Source of the DNA: Margaritispora aquatica | Taxonomy: Eukaryota > Ascomycota > Leotiomycetes > Helotiales > Discinellaceae | DNA: 64,000 nt | Direction of reading: 5' to 3' | Assembly (NCBI GenBank): GCA_007644065.1 | Contig: VJWN01000001.1 | Span: forward strand, 1,626,340-1,690,339 | Shown here: positions 1 through 64,000 of the stretch, piece after piece | Numbering within the stretch: the first letter of the stretch is position 1 | How the letters are laid out: the number at the start of each line of letters is the position of its first letter | Notes under the pieces: model-generated | What the model was told of the DNA's origin: nothing | Database searches by the model: none | The model's input: the letters and a program-made list of their open reading frames with translations, nothing else | Program-made: the position numbers and the translations under genes

Positions 1-1252
1 ATGCCAACCAATCCAGCAATGGCACCTTCACAGGCACCAACGACGCTGAACTTGCGGCCATGCTTGAAGTAGTCCACAAGTACCCAGCCCAGAATGCCGG
101 TAGAGGCAGCAGTATTGGTGTTGAAGGCTGCGAGCATGGCCCTCACGGAGGCATTGAGAGCAGAGCCTCCGTTGAATCCAAACCAACCAACTAGGGATTG
201 TCAGAGTGTTCTACGAACGGGAGGGAAAGGATTTGTTGCTAAGCAGGTGACAAAGCTATGTCGAGAATCGAAGACAACAAAATCGAGATGAGAATAAGCG
301 AGATCTCACTTACACCAGATAAGGACTGTGCCCAAGAATACCAAAGTGGTGTTGTGAGGCTTTCCATGTGCCTTGTCGCCATTGTGCTTGCGCTTACCAA
401 GGACAAATGCATAAGCCAAAGCAGACCATCCTGAAGCGATGTGAACTGGTCCACCTCCAGCGAAATCAAGAGATGGAAGGTTGTAGAGCCATCCATTTGC
501 GTTCCATGTCCAACATGCAATAGGGCAGTAAACTACTGTAGCCCAGAAGAAACCAAAAACCAAAGATGGAACGATTCTTCCACGCTCAAAAGCACCACCA
601 ATTACGATCTGTACTGTGCATGCACTGCTAGAATGAGCAAAGTTCAGTAGTTAGACTAAGGTCACTTACCAGAAGAGCATTTGATACAAGCAAAAGACAA
701 TCTCGGGAATGACAGCACTTCCTGGACTTGGAGCGGCCATGACGTTCTTCATTCCGAAGTTGGCCATATCACCAATGAAAGGACCTGCTGTGCGGGAATA
801 GGCTAGAGTGTAGCCCCAGAACATCCATTGGAAGGTTGTCACTGCTGCAACCATGAGACTCTGGAAGAGTAGAGCCAATGCCGACTTCCGTCTTGCGAGA
901 CCTCCATACTATAAAATTGTTAGCTTCTATGTAACGAGCACATTCAAATTCGAATTCAATAGCCATTATCATGTAATAGGAATGCGAAGCTTTAAAACAT
1001 ATCATGAGGCATGATTGACAAAAGGACTAGTATGCAACCAACCAGAAGACCGATTCCAGGAATAATCAACCAAACGATGAAGCCACAGAAAACCAGATAG
1101 GTGTAATGATACTCAAGTCCAGCATACTGGGTGTTGACGTTCACAAGAAGCGGGTCTCCGCCCTTTGGCTCAGCAGGATCGAAGGAAGGCTATTCAGCAT
1201 CAGTAAATAGTCAAAACCCAAACCAAACCACATCTCAACATACAGCGCTCAT
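1..1252 (-). CDS. MEP2: Ammonium permease, Mep2/Amt type (3' end outside window)
   Basis: High-affinity ammonium transporter of the plasma membrane (Amt/Mep/Rh family). Exons on the minus strand are 1244-1252, 1043-1189, 670-908, 314-627 and 1-190, the last cut by the window edge; about 299 residues are visible. The first exon codes only Met-Ser-Ala, and the splice to PSFDPAEPKGG keeps frame. Family landmarks seen: IPGIGLLYGGLARRKSA after the first membrane helix, FQWMFWGYTLAYS, GGAFERGR, YCPIACWTWN, FAGGGPVHIASG (the first pore histidine of the twin-His pair) and WFGFNGGSALNA. The VHIASG motif and VYCPIACW favour the Mep2 branch over Mep1/3. Family knowledge: such genes are induced under nitrogen limitation by GATA factors; two GATA-type sites lie upstream. 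The symbol is by family resemblance, not proven orthology. Confidence 0.95.
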
Positions 1253-1487
1253 TGTTGCAAATACCTCGAGGTTGAAAGCCTTCTAAGTTCTCAGAACCGA
1301 AATCACAATTACTAACTTCAACACCTGCAGTCGACGTCGCGACACGCAAGTGGGCCACCCCTTCCTTTAAATACTCATCCCACCTCTGCTCCTTCCGTAC
1401 TCCATTCCTTCATCCACGTCCTCGGTATTCCGTCTGTACCATCCTCTGCAGCCCTCTCACCTCGCAACCAACATTCCCTTATCGTGG

Positions 1488-1699
1488 TGGACGACGTGCT
1501 CCCGCAACTGGCCCACAAGATGCGAGTTTCGGCCTTGCACGGTTGCGATCCTCATTTCAACGGGAGAACAAGTGTCTTGGCAACCCATTGTAAACGCTCT
1601 TTGGGGAGGCTTGGTAGGCTTTGTCGCTGTTCACGACGGGCAAAGCTTTACGGAGACAAGTCAGAACCTTGACTGGATCCTGGATGGGAAGCTGATAAG
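1488..1699 (-). promoter_or_regulatory. GATA-type sites upstream of the ammonium permease
   Basis: CTTATC at 1488-1493 and GATAAG at 1694-1699 lie about 240 and 440 bp upstream of the permease start. They match the core bound by AreA/NIT2-type nitrogen regulators. Six-base sites are common by chance, so their role is inferred from the gene they precede. Confidence 0.35.
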
Positions 1700-1905
1700 A
1701 TGCTTGGCGAGGCGCATGGGATGAGAATGGGGACTTGATATCCACTTCGGGCAACAGTTGGAAGGATGCTGACCAATGGATGGGGATTGGAATCTAGAAG
1801 TGGATTTCAATGAATCTCGCTTCTGGCGAGGAGGCCGACTGCAGGGCCGGTGGTATCGGTGGCATGGGATGGGATATAAAGTATGTGATGAAATAAAGAG
1901 AAGTT

Positions 1906-1975
1906 GAGTGATGAATGATGAGTGATGAGCGATGAGTGATTAGTGATGAGTGATGAGTGATGAGTGATGAGTGAT
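1906..1975. repeat. Tandem 7-bp repeat (GATGAGT), about ten copies
   Basis: About ten successive 7-mers of the GATGAGT type, mostly identical with single changes (GATGAAT, GATGAGC, GATTAGT). The array lies in the long intergenic stretch between the ammonium permease and the unknown membrane-protein gene. It appears as a false repetitive ORF on the minus strand. Confidence 0.9.
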
Positions 1976-2019
1976 CCGAGGAATGGATGAGAATACCTAA
2001 CGTAAGGTAGATAAAAGCT

Positions 2020-2068
2020 CACGTGATTAGATCTCATCCCCACTCTAAATATAATCGTAATCGTCGCT
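2020..2068 (+). repeat. Promoter-like element, copy A (CACGTGAT core)
   Basis: Begins CACGTGATTAGATCTCATC, followed by CACTC and then AAATATAATCGT and CGTCGCT. The first 26 bases match 22 of 26 bases of the copy at 4233-4258, and the AAATATAAT...CGCT tail recurs there too. It lies about 370 bp upstream of the membrane-protein start. Confidence 0.6.
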
Positions 2069-2434
2069 TCGATATAAGGTAGTACAGTATGTACTGTAAG
2101 TACGAGCCAATAAGTTGAGGTAAGATCTTACTGTACCGAGATCATCAAAACCTAGCCCAAAAAAATCAACTTACATATAAATAAACATTAATACAACTAC
2201 GAGTTATTGTGCCTTGTGCCTAGTGAGCTTTCATAGGTAGTCTCACCAAACATGGAGCCTCAGCACAACGCCTCAGGAAATAGTCATTACGACCTTAGCG
2301 CGGTGAAGTCAGGCTGAGAAAATAAGCAAAAAAACACGAGTGAATCTTTGAACACTGTTGCAGAGCACTCTATACATATACCATCTATTTGGTTTCAACA
2401 GGTGGCCACGAAACGTCGTTCAGAAACCAATCTA

Positions 2435-3773
2435 ATGGATTCAAGCTCTGGGATCAGCACAGGGCTAGATCACGGTGTAGAGACAGTGACAGCGATGGCA
2501 ACCGCCACTCAGTACGACGCCCTTGAAATGAGAAATATCAAGGCGCTCGTTCTTGCTTTGGAGGATTTCGACGACAGTATCATTGGAATGGTACGAGATC
2601 TTGTTCTAGCCCCTAAATCAGTAAACGTTGCTATTTCCGAGGATACTCTTAAGCAGATTGAAGATGCGCGACAAATTTACCTACAATCGAATTTCGAGTT
2701 TGACAGTATGATCCTATATCTAGAAACTATCAACAATTTCATAATCAGGAAACTGTGGATATCCCTGACACGAGCGCTCATGAAGGCATATACTTCGGAA
2801 CCCACTACAGCCTTGGGATGGCAATTTGCACTCCAAAGTGTTCAGGTGACAGGGGACAGAGCCTGGAAGGCAGCTGTACCAGCTTCAAAAACTCTAGCCA
2901 CACATGGAGGGGGGGCGGATACCATCAATGGAATCATTAACAAGTTCAGAATCATCGATGATTTCATAGACCTAACCAACTTAAATTCCACAACTGCCGA
3001 ACCAAAATGGCGAATGTCCGAGGAACTGAACGATACACTGTAAGGAACCGATGAGAGTTTCTAGCTTAATGCTTCCGTACGATAACGAGTATTTGCTAAG
3101 ATATATCCCAGCCAGGCAATCATACAGATTACCAGTATGGGTGGCCAATATGTTCCATTAACCAATGCCAACATAAACGCCATCAAAAACCTGATACGCC
3201 AAGAAAGGCAAAAACAGAAGCTTGAAAGCCAATTACCAGAAGCGCATACAAGTAACGTCGATTTGGCTCCCGCCGAGCCGACTCAACCACTGCCAGTGGA
3301 TGCTCCTGCAATAAAAGCAGACCATCTACCCGATAATGTAAAGCCTATTCCTTCCTCCTGTATTATGTCCCCTTCTGACTCGGATCTAGTTGTTTCCGCT
3401 CCTCATAACGATAGTTTCAACTTTTACACTCCTCGCCGCCATTTTTGGATCTTTCGCCTGGAAATACTCGCCCCACGACAGGGGCACAACTACCGATGCA
3501 GATTTTTGGTTTCTCATCCAGTCAAACTGCGTGTCTTTGCCTGGACTTGCAGCCATAGTCATTCCTCTTCTTCGAACCGAAGTTTCCGCCGGCAAATCAC
3601 TCCCAAAGAACGCCAGGAGGGCAATCTGGTTTGCAGTAACTGTGAGCTTCTGCTGTGTGGTGGGATCAATACCAACATATCTATACATTCCGACAGAATA
3701 CGCTTGTACAATGGCTTTTTTCGGAAGTGCAATGCAGGGAACTGTCATTCTCCTTTTAATGGTTCAGACCTAA
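2435..3773 (+). CDS. Three-exon protein with C-terminal membrane domain, function unknown
   Basis: Exons 2435-3039, 3136-3337 and 3390-3773 give 396 residues. Introns are GTAAGG...CCAG (branch-like TGCTAAG) and GTAAAG...TCTAG (52 nt); both keep frame, which turns three apparently unrelated ORFs into one gene. The start is the first ATG (MDSSSGISTG); an in-frame TTG lies upstream. Residues 1-200 are soluble and mostly helical. Residues 203-269 are polar, with a basic stretch (IRQERQKQKLE) and Pro-rich segment. The last 127 residues hold three to four hydrophobic segments: LLITIVSTFTLLAAIFGSF, AAIVIPLL, AIWFAVTVSFCCVVGSIPTY and SAMQGTVILLLMV. The KYSPHDRG and TTDADFWFLIQ stretch between them resembles C-terminal membrane domains I have seen in uncharacterised fungal proteins. 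No enzymatic motif is visible. Confidence 0.75.
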
Positions 3774-4439
3774 GGGTTATGAAGATATTCACTAGGCGGA
3801 TCGGTAATTTGGTTAAACATGTCTGGACTCTGGGATAGGACTTGTTGTGGATATAGCTAGTTCATGCTATGTTTAGGTTCTCGATCGACTGGTTTTCTTA
3901 GTAGATGGTATTGAGTACTTCAAATCTTCAAATACAGTGCATTGTCCTGAAATATGGGACAGTTTAAAGACCATAGAGTTTTGGCATATGAGGCCAATTT
4001 CGAGTTCTACTGCCTTTGTAAAGCTGCCTCACTTTGCTTAACTCCTCCTGCAGAATCAGAGTCGTCCTTTCGCAGTTGTCTTTACTCCGGGAGATGGTAG
4101 AAAATATCAAATCATCATCGCTGGCTAAAGTTATAACACCAAGGTTATATAACAAGTTAAAGTTAGATATTTTCATTTCAATTTCCTCTTAGTGATGAGA
4201 TGAAGATAAAAAACGTGAAAAGGTCAATATCCCACGTGATGATATCTCATCTTCACTCCCACCTTTGCATAGGTAGGTACTCCAAATATAATTGTCGCTA
4301 AGACGACACTCCCACCTTTGAAAGACAGTGTAAGTAAGTGTGTAACTGATATAACCATAACACACCTCAAAACACCAAAGATGGAAATCCCAAATCCTCG
4401 CTACCAAGCATCCCTCACCACCAGACTACGACCACAGCC
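3774..4439. other. Intergenic upstream of the amidotransferase-like gene
   Basis: No coding sequence supported; short minus-strand ORFs here have no recognisable content. It contains the second copy of the CACGTGAT element, a 14-bp direct repeat (CACTCCCACCTTTG at 4254-4267 and 4307-4320) and an upstream ORF ending on the next gene's start codon. Confidence 0.6.
4233..4299 (+). repeat. Promoter-like element, copy B (CACGTGAT core)
   Basis: Begins CACGTGATGATATCTCATC, then CACTC. About 24 extra bases follow before CAAATATAATTGTCGCT. It is the partner of the element at 2020-2068, about 140-200 bp before the amidotransferase-like start. The extra bases include one copy of CACTCCCACCTTTG, so the insertion may be part of a local duplication. 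Confidence 0.6.
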
Positions 4440-4443
4440 ATGA
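4381..4443 (+). promoter_or_regulatory. Upstream ORF (20 codons) overlapping the main start as ATGA
   Basis: An ATG at 4381 opens a 20-codon frame (MEIPNPRYQASL...) whose TGA stop is 4441-4443. The main ATG is 4440-4442, so stop and start share the tetranucleotide ATGA. If transcription starts upstream of 4381, ribosomes finishing this frame end exactly at the main start, a geometry suited to reinitiation. The transcript start is unknown. Confidence 0.5.
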
Positions 4444-5186
4444 TACAACCACCACCACCACCACCCCTCCGCATCGCCATCCTCATAAATGGTTTCACCT
4501 CCCCCTCCACTCCCGGCGTCCGCGCCTCCTTCATAACCGCCATAACATCCGCGGCTCTCCTACTCGATCATCCGTCTCCCCCTCACCCGTTAATAACCTT
4601 CTACGACCCCATCATCGCCCAAGCCCACCCCGATCCCTCAGCATACGACCTCATCGTCCTCAGCGGCGGGACAGCGGACCCCATGGGCTCCGACCCCTGG
4701 GTCCTGAACCTCCAATCCTACATCCGCAACACCGTCTCCTCCCACCCTCATTTAAAATTCGTGGGTATCTGCTGGGGCCACCAAAGCCTCCACGTCTCCT
4801 TCGGCGGCGCCGTCGCGACGATGCCATGTCCCGAAGTCGGGGTCAAGACCCTCGCGCTAACCGAGCCCGGGCGGAAAATGTTCCCCTTTGCTACTTCTGG
4901 AGAAGTGCACTTGCATGAATTCCACAGGAGAGAAGTCGTGCGGCCGGCAGAGGGATTTGTGATGCTAGCGGAGGGAAACCAGGTGTTTGTTAACGAGGTG
5001 GATACGATTTTGACTTTTCAGGGACATCCGGAGTTGGATGCTACGTTAGCGAACACGTTTCTAAAGGGGGCGAGTCCGTATATGGGGATTGTGGACACGG
5101 AGAGGGAGGCCTTGGCGATGGAGATGGAGAACGGCCATGATGGGGTCGAAGTGTGGAGGAGGATTTTACAGTGGGTTAGAGGGTGA
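4440..5186 (+). CDS. Class I glutamine amidotransferase-like protein
   Basis: Single exon, 248 residues. The fold matches the GATase1 family related to the GMP synthase glutaminase domain: LIVLSGGTADP near residues 71-81, nucleophile elbow VGICWGHQ with Cys111, and FQGHPELD with His196 and Glu198 completing the Cys-His-Glu triad. It has no synthetase partner domain, so it belongs to the stand-alone group seen in many fungi, whose substrate is generally unknown. The N-terminus has a run of prolines (residues 4-9) before the first strand (LRIAILING). Codon use in the first half is strikingly C-rich compared with the second half. Expression may be modulated by the upstream ORF that overlaps its start. 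Confidence 0.88.
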   Translation: MIQPPPPPPLRIAILINGFTSPSTPGVRASFITAITSAALLLDHPSPPHPLITFYDPIIAQAHPDPSAYDLIVLSGGTADPMGSDPWVLNLQSYIRNTVSSHPHLKFVGICWGHQSLHVSFGGAVATMPCPEVGVKTLALTEPGRKMFPFATSGEVHLHEFHRREVVRPAEGFVMLAEGNQVFVNEVDTILTFQGHPELDATLANTFLKGASPYMGIVDTEREALAMEMENGHDGVEVWRRILQWVRG

Positions 5187-5925
5187 GCTTTGCGTCAGAG
5201 GGAGGGATAGTGGAGTATGTTCGATGTGTATTGAAAGACTCGAATTGCATGAATGAATATTTCATAAAATTCTCGCCAAAGGAGTGTTTTCCAAGTCAGT
5301 ATATGGGACCACTCTTGATGCAATGGTTGACTTGATATATTGCTTGAACTATGCCAAACTAATTCATATTCAACGTCAACTTTCGACTCAATCTATGCCC
5401 ATCAAAGTTATGTTCAATATTTAGCGCTTTCGAGACAAGAAAGAAATAATCTGCATCATCGAAAATTTACAACAAGCAAGCGCTTAATACTTGCAGAGTA
5501 GCCCAATCAGCAAGGTTTACACAATGACCCAGATCAACAAATTTCAATTTCGTCCATAACTATACACTCTATAATGCCAACCCAAATCATATCGCCGTCA
5601 TTATGCTAACAAACTGCTATAATATTCGTGAAGTCGTTGTAACCCAGTCCCATATCCCAAGAAATGTGGCGCGCCGCCCCCACTCGTCAAAAAATGCACA
5701 CACCCCAACTCCAAAAGTACACCACCATCTCAAACGCCCATGAAAGCCTCATATGCAAGCCATCGCCTATCTGTGCTCCTTCTTGTTCCTAGATCTTCAG
5801 ATCTCAAATTGCCTGATTCTTGGCTGCCTCAAACGCTCAACCCACATATATCTTTTTCAATCCCGAGGGCCGTCTTGATCTCCTACTTGTAAACAGCCCA
5901 CTAAACCCTTTCCGAACTCTCAAAC
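5187..5925. other. Intergenic between convergent genes
   Basis: 3' regions of the amidotransferase-like gene and the Zn2Cys6 gene. No ORF, repeat or RNA gene recognised. Confidence 0.5.
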
Positions 5926-6735
5926 CTATCGTCGAGGTGACAATGGCCCTGAACTATTCAGATCTGGATCGCAAACATAATAGTAATCCGCTGACCCCAC
6001 CGCTCCCACAAAGGCACCTGGATCCCCATTCGAAGATAGCCAATCCCCTCCCTGCGTCGTCGTAGCCGAATAGTATCCTCCATGTGTTGTAGCTGTTATC
6101 GACGATGGAGAACTATAACTCATTTGTCCACCGTGATAATAGCCCTGATCGAGTGGTGCATACGTCACATTAGATGGTACGCTGTGTTGTGCGCTCGACA
6201 ATGAATCGCTCGTGTAGCTTTTATAGTCAGCCCTTGAAGTTGGGGTCGAGTAGTACGTCCGAGAGTTGTCGTAGTAGCTGTGATCTGACATGCTGGTCGC
6301 AGGATATCCACTCATGTCGGCTGCTGTACTTTGAGTGTAAGATGGACCAAGTCCACTTACACTACGATCAGCGGAGTGGTGCTGGTGTTGACGATAATCC
6401 TGTCTCATGGCCAATGAATCGTCATCGCGGAGGTCGACGATTCGGTCGAATGATGGAGGTGGACTGAGTCTTTGTAAGTTCATGATGTGTGAGGCGGTGG
6501 GTGAGTATGCGGCATACCTCGTGGATTGGTAAGTGCAGAGCACAGGTGGGTACCGTCTTGAGCAATTATTGCAAGGAGCATCTTTCCTCTGATTACACTG
6601 CAATCTGTTAGTATATTGTCTTTACTGCTGCCAATATGGTGTGCTAAATCCTCGTACCCTTTGCTTGCGACGGCGACACTCTACACAGGAGGTGAAGGTG
6701 CGTTGTCTTGGTCGAGAATTAGATCCATGCATCAT
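5926..6735 (-). CDS. Short Zn2Cys6 zinc-cluster protein
   Basis: Likely DNA-binding transcription regulator of 249 residues. Exon 1 is 6658-6735 (26 codons, start MMHGSNSRPRQR) and exon 2 is 5926-6597; the intron (GTACGA...TTGCAG) falls inside the zinc cluster, at the same place as in the larger regulator at 17422-19531. The cluster is Cys17-x2-Cys20-x6-Cys27-x7-Cys35-x2-Cys38-x8-Cys47, with the basic RRRKQR loop. The remainder is low complexity, rich in Ser, Tyr, Thr and Gln, with repeated YY and YS pairs (about residues 100-225). There is no fungal-specific transcription-factor middle homology domain, so it is much shorter than most zinc-cluster activators. The Tyr/Ser/Gln-rich tail may act as an activation or interaction region; that is inference. 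A perfect inverted repeat lies about 180 bp upstream. Confidence 0.88.
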
Positions 6736-9700
6736 GTCGGTGATAAGGTCTTTGTTTGTATTTGATGTGGCGTTTTGTTGTGAGGTCAAAGTTGTGATGG
6801 CGAAGGAATATGAACTTCATCTTGAATTTGGCTGCTTTCCACATGGCTTAATAGGTTTCGTGGCAGGACTGGAAGTTGATCGTCTGGCATAGGGCTAGCC
6901 AATAACGACGTATTAGGCACGCCTAATGTGCCACACCGTGGAGCTGAGAGTCACTCCGAAAAGCGTGACAACAACAATGTTGTTTCCTAGTATATTTTTG
7001 TAAACCTGGTAGGATTTATCTGCGCCTCAGCCTCGATACCTGACTCAACCAAGTTCCGGTCGGATGGTAGCCCTCTTCATCTGATGCATGGCGTTGTGGC
7101 CGTTACATTTGATCGTGAGACATCCCCCCACCACCCCTGTAAAATAATAGGCGGGAATCTCTCGGCAGACCTCCATCAGAAAGCCATTTTCGCTCCTTCT
7201 GGAAGTAAATATGGATCAGACCTCCCAGCCTTAGGAAAAGGTGCCCTGCAAAGCTGAAGCTTAAACATTTTTGAGATCCTTCATATTGACCGCTATCCTG
7301 ATGTGTCCTGTTCAAAGACTCTGGGACTTTCAACGAAATTGCAACAAGGCAGAACTGGCAGAGTAAAGGACTTCCACTATCAAAGGCAACATAGCTAGGA
7401 TTAAAAACTGAGAATAACTCAATCAGGTTATACTGTAACCTTTTGATTCCACCTTGCGAGAAAATACAAACAAAAAGTTCGAAATTGCAGTATTTCTATT
7501 ATTGGAATTTGAAAGCTTAATGGAAAGGAATGTGTGAGGTTCATGCACGCCCATTCGTCGACAGAAAATGGAAAGGAATCTCTTCGCATCAAAGGATCGG
7601 GGTCACTTTCATGGTCATACAGTACTTCAGACATAATTCCGAATCTGTGTACACATTGAATAGCTGCAGACGCTAGAACATGGAAGCTGCATAGCACATC
7701 TAACTGGAGCTAAAGTGTGGAAGTGATTCCACTGAGAATATCCCAGGCGCAGGACTCTCTAGGCCACCCGCATTCCGATGAACTAAGGAATGGGTAAGAA
7801 ACCTAGTCATAGCAGTTGCATCAGATGTGCATTTCTCCAGGAACAAGCTCTACCAGCCGCATTGCGCAATATTTTTGTCAACTGCGGTAATGCCGCACTC
7901 AAGATTTATTTTATTAGTAGTCCCGAGCAACGGAATGTTCAAATCCTAACTTTTTGATCCGACGGGAATTGGAATATCAGGTCGCTTTCCGCCGGGGCTG
8001 ATCTGCACCGACATCATTGCCTCAGTAGCTCGCTGAAGCTGGACAACCTCGATGGGAGATATGGTTGCTGAGCATCCCATGTCCTAACGAGTTGCTAGTT
8101 ACGGACATGTTTAGGCAATACTCGCATTTGGAAAATATGCCCAGCCACAAGAGAACTGGCTCTGTACATGAACATGGTAGATAACTCCTCTCCGGACCGC
8201 TGATGCGCTCTTCAAAACAGCCAAATGCAATATGCAACACGAGGCAGTCAGACGGAGCGCAGTGAACATGAAGTTGCTTCAACTATGAAGTAAAGCCAAG
8301 TCTTCCCAGCATCTCTGTGATCCACATTAGGCTGACCGCGTCTGTGCACACCAACGCGGGTGGCTTCTGCAAGGGTTTCCCAGCCGCAAGGAAATCAGGA
8401 CCACTGGTAACGCATGCATCGAGCCTTGACCAGTATTTGATAAAGCAGAAGCCTTGTTTCCGCGCTATAAGCGCCATTTCGCATTCGCCTATGTTATAGC
8501 AAGGAAAGTTGAGACGAGTATGGGGGAGGCTTTTTGAGTAGGGCGACCAATCAGGTGAACGGCGCTGTCCATAACACGGAAATAGTATGCGCTTAACAGA
8601 CAGGCATATTGTGAGAGATCCAGTTTAAGGTTAAACTTCTCACTTGGTACGGCGAAAGCTCATGAACGAGCCTTCAGCTGCCTCGTGGTGGGGATCCTAA
8701 GGCTCTTGGCTCGCCAAACAGCAGCTCATGGCTGGTGTACAGCCTCGATAAAAAGGATATACCGAGCAAGTGGTGGGAATTACCCGCGTGGGAACCCAAT
8801 GAAGCCTAGAGTTTAGGGTCAGTCATAGCACATAATTTTAACAAAGTAAATGACAGACCATTACAGATTAAAAAAAAAGATTGATGACCGGGGCTTAGCA
8901 TCAACGAGATGTCAGAATCAACTGCTCACTTCAGCGTCACATTATCATGAAGTGGTAGCCATGTCTGGAAAAGAACACATGGCCACGGTATTGAGTTTAA
9001 AAGACTCACTCGGCTCTGATTGCTGGAAGTTGAAAAGACGAGATCCGTTGTGTCGAAGGATTATTGGAAAGAGAACGCCAGGGCAGATTTGTCGTTGAAG
9101 TAAACGCCTCGCTTAAACCCACTAGCGAGAAAGGGGTTAGTCCACACGTGGAATCAAATTGATCCCATTGGATAGGTCGAGGCAGTCGGTACTTCGATGT
9201 ACAGGACTCCAAGAAGCTCTGAGCTTTGAATAGGCATTTACACATTGACTTGGAGATATGTGAATTGATTTGTACCGAAGCCTGCTTAGAACACGATCAG
9301 TGACTCATTGTGATGCCTCTGAAAGACATCATGCAACATGAAGTCCTCGTGACTATATGACTACTGCCTTAGCCTAGAGTCATGTGTGTGTTTCCTCTAT
9401 CATATCCAGGAAGAGGTACCCATGGTAGTCGAAGGCTCTAGGATCGTTCGATTGCAGATCAGAGAGAGAATCTTGAACGCCAGCAAGGCTATCCGATTAC
9501 CCCACCAGTAGCCTCAAACACCACTGCAATTTCCCCAGTATCTGCCGACCTTGCTGTGGCCTTGAGGCACAGCCACATGGTGGTATGAGAATGAGAGATT
9601 GTGAGAAGCCTTGGGCCTGAGACCTTTCTGTTTCTCATCGCGATTGTGTCAGATCAAATTGCTGACTGCGCCCCAGAGTGTGTGGCTTTGCGCAGCCACA

Positions 9701-10718
9701 CCCTTGCTTTCACCAAATCTGTAGAACGGACTTCTTCTTTCATGTTTTTATCCCACCTACCTCCAACCTATTGATCAAAAATCAATATTCCAATCTTCGG
9801 GGCTTACTACAGTATGCATGAACTGTTCCGTAGAGAAGTGGGCTGTCCGAAATGGAATGCAACAAGTGCTGCAGTTCTGCTGCGAGAGTACCGTCAGCAC
9901 ATTTTTGTGGTGAGATGGTCGAACATCAACATATCCTCATGTGTATTTCTTGCGGAGTTAGGCGTTGAGAATTTCTTACTGCATTCCTCAGCATCATCAT
10001 GCTTACCTAAGTTCTGCACCTCGTCGGCTAGGTTTCTCACAGCTGAAATAATTGTTCGAGTGAAGAAAAAAAAAGTCGTATCGTAGGCATTCTATTGCAC
10101 ATTGGTAGGAAGGGAGTCTCGCCCACAAAGCATTCGAACGTCTTTAGTAAGGGGTTCCTGGTTATTGTTGATATTAGAAGTGTGATGAGGAGATTGAGAA
10201 GGAATACATCGCAAGCTCAGACGCAACAGAGCAGGTGAGGGAAATCATACCACTTGCTCCTTCTCAGTTGTGATGCGAACAAATGCCCCTAACTCCTCAC
10301 CAGCGAACCCTGTAATGGTACGTATCTCTCATCTACCTATTAATGTCCAAGGAACAATCAAAACTTGAGTCAAGCTATGATCTAAACTTACCAAGTTCAA
10401 TGAACTTAAACCTCCGTTCTTAAAGATAAACTTACCACCAGGATCAGAATATGTCTAATTGAACGTTTGTAAATGATGAATGGTAGTCGTTAGATCACAT
10501 CAAATGAAACCGATATGGTGATGCTCAAGTTACTATCCAAACTTGAGAAACGGAACTCAAGGATTTTCCACTCTGGGTAGCACATCACCACTGTCAATGA
10601 CACAAGAAGCCAGACAGACTGCTCGACAAACAGGTATAGTTGCTTGCTGATAAGTAATATCGTTTTCTCTCTAACCAGGTACAATATATACACAATGTCA
10701 GTACCACGCACGCTATCT
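6736..10718. other. Gene-poor 4-kb stretch
   Basis: Only short ORFs (under 95 codons) with no recognisable domain and no sensible splice joins that I could find. Apart from the inverted repeat at 6912-6927, no repeat family, transposase remnant or RNA gene is evident. Base composition is not extreme, so heavy RIP mutation is not suggested. Confidence 0.5.
6912..6927. promoter_or_regulatory. Perfect inverted repeat ATTAGGC-ac-GCCTAAT
   Basis: Two 7-bp arms separated by 2 bp, about 180 bp upstream of the short Zn2Cys6 gene's start. Inverted half-sites are typical of dimeric regulators. No named factor is known to me for this sequence. Confidence 0.45.
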
Positions 10719-11685
10719 CTACAGATCCTTACGGAAAACCTCTGTGCTCCATGGTTCGCTGGTCAAATTCGTCAAACCTGCCGAATTCTCACACGTCTTC
10801 CTTCCACTCATCGGACCAGGTGAAGGAACAGGCACGCCATCCTTTTTGTATATCCGTCCAGCGTCCTTTCCAGCTTCAACGTTTGAACTTGAGGATGTGG
10901 TCTCAACCGATGCTGCGCTCGACTGGAGTGCCTTTAGGAGGGCGGTTATGCTTTCGGGTGTGAGGTCTTCGTAGAAATCGTCGTTGATTTGGATCATAGG
11001 TGCGTTGACACAAGCTCCCAAGCACTCAACTTCGACGAATGTGAAAAGACCGTCCTTGGTGGTCTCTCCTGCCTTGATGCCGAGGTGATCAGAGATAGCC
11101 TTCACAATCTTGTCACTGCCGCATCCTCCGAGTTGGCATGGAGTCTGCCAGCATGTCAGCATTATCCCCAAAGTCTCTAGCCTTCTTTAATCCTGCTTAC
11201 CGTTGTGCAAGCCTGTACATGATATTTTCCAACAGGTGTTCGGTTGTACATGGTGTAGAATGTAGCAACCTCGTAAACTCTCATGGGTGGCATCTCCAAT
11301 AACCGTGCAACCTCGTTCATCACGCTCAAGCTCGTAAATCCATGCTGCCGTTGTCCCAGATCCAGAATGGGCATCACTGCCGCCTTCTTATATTGTGGTG
11401 GGTAGCGCTTCAAGATCTCCTCGATGATCTTGTTGTTTTGCTCGGTGAACTTAAAGGGAATGCTGGCATTGTTCTCTGGTGTATCCCGGTGCTAATTGGG
11501 CTTGTTAGCAGCTGTGCTTTCTCCTCGTAAACTATCTAGCTCTGAATTCCGGGGTAACTCACGACTTGAAGGGCGTCGCTGGCTACTCTCGTGCTGGCAG
11601 AGAATGACCGGCATTGTGTCTGAGAAGCTGTACGGGCTGATCGGAAAGCTGATCGGAAAACGAAAGGGGTTATTTTGGATGCCAT
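10719..11685 (-). CDS. nuo-24: NADH:ubiquinone oxidoreductase 24-kDa subunit (complex I, NDUFV2/NuoE)
   Basis: Peripheral-arm subunit of mitochondrial complex I carrying the N1a [2Fe-2S] centre. Exons 11563-11685, 11201-11491 and 10719-11144 join in frame to 279 residues. The start ([20 protein letters not shown]) opens an Arg/Ser/Ala-rich presequence suited to matrix import. The thioredoxin-like core includes [14 protein letters not shown] and [12 protein letters not shown]. The four cluster ligands are Cys136 and Cys141 ([12 protein letters not shown]) and Cys179 and Cys183 (VECLGAC). The second intron splits the first cysteine pair. The C-terminal tail after the core is Ser-rich and charged, as in other fungal versions, and length is normal for the family. 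Confidence 0.96.
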
Positions 11686-12135
11686 TGTCGCGGGTGGAGG
11701 AGCGCAATGGCTGTTTTGATGCTTTTGAGACTTGAAGTCGTGATGATGTTTGAATTCATGACTGCCAATCACAGCCTCACAAATGCAATCACCATGATCA
11801 CATGACCTGGGCCCTTGTCATACACCATCTTCATGGCTTCGTTTTCTTCTTCCAGTTATTTACAAGCTTTACAATAGGAATCAATTATTTTGCATGGATC
11901 TGCTATTTATTCTCTACTAGAAATCTGTAACAACAGACATTTTCCTGCTTTCATGCAGAAATGCATTTGTGGTTGATTACTCACTCAGGCTCAAGCTTAC
12001 ACAGCAAACTTCCATACCAGATCAAATTAGCTCATATTTATACTTGCCTTTATTTGCGTTTCCATGGGTTGTTTCCTGTTGAAGTCTACTTATCTATTTC
12101 TTTTCTCTTTCTCTCATTATTTCAAGTCAACCAAC
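11686..12135. other. Divergent promoter region
   Basis: Lies between the divergent complex I and aquaporin-like genes. In-frame upstream ATGs (e.g. 12064) precede the chosen aquaporin start, but no independent feature is recognised. Confidence 0.4.
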
Positions 12136-13325
12136 ATGGATAACAAATTGGTTCCTACAAGTGCAGCTCAATTTCCCGGATCTTTTGCCTCGAGGCTGCA
12201 GAAGGATGACAGAGTACTTTCCGAATCAACGGACTGGAAGTCTATCGCGCATGCTTTCTTCTTTAGCGGCTGGAATGAAATAAGTGTGTGGAAATCGGCA
12301 GTTGGTCAAGCCTGGTCTACAGTATCAAGATGCCAGAACTGATGTGTGGATCTCTAGTTTATTGAGTTTGTTGGGGCAGCATGTTTGTTCTACATGTCTG
12401 CTATGGTCTCTATCACAATTGGTAATCTTGGTACCTCGCAAGTAGCCGGCTATGTTGGTATCACCACTTTCTTGTTGATCAGTCTGTTCATATACGCATT
12501 GGCACCAGCATCGGGAGGACATGTGAATCCAATGATTACACTTTCAACAGTCTTGACTGGTTTAACCTCGTTCCCAAGGGGGGTTCTGTATATTATTGCA
12601 CAGACCATTGGAGCTGCTCTCGCTGGAGGGTTGATCAGAGGAAGTTTCGGAGAAGATATTTCTCGTCTGTATGTTGTTACTTACCACAGAGGTTGATTTT
12701 GCGTCTGACTTCTTTAGGTATCACGGAGGAGGTTGCTATTTAAATTCTAGCTTGATCACGCCAGAAAGAGCCTACGTTATTGAATCAATGCTATGCTTCT
12801 GTACAATGTAAGCATCCACAGTGCCAAAGTCATTCTCACCTTCTCATTCTAAGTAGATTTCTGGCTTTTGGTGTTGGTTTGGACCCTAGGCAGGCTATGG
12901 TATTTGGACCAAAACTAGGTCCATTGCTGGTAGGAGTAATTGTTGGACTTGTTGCTTTTTCAAGTGTTGGGATTGCGATTGGATACCCGGGTATAATGTC
13001 ACTCATAGCTGCTTGGTTCGCTTGGTATATATTTGACAGCTAACTTTGGGGATTGGTAGGTGCCGGTATTAATCCTGCTCGATGCTTCGCATTTGCAGTA
13101 GCAGGAGGTGACTTCAGAAGTAGGCTTTCCTGCTCATTGCTTCCCATCTTCGCTTACTTATATGGTATAGATCAATGGATTTGGTGGGTCGGCCCGTTGA
13201 CAGGGTGCTTGCTTCAAAGTGCAGTCTATCATGTTGCTCCGCCGTACCATAGACAAATTGCTCAGGAGCGAGCCGATTCGGTTGGTCATACTCGACCTGA
13301 AGGCGAATGTGCTTGTAAGGTCTGA
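12136..13325 (+). CDS. Aquaporin-like protein (MIP family)
   Basis: Membrane channel of the major intrinsic protein family, 304 residues. Six exons join in exact phase: 12136-12300, 12358-12668, 12718-12807, 12857-12990, 13060-13119 and 13171-13325. The first donor is GTTGGT, giving WKSAFIEFVGAACLFYMSAM at the start of helix 1. The first half-helix motif is NPM (SGGHVNPMITLS) instead of NPA; the second is canonical (GAGINPARCFA). Six hydrophobic segments are visible. The N-terminal 45 residues are polar and the C-terminus ends in a Cys-containing charged tail. It belongs to the fungal aquaporin-like group rather than to typical glycerol facilitators, because the second motif reads NPARCFAF rather than the NPARD usual in aquaglyceroporins. 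Substrate (water or small solutes) is unknown. Confidence 0.88.
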
Positions 13326-15030
13326 TTCTGTGCTCTCTAAAGGCAGGGCTAAAGGCTTCAGAATACACGAACTGGTTGGCATGGCTTATGTTGCTAGTTG
13401 CCCTGGTTGGCCAAGCGTTGAATAAAAACATGAGACCCCTTTCCAGAGAACTCTCAATAAGGACTTTTTTACATGACATTGCATGAGCGGATGAACAATT
13501 CCCGTACCACGTGGGCATATTGCTTCTGGGGAATGTTTTTCTGGCCTTATTACCTTATTTGAGACGGCAGAATGACATAGTCAGCAAGGGCATTCAGGCT
13601 CGAGTTTTGCACAAGGCACAGTTCAAATATATAAGACCTTCCCTCAATGCATTGTCTTACATTGTGCACTCTTTGATAGAAATGTTTTTCTTCGATATCT
13701 TGTTCAATACCAGACTCCCTTAACATGGGCCAGTTCACTCCCAGTCGAACCCAATCGGGGGGCCATCCACCAGATCCAAGGAACTCCAGGAGAGACTGAC
13801 TGACTGGCTTACTCGCTGGCAATGGCTCCTGTCTCCCGCATCAACATTGCCAAGCCTTTATCCATTGAACTGGGAGGTGTTATTGCATTAACGTATTAAA
13901 TATCGCTTATCCATGCTTTTGTTCTGGGCAATACTCGTTAACATCAAATCGTCCCAGGTACGATGCAACTTTCTCTTGTGATGAAATCAGTCCAATCAAG
14001 ACCAAAGTCCAGAATCCGCAGAGAAGCTTCTGTGGAATCAGTGGAATCAGTGCGCCGCTGTCGTGCATAACGCCGCCAACATTCTTATCCTTGTATTTGC
14101 GTGGGATATTTTCGTCTTCCTTTTTTTGCTCCTTCTGTCTTGTTTCTTGTGTTGTTACTCGTCCAAATGTTCAGAATTTGTCTTACTTTTAATATCCACT
14201 GAGTCAAACCCTTTTTGCTTTTTCTTTCCGCATGCAGATAGATGGATCCGCGGAGCCGGGATGCATTATGAAGAGGCATTTTCTGTGTTGCGGTTGTGTT
14301 TCCTAAGCAGGAAGATGGAGGATGGATCGATGAATTACAGGATGAATGAGGATGAAATATTTGTTACAAATGCTTACGATAATGGATTGAGTTTACAAGT
14401 GTCACTTCAGGTTCTCATCCAGATAGCTCCCGTCTCCAGGGATGTAACACACGGCCAGACCCCAGAAAGACTCTTTATCGGGACTGACACCCACCGGCAG
14501 TAACAAACTCTCCCAAGCACCATTTTAGACCCATGTTGAGAGTCTTATCGCTGCCACTCTCTCGGCGAACCCTGTCAGCATGGGAGTGGGAGCTGCCATG
14601 TGTGTCAACTCGACAACACCACTTTTTTATCTTCAGCGCAATGGAAAGCCTACTGTACCATACTGCACTGCACTGCATGTATCCCGCCATCGAATGGCAA
14701 TTGGATCTGAAACCAGGTTCGCATACAGCCATAATGTAAAGCCCATTATGGATGAGAAGCGTCACCCCAATGGCCATGTCTCACCCTAGTTAGATCCAAT
14801 ATCAATCTCTGCTTCTGTGCTTATCAGGGCATCGCCGAAGATCCAGCAAACGGGATGAAGATGGACCAGCCCTGTCTTGAATCTTGGAGCGCAATAAGAA
14901 ACTCTGTTCCCCGCCTGGGGCATTCGATGTGTGCTCTTGTACAACCTCCTCTTGCAATAACAACCCATCATCTCCTCATCGAAGTCCCGTTATCACGTCT
15001 ATCCAACCTGACCGCGGATTACTAGTCAGT
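13326..15030. other. Intergenic before the amino-acid permease
   Basis: No supported gene. Several ORFs of 60-146 codons (e.g. 14063-14503) have no family features and lack plausible joins. No repeat noted. Confidence 0.45.
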
Positions 15031-16850
15031 ATGGCAGAAGTCAGCCAAGAGAGTTCGACATCGCGAGAGGCGAAAGTGAGCAAGGTGAAGGCGGTCCTGG
15101 GACTGGAAGCTGGATCAACAGTAGCATTGGACTCCGACGATGAGCTTCTGGCTTCTTTGGGATACCGGGCAGAGTTGAAGAGAGAGTTCTCGTACCTTAC
15201 GGTATTTGGACAGTCGTTTGGTGCAATGGGGATTGCCCCCGCGATAGCTGAATCGATCATCTTCTCTCTTGGAAGCGCTGGAAGTCCGGGCATGGTTTGG
15301 ACATATTTGGCTGGATGTTTGACTTTGATGCCCGTTGCATTGAGTCTAGGAGAGTTGGGATCCAGTATGCCTACATCTGGTGGCTTGTACTATGTGAGTA
15401 GTACCACTCTTTCAAAGGACCAGACACTAATAGCATGTAGTGGGTGGCACGTCTTACTCCTCCTCGACAGAGAGCTTTCATGTGCTGGCTGGCGTAAGCA
15501 TCCCTATGTGCTCTACCAATATCACAACACTAATGATGGAAATAGTGGTTACATGAACGTCTTGGGATATCTATCTATATACGCTTCTACCATCTACGCA
15601 GCAACTCTAATTCTGGGTGCAACGATAAACATTGGAACTGAGGGTGCTTTCGTGGCTTCAAAATACCACAACTATGGAATGTTCACGGCCACAACGGGGT
15701 TGACATTCTTAATGACTTGCGTGAACTCTGAGCTCCTCAGTAAACTCAACATGGCATACATTGGTGTTCAACTTGCTATGCTTCTCGCACTCATAATCTC
15801 ATTGGCGGCCGCAACACCTTCGGAGTACAAGAATACCGCGAGCTTTGTCTTTACCGAGTTTGAAAACACGGGTTTCTGGACGAACAATGGATGGGCGTTC
15901 ATGATGAGTTTCCTGACTCCCGTGTGGGTTGTCTCTGGATTTGAGTCTTCGGCGACTATTGCCGAAGAAGCTTCAAATGCTGCTAAAGCTGTACCTTTTG
16001 CCATGATCTCGTCTTTGGTCACTGCGACCTTCACTGGAGGAGCTGTGGTCATCACTATTGCCTTCTGCATGGGATCAGATGTCATCGGCATCGTCACTTC
16101 CCCTCTCGGTCAGCCATTCGCACAAATCGCATTTAACAGCCTAGGCAAAAATGGTAGCATTGCCTTGTTAGTGTTCTTGTGGTTCAGCTCTATTTGCAAT
16201 TGCTCTATCCTAATGGTTGCTGCATCCCGCGAGACCTTTGCCTTTGCCAGAGGTAACATTGTCCCATCCCCCTTGTAAATCTACCAAGCTAACAAAACCC
16301 AGATCACGGTCTCCCAGGCTCAGGCTTCCTCCGCGTCCTCTCCTCCAACAAGACTCCCGCCCGAGCAGTCGGCTTCGTCGCAGTCTGCACGCTCCTCGAA
16401 GGCCTCCTCATGCTCGTGAACACCATCGCCATCAACTCGATCTTCAACCTCGCCATCATGGGCCTCTACTTCGCCTACTGCATGCCGCTCGTCGCGCGCC
16501 TCCTGTTCGGGAACTTCGTCCCCGGCGTCTGGTACATGGGCGACACCTTGTCGATCATCTCATCCGTGTACTCCGTCGCGTGGATGACCTTCATCTTCAT
16601 CCTGCTCCTGTTCCCCACCTACCCCAACCCCAACGCTGATCAGATGAACTTCGCCGTTGCGGTGCTGGGCTTCGTGCTCGTCTTTTGCGTGGGCTATTAC
16701 TACATGCCTGGTTTTGGAGGCAAGACCTTCTTTACCGGTCCAGTGAGGACTATTGACGATATCATTGATACACCTGCTGTTAGCGAGGGGTTGGAGAGAA
16801 AGATCCATGAAGACGGAGACGCGAGCGCGTCCATGGAGAAGGAGACTTAG
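15031..16850 (+). CDS. APC-superfamily amino-acid/GABA-type permease
   Basis: Plasma-membrane transporter for an amino acid or related amine (the group containing Uga4 and Hnm1). Exons 15031-15393, 15441-15493, 15546-16252 and 16303-16850 join in frame to 556 residues. The 53-bp exon 2 supplies WVARLTPPRQRAFMCW, restoring YYWVARL after the GGLYY motif. Family landmarks: the acidic N-terminus ending DELLASLGY, REFSYLTVFGQSFGAMG in helix 1, SLGELGSSMPTSGGLYYW and VSGFESSATIAEEASNAAKAVP. About twelve hydrophobic segments are present. The start MAEVSQESST is used because upstream codons of the open frame show no family similarity. The last exon is notably GC-rich compared with the rest. Substrate cannot be read from sequence. 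Confidence 0.92.
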
Positions 16851-17421
16851 ATTTTGAGCGCTTGTGATTTATGACGCTTGATGTGTTCTGCGGGTGGATC
16901 GTTTGATTCATTGTTTAATTTGATATGAGTAATGGGTTTTGGGAAAAGAAGGATCTCGATGATACCAGTTTGCAGCCTGGCCTGTCTTTGGGGCATGATT
17001 TAATGTTTACGCAAATGAGTGCGCTTCATGCTTGAATGTCTAGATAAGATGGATGAAAAAGATTTCTCGCTTGTTACTACTATAATGAAGACTTTTCTGG
17101 TTCTGAAAATTTCACATCCTACCTGTTTATCACACTAAGTGCAACTAAGATTTAAAATCCCACGGGCTCAGATTAGGTTCTGTTTTCTCTCTACCTCTTC
17201 TTAACATTTTTGCTCATCACATCACCAGACATCATACTTCAGAGAAAAGGTGCAATGCTCATCACTATAGGTCATGACATTTGCGAAGTTACAAGCGAAG
17301 CGAGAACAAGTCAATGAATATATGACGAGGGAGTTCTTGGTTCATTATTTACTAAGCTTGATTACGCGCTTAGGTATTATACTACATGTCGTCCAATCAT
17401 AAATACACATATCAATCATGA
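16851..17421. other. Intergenic between convergent genes
   Basis: 3' flanks of the permease and the zinc-cluster regulator. Nothing recognised. Confidence 0.5.
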
Positions 17422-19531
17422 TCATCGCGTATACAAGTGTACAAACTCCAACGACCGCACACTCCCCTCACCGACTATCCCTGCATCACCATCACGACCC
17501 CTCAACCACCGCTGCAAATATACAAACGACATCAGCGTACAATCCACCACATCCCAGTTTTCCAGACTAATATATGCGGTCGTAGTCTTCAACATGCTCT
17601 TCAAGAATCGTCCATGCGGCGTCTCCTGCGCAGCTGGTATGGCTGCCAAGATGATGAAGAGGAACACCCCCGGTATCTCTTTCCACCGCGATAGCGTGAC
17701 TTTCCACATATTCGCCCATAGTTTCTGCAGGTCGACGAGAGAGCATACGGCGGGTTTAGCGAGCCCGCTGCGCGTAGTTATGGCACGGCAGAATATGAGG
17801 GCCGCGATGAGTACCGCTTTGTAGATATGGTCCTTTGCTAGGGGACTGTTCGGTGCGGTGCCATCTGGGAGGGCAAGGATCCGTTCGAAGATCCAGTGTG
17901 CCGTTGCTTGGATCTTGGCTTCCTCGTGTGGGGATGGTGGGGCGGAGATGTGTGTTAGTATGGCGTTGAAGAGGAAGCGCATGTCGTCGAGGATCATGGC
18001 TGTTTCTGGGCTGATTTTGAGTTTGCTCGTTGTAGCGAGAAAGGTGGTGTCGGATGCGACGAATGGGGTGCCCATGCTTGGTGGGTGAGAAGGTGAGAAT
18101 GTAATTGCATGTGAGAAGTGAGGGTCTGCGTTGTAGGAACAAGCGAGGTAGTAGTCATTTCTAACATTTTCAGTAAGCAAGTTCCTTTGCAAGAGATTAG
18201 ATGTCACACTTACAGTAAAATCATTCGCTTGATATAGTCACCCATTCCAAACTCATCGATCCCACCTTTCAATCTGACCATCTCCTTCAAACCTTTCATG
18301 TGCGCCTGCGCACTCTCATAATTACTCCAATACCACTCGTTCGTCATCATGTAAATGACCACCACGACGGCTTCCACAGAAGTCCGCGTTTCCTTGTTAC
18401 TAAGCAAGTCGTTAAGCATGTTGATGATCTTGACTTTGTAACTTAGCACTGTGGGCGACTTGCTCGGAGGCACTTTCATCGTCTCGGACTGGTAACATGC
18501 TGCAGTGAAGATCCCAAAATAGGCTAGTATGGGCACTTTCATTGCCCATGGCACCCAGTGATCGTTGTAGTAGTTCGGCGAGGGCTTACCGTCGATTGAG
18601 ACGGGGTATTTGACGATTATTGTTACGACTTTGAACGGGTCAGCATGCTCAAAATGGCATTGAGTTGGTTTTGATATAAGAAAATTACTTACAAGCATGT
18701 AGAAGCTCTCCACTTTGAGTTGTGGGTGTGATGCCGAGAAAATGCAGCGGGTCAACAGAAGTAATGCTGAATCTACTCGGCGTAGGAATACTTTGTTCCA
18801 GGGTAAATTCTCTCTTGAATTTCTGCATCTGACCTTTGGAAGCATTCGCATTCGAAAATGCGTCGTTGAAACCCAACGACCTCTCGTGACTCCATTCATT
18901 CTCCTCTTCACTCGGATCCCCTAAGCTGGAAACTGAGTCATAGCAAAGCACTGAGACCATGTTGCTGAGAAGATTCTGGTAGGATGATCTTGCATCGAAC
19001 TCGTGGACTTTATCAATCGATAGAGTTGTGGTTGCAACCGCACCAGGCGTCGTGCCCCGGGACTTCTCAGAAACTGCATCATGACTAGGTGGCCGTGGCA
19101 ATGATACTGCTAGGGCCTCATTTGCTATCCTTTTCCCTTTCTCGGGATTTGGTTTCCTGGAGAGCACATTTGGCTTTTGCGCCGATTCTGTCTTAATGAC
19201 GGACTCAACTGGTGCCGAATTGTCCCTGGATGACTATCAACAAATGTTCCCGCAACATATGAATGATCGCTTACTTCAACTTGCGATAAACACACGCAGG
19301 CTGAGGAAATCGTCGTGAACAATGCCGACATGGCTGTTCTTGATCACACTACACATAGCCATCAGACCTTGTCCGATGCCGCTCTCCCGACCTATAAAAA
19401 GCAAGCAAAGAAAGGTATGTAGGTACCTTCTGCTTCCGCCTATGACACTCAGTACACGAAGTACTCAATTTTAAACGGCCCTCGACGAACTTCTTGCCTT
19501 TATATCTCGAGTTCTGCACGATTTCGGACAT
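17422..19531 (-). CDS. Zn2Cys6 fungal transcription factor, full length
   Basis: Sequence-specific nuclear regulator of 621 residues. Exons are 19427-19531, 19275-19348, 18693-19225, 18214-18628 and 17422-18160, all joining in phase. The cluster is Cys26-x2-Cys29-x6-Cys36-x5-Cys42-x2-Cys45-x8-Cys54 (TSCTECHRRKQK, CDQEQPCRHCSRRFP); the first intron splits it after KQK. Residues 60-130 are a charged linker. From about residue 215 the sequence resembles the Fungal_trans_2 type middle region: GELLHAF, then YYNDHWVPWAMKVPILAYFGIFTAACYQ and a long helical C-terminal half. The splice GTAAGTAA...TTCAAAG at 18629-18692 is less canonical but has a CTGAC branch site and is the only in-frame option found. 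Targets are unknown, and no adjacent metabolic cluster points to one. Confidence 0.88.
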
Positions 19532-20819
19532 GGTGATGCGTCGAGGTGAATGCAGAAGAGCGGCAAGGTGCAAGGTGCTGGTATACCCGTATGGGGGGCT
19601 TGTCTTTCTTTCATTGCTGCTGCAGAGTCTCGGGATATGGCTTCTTTGGGACGGCTAGGCGGGTTTGGGAAAACAAAGCCTTGGAATGGAAGAGCTGAAA
19701 ACTTCCATTCAAGTTCCAAGAAGTCATCACGTGGATGGCTTGGCCGAAGAAGCATGGCGAGTTTCACTTGGTAAGCCGAGGTATACAACTTTGATAGTTT
19801 GATACTGGTAGATTTACATCTATATTTATGAGACTCTAGACCATAAAAATGTATGCTAGAAGGAGTGCCATATCCAGAAGCTCGCATACTTAAAAGAATG
19901 TAAAACTAGGAAAATCTCCCACGATATAACGTGTAACATAAAGGAGAAAAGATCAGTGAACCATGAGGGTGATCAGGTCAAAGAGGTGAGAACACTTTGT
20001 TTTTGTCCCATTGGCTTCATTTTAGTGGGGTATAAACAGATGCTAGCCTTGCCAGAAGAATCTTAACTTTTAGGATGCGACGGGCCATCATATATTAAGT
20101 AGATGAATGATATGGTATATGGCAGCATCACTACAAATGCATGGGATATCCTCCAAGCTCTGAGCTCTTTCACCGTGGAAGTCACAAAGTTTCGTCGTAT
20201 TCGGTAGACTTTGGTGCAGGTTCCATCTGAACCATCACAACATGCTCTTCGTCGAATTACTCATACTACCCAGAGCCATACTTTGGAAACCTCGTCATAA
20301 TCTGAAGGTCGATACATGCACGTATGATAGAGAGAATCACGAAATATAGTCAGGCTCACCCAAAAGGTGTGTGATACTAACCGTGACAAGCCCATACTAT
20401 GCAAAAAGTTAGCGAGACCGCTTCATTCCAAACTCGAAGGTAGTGCAGTACAAATCTGTTTCAGATCCATGTACAAGTAGCTTGGATTTCAGGTCATACC
20501 TTAAATGCCTTGGCTCAATGAAAAAGACCAGGTGGCGGTATAGGAATAAAACTTACTAAGACATGAGCCAGAGATGTAAGTTTCAGTTTAGTACTCCAGA
20601 GGTTATGACCCACCGATTAATACGCTATATAATGCAAAGACCCATCATCATTAACGTAGGGAAAATCTTTATCATACTGAACTCCTCTAATTTTAGGGAC
20701 TGTAATAACACGAAACCTCTGTCTCTAAATCAATATTTCTTCCTGGGTATTCTGTAATCTCGGCGGTCCTTGTGAAGCCTCGTATATCTTTTCGAATCAA
20801 TTAAAGACGTGGACCAAGT
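19532..20819. other. Intergenic
   Basis: Upstream region of the zinc-cluster regulator and downstream region of the lyase gene. A 138-codon minus-strand ORF ending at 19471 overlaps the regulator's exon 1 in another frame and is not supported. Confidence 0.45.
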
Positions 20820-21724
20820 TCAGGGGAGTTTGACCTTTCCAATTTGGAATCCTCTAACCCCGTTACTGAACCAGCATATTTCATCATTGACTAGGGAGTC
20901 GGTCTTCACCACACCTTCAACACACAGTCTAGATTCTGTCAGCATCAAGGAAGTTCTCTTTAATATGAAACGTACCCTTTCTCCAACGCCCATCTTCTTG
21001 TTGTACCAATTTGGCCACCACTGCTGACGGCGGGAGTAGTCCATTTCCCATTTCGCCAGAAGTAAGGAGTAGTCAAGCTTCCCTCCATGACTTCATCACT
21101 ATCATCTGCAATAAGGAGCACCTCTCTTTTCTCGGTCATGTCTTTGATGCCCACTCGCTCTCTGGCAACGTTATACGCATCTCGGGCAACAGTCTTGAAG
21201 CTTGTATATGATGATGGTGGTGTTGACTTTGAATCTGGTATGACATCCCACGGGTTCATAGTTGGTGGATCTCCATGAACTGAATCATCGTCGCCCAGAG
21301 TCAAGGCACCACCAGTCAGAGGACTGACCTTTGGCTGTGACGCGGATTTTGGTGGTGGTATTCTTGCTGGATACAGAGACTCCTCCTTGACAATGGGGAC
21401 CGAATTTGATTCCACCTGTACATTCCCATCAACATCCATCACAATTCTGACTCTCAATGGGCTAGCAGTTTTGGTGATGATTGCCTCCGTAAGCTTAGAG
21501 AGGAAGAATTCCAGACCTTGGGGACCAGAGAGCAATTTCACCACCCTTTCATATTTGAAATGCTGGGCTGCCTGTAAGATGCGATCCCGGTGGTGGGCAA
21601 GCATATAGAATGGACTTGATTGCTTGGCTCCATTGACCTCCGAAAGCTCTGAGTTGGCTGAGACACCTTCGAGAAGAGGATCGTAGCGCAAGGAGGAATA
21701 AATTTCCACTGTAGCTCCTGCCAT
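20820..21724 (-). CDS. ABZ2: Aminodeoxychorismate lyase-like PLP enzyme (class IV aminotransferase fold)
   Basis: Probably 4-amino-4-deoxychorismate lyase, which releases pyruvate to give p-aminobenzoate for folate synthesis. Exons 20976-21724 and 20820-20928 give 285 residues. The acceptor is CTAG at 20929-20930; the earlier CAG would introduce a stop at once. Seen: SLRYDPLL and PFYMLAHHRDRILQAAQHF near the N-terminus, then SDEVMEGSLTTPYFWRNGKW and GGQIGTTRRWALEKG, and finally CVEGVVKTDSL and WFSNGVRGFQIG. The E-x-x-x-T stretch (EVMEGSLTT) and TTRR loop are typical of the fold-type IV family. Fungal ABZ2 proteins are divergent, so a branched-chain or D-amino-acid aminotransferase is less likely but not excluded. 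The gene is divergent from TOM70, 759 bp away. Confidence 0.8.
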
Positions 21725-22483
21725 CCTAGTTGATCTGAGGATGGATTAGAAGGAGGCAAAGAGAAAACCGGACTGCAACAATAAGATGCACACACCTAAA
21801 CAGAAAGGATACTTCCGTTGAAAGTTTCTCTTATATGACTCACCCTGGGAAAGTCTTATTCTCAGTTTGAGATGTTGGTTCACACAATCCACACCAAGAC
21901 GAGTTTTTACAGCTGACCGAGTGTGAAGAAATACGGATGAATGATAGTATTTCAAGTTTAAATAATTGTGTTTCGTAGATTTACACGTAGAAGCACTGCA
22001 GGATAGACGACGTCACTTGGAGCTTGGGCAACTTGTCAAATTCACAAGGTACGACAAAGCTTCAAACTGGTGAAAACCAATCTCTCTCGGTTTAGTTCTA
22101 GTTCTAGTTCTAGTTCTCGTTCATCTCTCCAAATGAGACTTGGAGTAAAACAAAGAGAACTTAACACTCTCCACAGCAACCACTAGAGCTTTTCATGACA
22201 CAAGATCCCCTGGAAATATATATGTATGTCTGTCGACGTGGAGGACGTAGACTGGGAGATAATCCGGGAAGAGGCTGAGAGCTCACTTTAGGTTTAGCGC
22301 CGTCCATTTTGGGAGCATCATTCGTCTTCCCGAACTTGTGGCAGCGTCCGATTTTTTGAGCTCATCTTTGTGAACGCCATTGCAAACACTCTGCCCTGCC
22401 CTCGACAACATCGAGTGATTGTATCATATTTGTTTCCTTTGATAAATTTGCGTCTTCTTTTAATTGCATCTTCTTTTTTTCAC
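21725..22483. other. Divergent promoter region of the lyase and TOM70
   Basis: Contains a short hexamer run, TAGTTC repeated about four times at 22092-22117. No coding sequence recognised. Confidence 0.5.
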
Positions 22484-24516
<2,033 letters not shown>

Positions 24517-25385
24517 ACGAGTTGAAAGTTGAAAACTTAGAAAAGTGGCAGTTGGGACATTTACTCACAGGCATGCCTTTGGAGTAGGGATGATTGGTGC
24601 AGTCCAGGACTGAGCTGCTTTGGCAATTGGAACGACGCGAAGCATGCTATTGGTTGGGAAATCTATGCGCACGAAGGTTTCCATACATGCGTTTGTAATT
24701 AATACTCCACTTCACTCGTAGGAGAGTGTGTACAAGTAAAGATGAATAATGCACTGATCCGATTTCAAAAAATATTTTGCGACTTGCTCATCATGTGTTT
24801 TGAATGACCTCTACCTTAGCCATGATGCAACTTCCTCATCTTGGATTTCTGCCCCTTCATCCTCTTGCGTTTCGCGCTTCCTTTCATCGCAGTTGGCTTG
24901 AGGGCTGCTTGACAGTCAGCCACTATGGGAGGCACAGTACGCGGCAGTTGGTTCGAATTCTCTTCCAAATGTTAACTCGGGCATGCCTGTATATCAGAAG
25001 GTTTGAACTATCTCGTTTCACTTGCCTTACTGACCACATCCTGTCGTGGAGATTTGCCTTGAAGGAGTGTGAACTTCTTCACAACATATCCGTCAGCACT
25101 TTATCATCCTTGACTGTTAACAGAGCATACCAGGTAGTCTCGATGTCTTGGTAATATAAATAGAGAGGGCGATAAAATGATATTGCTTGAGTGGGTCTAT
25201 GATCGACTAATTCAAACAGACCTTACTGTTAAAGATATTGAGATCTTGCTCACGTATGTACACGCATCTTATTCTAAGTCGGCTGGGTTCTGGCAGGTAA
25301 TCCAAAAGCACGTCAAGGTCTTTCTTTAAACATGATTTATTGTTTATCGTATATCGAAAACTATTCCGGTCGAGAAAGAATATCT
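24517..25385. other. Intergenic between convergent genes
   Basis: 3' flanks of TOM70 and the HET gene. A 116-codon ORF at 24804-25154 has no recognisable content. Confidence 0.5.
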
Positions 25386-27152
25386 CTAAAGAGAATCCCC
25401 TTCATGCTGCTCGGCTGCCGTTAGTACACGACCCAACCCAGATATTCCAAGACATCTCTTGAAGTCAAGATCAGGATCTACTAGCCCTTGACTATAGCGC
25501 AGCATAGTTTTGTCCATGTAGAAGTTAATCAGCCAACCTCTTTGATCGAAAATCTTCAGCTTGCTTCTCGCTTCATCACTCGAACTTGCACTCGGCTCTG
25601 CACTTGGAATAGAAGAGAGCAAATCAGTGTTGGCCGACTTTGCAATGATCTGATAGTCGTCGCTGTCCCCCTCACGTCGAAGAATCAATGGATACAGCGG
25701 TTCGATAAACTGACACACTACGTCCCCAACACGCACACTGTCGGGCCCAACTCCCGCCCGTCCATCTTCATCCACGAATACCCTGCACATGGTATCCGAC
25801 TTCAGACGATCTAAATGCTCGTAGCTGAGCTTCCTCGCTACCTCGCGCAACGCATCCGGAATACGGCTTTCCTTGGGATTCGCGAGCATATACTGTTTCT
25901 CAAACGTCCCCGCCCAGAATGTTGGCTCTTTGAGTCCGGGTTCGTCCCAGCGCTTCGCGTTGTAGTGAGCCCACGCGCGGCGATAGAGTTCTGAAATTTC
26001 GAATTTGGGGTCGTGGCTCAGTGGCTCGCTGACTATGGCGAGTGTGCTGCGGATCCATTTAGGTCGAGGCGAAGAGGTCGGGCTTTGTGCTTGGTATAGG
26101 AGTTCGAGGTTGTGAAGCATGCCGGTTTCCTCGTCGGTCTGGATCACGAGAATCCGGGAAATGTCGAGCGCTGCTAGGAAGTACTCCTTCTCGTCTGTGA
26201 GATTGTGGTTTTGTTCTTCATGGCGAAGTATTGCTTGCTGTAACTGAGCTGGTGTCGTAGCATAATCAACCTTCAAAGCTGCTTTGCAGCACGCAGTTGT
26301 TAGACCGAGAAGACCAAACACCCTATCGCGTATATCCTCGCATTTTGCAGCTCGGTACTTGGTTAAGAGAGATAATACAGACAAAGTCTCAGTCTGGTCC
26401 GGTGTTAACCGGTTTGAGCGCTGTGAAATGAGCTGTGCTAATACGCCGTCTTGAATAATAGCATCAACTTTCGGATCAGCCTTTCGTCTCAGACTATCGT
26501 ACTCAGGCGTACCACACATTGCCAAGTTGAGACATCTACATGCCTCAAAAGCTCTAGCTAGAACATCCCATTCCATACAATGAAATCCACTCTGGATCTG
26601 AATATTCGAGGCACTGAGGACTTCTTGAATAATCCACAATCGCTGCCAGTACTCTATCTTGCAGAAGTTGACCAACGCATAAGCGGGATACAACGTTATC
26701 CGCTCAGGTGCTTTGGCGACAAAACCAAAGACACTCGTGGTGGTATAATTCGAGGGGCCAAGCCAAACCACGACCCTTTCAGCCGCTTGATAGATACGTC
26801 TCATCTGCGTAACTTGCTGGTTTCTTTCCTCAATATCTTGTTGGTTGATGCATATCGCATCGATCCACATCGTTCGAGCGCATTCAACTTGACGCAAATG
26901 AAGCAATGCTGAGCCCAGATTTTGGCGAACAGGAAACGATGAGCCGCTGACCAAAATATTTTGGGTATTGGCGGGACTTCCCCATGTGTAGGATAGAGCT
27001 TCATATGGTAAGGTGCTATCAATGTTGGCGTGTAAGAGTCTGCAACGGATGGGACTGCCTTTCTCGCCAGCTTCGAGGATTAGGAGACGAATCTCATTGT
27101 CTGGAGATTGTAGAGGTAGGTATGAGAACAAAGACCCATGGACCGGCGACAT
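25386..27152 (-). CDS. HET-domain (heterokaryon incompatibility) protein
   Basis: Intronless, 588 residues. The N-terminal HET domain (about residues 48-200) shows all three conserved blocks: YEALSYTWGSP (50-60), TMWIDAICINQQDIEERNQQVTQM with residues 94-117, and AAERVVVWLG (123-132), followed by RLWIIQEVLSAS. HET domains trigger cell death in non-self recognition after hyphal fusion and are TIR-like in fold. The C-terminal 390 residues carry no NACHT, ankyrin or WD repeats, so this is the stand-alone type common in Pezizomycotina, where copies number in the tens. The start MSPVHGSLFS fits the usual 30-50 residue lead into the domain (FSYLPL...IRLLILEAG). Alleles and partner are unknown. Confidence 0.95.
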   Translation of the reverse strand: MSPVHGSLFSYLPLQSPDNEIRLLILEAGEKGSPIRCRLLHANIDSTLPYEALSYTWGSPANTQNILVSGSSFPVRQNLGSALLHLRQVECARTMWIDAICINQQDIEERNQQVTQMRRIYQAAERVVVWLGPSNYTTTSVFGFVAKAPERITLYPAYALVNFCKIEYWQRLWIIQEVLSASNIQIQSGFHCMEWDVLARAFEACRCLNLAMCGTPEYDSLRRKADPKVDAIIQDGVLAQLISQRSNRLTPDQTETLSVLSLLTKYRAAKCEDIRDRVFGLLGLTTACCKAALKVDYATTPAQLQQAILRHEEQNHNLTDEKEYFLAALDISRILVIQTDEETGMLHNLELLYQAQSPTSSPRPKWIRSTLAIVSEPLSHDPKFEISELYRRAWAHYNAKRWDEPGLKEPTFWAGTFEKQYMLANPKESRIPDALREVARKLSYEHLDRLKSDTMCRVFVDEDGRAGVGPDSVRVGDVVCQFIEPLYPLILRREGDSDDYQIIAKSANTDLLSSIPSAEPSASSSDEARSKLKIFDQRGWLINFYMDKTMLRYSQGLVDPDLDFKRCLGISGLGRVLTAAEQHEGDSL

Positions 27153-30100
27153 GATGCTGGTGATCTAAGAGCTTTCGGATGTGCAGAAACGCATAGTGCT
27201 GACTGATGGTGTTTGGCAAGAAGTAGGTCTATTCTTTGGTAAAGTGATGGTTTGAATAAGCTGATATAATGTATGGATGTAAGTAGTTGACAAGATGGCG
27301 TCAGGTGACTCGTGTTAGCCATGTCACATTGAAAATCTGATTCTTTTTCGTGATGCCTGTGTAAGCCATTTCAGCGTCGACGTTACAGCTGAGGGGTAAT
27401 TTGGTATGCTGAAAAAGTGGCAGCAGTATCGTGTCTTGACTGGCTACCCTAAATCCTTGCAACAGCGGCTGAATAATCTATGGAAGCCAGCCATCAGCAA
27501 TGGATTTTCTCCCCACAAATCAAGTTACTCACCTAGCTTTCAATCCATCGCAAGCAGAAAATCACTGAGAATCTTTCAACCCCGAAATTAAGCGAGGTTA
27601 ATCGAGTGCCTCGACTCATGACTTCAAAGCGGATAGCCGTCCATCTCTACTCCCTACTTGAAGGTAGTTCTAATTGAAGTACTAGCTAGTGACTGTACCG
27701 TGGATTTAGTTAACATAGTATATATTTGAATGTTAACTTCAACCATAAGCAACACCAGAACCACAGCTCATGCAGCAAGCCATTTTTAACAAAGACCCAC
27801 ATGTATCACATGGGAAGGAAGCCATGAATACCCAAGAGGCGACAAGACATACAGTTGTAGATTGAGGAATCGTACCTATCTCTCGTTTGTGCAATTTGAC
27901 TTATCAACCATGTCCTGTCACCAAGAATCTTGGGTTTTATCACGATAAACCAGGGAGTATCGATATTTGTGATATTTCCACGACGAGAGGCAAGGTAACG
28001 ATGATTAAGCTGTTCTGTAATTTGGTAGCTGTTGAGTCAGGTTCTCAGAATATCTCGGCTGCTGTTTCCCATATCGTCTCGCCGGCCAACTGCCAATGAG
28101 ATGACAGCCAGTATACAATCATTTGTCACACAGCAGGTGAGGGCATGGAAGCGAGATGACTATGTTAAAATTAGATATTTTGCGCTTCAGTACGTACTTA
28201 ATCTTAGTAAGTTGGTCGCCTGCTTGATGCGTCCACAAATAATCGTTGGTCGTGACTTGCGAATTGGGAAGTAGTGATTGTCTGCTCACCTTTCTAATAT
28301 TAAAACCCAAGCGAGGGAATGACAGTGCGTAATCGGGGGGTAGCCGTTAAGTGAGATAAGATGAAATATAGTCAACATGAATCTTAGTTACATGATAAGT
28401 TTGGCTGACTTTCTACAGCCTGGTAGATAAATGCCTTGCGGAAAATCCGATGTAGCGCTTGTGAGTTGTATGTACTGTATGCTAGGCACACATTTGCTCC
28501 TTCTATGCTCTTGCATTTTTTGAATTTTTTCATTTATGTCAACAAACTAGTAGACACCGCTTCTTCCAGAGTAGCGCAGCGATTGAAGGCCAGAAGTATG
28601 CGGCCGCCACTCCTCGACTGCCTGAGCCACCACATGTTCCATGGGCTCCCAATCAATATACAATTGACTATGACACGCCTCACTTTACCAAAACAGAAAA
28701 GAATTCCATCCATCTGTAGATTGACATGATAATCTATGACCGTGGAGCGGACCATTCCTTCATCGTCGGAAAACAAGAATTATCCAACAAAGCGCTTGTT
28801 GGTGGCTACGGCGCTTCTATGCCTAAACTTTGGTTAATGATTGTGAAGCGCTTGAGGTCCCTGATGCATAATAGTGGATGTAAGGCAATAGCCTAAAAGA
28901 TTGCTGGGACATCCAAAGCTCATTATGGGGTTGGTGGGTGGGGTTTGGACTATCATGCTTCTAAGCGAGACCTCCCTTCAAGTAGCAGCAACATCCTCAG
29001 CAGCACATGATGAAATGTCGACTAGCAAAGCATAAATTAGAATATACAAGCATGTTCCTGGGAGACCTTGGAACAAAATTCATGTTCGTCTGCGGTCCAA
29101 TACGGTATCTCCACGTTTTAATCAGTAATATTGGGAATCCACTCACTTTGTGATACATGTCATCCCACGCTCTTGATCTACAAGAAGCAGGCATAAAACA
29201 AGTAAGCAGTATGTTCATCATCAAGTAGCAGATGCACCATTCCAACAATCTAGGAGTGTGTTTCAGGCTTCCCCGTTCAGATATCGTCCGCATGGAAAGG
29301 CAAGCACGGGACGAACTTATTTCGTAGCTGTCCGGAATTAATACGCCTTTAACGAATAAATTTTTGGCAGTCTGGTTGGCAAGCATTCGATTGCTGCAAC
29401 ATCAACCAGGGCTAAGCCGTCTCAAAGGATAGCGATTGTGAGTTGGAAGCGCGGGATATTGAATTGAGCCTAGAAATCCCGCCGAAATGGCCATGGCTAC
29501 GCCTCCAACAATGCAATTTTGACATGCGCTCCTTGTCTCTCCTTACCACGGCACAATAAAATTCCCAAGACCAGTCTCACGGGACCGGTTTTCGAACCAA
29601 CCGTCCCGACAACTCGTGAGCAGGGGACTTTGACAAGCTTATCAAGTTCCGAGCTTGGCTACGCCTCCAACACCACAACCAGCGTCAAATGCGAAGCCAA
29701 CGTTGGGACTTCACAATCCTAACAAGCAGGCTTCTTGAGGTCCAAAATATGCAACCTACTCAACCATTTGTCTTTCTTTCTCCAGAGTTATACGTACAAG
29801 CGAGGCCCATCACGATGGCTGGGGCGCTTCTCGACTGATCGCGCTTGATTTTGTGATTTTACGAGTTTTCCTCACTAGATGAGTGTGCTGCTATTGGACG
29901 TATCGTGTGAAAAACGCCATGCCGTACGGCAAAGTCAGACGCAGTCGCAGGCGCCGGCCTCTGCATCAGACCAAGCGCAGACAGCATGGCCATTCCAACG
30001 CATCTGTGATCGAGTGTAACATGAACACCAATACCAACATTAGCTTTTGGAATAATCGCGCTGTTCGCTACTTGGGATACACAAGCATTGATCCCTCGGG

Positions 30101-32150
30101 TCACAACGTCTGTTGTGTCCAGTTTTACGGGAAGTTTGTCGTTCAAGTTCGAGCACGATGATGGAGCTCGGGAAATTTGAGCTAATTGCTCTCGATTTAG
30201 CCACAACCCACCTCGATCTATTCTATTTTTGAAGCAATTAGCTGCGGTTTTCCCTACCTCGAAGAAGTTCCACAAGCGAGAAAACTCAATTAATTAGCTG
30301 CCTTTTTGTACTTCTATGTGCTCCATAGTGCAGTCCCCGCAGGTATCCTTGCATGAGAAATAGGCGCTTCGGCCCCCATTTGTGGTTGCTGTGCCGAGAT
30401 TCCTGGACCGAGACGAGGTGTTCTGCATGCATGGTGGTCTGAGGGTTCTGGAAGAAGGAAGAGCCATGGATTTGCCCTGTGTGAATTTGGTTGGAGGCGT
30501 CGAAGCAAGCCTTTGATGGCAGGAGACACGGGAGAACATGGGACTGAGTCCCAAATGAAGATGGGATGAGATGAATGATGCCGCATGGGATAATTCATCC
30601 GAAAGTCGGGTGGAGCGAGCATTGCGGCAAAGATTATTGCGTTGCTTCGAGAAGGTGTTGGTTGGAATTGCACCATTGATGTGAGATCTGATGGTTGAGT
30701 TCGGTTAGGAAAGACTCTAGTGCTGTATCATGTGTTGTTGACACAATACCCATACACACAGTACTGTACGGGAGGATCTGGGATGGTGGCGATGAGAGTA
30801 AACACAGTAAGAAACATATCAGTGATCAACACAAGGCTCATGCTTCGAGAAGAGCAAATCCCATGGAAATCATCCGTGCAAGATCAGCACAAACGTTGTT
30901 TTGTGTCTCAACTTGAGACCCAAGTGAACAGACTCTTCATCTAAACACCATCAAACCTCGGTTATAATGAACACTGTACCACGGAACTATTGCCGAATGT
31001 TGGAAGAAAGTTCTGACCAAACAGTCATGTGGGCATTGCAAGGAAACATTGATCTCGAAGCTCGAAGCTCACAAAAGAGCATGGATGAAGATGAGCTCCC
31101 CATGTCGTGTAAGGATGAAGAAATCAAAGTCAGACAGGCTTTCTTGAAAGAAGCTGGCCGCCGTTGGTGAAATTGCCGCCGGCTAATCTGAGTCGGTGTG
31201 GCATGCTGCGTCTTCTTGTCAGGCGGACACAGATCGAATCGGCCTGGACTTGTAATCGTGGAGCTGTTTTTCTTTACGAACAGTTCAGTGTTGGTGTTTA
31301 CTTAATTTTGCCATTGTTGATGTCGCTCAATCGAACTAAAGAGGTTGGTACTCGTATATTGCGTAGCCGAGCTCTAGCTATTGGCACGGTGCAAAAGACG
31401 AACCGGGCAAGAAAACGAAGCGTGGAGAGTACCTTCATCTCCATCTCCATATCCAACCCTCGGCCGAAACCTCAATAATCTCCATACTTTTCCCATGTCC
31501 TCCACTGCGTCAAAACCAACAAGACTAACCCGCTCGGGGCGACAGTGGGCGTCTGAAGTCCGTTTGCCGCGTCTCTTTTTCACACACTTTCTAAGCATGC
31601 ATCCTGCAGGCTGTCGACCCATTCAGCAACCCTCATGCACGAGTGCGGCGACGAGCCAAAAGGCAATTTTAGCAACAGGGAGAAGAGCTAGGGACGACGT
31701 TGAACCTTGCAACTGTCATCTTGCGTGTGAGTGCAAACTGGTCTGAGGTCTGGCCTGCGCTGCATCTTTAGAGTAGTGACCGGGCCTCAAGGAGGAGGCT
31801 AATGCCCATGTGTCTGTGTTGCCGCGCATGGCATGCAACTATACTGTACGTTCGTTTGCTCGTCCCTTGTCTACAGTACCGGTATGCGGTGCTCCATGTA
31901 GGTATCCAGGTAAGTAGCTCTGAGATTTATCCAAAGTATAAGATGAATCCCATGTCCGTGGTTGAGATGTGCTTTAGAAGTAGATTATCCTCAGCACCTT
32001 ATTTCCTTCGTCTTTTCTCTTCTGCATCTCGGTGTTCAAGGAACGATCCTCGAACTGTCAATTAGTAGTACTCGAGTCATAAACTTACACAGCTCGTCTT
32101 CGATTCTCCTCTGTCGTCCACTCAGCTCGTATCAGTTCTCAAGCTTCAAT
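27153..32150. other. Gene-poor 5-kb stretch
   Basis: No supported gene over 5 kb, the longest such stretch in the window. ORFs are short on both strands (largest 138 codons, 29859-30275 minus, no ATG start) and match no family I know. A 17-bp direct repeat (TGGCTACGCCTCCAACA) occurs at 29494-29510 and 29656-29672. No terminal repeats, transposase or reverse transcriptase motifs were seen. Confidence 0.5.
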
Positions 32151-32972
32151 ATGCATTCCTCGCCCTCTATGTTTGCTGGCCTTTGCCTCGCCTTCCTTGG
32201 ACTTTCCAATGCCCTTGCTATAAGAACTACAAACTGCAATGCTCCCATTACGCTTCCGGTCAACGGTGGTACGTCAATGTCTCAGAAGCTCGAGAGTCTA
32301 CAAGACACTAACAGCATCCAGGTGGCAGTGAATTACCAGCCAGCAATCGATCCCTAGTATATGGTACACTCTCCACATCCTCGAATATCAAGCAAATCTC
32401 TAACAAATACCCAAGTGGCCATTGGACGCGGCACTCAAAACTACACCTGCACCGGCGCAGGCGCAACACCCGTCGCCAACGGAGCCATCGCAACGCTTTT
32501 CGACGCCACGCCCTTAGCATATCGTGAGGAATGGGCCCTGGGATACCTCCCTCCCGCCATTGTGTACCAGCCCGTACCAGCTGGGAATCTCGTCATCTAC
32601 GGCAGCACCTTCAAGGTGCTCGGCAAGCACTACTTCGACACTAACCTCGCTGGCATCTTTGATCTGTATACTGTCGGCAAGATCTTCTATGGTGCAAAGG
32701 CGGTCAATTACCCTGCACCCACCAATGCGAATGCGGGACCTGCAGGCACTGGTGCTGTGGATTGGAGACAGTGAGTTTGTCTTGGGAACTGTGGTGGTTG
32801 TTGGGAGAACCAATGCTAATAAATTTTTAGATTGACGACAAAGGCGGGTTATACAAGCATCGGCATCCAGGAAGTCTACCGTGTCGTGACGGCAGGTGGA
32901 AACCCTTCAGCATGCACATCGTCGAATCCGATCACTGTACCTTACGCTGCCGAGTACTGGATGTACAACTAG
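32151..32972 (+). CDS. Secreted DUF3455-family protein
   Basis: Extracellular protein of unknown function, 218 residues. Exons 32151-32268, 32322-32363, 32416-32770 and 32831-32972 join in frame; the 42-bp second exon (GSELPASNRSLVY) links signal region to core. The signal peptide is about residues 1-23 (MFAGLCLAFLGLSNALA). The DUF3455 core shows VAIGRGTQNYTC, ATLFDATPLA, DWRQL, VYRVVTAGGNPSAC and the closing VPYAAEYWMYN. Members are sometimes misannotated as malate dehydrogenase, but nothing here suggests a nucleotide-binding fold. Cysteines at the N-terminal TTNCNAP, in NYTC and in SAC could form disulfides. Confidence 0.88.
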
Positions 32973-33642
32973 AACCGACAGGCGTACATACATACACACA
33001 TATACATCCTGTTCTTCTCTCTCACGGGCGCCAAAATTTGCGAGATCGACGGAGAGTTTCTGTTATCGATATCCGGCGTTTCATATAAAAGGATTGCCCG
33101 TTTTTGTTTTCTTGCTTTTTATTCTGCCAGGTTTAAACTGGATTTTACTGGGTTGTTATTTCGCGGACGGGAACGTTAATTTGGTCTGCGACGGAAAAGA
33201 AATATCTTTAGTGCGAGGTTGATTGAATGATGTCAGCAGAGGCCAGAGATGAGGAGAGCAGCATCTGCGCTTCGGTGGGCTGCGACTGGGGTGGTTGGTG
33301 AACTATGATGAACCGGGAGTGAGGATGTCGAGAAGTAGGAGTACCATTCTTGTATATATTTTTCAAGACGGAGAGAGGTTTTTGAAGTGGGTGGTGAAAG
33401 TGGTGCATGTGTTACTTTAGGTTGACACATCGAAGCGAAGTAGGAACTTTGCATTCTTGCAAACAATAAAGCGAATCATCAAAACCAATCTCTCGACATC
33501 ATGCTTCAAATCTCGATTCTGATTGACATCTTGCTTGCTAAACTTAGATTACAAATATATATTCTTTAACGATCTATTCTCGCTATTCGTACACAGTTGA
33601 TAACTCCTCTGGTCGTCCAAAAGTCAGACATCTCATATCTAT
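32973..33642. other. Intergenic between convergent genes
   Basis: Nothing recognised beyond 3' flanks. Confidence 0.5.
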
Positions 33643-34356
33643 CTACTGCGTACTCCTCGCAGCCCTCATGTTAACGTTATCATCTCCACCCCTCGTCCTA
33701 CGATCCAACTCATCTTTATCCTCTGGTCCACCTAGACCCTCGAAATCTCTCGCTTTGGTGGCCTGCCCGTCGGGCTTAATGCCTCCACCTTCGGATTCGG
33801 GCATCTGTGTTGCGTGATGTGTTAGTGAGTTTTCACCCATACATAAGAGGATGTGATGTAGCAGCGAGTATTGAAAAGGTGTGAGGGGGAAGGAAGAGGG
33901 GGGGAATTGGAGGGAAAAGCGAGAAGAAGGAGACATACCTCGCGATTATCACCCGCTCCGGAGGCAGCACTCCCATACACGACCTTCGCACCAGGGAACC
34001 TACCCTCCACGGCCGCAGTATCGACACCTGACTCCGTTGCTGCGTATCACCGTATCAGCACACCTTCCTTCCTCCTCTCATGTTTTCTTTGACACTCCCA
34101 ACCAATCTACTTTTAAGAAGCACGCAAAGAAAGACCAGACAGAATCAAGATCAGTCGAAGCAAAAGAGCGAGATCAGAGGAGAGAACTTCAACGACGAAA
34201 GGGTAACATGAAATAAAGAGAAGAAAAAAACGAACCAGAATCCCCCTTCACACTCCCCTGCTTCGCCTGCGAGGTATTCAAGTCCCGCTCAGCCTGGTAC
34301 GCCGTGGCGAGGAGGTCGTTGTTGTCGCTGTTGCTATTGCTATCGTTGGAAGACAT
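33643..34356 (-). CDS. Small conserved hydrophilic fungal protein
   Basis: 127 residues from exons 34236-34356, 33939-34039 and 33643-33804, all in phase (first donor GTTCGT, non-standard but keeping the frame). The protein is highly charged, Gly/Ser/Asp-rich and probably disordered, with no membrane segment or cysteine. Conserved blocks I recognise from unnamed Pezizomycotina proteins are LLATAYQAERDLNTSQAK, TESGVDTAAVEGRFPGA, SGAGDNREMPESEGG and KARDFEGLGGPEDK. It ends GGDDNVNMRAARSTQ. Function is unknown; the hydrophilic, Gly-rich make-up recalls stress or desiccation proteins, but that is only an analogy. Confidence 0.82.
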
Positions 34357-34990
34357 CGTTTGGCATTGGTTTTGCTTAAGAAAACTTTATTCTCTGTTGG
34401 AATTGCAATAGACAAATAGACTCGTGTAAGATTTACAAAGTCAAAGGTAAGGGAATCCAGTAAATAAAATCACAATGATAAATAAGTAAAGAGAAGAAAG
34501 AGAAGGAAAGGTAGAGGGTAGAGGAGAAGTCAACACATCAAGCTACCTACCTACCTACCTACCTACCTCTAGCACTAGAAAAGTTCTCAGGAGGGGTAGC
34601 TATCACTTACATCATGGCCACCTCAGCTAATGTTGATGTAATGGCGGGGCAAATCGGCCTAACTTAGTCGAAGCTACCACACACAAGCGAGGTGGACGGA
34701 AGAACTTTAGGGGAGAGCTTAGCTTAAGTAGCTTGGGATAGCTTCACTTGAAAAGCACCACGCAAAATCCAGGAACAAAATTAAACCCGATCTAAAGAAC
34801 TAAACACATCGCAGGAGCCATGAATTTCATTAGGATATCTTCTCTTTTCGTCGTGATGAAATAAGGCGCGCTCAATTTCTTCATTTCCAAACTTTGCTTT
34901 CGCTCATCTGTGTATCAACCCATCCTGTGCATTCTCGTAGTCTCATAAATAGACTTGCTTTCTCGACATCCAATGCAGTGCACCCATAAT
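34357..34990. other. Intergenic between tandem minus-strand genes
   Basis: Promoter of the small hydrophilic protein and 3' flank of the MAP kinase gene. Purine-rich at 34485-34530 and contains the CTAC microsatellite. Confidence 0.5.
34543..34568. repeat. (CTAC)n microsatellite downstream of the MAP kinase gene
   Basis: About six to seven perfect CTAC units, about 420 bp beyond the kinase stop. The complementary motif (GTAG)n occurs about 390 bp upstream of the same gene's start at 36823-36849. Confidence 0.9.
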
Positions 34991-36434
<1,444 letters not shown>

Positions 36435-37583
36435 GGTGGAGGGATGCGCGGGGTAGTTTGATTAAATTCGTCGACTTAATCGCAATGTCGTAAGCTCGCC
36501 CGGATACAAGCACGACCAAACACTTTCAGCTAGCTATGCAGCTTGCAGATTTAGGGCAAGTAGAGACAGTTCTCTCGCAGATGGTGGAGAGGGATTCGAG
36601 GCCGAGAATGTCTTTGCGATGCGGAGAGCGGGGGAACAAAGGATTCTAGGGATGACCCGAGAAAGGGATCCTAAGAGGATTGCGAGTTCTTTTTGTAGGA
36701 CAGGCGAGAAATGGTAGGGCTGAAGGAATCTGATGAGAAGAGGAAAAAGGAAGCTCTTTTCCTGGTTAGGGGGGTTGGTGGATTGTGGATGTAAGCCCTT
36801 AGATGTACCTCCGTTGGTAGGGAGGTAGGTAGGTAGGTAGGTAGGTAGTTTCTTACAGGACTGGTCGGTTTATCTTGTTCAGCTTGCGAATGGAGGGGGG
36901 AATCTTGGCTATGGTGGGGTTGCTGCTTGAAATGTGGAAAGGATCAAAACACACAACGCCAATGGGGAATTGGATCTTTTATGTACCCAACATTCAACCT
37001 CCTATTCTCTCCAACAACCATTGCGATTAGAAAACCTTCAATTGCACTATTTCCAACAAGCCACCTTCACTCGCTTTGATCTCCAAATTCACCATCAATC
37101 ACGCTCTAAGCGCACCTTTGCCGCATCACACTCGATGACTGGCGCGTGGCGAAGCAATGAGAGAGATCCGCAATTCTATTCCCGTCAGCTTCGGCGCGTA
37201 ACACAGATGAAGCTTATGAGAGAACCCCCTGCTTCGACAAGACTCTCACCATGGATCTCTCTTATTTGAACGGTTTCACAATGTGTGGTGATTACATCAG
37301 GCTATATTTCAAAGAGCTAAGAGTATGATCATTGGTCCATACGGCGATACCAACACCAACATGCCAATATCTTGCTATCCAGGTTTTTTCTTTCTTTCTC
37401 TCCCTTTCAGTAGGCTGAGCCTCATATCTTCCAACCCTTGAACTTAGTATACATGATGCTGTCAGCTTCCGAGAGGCTGATGAGTGGTACAAGATGCATA
37501 TTTCATACGAACATCTCGCTTGATACCGAAAATCCATGTTGCATTGTAAGATTTACAATAAGTTCACTCCAATGATATTGAAG
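36435..37583. other. Intergenic, MAP kinase promoter
   Basis: Upstream region of the MAP kinase gene and 3' flank of the unknown gene. No coding sequence supported. Confidence 0.5.
36823..36849. repeat. (GTAG)n microsatellite upstream of the MAP kinase gene
   Basis: Seven GGTA/GTAG units, the reverse complement of the CTAC array at 34543-34568, so the kinase gene is flanked by short inverted repeats. Confidence 0.9.
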
Positions 37584-38665
37584 TTATTTTGACATCACGA
37601 GCCAAGCTTGTGTTCTGCCCTGATCTTGCCATTTCTTGAATGCTTTCTCGGCAGCGAGTATCATAGGACTTGGACTAGCGTCCTTTCTTTCTTTGCTCGT
37701 CGATATTCGTTTGTTCCCAAGAGGAGATTCTTTGTTCGGCACAACGAGCTGTGGGCATCGGTATTGTTTTTCGGTGTCAGAATTTGAGTTGTCGTGCTCG
37801 GTATTTTGAGCTGCAAGATGGGAGTCCTGAGAGTCATCAAGAGCTGTTATGTTAGAATCGTCCAATTGGCGAATCCATATCCTCAAGTCCTGAATAGCCT
37901 TATTGACTGCTTCAAGTTGATTCAGGAGATGGCGGCACTCTTCTGTGAGGTCGCCTCTTTCCTCAGAGTCCGATAAATACTCGTTGTCGCCCTTACACCG
38001 GGCTGTCTTCATTTCGTGACCAATGCTAAAGACATGGCATCTGTCTCGCTCAAGCAGATACTTATCATCTCCAACAATACCATCGACCATATCCTCGAAA
38101 AACCGCACTCTGTCAAATGTATAACCTTCTTTGCGTCCTTCAACTAAGTCAACAATTCCACTCTTCCACTCCCTACTTTCAATAAACACATACCTCGTTT
38201 ACCACCATCATCAGGCACACTACCAAACCTCCAATCCCCCTCACTCCTCCAGCGACTCTGCAACCTCGCCTCCCCACCGACCACACTCTCGAAATCCCCC
38301 ATCAAGCCCCCACACAACGCCTCAATCTTCTCCCTCACCAGCGCCTCCTCCAAATCCCTGACTCTCTCCCAATGCACGCTACGCTCATCCACAGCTGTCT
38401 CATAAACACCCCTCAAGTACGCAATCAGCCAGCTCCTGGTACCGGGTCTGAAATTGCCAACAACGTCGTCGTCGGGTCTCAGGTGGTCGGGTCCCATGAC
38501 CCGCACGAGATGCCCGATCACTCGCGCTTTGGTACGGAGGAGGAGGTCGGCGATCGCATCGTAGGGGAGGGGAGGCGAGATCCGCAGGCGCAGGAGGCAG
38601 GTTAGGCGGAGGATGTCTTTTCGCCAGGCGTTGCGGCCTCGGTGGGGTTTGTTGGTTCGAGGCAT
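37584..38665 (-). CDS. Protein of unknown function
   Basis: Not recognised. Exons 38194-38665 and 37584-38143 give 343 residues; the 50-nt intron (GTATGT...GACTTAG, branch-like GTTGAC) joins two long ORFs in frame. The N-terminal 110 residues are basic and helical (RKDILRLTCLLRLRISPPLPYDAIADLLLRTKARV in part), which could be a helix-turn-helix-like region. The middle is charged and the C-terminal third is polar, with LTEECRHLLNQLEAVNKAIQDL probably a short coiled coil, then Ser/Asn/Asp-rich sequence. No signal peptide, membrane segment or catalytic motif. The start MPRTNKPHRGRNAWRK is the only in-frame ATG at the N-terminus. Confidence 0.65.
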
Positions 38666-39054
38666 GCGTTTGGTGGAAGTACTGTCTAGGTAAGTTCGCT
38701 GTCTACTCCGATTTTTGTCTTGAACTTGAAGACACTAGTCTTTGCAACGCTATGAGAGAAGGAAATTATAGTGAATGTATGTGTGTTTTTGAGTTGGTAT
38801 AGCTGTGGTGTTAGTGGTCCGTGGAAGAATGAAATAGATGCTAGATGCTGTCACAGACACGAGTATTTGACTCTCATGAATAGCCATGATGCATGCGTTG
38901 TGATTCAAGAACTTTCTTGATTCACTGACTCCATCGTCTGTTCCGAATCATACGTCGTGATGTATCAAGACAGGCTGGACAGCACGAACACAGGCGAAAT
39001 AATCCAAATGTTCGCTAAATGGTATCATTCATTGTACTTCTTAAAAGCCTATAA
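38666..39054. other. Intergenic
   Basis: 3' flank of TrpRS and upstream region of the unknown gene. Nothing recognised. Confidence 0.5.
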
Positions 39055-40627
39055 TCAGCTTCCACTCGCAGCCGCTTTAGCAGCTAACTTCGCCGCCTTT
39101 GCATCCTCAATAGCCTTCTTCTTAGCTGCTTTCTTCAGCTGATTTTGCGTCGGGCCTGCTTCCCCAGTTGGTACCTCCTCACCACCCTCCTTAGCCACGA
39201 CAAGTGGGTTCGGGTTTCCTTTCCACTCGAGCTTCTTCAATGACATGAAATCGGCAACTACTTCATCTGTAACCTGTGCCCTCCGCTCTTGGAAGCCTTT
39301 CACGTATGTCTGTAGCTGGTCAATGCAAATGGCTTTCAACTCGCCAGTGAGCATCTTTCCGGTCGAATATTCAACGCGGATACGTTCTAGCTCCTCGTCA
39401 TCCTCCAAGAAGAATGTGAGGTATTGGTAAGAAACATCATTCTCGGTGTTTCCTCCCAAAGCTCGCTGCTCTTCAACCGAGACCTGTCCACCGGAGAAGG
39501 CATATCTGTTGATCTTTTGCTTGATCTTGTTTGCCTCATCTGTCATGAATATTGCTGATGCATCGACTGATGCGCTCATCTTCGATCCAGGTCCTTGCAA
39601 GGCATCCAGGAAGCGAGAGTGAATCAAACATGGTTTTGCGAAGTGTAACCGAGCTGCAATATCGCGTGTGAGACGGAAGTAAGGGTCTTGATCGATAGCG
39701 CATGGGATCAAAGCTGGAATCGCATTGGAGATCTTCTCATCTGTGCCGAATATGTGTGGGAATGACGATGCAAATGAAGTTGCACCTTGTACAGCAGCGA
39801 AACCAATTTTGCCAATATTTGAACTATTTCGTCAGCTTGTGTCTCGAGAACCACTAAACATCTCTCACCTATCATCAAAACCAAACACAGCTTTTGCAAC
39901 ATTGTATGTAATTCTTTTCGACATTCGTGTAATATTCTTGTAGAAAGCTCCGCCCATGTACTCATAATCGCTGAAAATGAATGTCTTCTTTGGATCGAAA
40001 CCAACAGCAATGATGTCTTTTGCATTTTTGCTAGTAAAGCTTTGGATTTCTTCAATGGTGCGTTCATCCGAGCCGAAAATGTACTTCTCATCGTCCGTAA
40101 GCATGATGATCAAAGGGACATCAAACACATCTTGCAACCACCTGTGAGTCATTGTCAGTAAAGTTGAGAGAGAATACGATGCACGGATCTCAAATAATTC
40201 TGCGGCAGCATTATTCAATTGAATAGTGATATCGAAGATAGCCTTACTTTGTGAATTCAAAAGGGACTGTGTGTCCAATGTGCATGCTATCACTGCTTGG
40301 TCCTCGTCCAGTGTACATGAAGAACGGCTCTCCCTTCTCGTAACGATCCAGAATAAGATGCAAGTCCCGGTGACTGAAGACAATTCCTCTTCGAATGAAC
40401 CTGTGTGGCTTATGTCCAGTCACCTTCTCGAAACGGACCATATCCTCCTCTAGGATCTTTTTGGTGCCAAAGTCTTCGATTAAACTCAGGTAGTTGATGG
40501 CCTTTGCGACACCATCTGCTCCCATTTCTCCCACCACATTCCATGGATCAACGGTCTGCTTCTTGGTATTGACTGGAGCATCTGCGACCAACGCAGCCGC
40601 AACGGAGGGCTCTGTAGTTTCGGCCAT
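39055..40627 (-). CDS. WRS1: Tryptophanyl-tRNA synthetase, cytoplasmic
   Basis: Charges tRNA-Trp in the cytosol (class Ic synthetase, eukaryotic type). Exons 40248-40627, 39869-40141 and 39055-39823 join in frame to 473 residues. The HIGH motif is at 116-119 ([11 protein letters not shown]) and the KMSKS-equivalent is KMSAS at 299-303 ([16 protein letters not shown]). Other family stretches: [46 protein letters not shown]. The C-terminus adds an Ala/Lys-rich tail ([26 protein letters not shown]), a basic extension common in fungal cytoplasmic synthetases. No mitochondrial presequence. Divergent from the PRELI-like gene with 565 bp between the starts. Confidence 0.97.
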
Positions 40628-41192
40628 TGTGAGTGTGGTTTATTCTTAGGACACTATTGTCACAATTCAGGTGGGGTGGGACAAATAACCACGATTCTGC
40701 CAGTGGAGGGGTGACTCATTTGGGAGGCGGTGAGTCTATGTCACATGATATAGCTGCTGGAGCTCTATCCAAGTCAATATGATAGCTCAATGTTTATATA
40801 TCATTATGGAGGTTCGGTATTCTGCTACATACTAGAGTTGAAGCTAAAGTCAGTTGTGTTTAGAGACTACGTACTTATTCTCAAGGGACGGGCCATAGCA
40901 GCACACTTCTCATTGTCTCGTGTTCCTGGCTGCTGACGGACATTTCCCCAGACTTTGGCTAAAATGCACTAGTGGCGACGGAGCAAAAAGACTGGTTAGA
41001 ATCGTGCCATCCCGAACTCTCCTGGAAGAAGCTCTTGCTCTACAATATATCATCATCGTCGTTTCACACACCACCAACCTCCACACACGATCTATCTCTC
41101 CCAACCTTAATACCCCACCAACACCATCATCTGCCAATGTACAATAGGACCATAATAGCACCAGCACCAACGTCAGCATAACCATAACCATA
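40628..41192. other. Divergent promoter region of TrpRS and the PRELI-like gene
   Basis: No coding sequence recognised. Sequence close to 41193 is rich in ACC and CCA triplets, as in many fungal 5' leaders. Confidence 0.5.
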
Positions 41193-41942
41193 ATGGTCAA
41201 ATTCTACGAATCCGCCTACTCGTACGAATACTCCTTCCCAGCCGTAACCCTCGCCTACTTCCTCCGCTACCCCAACCCACACAGCACGCACGTTCTTTCA
41301 ACAGATGTGATCTCACGCGAGGTCGACGCCGCCGGGCGTCTGCACACGATGCGCATCCACCGGAAATCGTCGCGCCTGCCTCCCGCGATCCTGAAGCTGC
41401 TCCCGCAATCCGTGCTGGGCAGCGCGCGCACCGGGAAGTCGGAGAGCTTCATCCTCGAGACCAGCACCGTCGACGTCAAGGAAGGGTGGATGCGCACCGA
41501 GAGCAAGAACCTCGATTGGACGGGTATCCTGAGCGTCGTCGAGAAGCAGGAGTACCAGCGGCGGATCCCGGGCGGAGGAATGGAGCTGGCGAGGAAGATT
41601 GACTTGGATACCGATGTCGATGCGGGCACCACGGGCGTGGTGACCACGGTCATGTTTCGCAGCCGTTTTGGGGATCGCTTGAGGCAGAGGGCCTCAAGGA
41701 AGGGAGAGGCGGTCACGGTGGATGTGGACGAGGAGCCGAAGAAGGGCTTCTTGGCTGCATGGAGCACCAGTGGTTTACAGAGAAGCATTGAAGCCATTGC
41801 GAGCAGGAGAACGGAAACACAAATTGGCAAGGCGAAGGAGGGCATGATGGTTGTGCTGGAGCGGATGAGACATGGAGGTTTAGTCGGAGTGCTGGAGGGC
41901 ATGAGAAAAGATCGGGAATTGGTTGCCCGTGAATTGGCATGA
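41193..41942 (+). CDS. PRELI/MSF1-domain mitochondrial lipid-transfer protein
   Basis: Intermembrane-space phospholipid carrier of the Ups/PRELI family (yeast Ups1/Ups2/Msf1), which partners the small Mdm35 protein. Intronless, 249 residues. The N-terminus MVKFYESAYSYEYSFPAVTLAYFLRYPNP is the family signature (split here at the tyrosines; residues 1-29), followed by THVLSTDVISREVD, RLHTMRIHRKSSRLP and STVDVKEGWMRTESKNLDWTG within residues 33-113. The PRELI fold ends near residue 180. The remaining 65 residues are helical and charged. Ups proteins enter mitochondria without a cleaved presequence, consistent with this N-terminus. Whether it carries phosphatidic acid (Ups1 type) or phosphatidylserine (Ups2 type) cannot be decided by eye. 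Confidence 0.92.
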   Translation: MVKFYESAYSYEYSFPAVTLAYFLRYPNPHSTHVLSTDVISREVDAAGRLHTMRIHRKSSRLPPAILKLLPQSVLGSARTGKSESFILETSTVDVKEGWMRTESKNLDWTGILSVVEKQEYQRRIPGGGMELARKIDLDTDVDAGTTGVVTTVMFRSRFGDRLRQRASRKGEAVTVDVDEEPKKGFLAAWSTSGLQRSIEAIASRRTETQIGKAKEGMMVVLERMRHGGLVGVLEGMRKDRELVARELA

Positions 41943-42497
41943 GGAAAATAATCAATTGGGAGCAACCTGCCACCTGCCTTGATAGTGGCAGCGAGCGATT
42001 GTGCGAATTGCAGACGAGCATTGTCCGAGTATTCAAAATGGGAAAGGACAAAACATACGAGCGGTCATTGCACCATGGAAGGAGGTTTACTTTGTACAAA
42101 TACAATATCTGGGAGCGTGGAGTCTGGCAGGGTCTGGTTTCTGGTTTCTGGCTTCAGGCGTCTTTTGTATTCGTTCATTCAGTCCGCTCCTCCAAAAAAA
42201 ATCAAAATGTAACAAATAAAACGACCAATTGGCAATTCCATGTCTTTGTCCAGTACGCCTGAACATGCTTACCACTTTGGTGATTCCACTTCCCGCCTTT
42301 AGCCATGGAAAGTTGCCTAGTGCCTAGTAAGCGGCGACACTTTAATCATGTATCAAACAACTTTCTCAAACTCGATTCTAAAGAATGGCTGGGCTTTCGG
42401 TGAAATTCATGCAGCTTTTATCTGTCTATCTATGAATACATCTCGAATCGTTATGAACATTACTCATTAACATTAAATCCCCTCACTCACCCCCCTT
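41943..42497. other. Intergenic between convergent genes
   Basis: 3' flanks of the PRELI-like and carboxypeptidase genes. Small ORFs here are not supported. Confidence 0.5.
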
Positions 42498-44333
42498 CTA
42501 CCACGAAAACTTATTAACATCCATTTTCTGCATGCTTCTCCTCCTCAGCGGCGGCGCAGTTCCATTACCCATTGTAACATTAGGCTGAGGATAGTCATCC
42601 GTCGTGAACGGCGCGGTGGAGCTCAAGCTCTCAACTCTCCCCAACAAGAACTCCAAATGCCTATACGCAGCCGAAGGCGCATATTGCGGAACCATATGTC
42701 CAGATAAATCAACGCTAACCCAAGTCAACCCCCGCTCAGTGTGCGTGGTTCCAAAGACACCAGCCGCTGCAACGGTGGACTCGCTGGGATCGTTGTGGTA
42801 TGGCACGTAGAAGGGATCTGAAGGCTTGGTTTGGAAGCCTTGTAGACCGCCCCAGGTCATATTTTGGATCATGAGCATGGTGCCGTTGGAGATGAGAACC
42901 ATGTCTAGGGCGCCGTGGGCAATGATTGTGCGTGCTGAGCGTTCAATCACGCTAGGGAGGACGCTGAGACCGGATGGAAGAGAGGTATCGGTGTTGTTGA
43001 CGAAGACGTCGACTTTAGAGGTGCATTCTTCCCATTCCATCAAGGGAGCATTGATAGCCTTTTGCACATCGGTGCGATTGAAGTAGATGCTGGCGCCTTC
43101 GGGGAGGTATGGGATTGAACCTGGGAAGCCCATGACATCCCAGAGGATAGGGCAGGTAGTTGCTACTTGATATATGTCCCAGCATGGGTTGATATAGAAG
43201 ACCTCGTTGTAGATGGTATCGAAGACATCACAGCTATCGAGAGTCTCGTTGTCATCATCTGTTCCTGGAAGCTTAACAGGGAATGGACCTGGTGGTGGGA
43301 AGGTGAGATATGTAGAGAGATAATCAGTGTAGCCGCATGCATCGGACATATTGTGAATATATGCGCGGAACGTGTCGTTGAATGGCATAAGTCCATACCA
43401 GTAGTCCACGAATTGAACAGCTGGGATCTGCTCCTGGATAGCATCCGATGAGGTCGATGGGTCGTAAATCATGGTTGCTTCGAGATCGAAATACTGGAAA
43501 CATTAGCGTAATCCTGCAAATTGAAATTCACACACTCACAGTTGTGTCGTTCTTGTTCAGCATGGCATCAGCGATGTATGGCACATAGTATCCTGCGTAG
43601 GATTCTCCAGTGATATAAATCTTGCGCCCTTGCAAAGCGAAAGTCTCGACAAAGTTTTCCCAAAAGCCCAAGAATTGAGCTGCAACGTCCTCTTCGCTTG
43701 TAGCCGTTGGAATGCCTTGCGAGAATCCTGTGCCTACTGGTTGCTCAACCCAAACAACGTTTGTCAAATTAACCCAGGTATATGGATTGGGTACTGGCTT
43801 GTATGTGCCATACTGCCATAAGAAAGGTCCATTCTCTTGTAAAAGTCCTTCGAGGGATGAGCAACCTGGCTGTAGTATTGTTAGCGAAGTCGACGAAACT
43901 CGTCTTGGGAGAACTTACACCACCGTTCAGCCAAATCAGGATCTCATCGGAAGCTGCTGGATTCTCAGAAGGAAAGAACCAGAAGTAGAGCTGAGCACTT
44001 TCGTTGGTAGCTTTTGTAATGGGCATGAGACCAGCATAAGACTCTCCAATGTCAAAATCTACATCTGGGATCGCTGTGCCATTGACAGCGTACTCTATTT
44101 CACAATTAGAACGAACACATTAAACCGAATCTGGCTTAATTACTCAAGGTTGAATTGGTCAAGTACTGAGAACCACTTCGCTTCTCATGTACCTTAGGAT
44201 GAGGTTCTTGTCGCTTGATAGGGTTAATCTTGTCCTTTTTTCCAACGTGCTTCAAGCTTCGACCAGAATGCTGAGCAGCAGAGGCAAGTTCAGCTGTGAC
44301 TGCTAAAGCAGACACAATTGTTGAAAAGCGCAT
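42498..44333 (-). CDS. Secreted serine carboxypeptidase (S10, carboxypeptidase S1 type)
   Basis: Removes C-terminal residues from peptides outside the cell or in the vacuole. Exons 44144-44333, 43919-44094, 43540-43869 and 42498-43493 give 563 residues. Signal peptide at residues 1-20 ([19 protein letters not shown]), then a basic propeptide containing KR and RR. Catalytic Ser212 in GESYAGYY, Asp429 in [13 protein letters not shown] and His498 in [13 protein letters not shown]. The oxyanion and substrate region [21 protein letters not shown] is restored exactly by splicing GG to PGCSS. Many N-x-S/T sites suggest glycosylation. The C-terminus lacks a clear GPI signal. The triad and length match fungal carboxypeptidase S1 homologues rather than Kex1, which has a C-terminal membrane anchor. 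Confidence 0.95.
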
Positions 44334-45977
44334 CCTGAGTGTATTTGCTTAGGTTTATTTACAAGCTCAAGACAAATTTGCAGCAGGTGAAGTAGAGACT
44401 AGAGAGAAAGGCAGTTCCACGCCAGAAAAAAAAACTAGAGGACCTGCCAAACTTATAAGCTTTTGATAGCTATGATAGAGAAGCTTTCCCAAGTAAGAAA
44501 ACAAAGGCACAAGTGGAAGGCGATGACGATTCTAAATCAACAACCTTGCAAAGATACAAACCCAGCATATCAATCTCTCGAATCATCTCATATTTTGCCC
44601 CATCCTAGTGGACTTCTTGCTTTCGTACCTTGTCTAATACAAGGGGAAACCTAGCGAACTGCAGTGGCCCTTCTTTCCGTTGGACGTCCGTAGGTTCTCG
44701 AAGGTATCGAAGCCCCAGATCTTCTAGTTGCTTGCTTGCCAAACTTCGAAGCAAGCTGTGGTAGCTCACCAATGGAAGTGGCAGACTGAACTCTTTCCTT
44801 TCTTCTGGTGGGTTTCCATGTTTTCCCGGTCAAGAAAATCACCCGTTAAGAACGTACTCGCACTTTGGACCTGCCATTTGAAGAGTGGTTTGCGAGCTAA
44901 TGAACCGGGAATCTGGCCACACCACCAACAAGAGCCACGAGCAAGCAACGTCCGGCCTGATCCAGCTTGTGCGACTCGCCGAGAGACATCGGTGATACAC
45001 AGTAATTCCTAGCAAACAATTTGAGATCATTTCGTGCTTTCTTTTGACAATTTAAAGTGCCGTGACCTCTCATCAAAAGAAGCTCAAGTCCCTAGGCCGC
45101 CTAGAGAAAAGCCCAAAAGCTTAGATACCGGGGATGCAGGTGCTCCATATTAGCAGCGATAGTAACTGATAAGCACGAGTAATTGCCTACGGTACAGTAT
45201 GCTATCCCCGGCCGGGCCAGGAATGGTTCCTGTATGATCACCTTCCTATCGAGATCTAGCCTTCGTATTCTTTACTCGGCTGTTGTTGCCTCGGTCTGGG
45301 AAGATCTTCCCTCTGCTTCTGTGATGGCATGGCAGGGTGAAGGCCATTGTCGTCGTTCTCGAGCTCTCCCTATGAAAGAGTAAAAGTAATGTGATGCATT
45401 CCTCGGATGAGATTGACATCTAAAAGAATCTTGGTGAGTGAAGATGTTCCCGGAGAACGTTAGTAATGGTTCTGGTTCATCTCTTGGCAGAACGCCACAA
45501 CCGCGATCTTAAACGGCTGTTGCTGAGATTGGTCAATTTGGATTCTCATCATATTCCGATCACGTGCAGAGAATTCTTGAGGTGCCATCCCATTCTGGTG
45601 TAAAGGCATAATGCGATATTTTCAGTTTCTACCTATGATATTTGGACAAAGATTCCAAAATTTATACTACTTGTGGCTTATGAGAGAGCAAAGAAGCTTG
45701 GAGCATATACTGCGAATCCGTGCTTCTGTCTCCACGTTAATAGCACCGTAAAACACACTTATGTAAGATTAGAATAAATGAAGATGAAAAATTGTCGAAG
45801 CGAGATGTTCCTGCTCTGGCAGTGGAAGAATCTCCTCTGAGACACCAATTCATTGTTACTCTAATAGACACAGTCTTAAGACTGGATCGTGCATGTACAG
45901 AGCCTCCCTGGATATTTACTAAACTCCAAACTCCAAGCACTATCTACAAACTAGCCTCCAAGTGCGTAATTCAACCA
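44334..45977. other. Intergenic
   Basis: 1.6 kb with only ORFs below 95 codons and no recognised domain or repeat. It includes the carboxypeptidase promoter. Confidence 0.5.
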
Positions 45978-46988
45978 TCAAAAGATACCGGTCCTATTGC
46001 CGGATCGATGCTCGATTGCGAAGGTCTTGATAGCCTCCCAGTCTCGACACTGATGCTTAGATCCAGCACCACTGAATCCATTCCTATGCTCAATCCCATC
46101 AGGCCCGATGGTCATCTCAGCAAAATCTAGTGTCGTGTCGCCAGCACACAGTACTGCTTGTCTCACTATAAAGAATCAGTATTCTGTGCGCATAGATGAG
46201 TCCTATCTAGTCTTTAAGGAGCACATACCATAGTCCAGACAGTGATACTCATGGCCATCTCCAGCAAAGCGAGACTTGTCTTTCTTCTCGTACTTCTTGA
46301 TGACATCGCGAAGTACACCCTGAATAGATTAGCTTTGCTCATGATTTCTCAAGAACTAGATTGATGCATACCAGACAGTGGAGTTGGTGTGTCACAGACA
46401 GAGAATAGATTTCAGTGCCTGGAATACCATTTTTGCTCTGTGGCATGTCATATTGACGAGGATTAGGCACATTGAGGAAGCCAGCTCCAACTAACACTTC
46501 TGTCAGTATTTTCTCTAACGTTTGATTAATTAAAACTCACGAGGCATCATCTCATTCCACAGCTTGTCACCTTCAACACCAGTATCCTCATACTTAGTTG
46601 GGAACTCAAACACTACTTCTTTTATCGGAACTACGAACATCAATCAGCTTACTGATGCCATAAACACCAAATCAACAGAAATCCTCAAACATCTAAACTC
46701 ACTCTCAGGAATAAACGCCTGCGGTGGCAACAAGCCCTGCTCAACAGCCGTCCACTCCGCTACCGCTGTCGCCGTCACCGTCGACTTTCCCCACGACTCA
46801 AAGGTCTCGCTTCGACCAACTGCCAAGCCAACCACGAACCACATAATCGCAAACGCGATCAAGAAAACCACGCTCATCACATCGGCCACATTGAATTCCG
46901 TATTCCACGACCGACGAGCTTGCGTCGTGTTCGTGTCATCCGCTTTCTCCTCGTCAAGAGGGATGGAAGTGTAAGTTACTTTCGACAT
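45978..46988 (-). CDS. UstYa-like protein (DUF3328), single-pass membrane
   Basis: Member of the UstYa/DUF3328 family, oxidases that cyclise or hydroxylate peptides in fungal RiPP pathways or act in other secondary metabolism. Five exons (46703-46988, 46541-46630, 46372-46490, 46229-46319, 45978-46165) join in phase to 257 residues. One membrane helix lies at about residues 38-60 (MSVVFLIAFAIMWFVVGLAVG) after a polar N-terminus. Both HxxHC motifs are intact: HQLHC (160-164) in YSLSVTHQLHCL and HEYHC (188-192) in GHEYHCLDYVRQAVLCAGDTTLD; the second is followed by the C-A-x-D-T-x-L stretch typical of the family. Flanking genes (carboxypeptidase, release factor) do not form a biosynthetic cluster, so a role outside RiPP synthesis is equally possible. 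Confidence 0.88.
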
Positions 46989-47357
46989 GGTACCAGCGAT
47001 GCGAAAGACGAGAAGGATAAGACGAAGAGAACAGATAGAAAGAGAGGAAAGAAAGGAAATCAGCGGCACGGGATGATCAGAACATCAACGGTTATGAAGA
47101 TGAGGGTAAACTGTACCAAGAACGCCGGAATATGGAAACAAACGACTGATCTGGCAATCGTCAAGGAATTTTCAGTTGTGGTCGCATTGTACTTAATTTA
47201 TCCGCGACGGTTGAAGTGGGGTTGGTGGAAAATGCACTTGTGACTTCAGCCCCTTTCGCCATGAAGGCTTTGGAGTATTAACCGTACAAAGCCATCCCAG
47301 TAGTACCGATTACTTTTATGCAGTTTTAATATACAGGTTAAAGAGGACACGATTGGT
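46989..47357. other. Intergenic between tandem minus-strand genes
   Basis: Promoter of the UstYa-like gene and 3' flank of MRF1. Nothing else recognised. Confidence 0.5.
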
Positions 47358-48693
47358 CTACTTGGTATTCTTCGCAGCGGCTTCTTCTTCCGCGAGCATA
47401 CCTTCGATTTCTCTCTCGCCAAGCCAAGTCTTGACACTCTCAATGACTTTATCCAGTTCATCACCACCCTCCATCACATCGTCTAGATTGTGCACCGTCA
47501 AGCCACTTCGATGATCAGTGACTCGCTGTTGGCCGTAGTTATACGTCCGGATCTTGTCGCCTCTGCCCATCTTGGCGACGCCTATCACGCCTCGTCGTAT
47601 GTTCATTACTTCCTCCTCTCTCGCCTCGCGCTTAGCTTGCGCAATTCGCGATCTGAGCAACTGCCACGCCGCTTCCCGATTCTTGTGCTGCGATCTCGAC
47701 TCTTGCATGCTTACTACGGTACCGGTCGGTATGTGTGTCAGGCGAACGGCTGAATCGGTCTTGTTGACATGCTGGCCTCCGGCACCACTGGCTCTCATGA
47801 CATCTGTCCGCACTTCCGTAGGGTTGATGTAGAAGTCACTGGTCGGATCGTTCACATCTACCTGCCAGATCTCCAGTCCTTCATTACCAGACATGGGGAA
47901 GTTCGGTAAGACTAACACAGCCGCGGCACTCGTATGTGTTCGGCCCTGTTTCTCAGTCGCAGGAACACGCTGCACGCGATGTATTCCAGCTTCGCTTCGC
48001 AACTGCCCATATGCGCCCGCATTCTCAATCTCGAGAATAGCTTCTGATAGAGGCAGGATCCCCCCCGTAGCATCTGAACTGCCCTCAGCAGTGTCGTATT
48101 TCAGGACAGAGACTCGCATATTCTTCTGAGCACAGTAGAGCTTGTACATCCGAAACAGATCGCCAGCAAATATTGCAGCTTCGCCTCCTCCTGCACCTGG
48201 CCTTATTTCTATCAGACATGGCAGATCGTTGAAAGGATGCTTTGGCGTGAGCGATACAGTGAGCGTCCGCTGAACTGCCTCCAATTGCGTCGCAGTCGAT
48301 TCTAGATCCTCTGCAGCTAGCTCTCGCAGCTCAGCATCTATTGTCGGGTCCAGGAGGAGCGAGTTCAACTCGGACATCGATTCTTGGGTGTCGTCCCATT
48401 CTTTCAATGCCTCCACCACACTCCTCAATTCCCCTAATCGTTTTTGAATCTTTGAATCGAAAGTTTCTGCCGTTTCCTTGCTCAACCTGTCATGTTCCTT
48501 GGCCATATTGCGCGCTCGCGCAAGCAGAGTTGGTGATATGGCTGACACATTGCTTGCTATGTCTTGTTAGCAATTGAGGAGTGATGTCAGAACTGAGGGC
48601 ATTACTAGTATTCAGCAGACGTAGCAGCCGCCTCTTTCCTGGCTTCAAAGCTGTGTTTAAGCATCTCCGACAAATCCAAGGAGCTCCAAACAT
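47358..48693 (-). CDS. MRF1: Mitochondrial peptide chain release factor 1
   Basis: Terminates mitochondrial translation at UAA/UAG. Exons 48606-48693 and 47358-48556 (intron with a perfect TGCTAAC branch site) give 428 residues. The N-terminus (MFGAPWICRRCLNTALKPGKRR) is basic and suits mitochondrial targeting. Domain 2 holds IEIRPGAGGGEAAIFA, and domain 3 the peptidyl-hydrolysis GGQ in MRASGAGGQHVNKTDSAVR (split across residues near 285-303). HIPTGTVV and SRSQHKNREAAW follow. Stop recognition uses a PxT-type loop; here the corresponding region reads RVPATEKQGRTHTSAAAV. Length matches yeast Mrf1. The gene is divergent from the gamma-glutamyltransferase gene, with only 294 bp between start codons. 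Confidence 0.97.
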
Positions 48694-48987
48694 GGTGTTT
48701 GCTTTGTAAATCTCCTGAAGCTCAATAGCTTTAGGAAAAGTGTCCTCACCGCCCTGGCAGAATCTGGAGATGATGCTCGGCTCTGCAAGTCAACTCGGCA
48801 ACGCTCTTGAGTTGCCGAGATCGGGTATGAGATGAACTAGTAAATCTTTGTTAGTAAAGTCAACTCCTTTTTCATTTTCTTATATTAAGTTCCTTGCCAT
48901 CTTTCATAATAGCGAGTTTGATAGACCTGTATTCCAGTTCATCTTTTCGAAACACCTTGGCGATCAACATATATACTTTGCTTCATC

Positions 48988-50959
48988 ATGCCCCTCAATC
49001 TTAGTTCCGTCTTCCCGGCAGAGGATCCGGAGTTTCAATCTTTCCCAAGCAGGAGAAGTGTTGTACACAGTACTGAGGGCATGATTGCTTGTACCCAACC
49101 ATTAGCAGCACGATGTGGTCTTAAGATTTTAGATGCTGGTGGAAATGCCGCCGTGAGCTTCATCTACCCCACTTTCAATTTCTATCACTGACAAATATCA
49201 GGATGCAGCAGTTGCCGTTGGTATGTCAAACAACTTCTGTTAAATGCAATGGTTCTAATTCATAATAGCTGCCGGTCTGAACTTGACTGAGCCCACCTCA
49301 ACTGGAATTGGTGGTGATATGTTTTGTCTCTTCTATGATGCCAAAACTAAGAAAATCTCGGCTATGAATGGCTCGGGACGTTCTTCAGCCAAATCAACTC
49401 TTGAAGCGACTCGCAAATCTCTTGGCCTCGAGGATGGCGACAACTCACATATTCCACTGGACAGTGTCCATTGTGTGACAGTACCAGGTGCAGCAGCTGG
49501 CTGGGTTGACACTGTCGAGAAGTTCGGAAGTGGCAAATTGTCCATGGAACAGATCTTAGCTCCGGTCATTGAACTAGCAGAGAGAGGGTTTCCTGTTTCG
49601 GAACTTTCCTCTACAATGGTGAGCTTAAACCATATCCGAGATGTTGAAAAAATCTAATTCCTCACGTAGTGGAGAAATGGTGAGGAGAAACTCAAAACAG
49701 CATCTCCCAATTTCTCGGAGCTCCTCAAGAAAGACAAAAATGGGAACTTCAGAGGTCCTAAACCAGGAGAGCTGATGAAGAACCCAAACTTGGCTAAAAC
49801 ATTTCGCACTTTAGCGAAGGAAGGCAAGAAAGGGTTTTACACGGGTCCAATTGCTAAAGCCATTATTGAAGTCACTAAGGCACGTGGTGGCTTTCTAGAA
49901 CTCGAAGATTTGCAGAAGCACTTGGAGCTTGGAAGCGAACCTGTGGAGCCCATTTCTTACGTCTTCAAAGGTCAAGGCTACGTGAAGACGCATGGAAAAT
50001 ACGTCGATGGTGCTTCAAGCCAAGGTGAAAACGAAGACAACCACGGCGTTGAGCTATGGGAACATCCTCCAAACGGGCAAGGTATTGTAGCTTTAATGGC
50101 ACTTGGAATTCTGGAGGCGTTGGAGGAGAGTGGCAAGATACCAACGTTCACTCCTGAGCAACACAACTCAGCAGAGTATCTCCACGCTGTTATCGAATCA
50201 CTTCGCATAGCTTTCGCGGACGCAAGCTGGTTCGTCGCTGATGGGAAAGTGCCATGCGCAGAAATGGTATCAAAGCCTTACCTCGCTTCTCGGGCTAAGC
50301 TGTTTGATGCCACAAAGGCTTCAGACAAGATCTACGACCATGGCAGTCCGGCTCACAGACCTAGCGACACTGTTTACTTCGCTGTTACAGACAAAGAAGG
50401 AAACGGAATTTCATTCATCAACTCTAACTTCCATGGTTTCGGTTCAGGCATCATACCTGCTGGCACAGGCTTCGTGCTCCAGAATCGTGGTGGAGGTTTC
50501 CAACTCACTCCAGGTCATCCTAACGCTATTGCGCCTTCGAAGCGTCCTTATCACACCATAATCCCCGCTATGATCACGAACAAGCACGACGACAGTCTGC
50601 ACTCTGTATACGGTGTCATGGGCGGCTTTATGCAACCCCAAGGACACGTTCAAGTCCTGCTTAACATGCTGGCATTCAAATACAACCCTCAAGCTGCACT
50701 TGATGCGCCGAGATTCTGTATTGGTGCTGAATTCATGCCTGGTGATGGTCAGGCTAGGAATGTGTTCCTAGAAGAGGGCATCACGGAGGAGGTGTGTGAG
50801 AAGTTGAAGAGTATGGGTCATGCGGCGAGTATTGTGACAGGGTATGAAAGAGGTGTGTTTGGAAGAGGACAGGTCATTAGGAGTCATGTGGAGGATGGCA
50901 CGGTTGTGTTCTCTGGAGGTAGTGATCCTAGAGGTGATGGAGCTGCTTTTCCTGGATAA
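48988..50959 (+). CDS. Gamma-glutamyltransferase (Ntn-hydrolase), no signal peptide
   Basis: Hydrolyses or transfers gamma-glutamyl groups, e.g. from glutathione. Exons 48988-49152, 49202-49220, 49269-49618 and 49670-50959 give 607 residues; exon 2 is only 19 bp (DAAVAV) and is needed to restore [20 protein letters not shown]. Other landmarks: [25 protein letters not shown], the likely autocatalytic cleavage Thr412 in [19 protein letters not shown], and [17 protein letters not shown]. The start ([16 protein letters not shown]) is not a signal peptide or anchor, unlike classical Ecm38-type enzymes, so this is the cytosolic, bacterial-like subgroup. The cleavage Thr is followed by Val rather than the commoner Thr-His. 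Likely role in glutathione or gamma-glutamyl peptide breakdown. Confidence 0.92.
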
Positions 50960-51054
50960 GTGTGGTAGCTAGGTTCTGGTGCAAAACTTGTCACAACGAA
51001 TAGGTAGATATCATTGCATAACAAGCGCATGGCACCACTCTGAATCTCGTGGAC

Positions 51055-51099
<45 letters not shown>

Positions 51100-52079
51100 A
51101 CAAGAACGAAACCATAACTACCAACTTCTGGTGGGTAGTTTGAGGCACCTTGTGACACCTTTCAACCTTGCCGGTGCACAATACCAAGCAAGTTTTTGAA
51201 CGCAGAACTTCTATTCAAGACTTATTATGCATCCATCTGCCGACGGTAGTTGTTTCGGGATTATAATGCAAGTGATGTGGCATGCCCTGTACGGCCCAGT
51301 ACGCGTATCTATACAGGAAGATCTTATACATTTTCGCTAGCTTCATATAGCATTTTTAAAAAGCAACAGCAGTCAAACGTCATAGACACTAGGAGGAATC
51401 TACGCAAGAAAAAGAAATTCATAGCTAATATCAAAGCAATACAGGAGCAGACAACATACTTCTTACAGTGGCACTCGATTCCGGCTTCCTCTTTTGAAAC
51501 TCTCTACTTCTATTTGAGCCACACTATCAAGACCTTGAGTTCAGCGCCAGGATTATTCAAGTTAGTGGTTCTTTTCATTTCAGTTATTGACCTCTGTATC
51601 CTGTACTTTTCATGACCATGACACCTACCTGGAAGGAGTTACTCCCAACACAATGGCACCGAATCTTACGATATAATTGATATCATAATCCCTACTAACG
51701 TTAATTCCTACATACCGAAACGCCCTGTGTGCAAGCAAAAGTGGTAGGTACTCTAACTTGGAGCATCTTCAATTTTGTACATATTTTAATATGTCCTATT
51801 TTCTTATAAAAAAGAGAATGAAATAGTTGTGTTTAATAGCCACTCCCAAACACTCTGAACTCCTCCTACAAGAAAATCAAGTTCACATTGCCGCCCTCGC
51901 GCTTAATATGCAACAGGTCACTTTTTATAATAAAACGAAATTCCTCTACCACCGCTCTACTCCCGATCTCCTACTACCCCTAGTAATTATAGCGGAGTCT
52001 TATCTGAGCTTAAGGCCTACCACTCCTCAGGAAATCATCATTGGTAGAGTAGACGCTGATCATCTTCTCCTCCTCGTTC
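50960..52079. other. Intergenic between convergent genes
   Basis: Contains the GT microsatellite. ORFs at 51250-51615 and 51827-52156 lack ATG starts and recognisable domains. Confidence 0.5.
51051..51097. repeat. (AT)n(GT)n microsatellite
   Basis: Short AT run followed by about 16 GT units, about 100 bp beyond the gamma-glutamyltransferase stop. Confidence 0.95.
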
Positions 52080-52760
52080 CTATGACCCTATCGCGTTTGT
52101 CCGCCTGTTTAAAGGTTGTTGTTCCGGGAAATTTTGTGGAGCCATGTACACGTTGATGAACTGCCGTGGATATTGTATCCAATGCTGCTTTCTCCCAAAG
52201 TGTATCGCAACAAAAATCGCCACAATACCGATGACGCTGCCGATTACAATACCCGCGATGGTAAGTTTGGTCTCTCCGCCAGATTTCGGGGGCTTTGTCG
52301 GTTCTGGTGTCCCAGTAGCTGTGCTCGTCGCAAGTGTCGTCACTCCAGTCCCAGGAGACGGTTGCGTTGACATGGTGGTCGTAGGGGGGGCCGCCGTTAC
52401 CCCACCTGCGTTGGTAAAACAATAGCCAGCCAGAATAGCCGTGGCGATTGGGACCATTTGCCATGCACACTTATTATAGCAATGCTCTGAAATCGAGCTC
52501 CGAAGCTCCACGGACCGGGTTTTGTTGCCACAGATGCAGTTAGCTGCGTTGACTGGGTCACAGTTGTATTTAGTTTTGAAAGCGTCCGAGGGCGTGATCG
52601 CGCATTCGGTTACGCAGTGTGGTGTTGTTTGACTTGCGATAGCGTACTCGGCGACGTCTTGAAAGACGACTTCGGTCGTTGATGTAGCGTATAAGAGGAG
52701 GGTAGTGCTTGAGAGGAGGAATAAAAACATCGGCCATTTCAATGCTAGGAACATGGCCAT
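52080..52760 (-). CDS. CFEM-like membrane-anchored cell-surface protein
   Basis: Intronless, 226 residues. Order: signal peptide (about 1-28, MFLFLLSSTTLLLYATS), Cys-rich ectodomain, Thr/Ser/Pro-rich linker (122-163), one membrane helix (about 166-187, LTIAGIVIGSVIGIVAIFVAIHF) and a 38-residue basic cytoplasmic tail. The ectodomain has eight cysteines at 49, 53, 67, 75, 77, 94, 98 and 114: PHC-x3-C-x13-C-D-x6-C-x-C-x16-C-x3-C-x15-C. This is the CFEM plan (eight Cys, PxC start, CxC, final spacing 15), with two loops slightly longer than the published consensus and an Asp (68) right after the third Cys, near the usual haem-coordinating Asp. CFEM proteins act in haem uptake, cell-wall function or as receptors such as Pth11. 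Here the single helix suggests a surface sensor or anchored binding protein. Confidence 0.8.
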   Translation of the reverse strand: MAMFLALKWPMFLFLLSSTTLLLYATSTTEVVFQDVAEYAIASQTTPHCVTECAITPSDAFKTKYNCDPVNAANCICGNKTRSVELRSSISEHCYNKCAWQMVPIATAILAGYCFTNAGGVTAAPPTTTMSTQPSPGTGVTTLATSTATGTPEPTKPPKSGGETKLTIAGIVIGSVIGIVAIFVAIHFGRKQHWIQYPRQFINVYMAPQNFPEQQPLNRRTNAIGS

Positions 52761-55155
52761 CTCGTGTTGAGGAAAGGGTTCCAGTAAGTAGCTTGAGGTT
52801 TAGTGGTACTAACGCGGTGCGAAGTATGAGGCCAAGTTATGTAGCTTTGAACTTATGGGGCAATTGCAAACGTTAAGGCGTGGAACAGAGGCATTATAAC
52901 TCATGTATAAAGTAGGGCTGTTTGACCATGGCTGTGTTAGCCATCAACTTGCATCTTGAAAAGGCGTGTCTGCCACGTCTTTACTTGGCCATAATGTTTA
53001 CATTTCTTGTCCTAACTAAGCCGCAAGACTTGAAATGTGAACTTGAAATGAGAATGACTGGGTGTCATTGCTCATTTAAAAGAAGGCATCCATTTTCGAT
53101 ACTCAGCCGGTATTTAAATTTGGGACAGCGAATCAGGCTACAGATCTTGACGCCGGAGGTGCACACGATATGCAAGATGTCTACACAGCATACTGTCTGT
53201 GTAACGTTGAGGGCAGGATTCCAAAGGTCAGCCATTAGTTTTAAATACTTTCCGAGGGCCTCTTTTCTCCGACGATGTGAGATACTGTTAGCCTTGGGTA
53301 TTCTCTTCTTTCAAGCACGGCCTGTGATCACGATAATGAAGGGTAGTAAGCGAGACTCTACCACGTTTTGATTCTGACATTGTATATTCGAGGCTCTTTT
53401 AGCAAAGATACTCTTGTGAGGGCTTTACTAGCGCGGTTGCTCATTGCTTCCCTCCATACCTTACATGGAGATAGAACAATTGAGCCGTAGGCCCCGCACA
53501 GCAGTAAACAAAGCATATGGTTAACCACGAAACCTCCTTGGAGAACGCCACAAGTCACTTTGAGGTTCATCTGATATATGATATAATACAATCAAGTCAG
53601 CATAGCTCTAAGTGATATGTTATGTAGAGCACCTCCTTTACTTATTCAGATACTTCACGTATATTATACTTCATCCCTTCCTACTTGCCTAGCTAAATTG
53701 ACTGAGCTATTATGCTATTCCTAAACAAAGAATATTCGCGATGGCAGCCGGTTCCGGTTCCGGTTCCATTAAGCAGCCAGATTCCCTTCTATCTTTTAGG
53801 TTATAATGATGATAAAAAGGTGTTAACAGTATTGACTTTAGTGTTACTTGACGTTGTAGTGTAAATAATGTTAAAGAGTTCACAAAGAGGAAGTCGAAGT
53901 CGAAAGCGATTGTATCACCAACCCACTCAAAAGAAACACAGAATCAGGTTCCGTACGAGGGAGCGTTTCTGTAATAGTACTTTTTGGTCCGTTTGTTGGT
54001 AATGATTGGTTTTTGAGGCCCTGAGATCTTCCCCCCTTTTCGCTTCGCATATTCAGCCACACTGCAACGCCCAAAATGACGTAGTGTCGCTATAGTCGGA
54101 AAACCGTCCTGACCAGGTCACGTATGTTTCGAAATATCCGAGCAAAATGCATTGTTGTTAAGATACAAGCAAGTTGTGGGTCGATATAATAAATGGCCAA
54201 GGTTTAAAAATATAGGTGATGTTACTTCTTGTCCCCTTTGCCAAGATGAAGAAGCTTTTTGTGAGGTTTCTAGGATGAACTCTAAACACTAGATATCAAG
54301 CTTGGTGGTTATCTTGGTTCGAGGTCATCTATCTATCCCTTGACAGGAAATATCTTTCTCGCTCAAGACGAGTCTAGTAACATACCCATCTGACCGATGA
54401 TACAACAGATCAAGTGCTGCTGATGTACAATGTCCATGACCCACAAGATGATGTGCATCTTCGCCAGTCAGGATATGCAGGATGTCTTTGTTTCACTGTG
54501 CCAAGTATTTTGTCCGCCACGGTACCTTTCTAGGGTTACAGGTTGACTTCGATTCATGATCCAGGGAGCTTCCCTTTTTTGTCTAGCACACCTGTTATTT
54601 ACGTCTCAGTACATGCCATCCCACTTCTCTTCTTATCAATATGCCTTCTACCGGCATAATGTATCCACTCCCCAAGTCCCACACTCGAGGCACTACCCGC
54701 TGACCTGAACCCCAGATGCAATGCGCTTGCCCCTCCAAGGTGGTGATCTGCACCAGTTATACCCCTCTATTGATGACGCCGTCTCCTTTGTGTGAGGTTT
54801 GTGCCAGTATCAAGCTTTTGGGAAACCGCTTGCACAGGATTCTGGGTCTAGATAGGTACCACTGCAAGCAAGCAAGCCTGCTCTACTCGTCTTGAAGCTT
54901 GCCTCGTCGTCCACTTCCAACTCCACTGCTACCACAGTTGTTCTTGCCTCCAGCGAGGTCTCCACCTACACAATGCGAATGCGACTTCTGAAAGCTAATG
55001 CAGGTTGCAATACATATATCACATCCTTTTCTCTTTCGTTTGCTTTCTCTCCTCATACCATCTTCATCTCCTCCTTCACTACACCTTGAAAACAACGAAC
55101 CTCTTTCTTATCACTAGCACTTTTGAAAATTTCAACTATTACTACACACTTCAAC
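52761..55155. other. Gene-poor stretch before the aspartic protease
   Basis: 2.4 kb without a supported gene. A 149-codon ORF at 52922-53371 has a hydrophobic start but no family features. A short GGTTCC repeat occurs near 53750-53768. Confidence 0.5.
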
Positions 55156-56575
55156 ATGACTACTCTTCAAGGTCTCCAGAGAATTCAACGAGTTCAGAAC
55201 CCAAAGTATAAGAGATCCGGTCCAAAGTCATACGCATGGCTTCTCCAGAAGTGGGGCTTTGAGCCAACCTTGGAAGGCCCTTACTTCCAGATGCAGAAGA
55301 AGGAACACTCTGGTATCAAAAGTGTCTTTCACAAGTTCTCTGGTAGCAAGTCCAGTACCTATCAAGTTTTGGCCAAGAAGCAACCGACGGGTTCGACAAC
55401 ACAGTCCGGAGAGGTTTCGGCTGATGACATTCAGAATGATGCGGAATATCTGTAGGTACTTTTGTATTGAATTCTGAATGTTGCTAAATCCAACTAGTTG
55501 CCCTGTCACTATCGGTACTCCTGGACAGCAAGTGATGTTGGACTTTGATACCGGTTCTTCGGATCTCTGGGTCTGGTCATCGCTTCTGCCCAAGTCAATC
55601 ACAGCCAAGGCTACCGGTCATGTCATTTTCAACTCCTCCAAATCCAGCACTTTCAAGGCTGCTACAGGCGAAACATGGAAGATTTCCTACGGCGATTCTT
55701 CATCTGCATCAGGATCAGTTGGCACTGACAATGTTACCATTGGAGGACTGACTATTACTGGACAAGCCATCGAGCTCGCATCCAAGATGTCTGCCCAGTT
55801 CATCGAAGGTCAAGGCGATGGACTCTTAGGCTTGGCATGGGGCAATATTAATACCGTGACACCTAAGCAGGTCAAGACTCCAGTTGAGAATATGATTGCC
55901 GAAGCCGCTATCCCCAAGGCATCTGAGCTTTTCACTGCCAATCTCGGTTCGTGGCGCGATGCCAACGAGCCAGACAAGGGAATTAGTTTCTACACTTTCG
56001 GCTATATTGACCAGGACGTTGTTAAGGCATCTGGGCAAGAAATTGCCTGGACTCCAGTCGACAATTCGCAAGGTTTCTGGATGTTCGACTCTACTTCGGC
56101 TACAGTAAATGGAAAGACCGTCCCACAAACTGGCAACACAGCCATTGCTGATACTGGAACCACGCTCGCCTTGGTAGCTGATGCAACTTGCAAGGCAATC
56201 TACGCCGCTATTCCAGGTGCCAAATACGATTCAACTCAGCAAGGTTATCTTTTCCCTTCAAACACGCCTCTCGAAAAATTGCCAGTTATCACTTTCGCTG
56301 TCGGTGGCAAGCAGTTTATCGTTCAAAAGGAAGATTTGGGCTTTGCCGATGCGGGAAATGGAATGACCTATGGAGGTATTCAGTCTCGAGGTACCATGAC
56401 TTTCGATATTTTGGGCGATACCTTCCTGAAGGGTATCTATGCTGTAAGTGTTATTAATGTCGGGTGGTTGTAGAAGTCGCTAATGATTCTGTAGATTTTT
56501 GATCAAGGCAATGTCCGCTTTGGCGCCGTTCAGCGCCCAGAGACTGAGCAGAATATCTCTGCTCCTCCTGCTTAG
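55156..56575 (+). CDS. A1 aspartic protease without signal peptide (penicillopepsin-like)
   Basis: Pepsin-family endopeptidase, 440 residues, from exons 55156-55451, 55498-56443 and 56495-56575. Active-site Asp116 lies in DFDTGSSDLWVWSS and Asp317 in AIADTGTTLALV; the flap tyrosine is in WKISYGD. C-terminal LGDTFLKGIYAIFDQGNVRFG is complete once the last intron is removed. The N-terminal 98 residues form a propeptide-like region (IQRVQNPKYKRSGPKSYAWLLQKWG), but there is no hydrophobic signal sequence. The nearest upstream in-frame ATG (55123) adds only MKISTITTHFN, and I found no upstream exon that would supply one. It is therefore either exported without a classical signal or intracellular. 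Very few cysteines, as in other fungal members. Confidence 0.93.
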
Positions 56576-57810
56576 ATGTTGATCAAGTTGAATGAGGAAC
56601 AGCAGGGCTTTAGATGAATGATTGCATGGAACGAATTTGACGATTTGGATTGGGATGGGCATGCATGACTGGGTTCACGGATTGGGCTGCTCTTTTTTCT
56701 TTGACGTGACACAATAGTTTTGGTTAGACTTTTGGGTAGTAATGATATTGATATACTTCAATCATCTGTGCTATACTTGCTTCATATCATCGCCTAGGTA
56801 CCCATTATAGTTGGTCAAACGTGTAAATCACATGACATTGCTTAAGCGGGGTGCAGGAGGTGTCTGCTCATTCAGCTGAAAAGCATATGAATTCTCACCT
56901 ATCAAAATCATCAATGCCGGCGCCCAGACAGGGTCAAACCTGGTCTTACGCAACGCCACCAAAAGCTGAATTGGGAGTTAATCGTACGCATTGAGCCGAA
57001 GATCATCGGTAAGGTTGGATGGAGCTTTTAATAGCAACCTCACACCTATATTTTCTCTCATTCAGGGAAATATGATTTCTATGTGGTTGTACCCTAAGGG
57101 ATAGAAAGATTCTTGGTATACGCAGTCAAGACTAGCAACAGTGTATGATGATGATGATGATAAATAATGCTTTAAGAAGCAATTGACTTTGATGTATAGT
57201 AAGTAGCTTGTGACATGTAAGCTTTTTCGGCCAAGACCAAGACACTGCACTGGCGAGACTGGGTGGTGAGAAACATGCCCCCCCTGAGCCTGCCTGAAAG
57301 TGTATCGGTAACCCCTCGATATTCTCATCCCAAAATGATCAAAAAAGATCGTTACTGTACCTCCGTACGCATCGGACGATCCACTCTCTTGGGACAGACA
57401 CAGATATTGGCGGGTAATGCTGGTAAAAGTTCGTGCCGTCTGATCTTGATTCTTAATATTGGTATAGTAGGTGAATGTTGGTCTTTCGTCAACATTATAC
57501 TTAGAATAAGTATTTCCAGTTCTTCTTTTCTCTCACCACCTTTTTCTTGTCGAGGTCTCACGAGCACTGAAAATTTCCTGTAAGGTACATTTTTTCCTGT
57601 AACGCAAACTGCTGCCGTGTTCCAATGTCTCAGCCAGAATAAGCCACCAACTTTCTTCTCCCACAAGCTTTGTACGAGGCGCCTCCCCTATCCACGAGGA
57701 CTTGCCCCCTCAAGAGGAGCTCTTTGTCCTCTTGACCACACGAAAGTCAATCGTCATTACAATCCTTTAATTCCGACTCGATTAGACGACCAAAGGCCCT
57801 ATCCGCCACC
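56576..57810. other. Intergenic
   Basis: 3' flank of the protease and promoter of the exchanger gene. A short (ATG)n run lies at about 57146-57160. No gene or RNA recognised. Confidence 0.5.
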
Positions 57811-59165
57811 ATGGTCGACGTAGATGGCATTGCGTTCAACATCGCCGCCTTCATTGGCGGCCTGTTCATCCTTGAGTTTGGCGCGGATAAGTTTGTGGAT
57901 CATACGGCGAAGGTGGCAGCCAGGTTGAGGATACCGCCTACGTTGATTGCGCTGCTGACTGCTGGTGCGGAGTGGGAAGAGGTTTGTTACATGCCCCTCT
58001 CTAGTGCTAGGTAATAAATAGCTAACGACGATAATAGTTGGCAGTGGTGATCGCCTCGATATCTCAAGCCCAATCTCCTCTCGCACTGGGCAATATCCTC
58101 GGCTCCTCCATTTCCAACATTCTGGGTGCTTTCTCACTTGGCCTGATCTTCTCCCCCACACCAACTATAACGTTTGACCGCTCTGCCAAAATTTACACAG
58201 GCGTACTCTTAGGCCTCACGACTTTCTTTTCGATATTCATCTTGTTCTTCGAACAGCTGGGGAGATTCGGAGGAGCAGTGCTGATTGGCACATTTGTGGT
58301 GTATATTATTTCCATAGCGTGGGCTATATACAAGGGCATTGTCGCAGCGCCTGTGGACTCGGATTCAGATAGTGATTCTGATTCTGATTCCTCGGACTCG
58401 GATTCTAGCTCGGATTCAGATGGCGATGAAGAATCATCCATCCCGCTCAAATCCCAAAAATCAGCATCCAAATCCCACCTCCTACCACCTTCCCGACCCG
58501 GGTCCAGCGCAAGCAACGCCACCACGCTCCACGACCACGAAAGCAGCCCCAACTCCTCCCCCTCCACCAAGGAATTCGCACCCCTCCCCACCTCTGACCT
58601 CGCGCCCGAGATCTTCGAAGACGCCGAATCCCAGCCCCTCACCCGCCCGGAATTCGACACCATCTCCTTGTCCTCGCCTCCTTTCCCTACACAAAAGTCA
58701 TCAAATAGCCACAGCACGCCCTACCACCTCGCGCACCTGCTCCTCGGTCTCCTCGCCCTCTCGCTCTCGGGCTATATCCTCTCTCACACGCTCTCAACAC
58801 TCTCCACGCTCCTCTCCCTCTCCTCTACCATCCTAGGCACCACGCTCCTCAGTCTCGCGACCACATTGCCTGAGAAACTCATCTCGATTTTGTCGTCGCG
58901 GCGGGGTGAGCACGGCATCGTGATTGCGAACACGGCCGGCTCGAATATCTTCCTCGTCACGCTGTGTGCGGGTGTCTTGTTCTGTGCGGGCGATTTAGCG
59001 GCCTTGCAGGGCAGTGCGACATTGTTTGAGGTCGGCTGTATGTGGGGGTGCAGTGTAGTGCTGTTTGGGATTGTGGTGCTAGGCGGGACGAGGTGGATGG
59101 GTTGGGGGCTGCTCGTTGCATATGCGGCGTTTTTGGTTGCTGAGTTTACGGTTGATAGGCGGTAG
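57811..59165 (+). CDS. CaCA-family sodium/calcium exchanger-like transporter
   Basis: Membrane cation antiporter with two inverted five-helix halves. Exons 57811-57981 and 58038-59165 (donor GTTTGT, acceptor AATAG, in frame) give 432 residues. The first alpha repeat reads ALLTAGAEWEELAVVIASISQAQSPLALGNILGSSISNILGAF (residues 48-90 in parts), the second SLATTLPEKLISILSSRRGEHGIVIANTAGSNIF. The second keeps the P-E-K pair and GSN motif; the first has AEWEEL where TSLPEL is usual, so the Pro is missing but Glu is kept. The central cytoplasmic loop carries a 26-residue Asp/Ser repeat (about 166-190) and a Ser/Pro-rich region, likely an ion-binding or phosphorylated regulatory loop. Resembles YrbG/YDL206W-type exchangers; ion preference not known. 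Confidence 0.88.
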
Positions 59166-59710
59166 GGACGTGATGGATGAGTGAGAGTGTGTGTGGGCAG
59201 GTGGGATAAGGAAAGGCAGCATGGAAATCTGGAGTAGGTCATTATACTAGACGCGCAAGCAGTTTCTTTTGTATATTATAGGGTGGTGTGAAAAGGCGTT
59301 CTTTCATCCGCTTTGGAGCACGGGGAGTAAAGGCACATGTACGATTCCGCATTTTATTCGGCGTTTTGGGGGTGAGTGTAGAGAAGGAGAGAATGATAGG
59401 AGACAAATACTTGTATGTATTACAATCATAGCTTTCTTAAGTAAATAGAACAACAAATCTACTATATAGTATGTAATTTGTTTTCCACAAAGAATTGTCT
59501 ACTCTTTGTTAGTGCCTATAAAATCTAGTATAAATGAAGCGTAAGTAAGTAAGTGCATGTCTCTTCTCTCAATTTCCAATGACCTCTTGCAGATCAATTG
59601 ATACAGACACCATTCGCTAAGTTTATATTAGACTTAGTCAAGTCCTTGCCTAGATTATTCCCAGACATCTTTCGGGATGAGATTTCTGTCTGCTAACTGC
59701 AAAGAAAGAC

Positions 59711-59782
59711 AAACTGGAACGACAAAATAAACTGGAACGACAAAATAAACTGGAACGACAAAATAAACTGGAACGACAAAAT
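59711..59782. repeat. Four perfect copies of an 18-bp tandem repeat
   Basis: Unit AAACTGGAACGACAAAAT, four exact copies end to end, in intergenic DNA between the exchanger and the peptide-precursor gene. The perfect identity suggests recent expansion. Confidence 0.95.
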
Positions 59783-61345
59783 GAAAAAGGTAATTCAGTA
59801 ATCACAAGCTGTAAGATCTTTCCTTCTTTCGCACTGGCATAGGACCACCCCAAATACCAGCGGCTAGGTAGCTAATGCTATTTACACTTGACGTATGCTG
59901 CATGTCGTGTGCAACCAACCCTCCACCGCATAATAAGGCAATCTTACATGTATATCTCCCATTTCAAACCACGTACTTTCGCTTGACCATCCCACTCAAA
60001 ACCGACACCAATCAAACACTCCGAAAATCAACACCCCCAAATAGACCTATACATGTAAATAACTAAACCACAAAACAATCATGTATCATGTCCTCCTCCT
60101 CCTCCTCGGAATAGCATACACCCGAAGAGAGAGGCAGGACGGAAGGGGCGTATAAGGAGTTCGAATCTAAATAAGGCGTTGGCTGACGATTACATAAGAC
60201 AAAAGGAGGCCTTCGTGGCTTTCGCTTAGTTCCTCATTGGCAAGACGACGCGGCGCGGATGCAGTGGCAGAGGAGGACGAATTGAATTGGTTATCACAGC
60301 AAATTCATAGATATGATGCAGAGAACCCTACTTGCCTGGATATCGAATTATCTTGTACATCTGCCCTGTGCCCTGTAGGCTTGGAAGTGAGTGAGGCGCG
60401 AAAGGAGCTGGGGAGGTACGTAAGTAGGTAAGGTAATGTAGTGTTACCTAAGCGAGACCCCTCAAAAGGGGCCAAAAACCACGGCGCAGCGTTCTTCCAC
60501 GCCATGTCTTCTCTCTCTGTCTCTCGCTATTTGCTTATTTGGGAAATCCGAGGCCTTTCTGCTTAACAACTATGGAGATGAAAAGGGAAGGTAGGAAGCA
60601 ACGAGGGAGGTAGGGAGGGGAGTGTTTCATGAATACCATGGTTTTGGGTGCTGGTTGCTTAGTCCTCTGAGACAGGGCTTGGCGGTGTGTAGATCCCCCA
60701 AGCTTCGACGTGGAACAGGGAAGAACTTCAACGCGAGGAAGGCTAAGGTAGAGAACTCGCGAATTATTATACGGATATTGAGAGTTGGTTGGTTTGTGAC
60801 TGAATTGTGCGGAGACGAATTCGTTCGAAATTCGAAATTAGAAAGCTTCACCTAAGCTTGAATTTCATTCAAATTGAAATCCCTCTCACTCGTGCACTCC
60901 AAAGCATACCCAACTCACAATACACCACTAGTCTACGCTGCCCCCACGTTCTCTTCCTCTCTCTCACCCTGAAGGCACTCCTTTGTCATCACTCCTACAT
61001 GACTAACCACCGCGTCGCGACAAGCCTCCTGAGCACGCAACAACACCATTGGGTCAATTTCGCGAGGTGCTTTCCGCTCCCGCAGCATGGAGTAGCACAA
61101 GATCTGTAGCGGGGTGAGTAAGCACGCCTTTGGGGTCGGAACTGGGTTTTCGGGTTCTGGTTTGGGATGACGACATGGGGACAGAAGTGAGGTGATGTGA
61201 TGTGGGATGTGATGGGGAGGGGAGACGAGAAGATGGTTGTGTTGCACTAGGTGGGTGGTACTGGGTTGAGTTGTACTTGCGTGAGGGGGAGGGAAAGGGA
61301 AGTAGGAGGAGAAAGAGATGCCAGGCTGGTGTGAGAGGAAGGAGG

Positions 61346-61351
61346 TATAAA
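61346..61351 (+). promoter_or_regulatory. TATA box of the peptide-precursor gene
   Basis: TATAAA lies 150 bp before the start codon. It is followed by a long C/T/A-rich leader (61390-61500) ending CCACCAACAAAATGG, the pyrimidine-rich type of leader common in strongly expressed fungal genes. Placement is plausible but not proven. Confidence 0.5.
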
Positions 61352-61500
61352 GAAGGCCACGTCGTCGTTAAGTTTTTGACTTTCGACAGCAGGCTTGAGA
61401 AATTCACTTCATTCAGTCTATACCCTGCTTAACGCACAACACGACACATTACATCCATCTCAAACTCGCATACCTCCTCACCTCACCATCCACCAACAAA

Positions 61501-62217
61501 ATGGTTCACCTCACCTCTCTCCTCATCACCATCCCCCTCCTCCTCGCAACCACTAGCACTGCAATCCCCTTCGGTATCTCCCCGGCAAAGAATTGGAGAC
61601 GCGAAGCTGCTGCTGTTGCTGAGGCAGAGCCTGCCGACTGGAAACGAGAAGCTAGTCCATTCTTCCCCAACAAGGACTGGAAGAAGAGAAGTCCAGAGGC
61701 AGAACCCGCCGATTGGAAGAAGAGAAGCCCAGAGGCAGAGCCAGCTGACTGGAGACGAGAAGCTAGTCCATTCTTCCCCAACAAGGACTGGAAGAAGAGA
61801 AGTCCAGAACCAGAGCCAGCTGATTGGAAACGAGAAGCTAGCCCCGGCGCCCCAAGTTGGAAGAAGAGAAGCCCAGAAGCAGAGGCAGCTGACTGGAAGC
61901 GAGAAGCAAGTCCCAGCCTCCCAGCCGGAGGCTGGAAGAGGAGCCCCGAAGCAGAGGCTCAACCAGAACCAGCTCCCATCACACCCGCCCGCCCATTTAA
62001 GCGTGAAGCCGCACCAGAGCCAGCCGACTGGAAACGCGCCGCCAACCCCATCGCATGGATCGACCACATCCCATGGAGGAGGAATCCCGAGGCAGCTCCT
62101 ATTACGCCCGCGCATCCGTTCAAGCGTGAAGCCGCACCCGAACCAGCCGACTGGAAACGAGATGCGGCGGCTCTGGTCCCTGCTGGGTTGGAGAAGCCTG
62201 CTCTGTTGGCTGTTTAG
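61501..62217 (+). CDS. Repetitive secreted peptide precursor with 15 Kex2-type dibasic sites (KEP candidate)
   Basis: Intronless, 238 residues, no cysteine. Signal peptide about 1-21 (LTSLLITIPLLLATTSTA). The rest is a string of 16 segments separated by KR, KKR or RR at residues 33, 48, 61, 73, 85, 98, 110, 121, 133, 146, 167, 178, 193, 208 and 219. Each site is directly preceded by Trp (13 times) or Phe (twice). Segments include EASPFFPNKDW (twice), SPEAEPADW (twice), SPEPEPADW, SPEAEAADW, EASPGAPSW, EASPSLPAGGW, EAAPEPADW (twice), AANPIAWIDHIPW and NPEAAPITPAHPF. They start with Glu-Ala, Ser-Pro, Ala-Pro or Asn-Pro pairs, the kind trimmed by dipeptidyl aminopeptidases. The architecture matches kexin-processed secreted peptides, alpha-pheromone precursors and dikaritin (UstA-type) precursors. 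No pheromone core (W-C...C) is present. Two DNA segments 111 bp apart (from 61648 and 61759) are nearly identical, showing recent duplication. Confidence 0.85.
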   Translation: MVHLTSLLITIPLLLATTSTAIPFGISPAKNWRREAAAVAEAEPADWKREASPFFPNKDWKKRSPEAEPADWKKRSPEAEPADWRREASPFFPNKDWKKRSPEPEPADWKREASPGAPSWKKRSPEAEAADWKREASPSLPAGGWKRSPEAEAQPEPAPITPARPFKREAAPEPADWKRAANPIAWIDHIPWRRNPEAAPITPAHPFKREAAPEPADWKRDAAALVPAGLEKPALLAV

Positions 62218-63561
62218 GAGATACATTTTGGTTTTCGGGTGGGAGGGGGAAAGGAAGGTGAATGATCGGAGGAAAGTAAGTGAGTGTGTGTATGCGTGTG
62301 ATGCGGGACAGACACAGATATGGAGGGAGGGTGTTATTTTTTATAGGTATTTTGCAGCCGAGCTAGTAGGAGAGTAGCAGAGGAGCAGAGTATGAGAGTA
62401 GAAGAGAAGTGTTATTCAACATAACACTTCACAACACTTCATAACATTTGATAACACTTCACAATATATGAGCGTGAGCTCACAAGCAAGGGCAAGGGCA
62501 AAAGCAAGGAGAAGTTAAATTCTTACAATGTCAGGATAGATAGGTACAGAATACAGAATACAGAATACAGATGTTACACTTTCCCAAAACAAGGAGGTTC
62601 TTCTCGCTTTTTGAACCCCCAAAAACAACAACAGCAAGAGAGATAATGTGCATTCCTTCCCAGTTTAAGAAGATGAGTGGGAATTTGTAATAGCATTCAC
62701 TAAACACACTAAACATACCAATGCATATTTGCATCTTATTGTTTTGTCCCAAAATCACCAACTTACTTACTTACTTACCTGACATATTCAAACACCATCA
62801 AGTTTAAAAAAGATGAATAGTGTCCCCATAGCTACTGGAAAGACAAAACAAGATCAATTCACATACAACACATCACGCGCAGAGAAGACAGAGAGACAGC
62901 ATGTTGGGATATTGTTACATTTGAGGAAGCAAAGATGAGCACCTTCTCATCTCACGCTCACTCGCTGCTAATTAAAGTAAGACTTACACCTACAAGCCAT
63001 CAACCACTACCCAGCCAGTATTTTGTAAATCAGCCAAATGACCAACCAACACGTACCAGAGCCATGTCAGAAAGCAAGCACGGAGGCAGGCAGGTAAACC
63101 GAACCCCAGACCATTCCCTCAGACCCATTTCCTTTCATGCTATGCCATTCGCGCCAGTGTGGCATTCCCCAACGCACAAAAAACCAAACGCCAAATACAA
63201 CTCCGTCGCTGATGTGATGTGATAATTTTCTCCTCCAATTTTAGTACAACAAAAAAAGCAAAGATCTTTCCAGATCACCAATGCCGCACGACAGAACAGG
63301 CAGAGCAAGTTTAATTGATGCTGTCAGAGAGGGTGTGAAAACCCATACCATTCTGATGTGTAGTCATAGAATATGCCGCAAAGAAGAATCCTAGTATTAC
63401 AAAAAAAAGAACAAAGAAAAACCCGTGACAGCCGCCGAGATGAGGGTATTTGTGGCTGTTCTGTCAGAAACGCCGTGATATGCAGTGCAATGCAAAAAAG
63501 AAAACGTAATGTTGCAAAACCATTTGTAGTGCTCCAGGATTCCAGTATGGCAATGGCCTGA
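62218..63561. other. Intergenic between convergent genes
   Basis: Holds the hairpin and repeats described above, a short CTTA run near 62760-62778, and 3' flanks. No gene recognised. Confidence 0.5.
62406..62460. repeat. Perfect hairpin followed by 10-bp repeats, 3' of the peptide-precursor gene
   Basis: GAAGTGTTAT (62406-62415) and ATAACACTTC (62421-62430) form a perfect 10-bp stem with a 5-base loop. The right arm then recurs as degenerate 10-mers (ACAACACTTC, ATAACATTTG, ATAACACTTC) to 62460. It lies about 190 bp beyond the stop codon, probably in the 3' UTR or just past it. Confidence 0.85.
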
Positions 63562-64000
63562 TCATTCGTCGTGTAGATATGTGCATTTATCTCCCTTGAC
63601 GCACTTTCCTTCGCGATAGAATCGACATGGCTTCTTCTTGCCCTTATACTCGCCGTTCTGGTCGAACAAGGCTGAATCGGGAACGGTTGTCTTTGGTACG
63701 AAGTTACGTTGCTTAGACTTTCCGTTTTGATTTCCATTCTGATTTCCGTTCTCATTCCAAGCTCCATCCCATCCTCGTTGTTCGTGTCCATTGTATTCGT
63801 TTTGTTGGTTTGAGATGGCATTGGCATTGGCCCAGCTGTTGTAGTCGAATTGTTGGACTGGTGGCGCAGAAGCTTCGCTCTGGTAGCCGGCAAGCAGGTT
63901 TTGAACTTGCTGAGCCATATCAGGGACTTGTTGAGTATTGTTTGAGTGGCTTGCCATTGGTTGTGTAACTGGGAGGAAAGGGTTTACTGGTGGTAGCGGC
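63562..64000 (-). CDS. CCCH zinc-finger protein, C-terminal part (5' end outside window)
   Basis: Probable RNA-binding protein. At the C-terminus, CRFYREGKCVKGDKCTYLHDE is a C-x7-C-x5-C-x3-H finger (quoted from the first Cys), ending at the stop. Upstream are a Gln/Asn-rich stretch (NENGNQNGNQNGKSKQ) and QQVQNLLAGYQ. The first ATG in the window is at 63957, but the same frame stays open to the window edge and reads as Pro-rich coding sequence (PLPPVNPFLPVTQP), so the gene most likely continues beyond 64000. A single CCCH finger at the C-terminus suggests an mRNA-processing or decay factor; the specific role cannot be told from this part. Confidence 0.85.
   Translation of the reverse strand, partial: PLPPVNPFLPVTQPMASHSNNTQQVPDMAQQVQNLLAGYQSEASAPPVQQFDYNSWANANAISNQQNEYNGHEQRGWDGAWNENGNQNGNQNGKSKQRNFVPKTTVPDSALFDQNGEYKGKKKPCRFYREGKCVKGDKCTYLHDE

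Follow-up and report, generated by a model that had tools for sequence, protein, structure and literature searches.

Which peptides the frame at 61501-62217 (+ strand) might release, and for what use, is the question raised by this locus of the window, i.e., the whole stretch of 64,000 nucleotides of Margaritispora aquatica DNA that was analysed. In the first-pass annotation, the frame was read as a secreted precursor on the plan of the Kex2-processed repeat proteins (KEPs), the alpha-pheromone precursors, and the UstA-type RiPPs. A Kex2-type secreted precursor is supported by the present analysis. We consider it probable that the precursor is a Ste13-type KEP of a filamentous ascomycete, which gives rise to linear peptides whose likeliest use is extracellular signalling rather than mating.

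The precursor gene and its processing sites

The gene is a single open frame of 238 amino acids plus a stop codon, which begins with the ATG at 61501 and can be read without an intron; the start and stop positions first assigned to it are exact. A TATAAA sequence about 155 bases 5' of the ATG (61346-61351, + strand) may serve as its promoter element. The N terminus is hydrophobic and carries a cleavage site of small residues, and from this by-eye reading of a signal-like start we predict the signal peptide MVHLTSLLITIPLLLATTSTA (61501-61563), with cleavage between MVHLTSLLITIPLLLATTSTA and IP. It is followed, on the same strand, by the N-terminal peptide IPFGISPAKNW with RR (61564-61602), by 14 internal Kex2 units (61603-62160), each consisting of an X-A/X-P ladder, a core, and KR, KKR, or RR, and by the C-terminal tail DAAALVPAGLEKPALLAV with the stop codon (62161-62217). 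The precursor has no Cys, no Tyr, and no N-glycosylation sequon.

Fifteen basic runs (KR, KKR, or RR, with at least two basic residues) divide the chain into 16 fragments. When the residues of the mature chain were shuffled, the mean number of such runs was 5.6 and the maximum 13, and none of 20000 shuffles reached 15. The residue before the basic run is W in 13 of the 15 cases and F in the other two. The signal-like start, the 15 dibasic sites, the lack of Cys, and the 16 fragments reported earlier are thus real, the counts having been reproduced and the signal part having been read by eye.

In all 14 internal fragments, the Kex2 site is followed in phase by an uninterrupted series of at least two X-Ala or X-Pro dipeptides. 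Over the 16 fragments the ladder amounts to 47 dipeptides, compared with a mean of 13.1 after shuffling within fragments, and 0 of 20000 shuffles reached the observed number. Literal trimming of the ladder is predicted to leave the cores ADW (seven times), FFPNKDW (twice), SLPAGGW, ITPARPF, ITPAHPF, WIDHIPW, and GAPSW, as well as two end pieces, the N-terminal (IP)FGISPAKNW and the C-terminal tail; GAPSW would be shortened to PSW, should Pro after the cut be tolerated. Seven fragments between basic runs end in ADW and measure 9-13 amino acids before trimming, where at least three similar repeats are asked of a KEP. Among the 15 fragments that precede a basic run, the end -PADW occurs in six, -AADW in one (SPEAEAADW), and -APSW in one.

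The five distinct longer internal cores are all exactly 7 residues long after trimming, which was not matched in any of 20000 shuffles, this set of cores having been picked post hoc. Pro occupies position 3 in five of the seven distinct non-ADW 7-mers, a weak pattern whose column conservation was matched in 1078 of 20000 shuffles. A Pro immediately C-terminal to the bond to be cut blocks dipeptidyl peptidases; the position-3 Pro of the heptapeptides would thus be a natural stop for trimming. The frame had been described as an alternation of two core classes, one acidic and one hydrophobic. Separate cores, mostly of 7 residues, do exist, but the alternation is only approximate, and the acidic SPEAEP and EAEA stretches are themselves X-A/X-P ladder, so that seven fragments would collapse to ADW on trimming. 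By the logic of Kex2 and Ste13, the acidic class is thus mainly a removable spacer ending in ADW.

Comparison of the repeats

A block of 111 bases is present in 2.0 copies with 90% matches at 61621-61838 (+ strand) and contains both FFPNKDW cores, which are identical at the DNA level. This block is a recent internal duplication. The cores ITPARPF (61978-61998, + strand) and ITPAHPF (62101-62121, + strand) differ by five synonymous codons and one amino acid. When the longer repeat pair to which they belong, PITPAxPFKREAAPEPADWKR, was aligned together with the next codon (22 codons), 13 base differences were found, 11 of which are at third positions, and only 2 amino acids are changed; none of 20000 uniform random placements of the differences was equally conservative. 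Likewise, the seven ADW triplets show 22 pairwise synonymous differences and no nonsynonymous one. Since the differences between repeats lie mostly at third positions, the alignment of the repeat units that had been called for supports 61501-62217 as a coding frame. In this comparison of the repeats of one gene, the pattern supports that the frame is translated and that the peptides themselves are constrained, beyond the cleavage sites alone.

Homologues and processing enzymes

A protein search with the whole chain gave no homologue at E ≤ 0.1 among the best 7997 candidates by shared words, and a search with residues 128-238 gave none at E ≤ 1 among 1248 candidates, both queries being of low complexity. 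No paralogue was found in the genome (42.4 Mb in 49 contigs) at E ≤ 1, Pfam, NCBIfam, and PDB yielded no usable match to the precursor (best PDB E value of 0.66), and there was no Rfam match in the window. The strings FFPNKDW, ITPARPF, SLPAGGW, WIDHIPW, EPADWKR, and ITPAHPF were met in no paper of the open-access collection searched, a search of the papers without their supplements. The earlier statement that the cores match nothing known is borne out by these results, namely, by the lack of a homologue, a paralogue, a Pfam family, or a literature occurrence of the core strings. A codon pattern for WKREA, with WKSEA also admitted, had 33 matches in the whole genome against 13 for a backward-pattern control, and three of them are in the precursor gene; no further KEP-like locus was found among 29 of the 30 matches outside it (C49:431965 was left out).

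As a control, the same protein set was searched with Ste2, and nine proteins were recovered, some of them named Cadophora, Oculimacula, and Xylogone. At the top stood unnamed fragments that cover 63% of the query at 61% identity; among full-length proteins with an organism name, identity peaked at 35-36%. The set thus includes some Leotiomycete proteins, and close relatives of the source fungus are probably missing from it because the full-length Ste2 matches are only 35-36% identical. A Leotiomycete host is indicated by these Ste2 matches, by a HET-domain protein encoded in the window, and by the ITS1/5.8S/ITS2 region, which resembles that of Leotiomycetes/Helotiales.

The genome carries candidates for the enzymes of the route. 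A Kex2-type P domain was found at one locus, where two partial matches lie side by side; in both of them a stop was read through (presumably introns). DPPIV_N matched at two loci, one of which is a 915-aa frame whose N terminus has a hydrophobic stretch, like that of Ste13/DapB. Ste2 is present as an open frame of 408 amino acids. The KEP architecture, the phase of the ladder, the selection on the peptides, and the Kex2-type and Ste13-type genes can all be read from the DNA.

Predicted processing and comparison with known KEPs

From these features we infer the cleavages, the secretion, and the signalling role of the peptides. The signal peptide would route the precursor to secretion, cleavage by Kex2 would follow after each KR, KKR, or RR, and a Kex1-type carboxypeptidase would strip the basic residues to expose C-terminal W or F. 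A Golgi dipeptidyl peptidase of the Ste13/DapB type would take off X-Ala and X-Pro dipeptides successively until the end of the ladder or, alternatively, given the specificity of such enzymes, would halt where the next residue is Pro. The material released outside the cell would be a linear mixture of the seven ADW, the heptapeptides (two FFPNKDW, SLPAGGW, ITPARPF, ITPAHPF, and WIDHIPW), and GAPSW, and these peptides would act as extracellular signals towards the same or other organisms. Some points speak against this reading. A hormone with a single receptor does not need several unlike cores per precursor; the cores are very short, and trimming of the ladder may be incomplete; and the protein set searched yielded no homologue, even though it contains Ste2 of some Leotiomycetes.

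KEPs as a class have already been described. One census reports 1193 KEPs, of which 79 have two or three types of repeated motif (PMC6339444), and another reports 7878, of which 2560 are without homologues, and describes multi-core KEPs as frequent (PMC7329392). The Ste13 signature is described for alpha-factor precursors, and KEPs that carry it are rated good candidates for peptidic hormones (PMC6339444). Ste13 signatures are on record for KEPs, and so are precursors with cores of more than one type (PMC6339444, PMC7329392). Like the multi-core KEPs of these two reports, the precursor has more than one class of product; it interleaves a constant ADW unit with a varied, mostly heptapeptide set and has an in-phase Ste13 ladder, the comparison being with their class description. 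What appears to be new is this combination of a constant ADW unit and varied, mostly heptapeptide cores in one Ste13-type precursor of an ascomycete.

The nearest likeness is to KEPs of Agaricomycetes, and an XSDW motif is mentioned for Basidiomycota KEPs in PMC6339444. According to PMC9769878, SGTGEASAADW was detected in Lentinula by mass spectrometry, SGVAADW and its relatives were detected in Pleurotus fruiting bodies, and expression of a precursor of Coprinopsis in P. pastoris gave detectable QYKAPSW. The precursors described there (Pleurotus KEP 1091723/1439342, Lentinula KEP 2599, and Coprinopsis KEP 490115) resemble the present one in their Kex2 sites and tryptophan-ended cores, and the X-A/X-P motifs reported for those of Pleurotus and Coprinopsis 490115 are present here too. 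Both sides share the ends -AADW and -APSW, which are seen here in SPEAEAADW and GAPSW (PMC9769878). In contrast, the Agaricomycete KEPs described in that report release a single core or a few similar ones, whereas this precursor has ADW and several unlike cores, two of them F-ended (PMC9769878); -PADW is the end of six of its seven ADW fragments, and the host is an ascomycete. Homology to the Agaricomycete -AADW KEPs was not detected at E ≤ 0.1 (whole chain, best 7997 candidates) or at E ≤ 1 (residues 128-238) with these low-complexity queries. The likeness rests on very few residues, and such short endings could be convergent. When six KEPs were knocked out in Coprinopsis, no apparent phenotype was reported (PMC9769878).

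The Ste13 signature in Ascomycota is described as generally dedicated only to alpha-type pheromones (PMC6339444). If a Ste13-type precursor has non-pheromone cores of several sequences under selection at the peptide level, ascomycetes would use the Ste13 route for other extracellular peptides too. A bolder reading, speculative and rather unlikely in our view, is that of a non-mating hormone precursor with combinatorial ligands, in which a constant ADW would be combined with variable heptapeptides, mostly xxPxxx(W/F), whose position-3 Pro would end trimming. Taken with the -AADW peptides of mushrooms, such a precursor would point to a tryptophan-ended signalling language common to Ascomycota and Basidiomycota and separate from mating. 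The exact peptide sequences predicted here provide targets for mass spectrometry.

Alternative explanations

A chance or composition artefact, in which a non-genic frame of low complexity mimics a precursor, is extremely unlikely. The composition of the precursor is biased (A, P, E, K, R, and W), and further long stop-to-stop frames run across it (314 aa on the + strand, and 285 aa and 150 aa on the - strand). However, the third-position bias of the repeat differences in the 61501-62217 frame argues against an artefact, as do the signal-like start, the TATA box, the phase of the ladder, and the W/F rule before basic runs, and the codon-position pattern of the repeats speaks against the overlapping frames. 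That the gene encodes a structural or surface-active repeat protein of the Rep1 kind, known from Ustilago maydis, and would supply secreted peptides to coat hyphae is in our view very unlikely. Rep1 peptides are longer than 3-7 aa, the size of most of the products predicted here. Rep1, too, is a secreted precursor processed by Kex2, and its peptides attach to hyphae, but it is described as being without a Ste13 signature (PMC6339444). A role in mating, as the alpha-type pheromone precursor of this fungus with cores that have diverged strongly, is also distinctly unlikely; the first reading had partly drawn on this plan. The ascomycete precursors of this kind (ppg1/MFalpha) have the same signal peptide, Kex2 and Ste13 sites, and expected linear products, the Ste2 frame is open in the genome, and atypical alpha-factors do exist in Leotiomycetes (2 divergent ones and 9 from Erysiphaceae among 115 from 124 species; PMC10569646). 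Leotiomycete alpha-factors, however, are reported to have conserved repeats of 9-14 aa, most of which contain GQ or PG, and two Cys are present in the cores quoted for the family (PMC10569646). Here the characteristic pheromone features fail: there is no Cys pair, no GQ, and no repeated core of 9-14 aa, a single PG lies at the ladder/core junction of SPGAPSW, and the trimmed internal cores have 3, 5, or 7 residues and several unlike sequences. In favour of a diverged pheromone, three exact codon patterns disclosed no canonical Cys/GQ precursor elsewhere in the genome. WCxxxGQxCW had 2 matches (control, 0), WCxxxGxxCW had 16 (control, 2), all of which were inspected, and the loosest pattern, Cxxx-GQ-(P/G/A/R)-C, had 38 (control, 28). 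Of these 38, 18 were inspected. In 17 of them P or G precedes the last Cys and the motif is free of stops, and these were read by eye with 200 bases on either side; the other, on contig C15, has a stop in the motif. None of the inspected matches looked like a pheromone precursor, and no tandem array of the loosest pattern was seen, with no two of its 38 matches within 16 kb. Such exact-motif searches are weak evidence for a missing canonical gene, 20 of the 38 matches being uninspected.

The remaining alternative is that the precursor yields cyclic RiPPs, the W/F-containing cores being cross-linked after Kex2 cleavage by a UstYa-type oxidase. We consider this unlikely; the UstA-type part of the initial proposal is possible but unsupported. 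An intact UstYa-family gene with 5 exons, 257 aa, and HQLHC and HEYHC motifs lies at 45978-46988 on the - strand (PF11807, 81.8 bits), 14.5 kb from the precursor, and may be its partner. With at least 12 UstYa loci in 42.4 Mb (17 matches merged within 1 kb), the chance that one falls within about 15.5 kb to either side comes to about 0.9%, rising to about 2.7% for 48 kb, both figures being judged post hoc. A crude KEP filter over the window and 29 kb downstream passed only the precursor and two frames judged by eye not to be KEP-like, and one KEP type with W and P has four of its seven members linked to UstYa (PMC7329392). The dikaritin-type precursors (UstA, PhomA, and asperipin-2a) are likewise secreted, Kex2-cut repeat chains, and that of asperipin-2a is named as a case with multiple repeat types (PMC7329392), as the precursor here has several core types. 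They differ from it in that the precursor lacks Tyr, has no adjoining UstYa gene in view, and carries a Ste13 ladder. Tyr is present in 65.6% of UstYa-linked repeats and hence is not absolute (PMC7329392). At least five recognised genes separate the UstYa gene from the precursor, compared with a literature mean of 3.09 genes for UstYa-linked KEPs (PMC7329392), and the Ste13 signature is reported to be absent from the precursors of the toxic cyclic tetrapeptides and epichloecyclins (PMC6339444). Moreover, the same genome does show a linked arrangement elsewhere: on contig C35, UstYa loci lie a few kb from a different repeat gene, of the di-histidine kind.

Genomic surroundings

The KEP-like locus on contig C35 (about 49585-50517) has a signal-like start in an 88-aa first frame and tandem repeats HHTEKQIAAKKAKAA...ARDVEAREP, with the UstYa loci at C35:44238-47603. 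It resembles two di-histidine KEP types that are reported to be mostly UstYa-linked (57 of 64 and 45 of 49; PMC7329392).

In the window, the scanned frames to the left of the precursor are, from left to right, those of PRELI, S10 carboxypeptidase, UstYa, peptide-chain release factor, gamma-glutamyl transpeptidase, a 239-aa frame, aspartic protease, and Na/Ca exchanger. To its right are those of a CCCH zinc-finger protein, a 363-aa frame without a match, Sec1, chitin synthase, a pro-kumamolisin-type protease, and PLD. The UstYa gene adjoins that of the peptide-chain release factor, and the crude filter revealed no KEP-like frame closer to it than the precursor. By gene content, these surroundings look ordinary rather than like a biosynthetic cluster.

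Two further features of the window are worth recording. The 239-aa frame (52080-52799, - strand) has an N-terminal and internal hydrophobic stretches, with matches (OATP, WSC, and CFEM) only below the curated cut-off. A HET-domain (heterokaryon incompatibility) protein is encoded at 25386-27164 on the - strand (PF06985).
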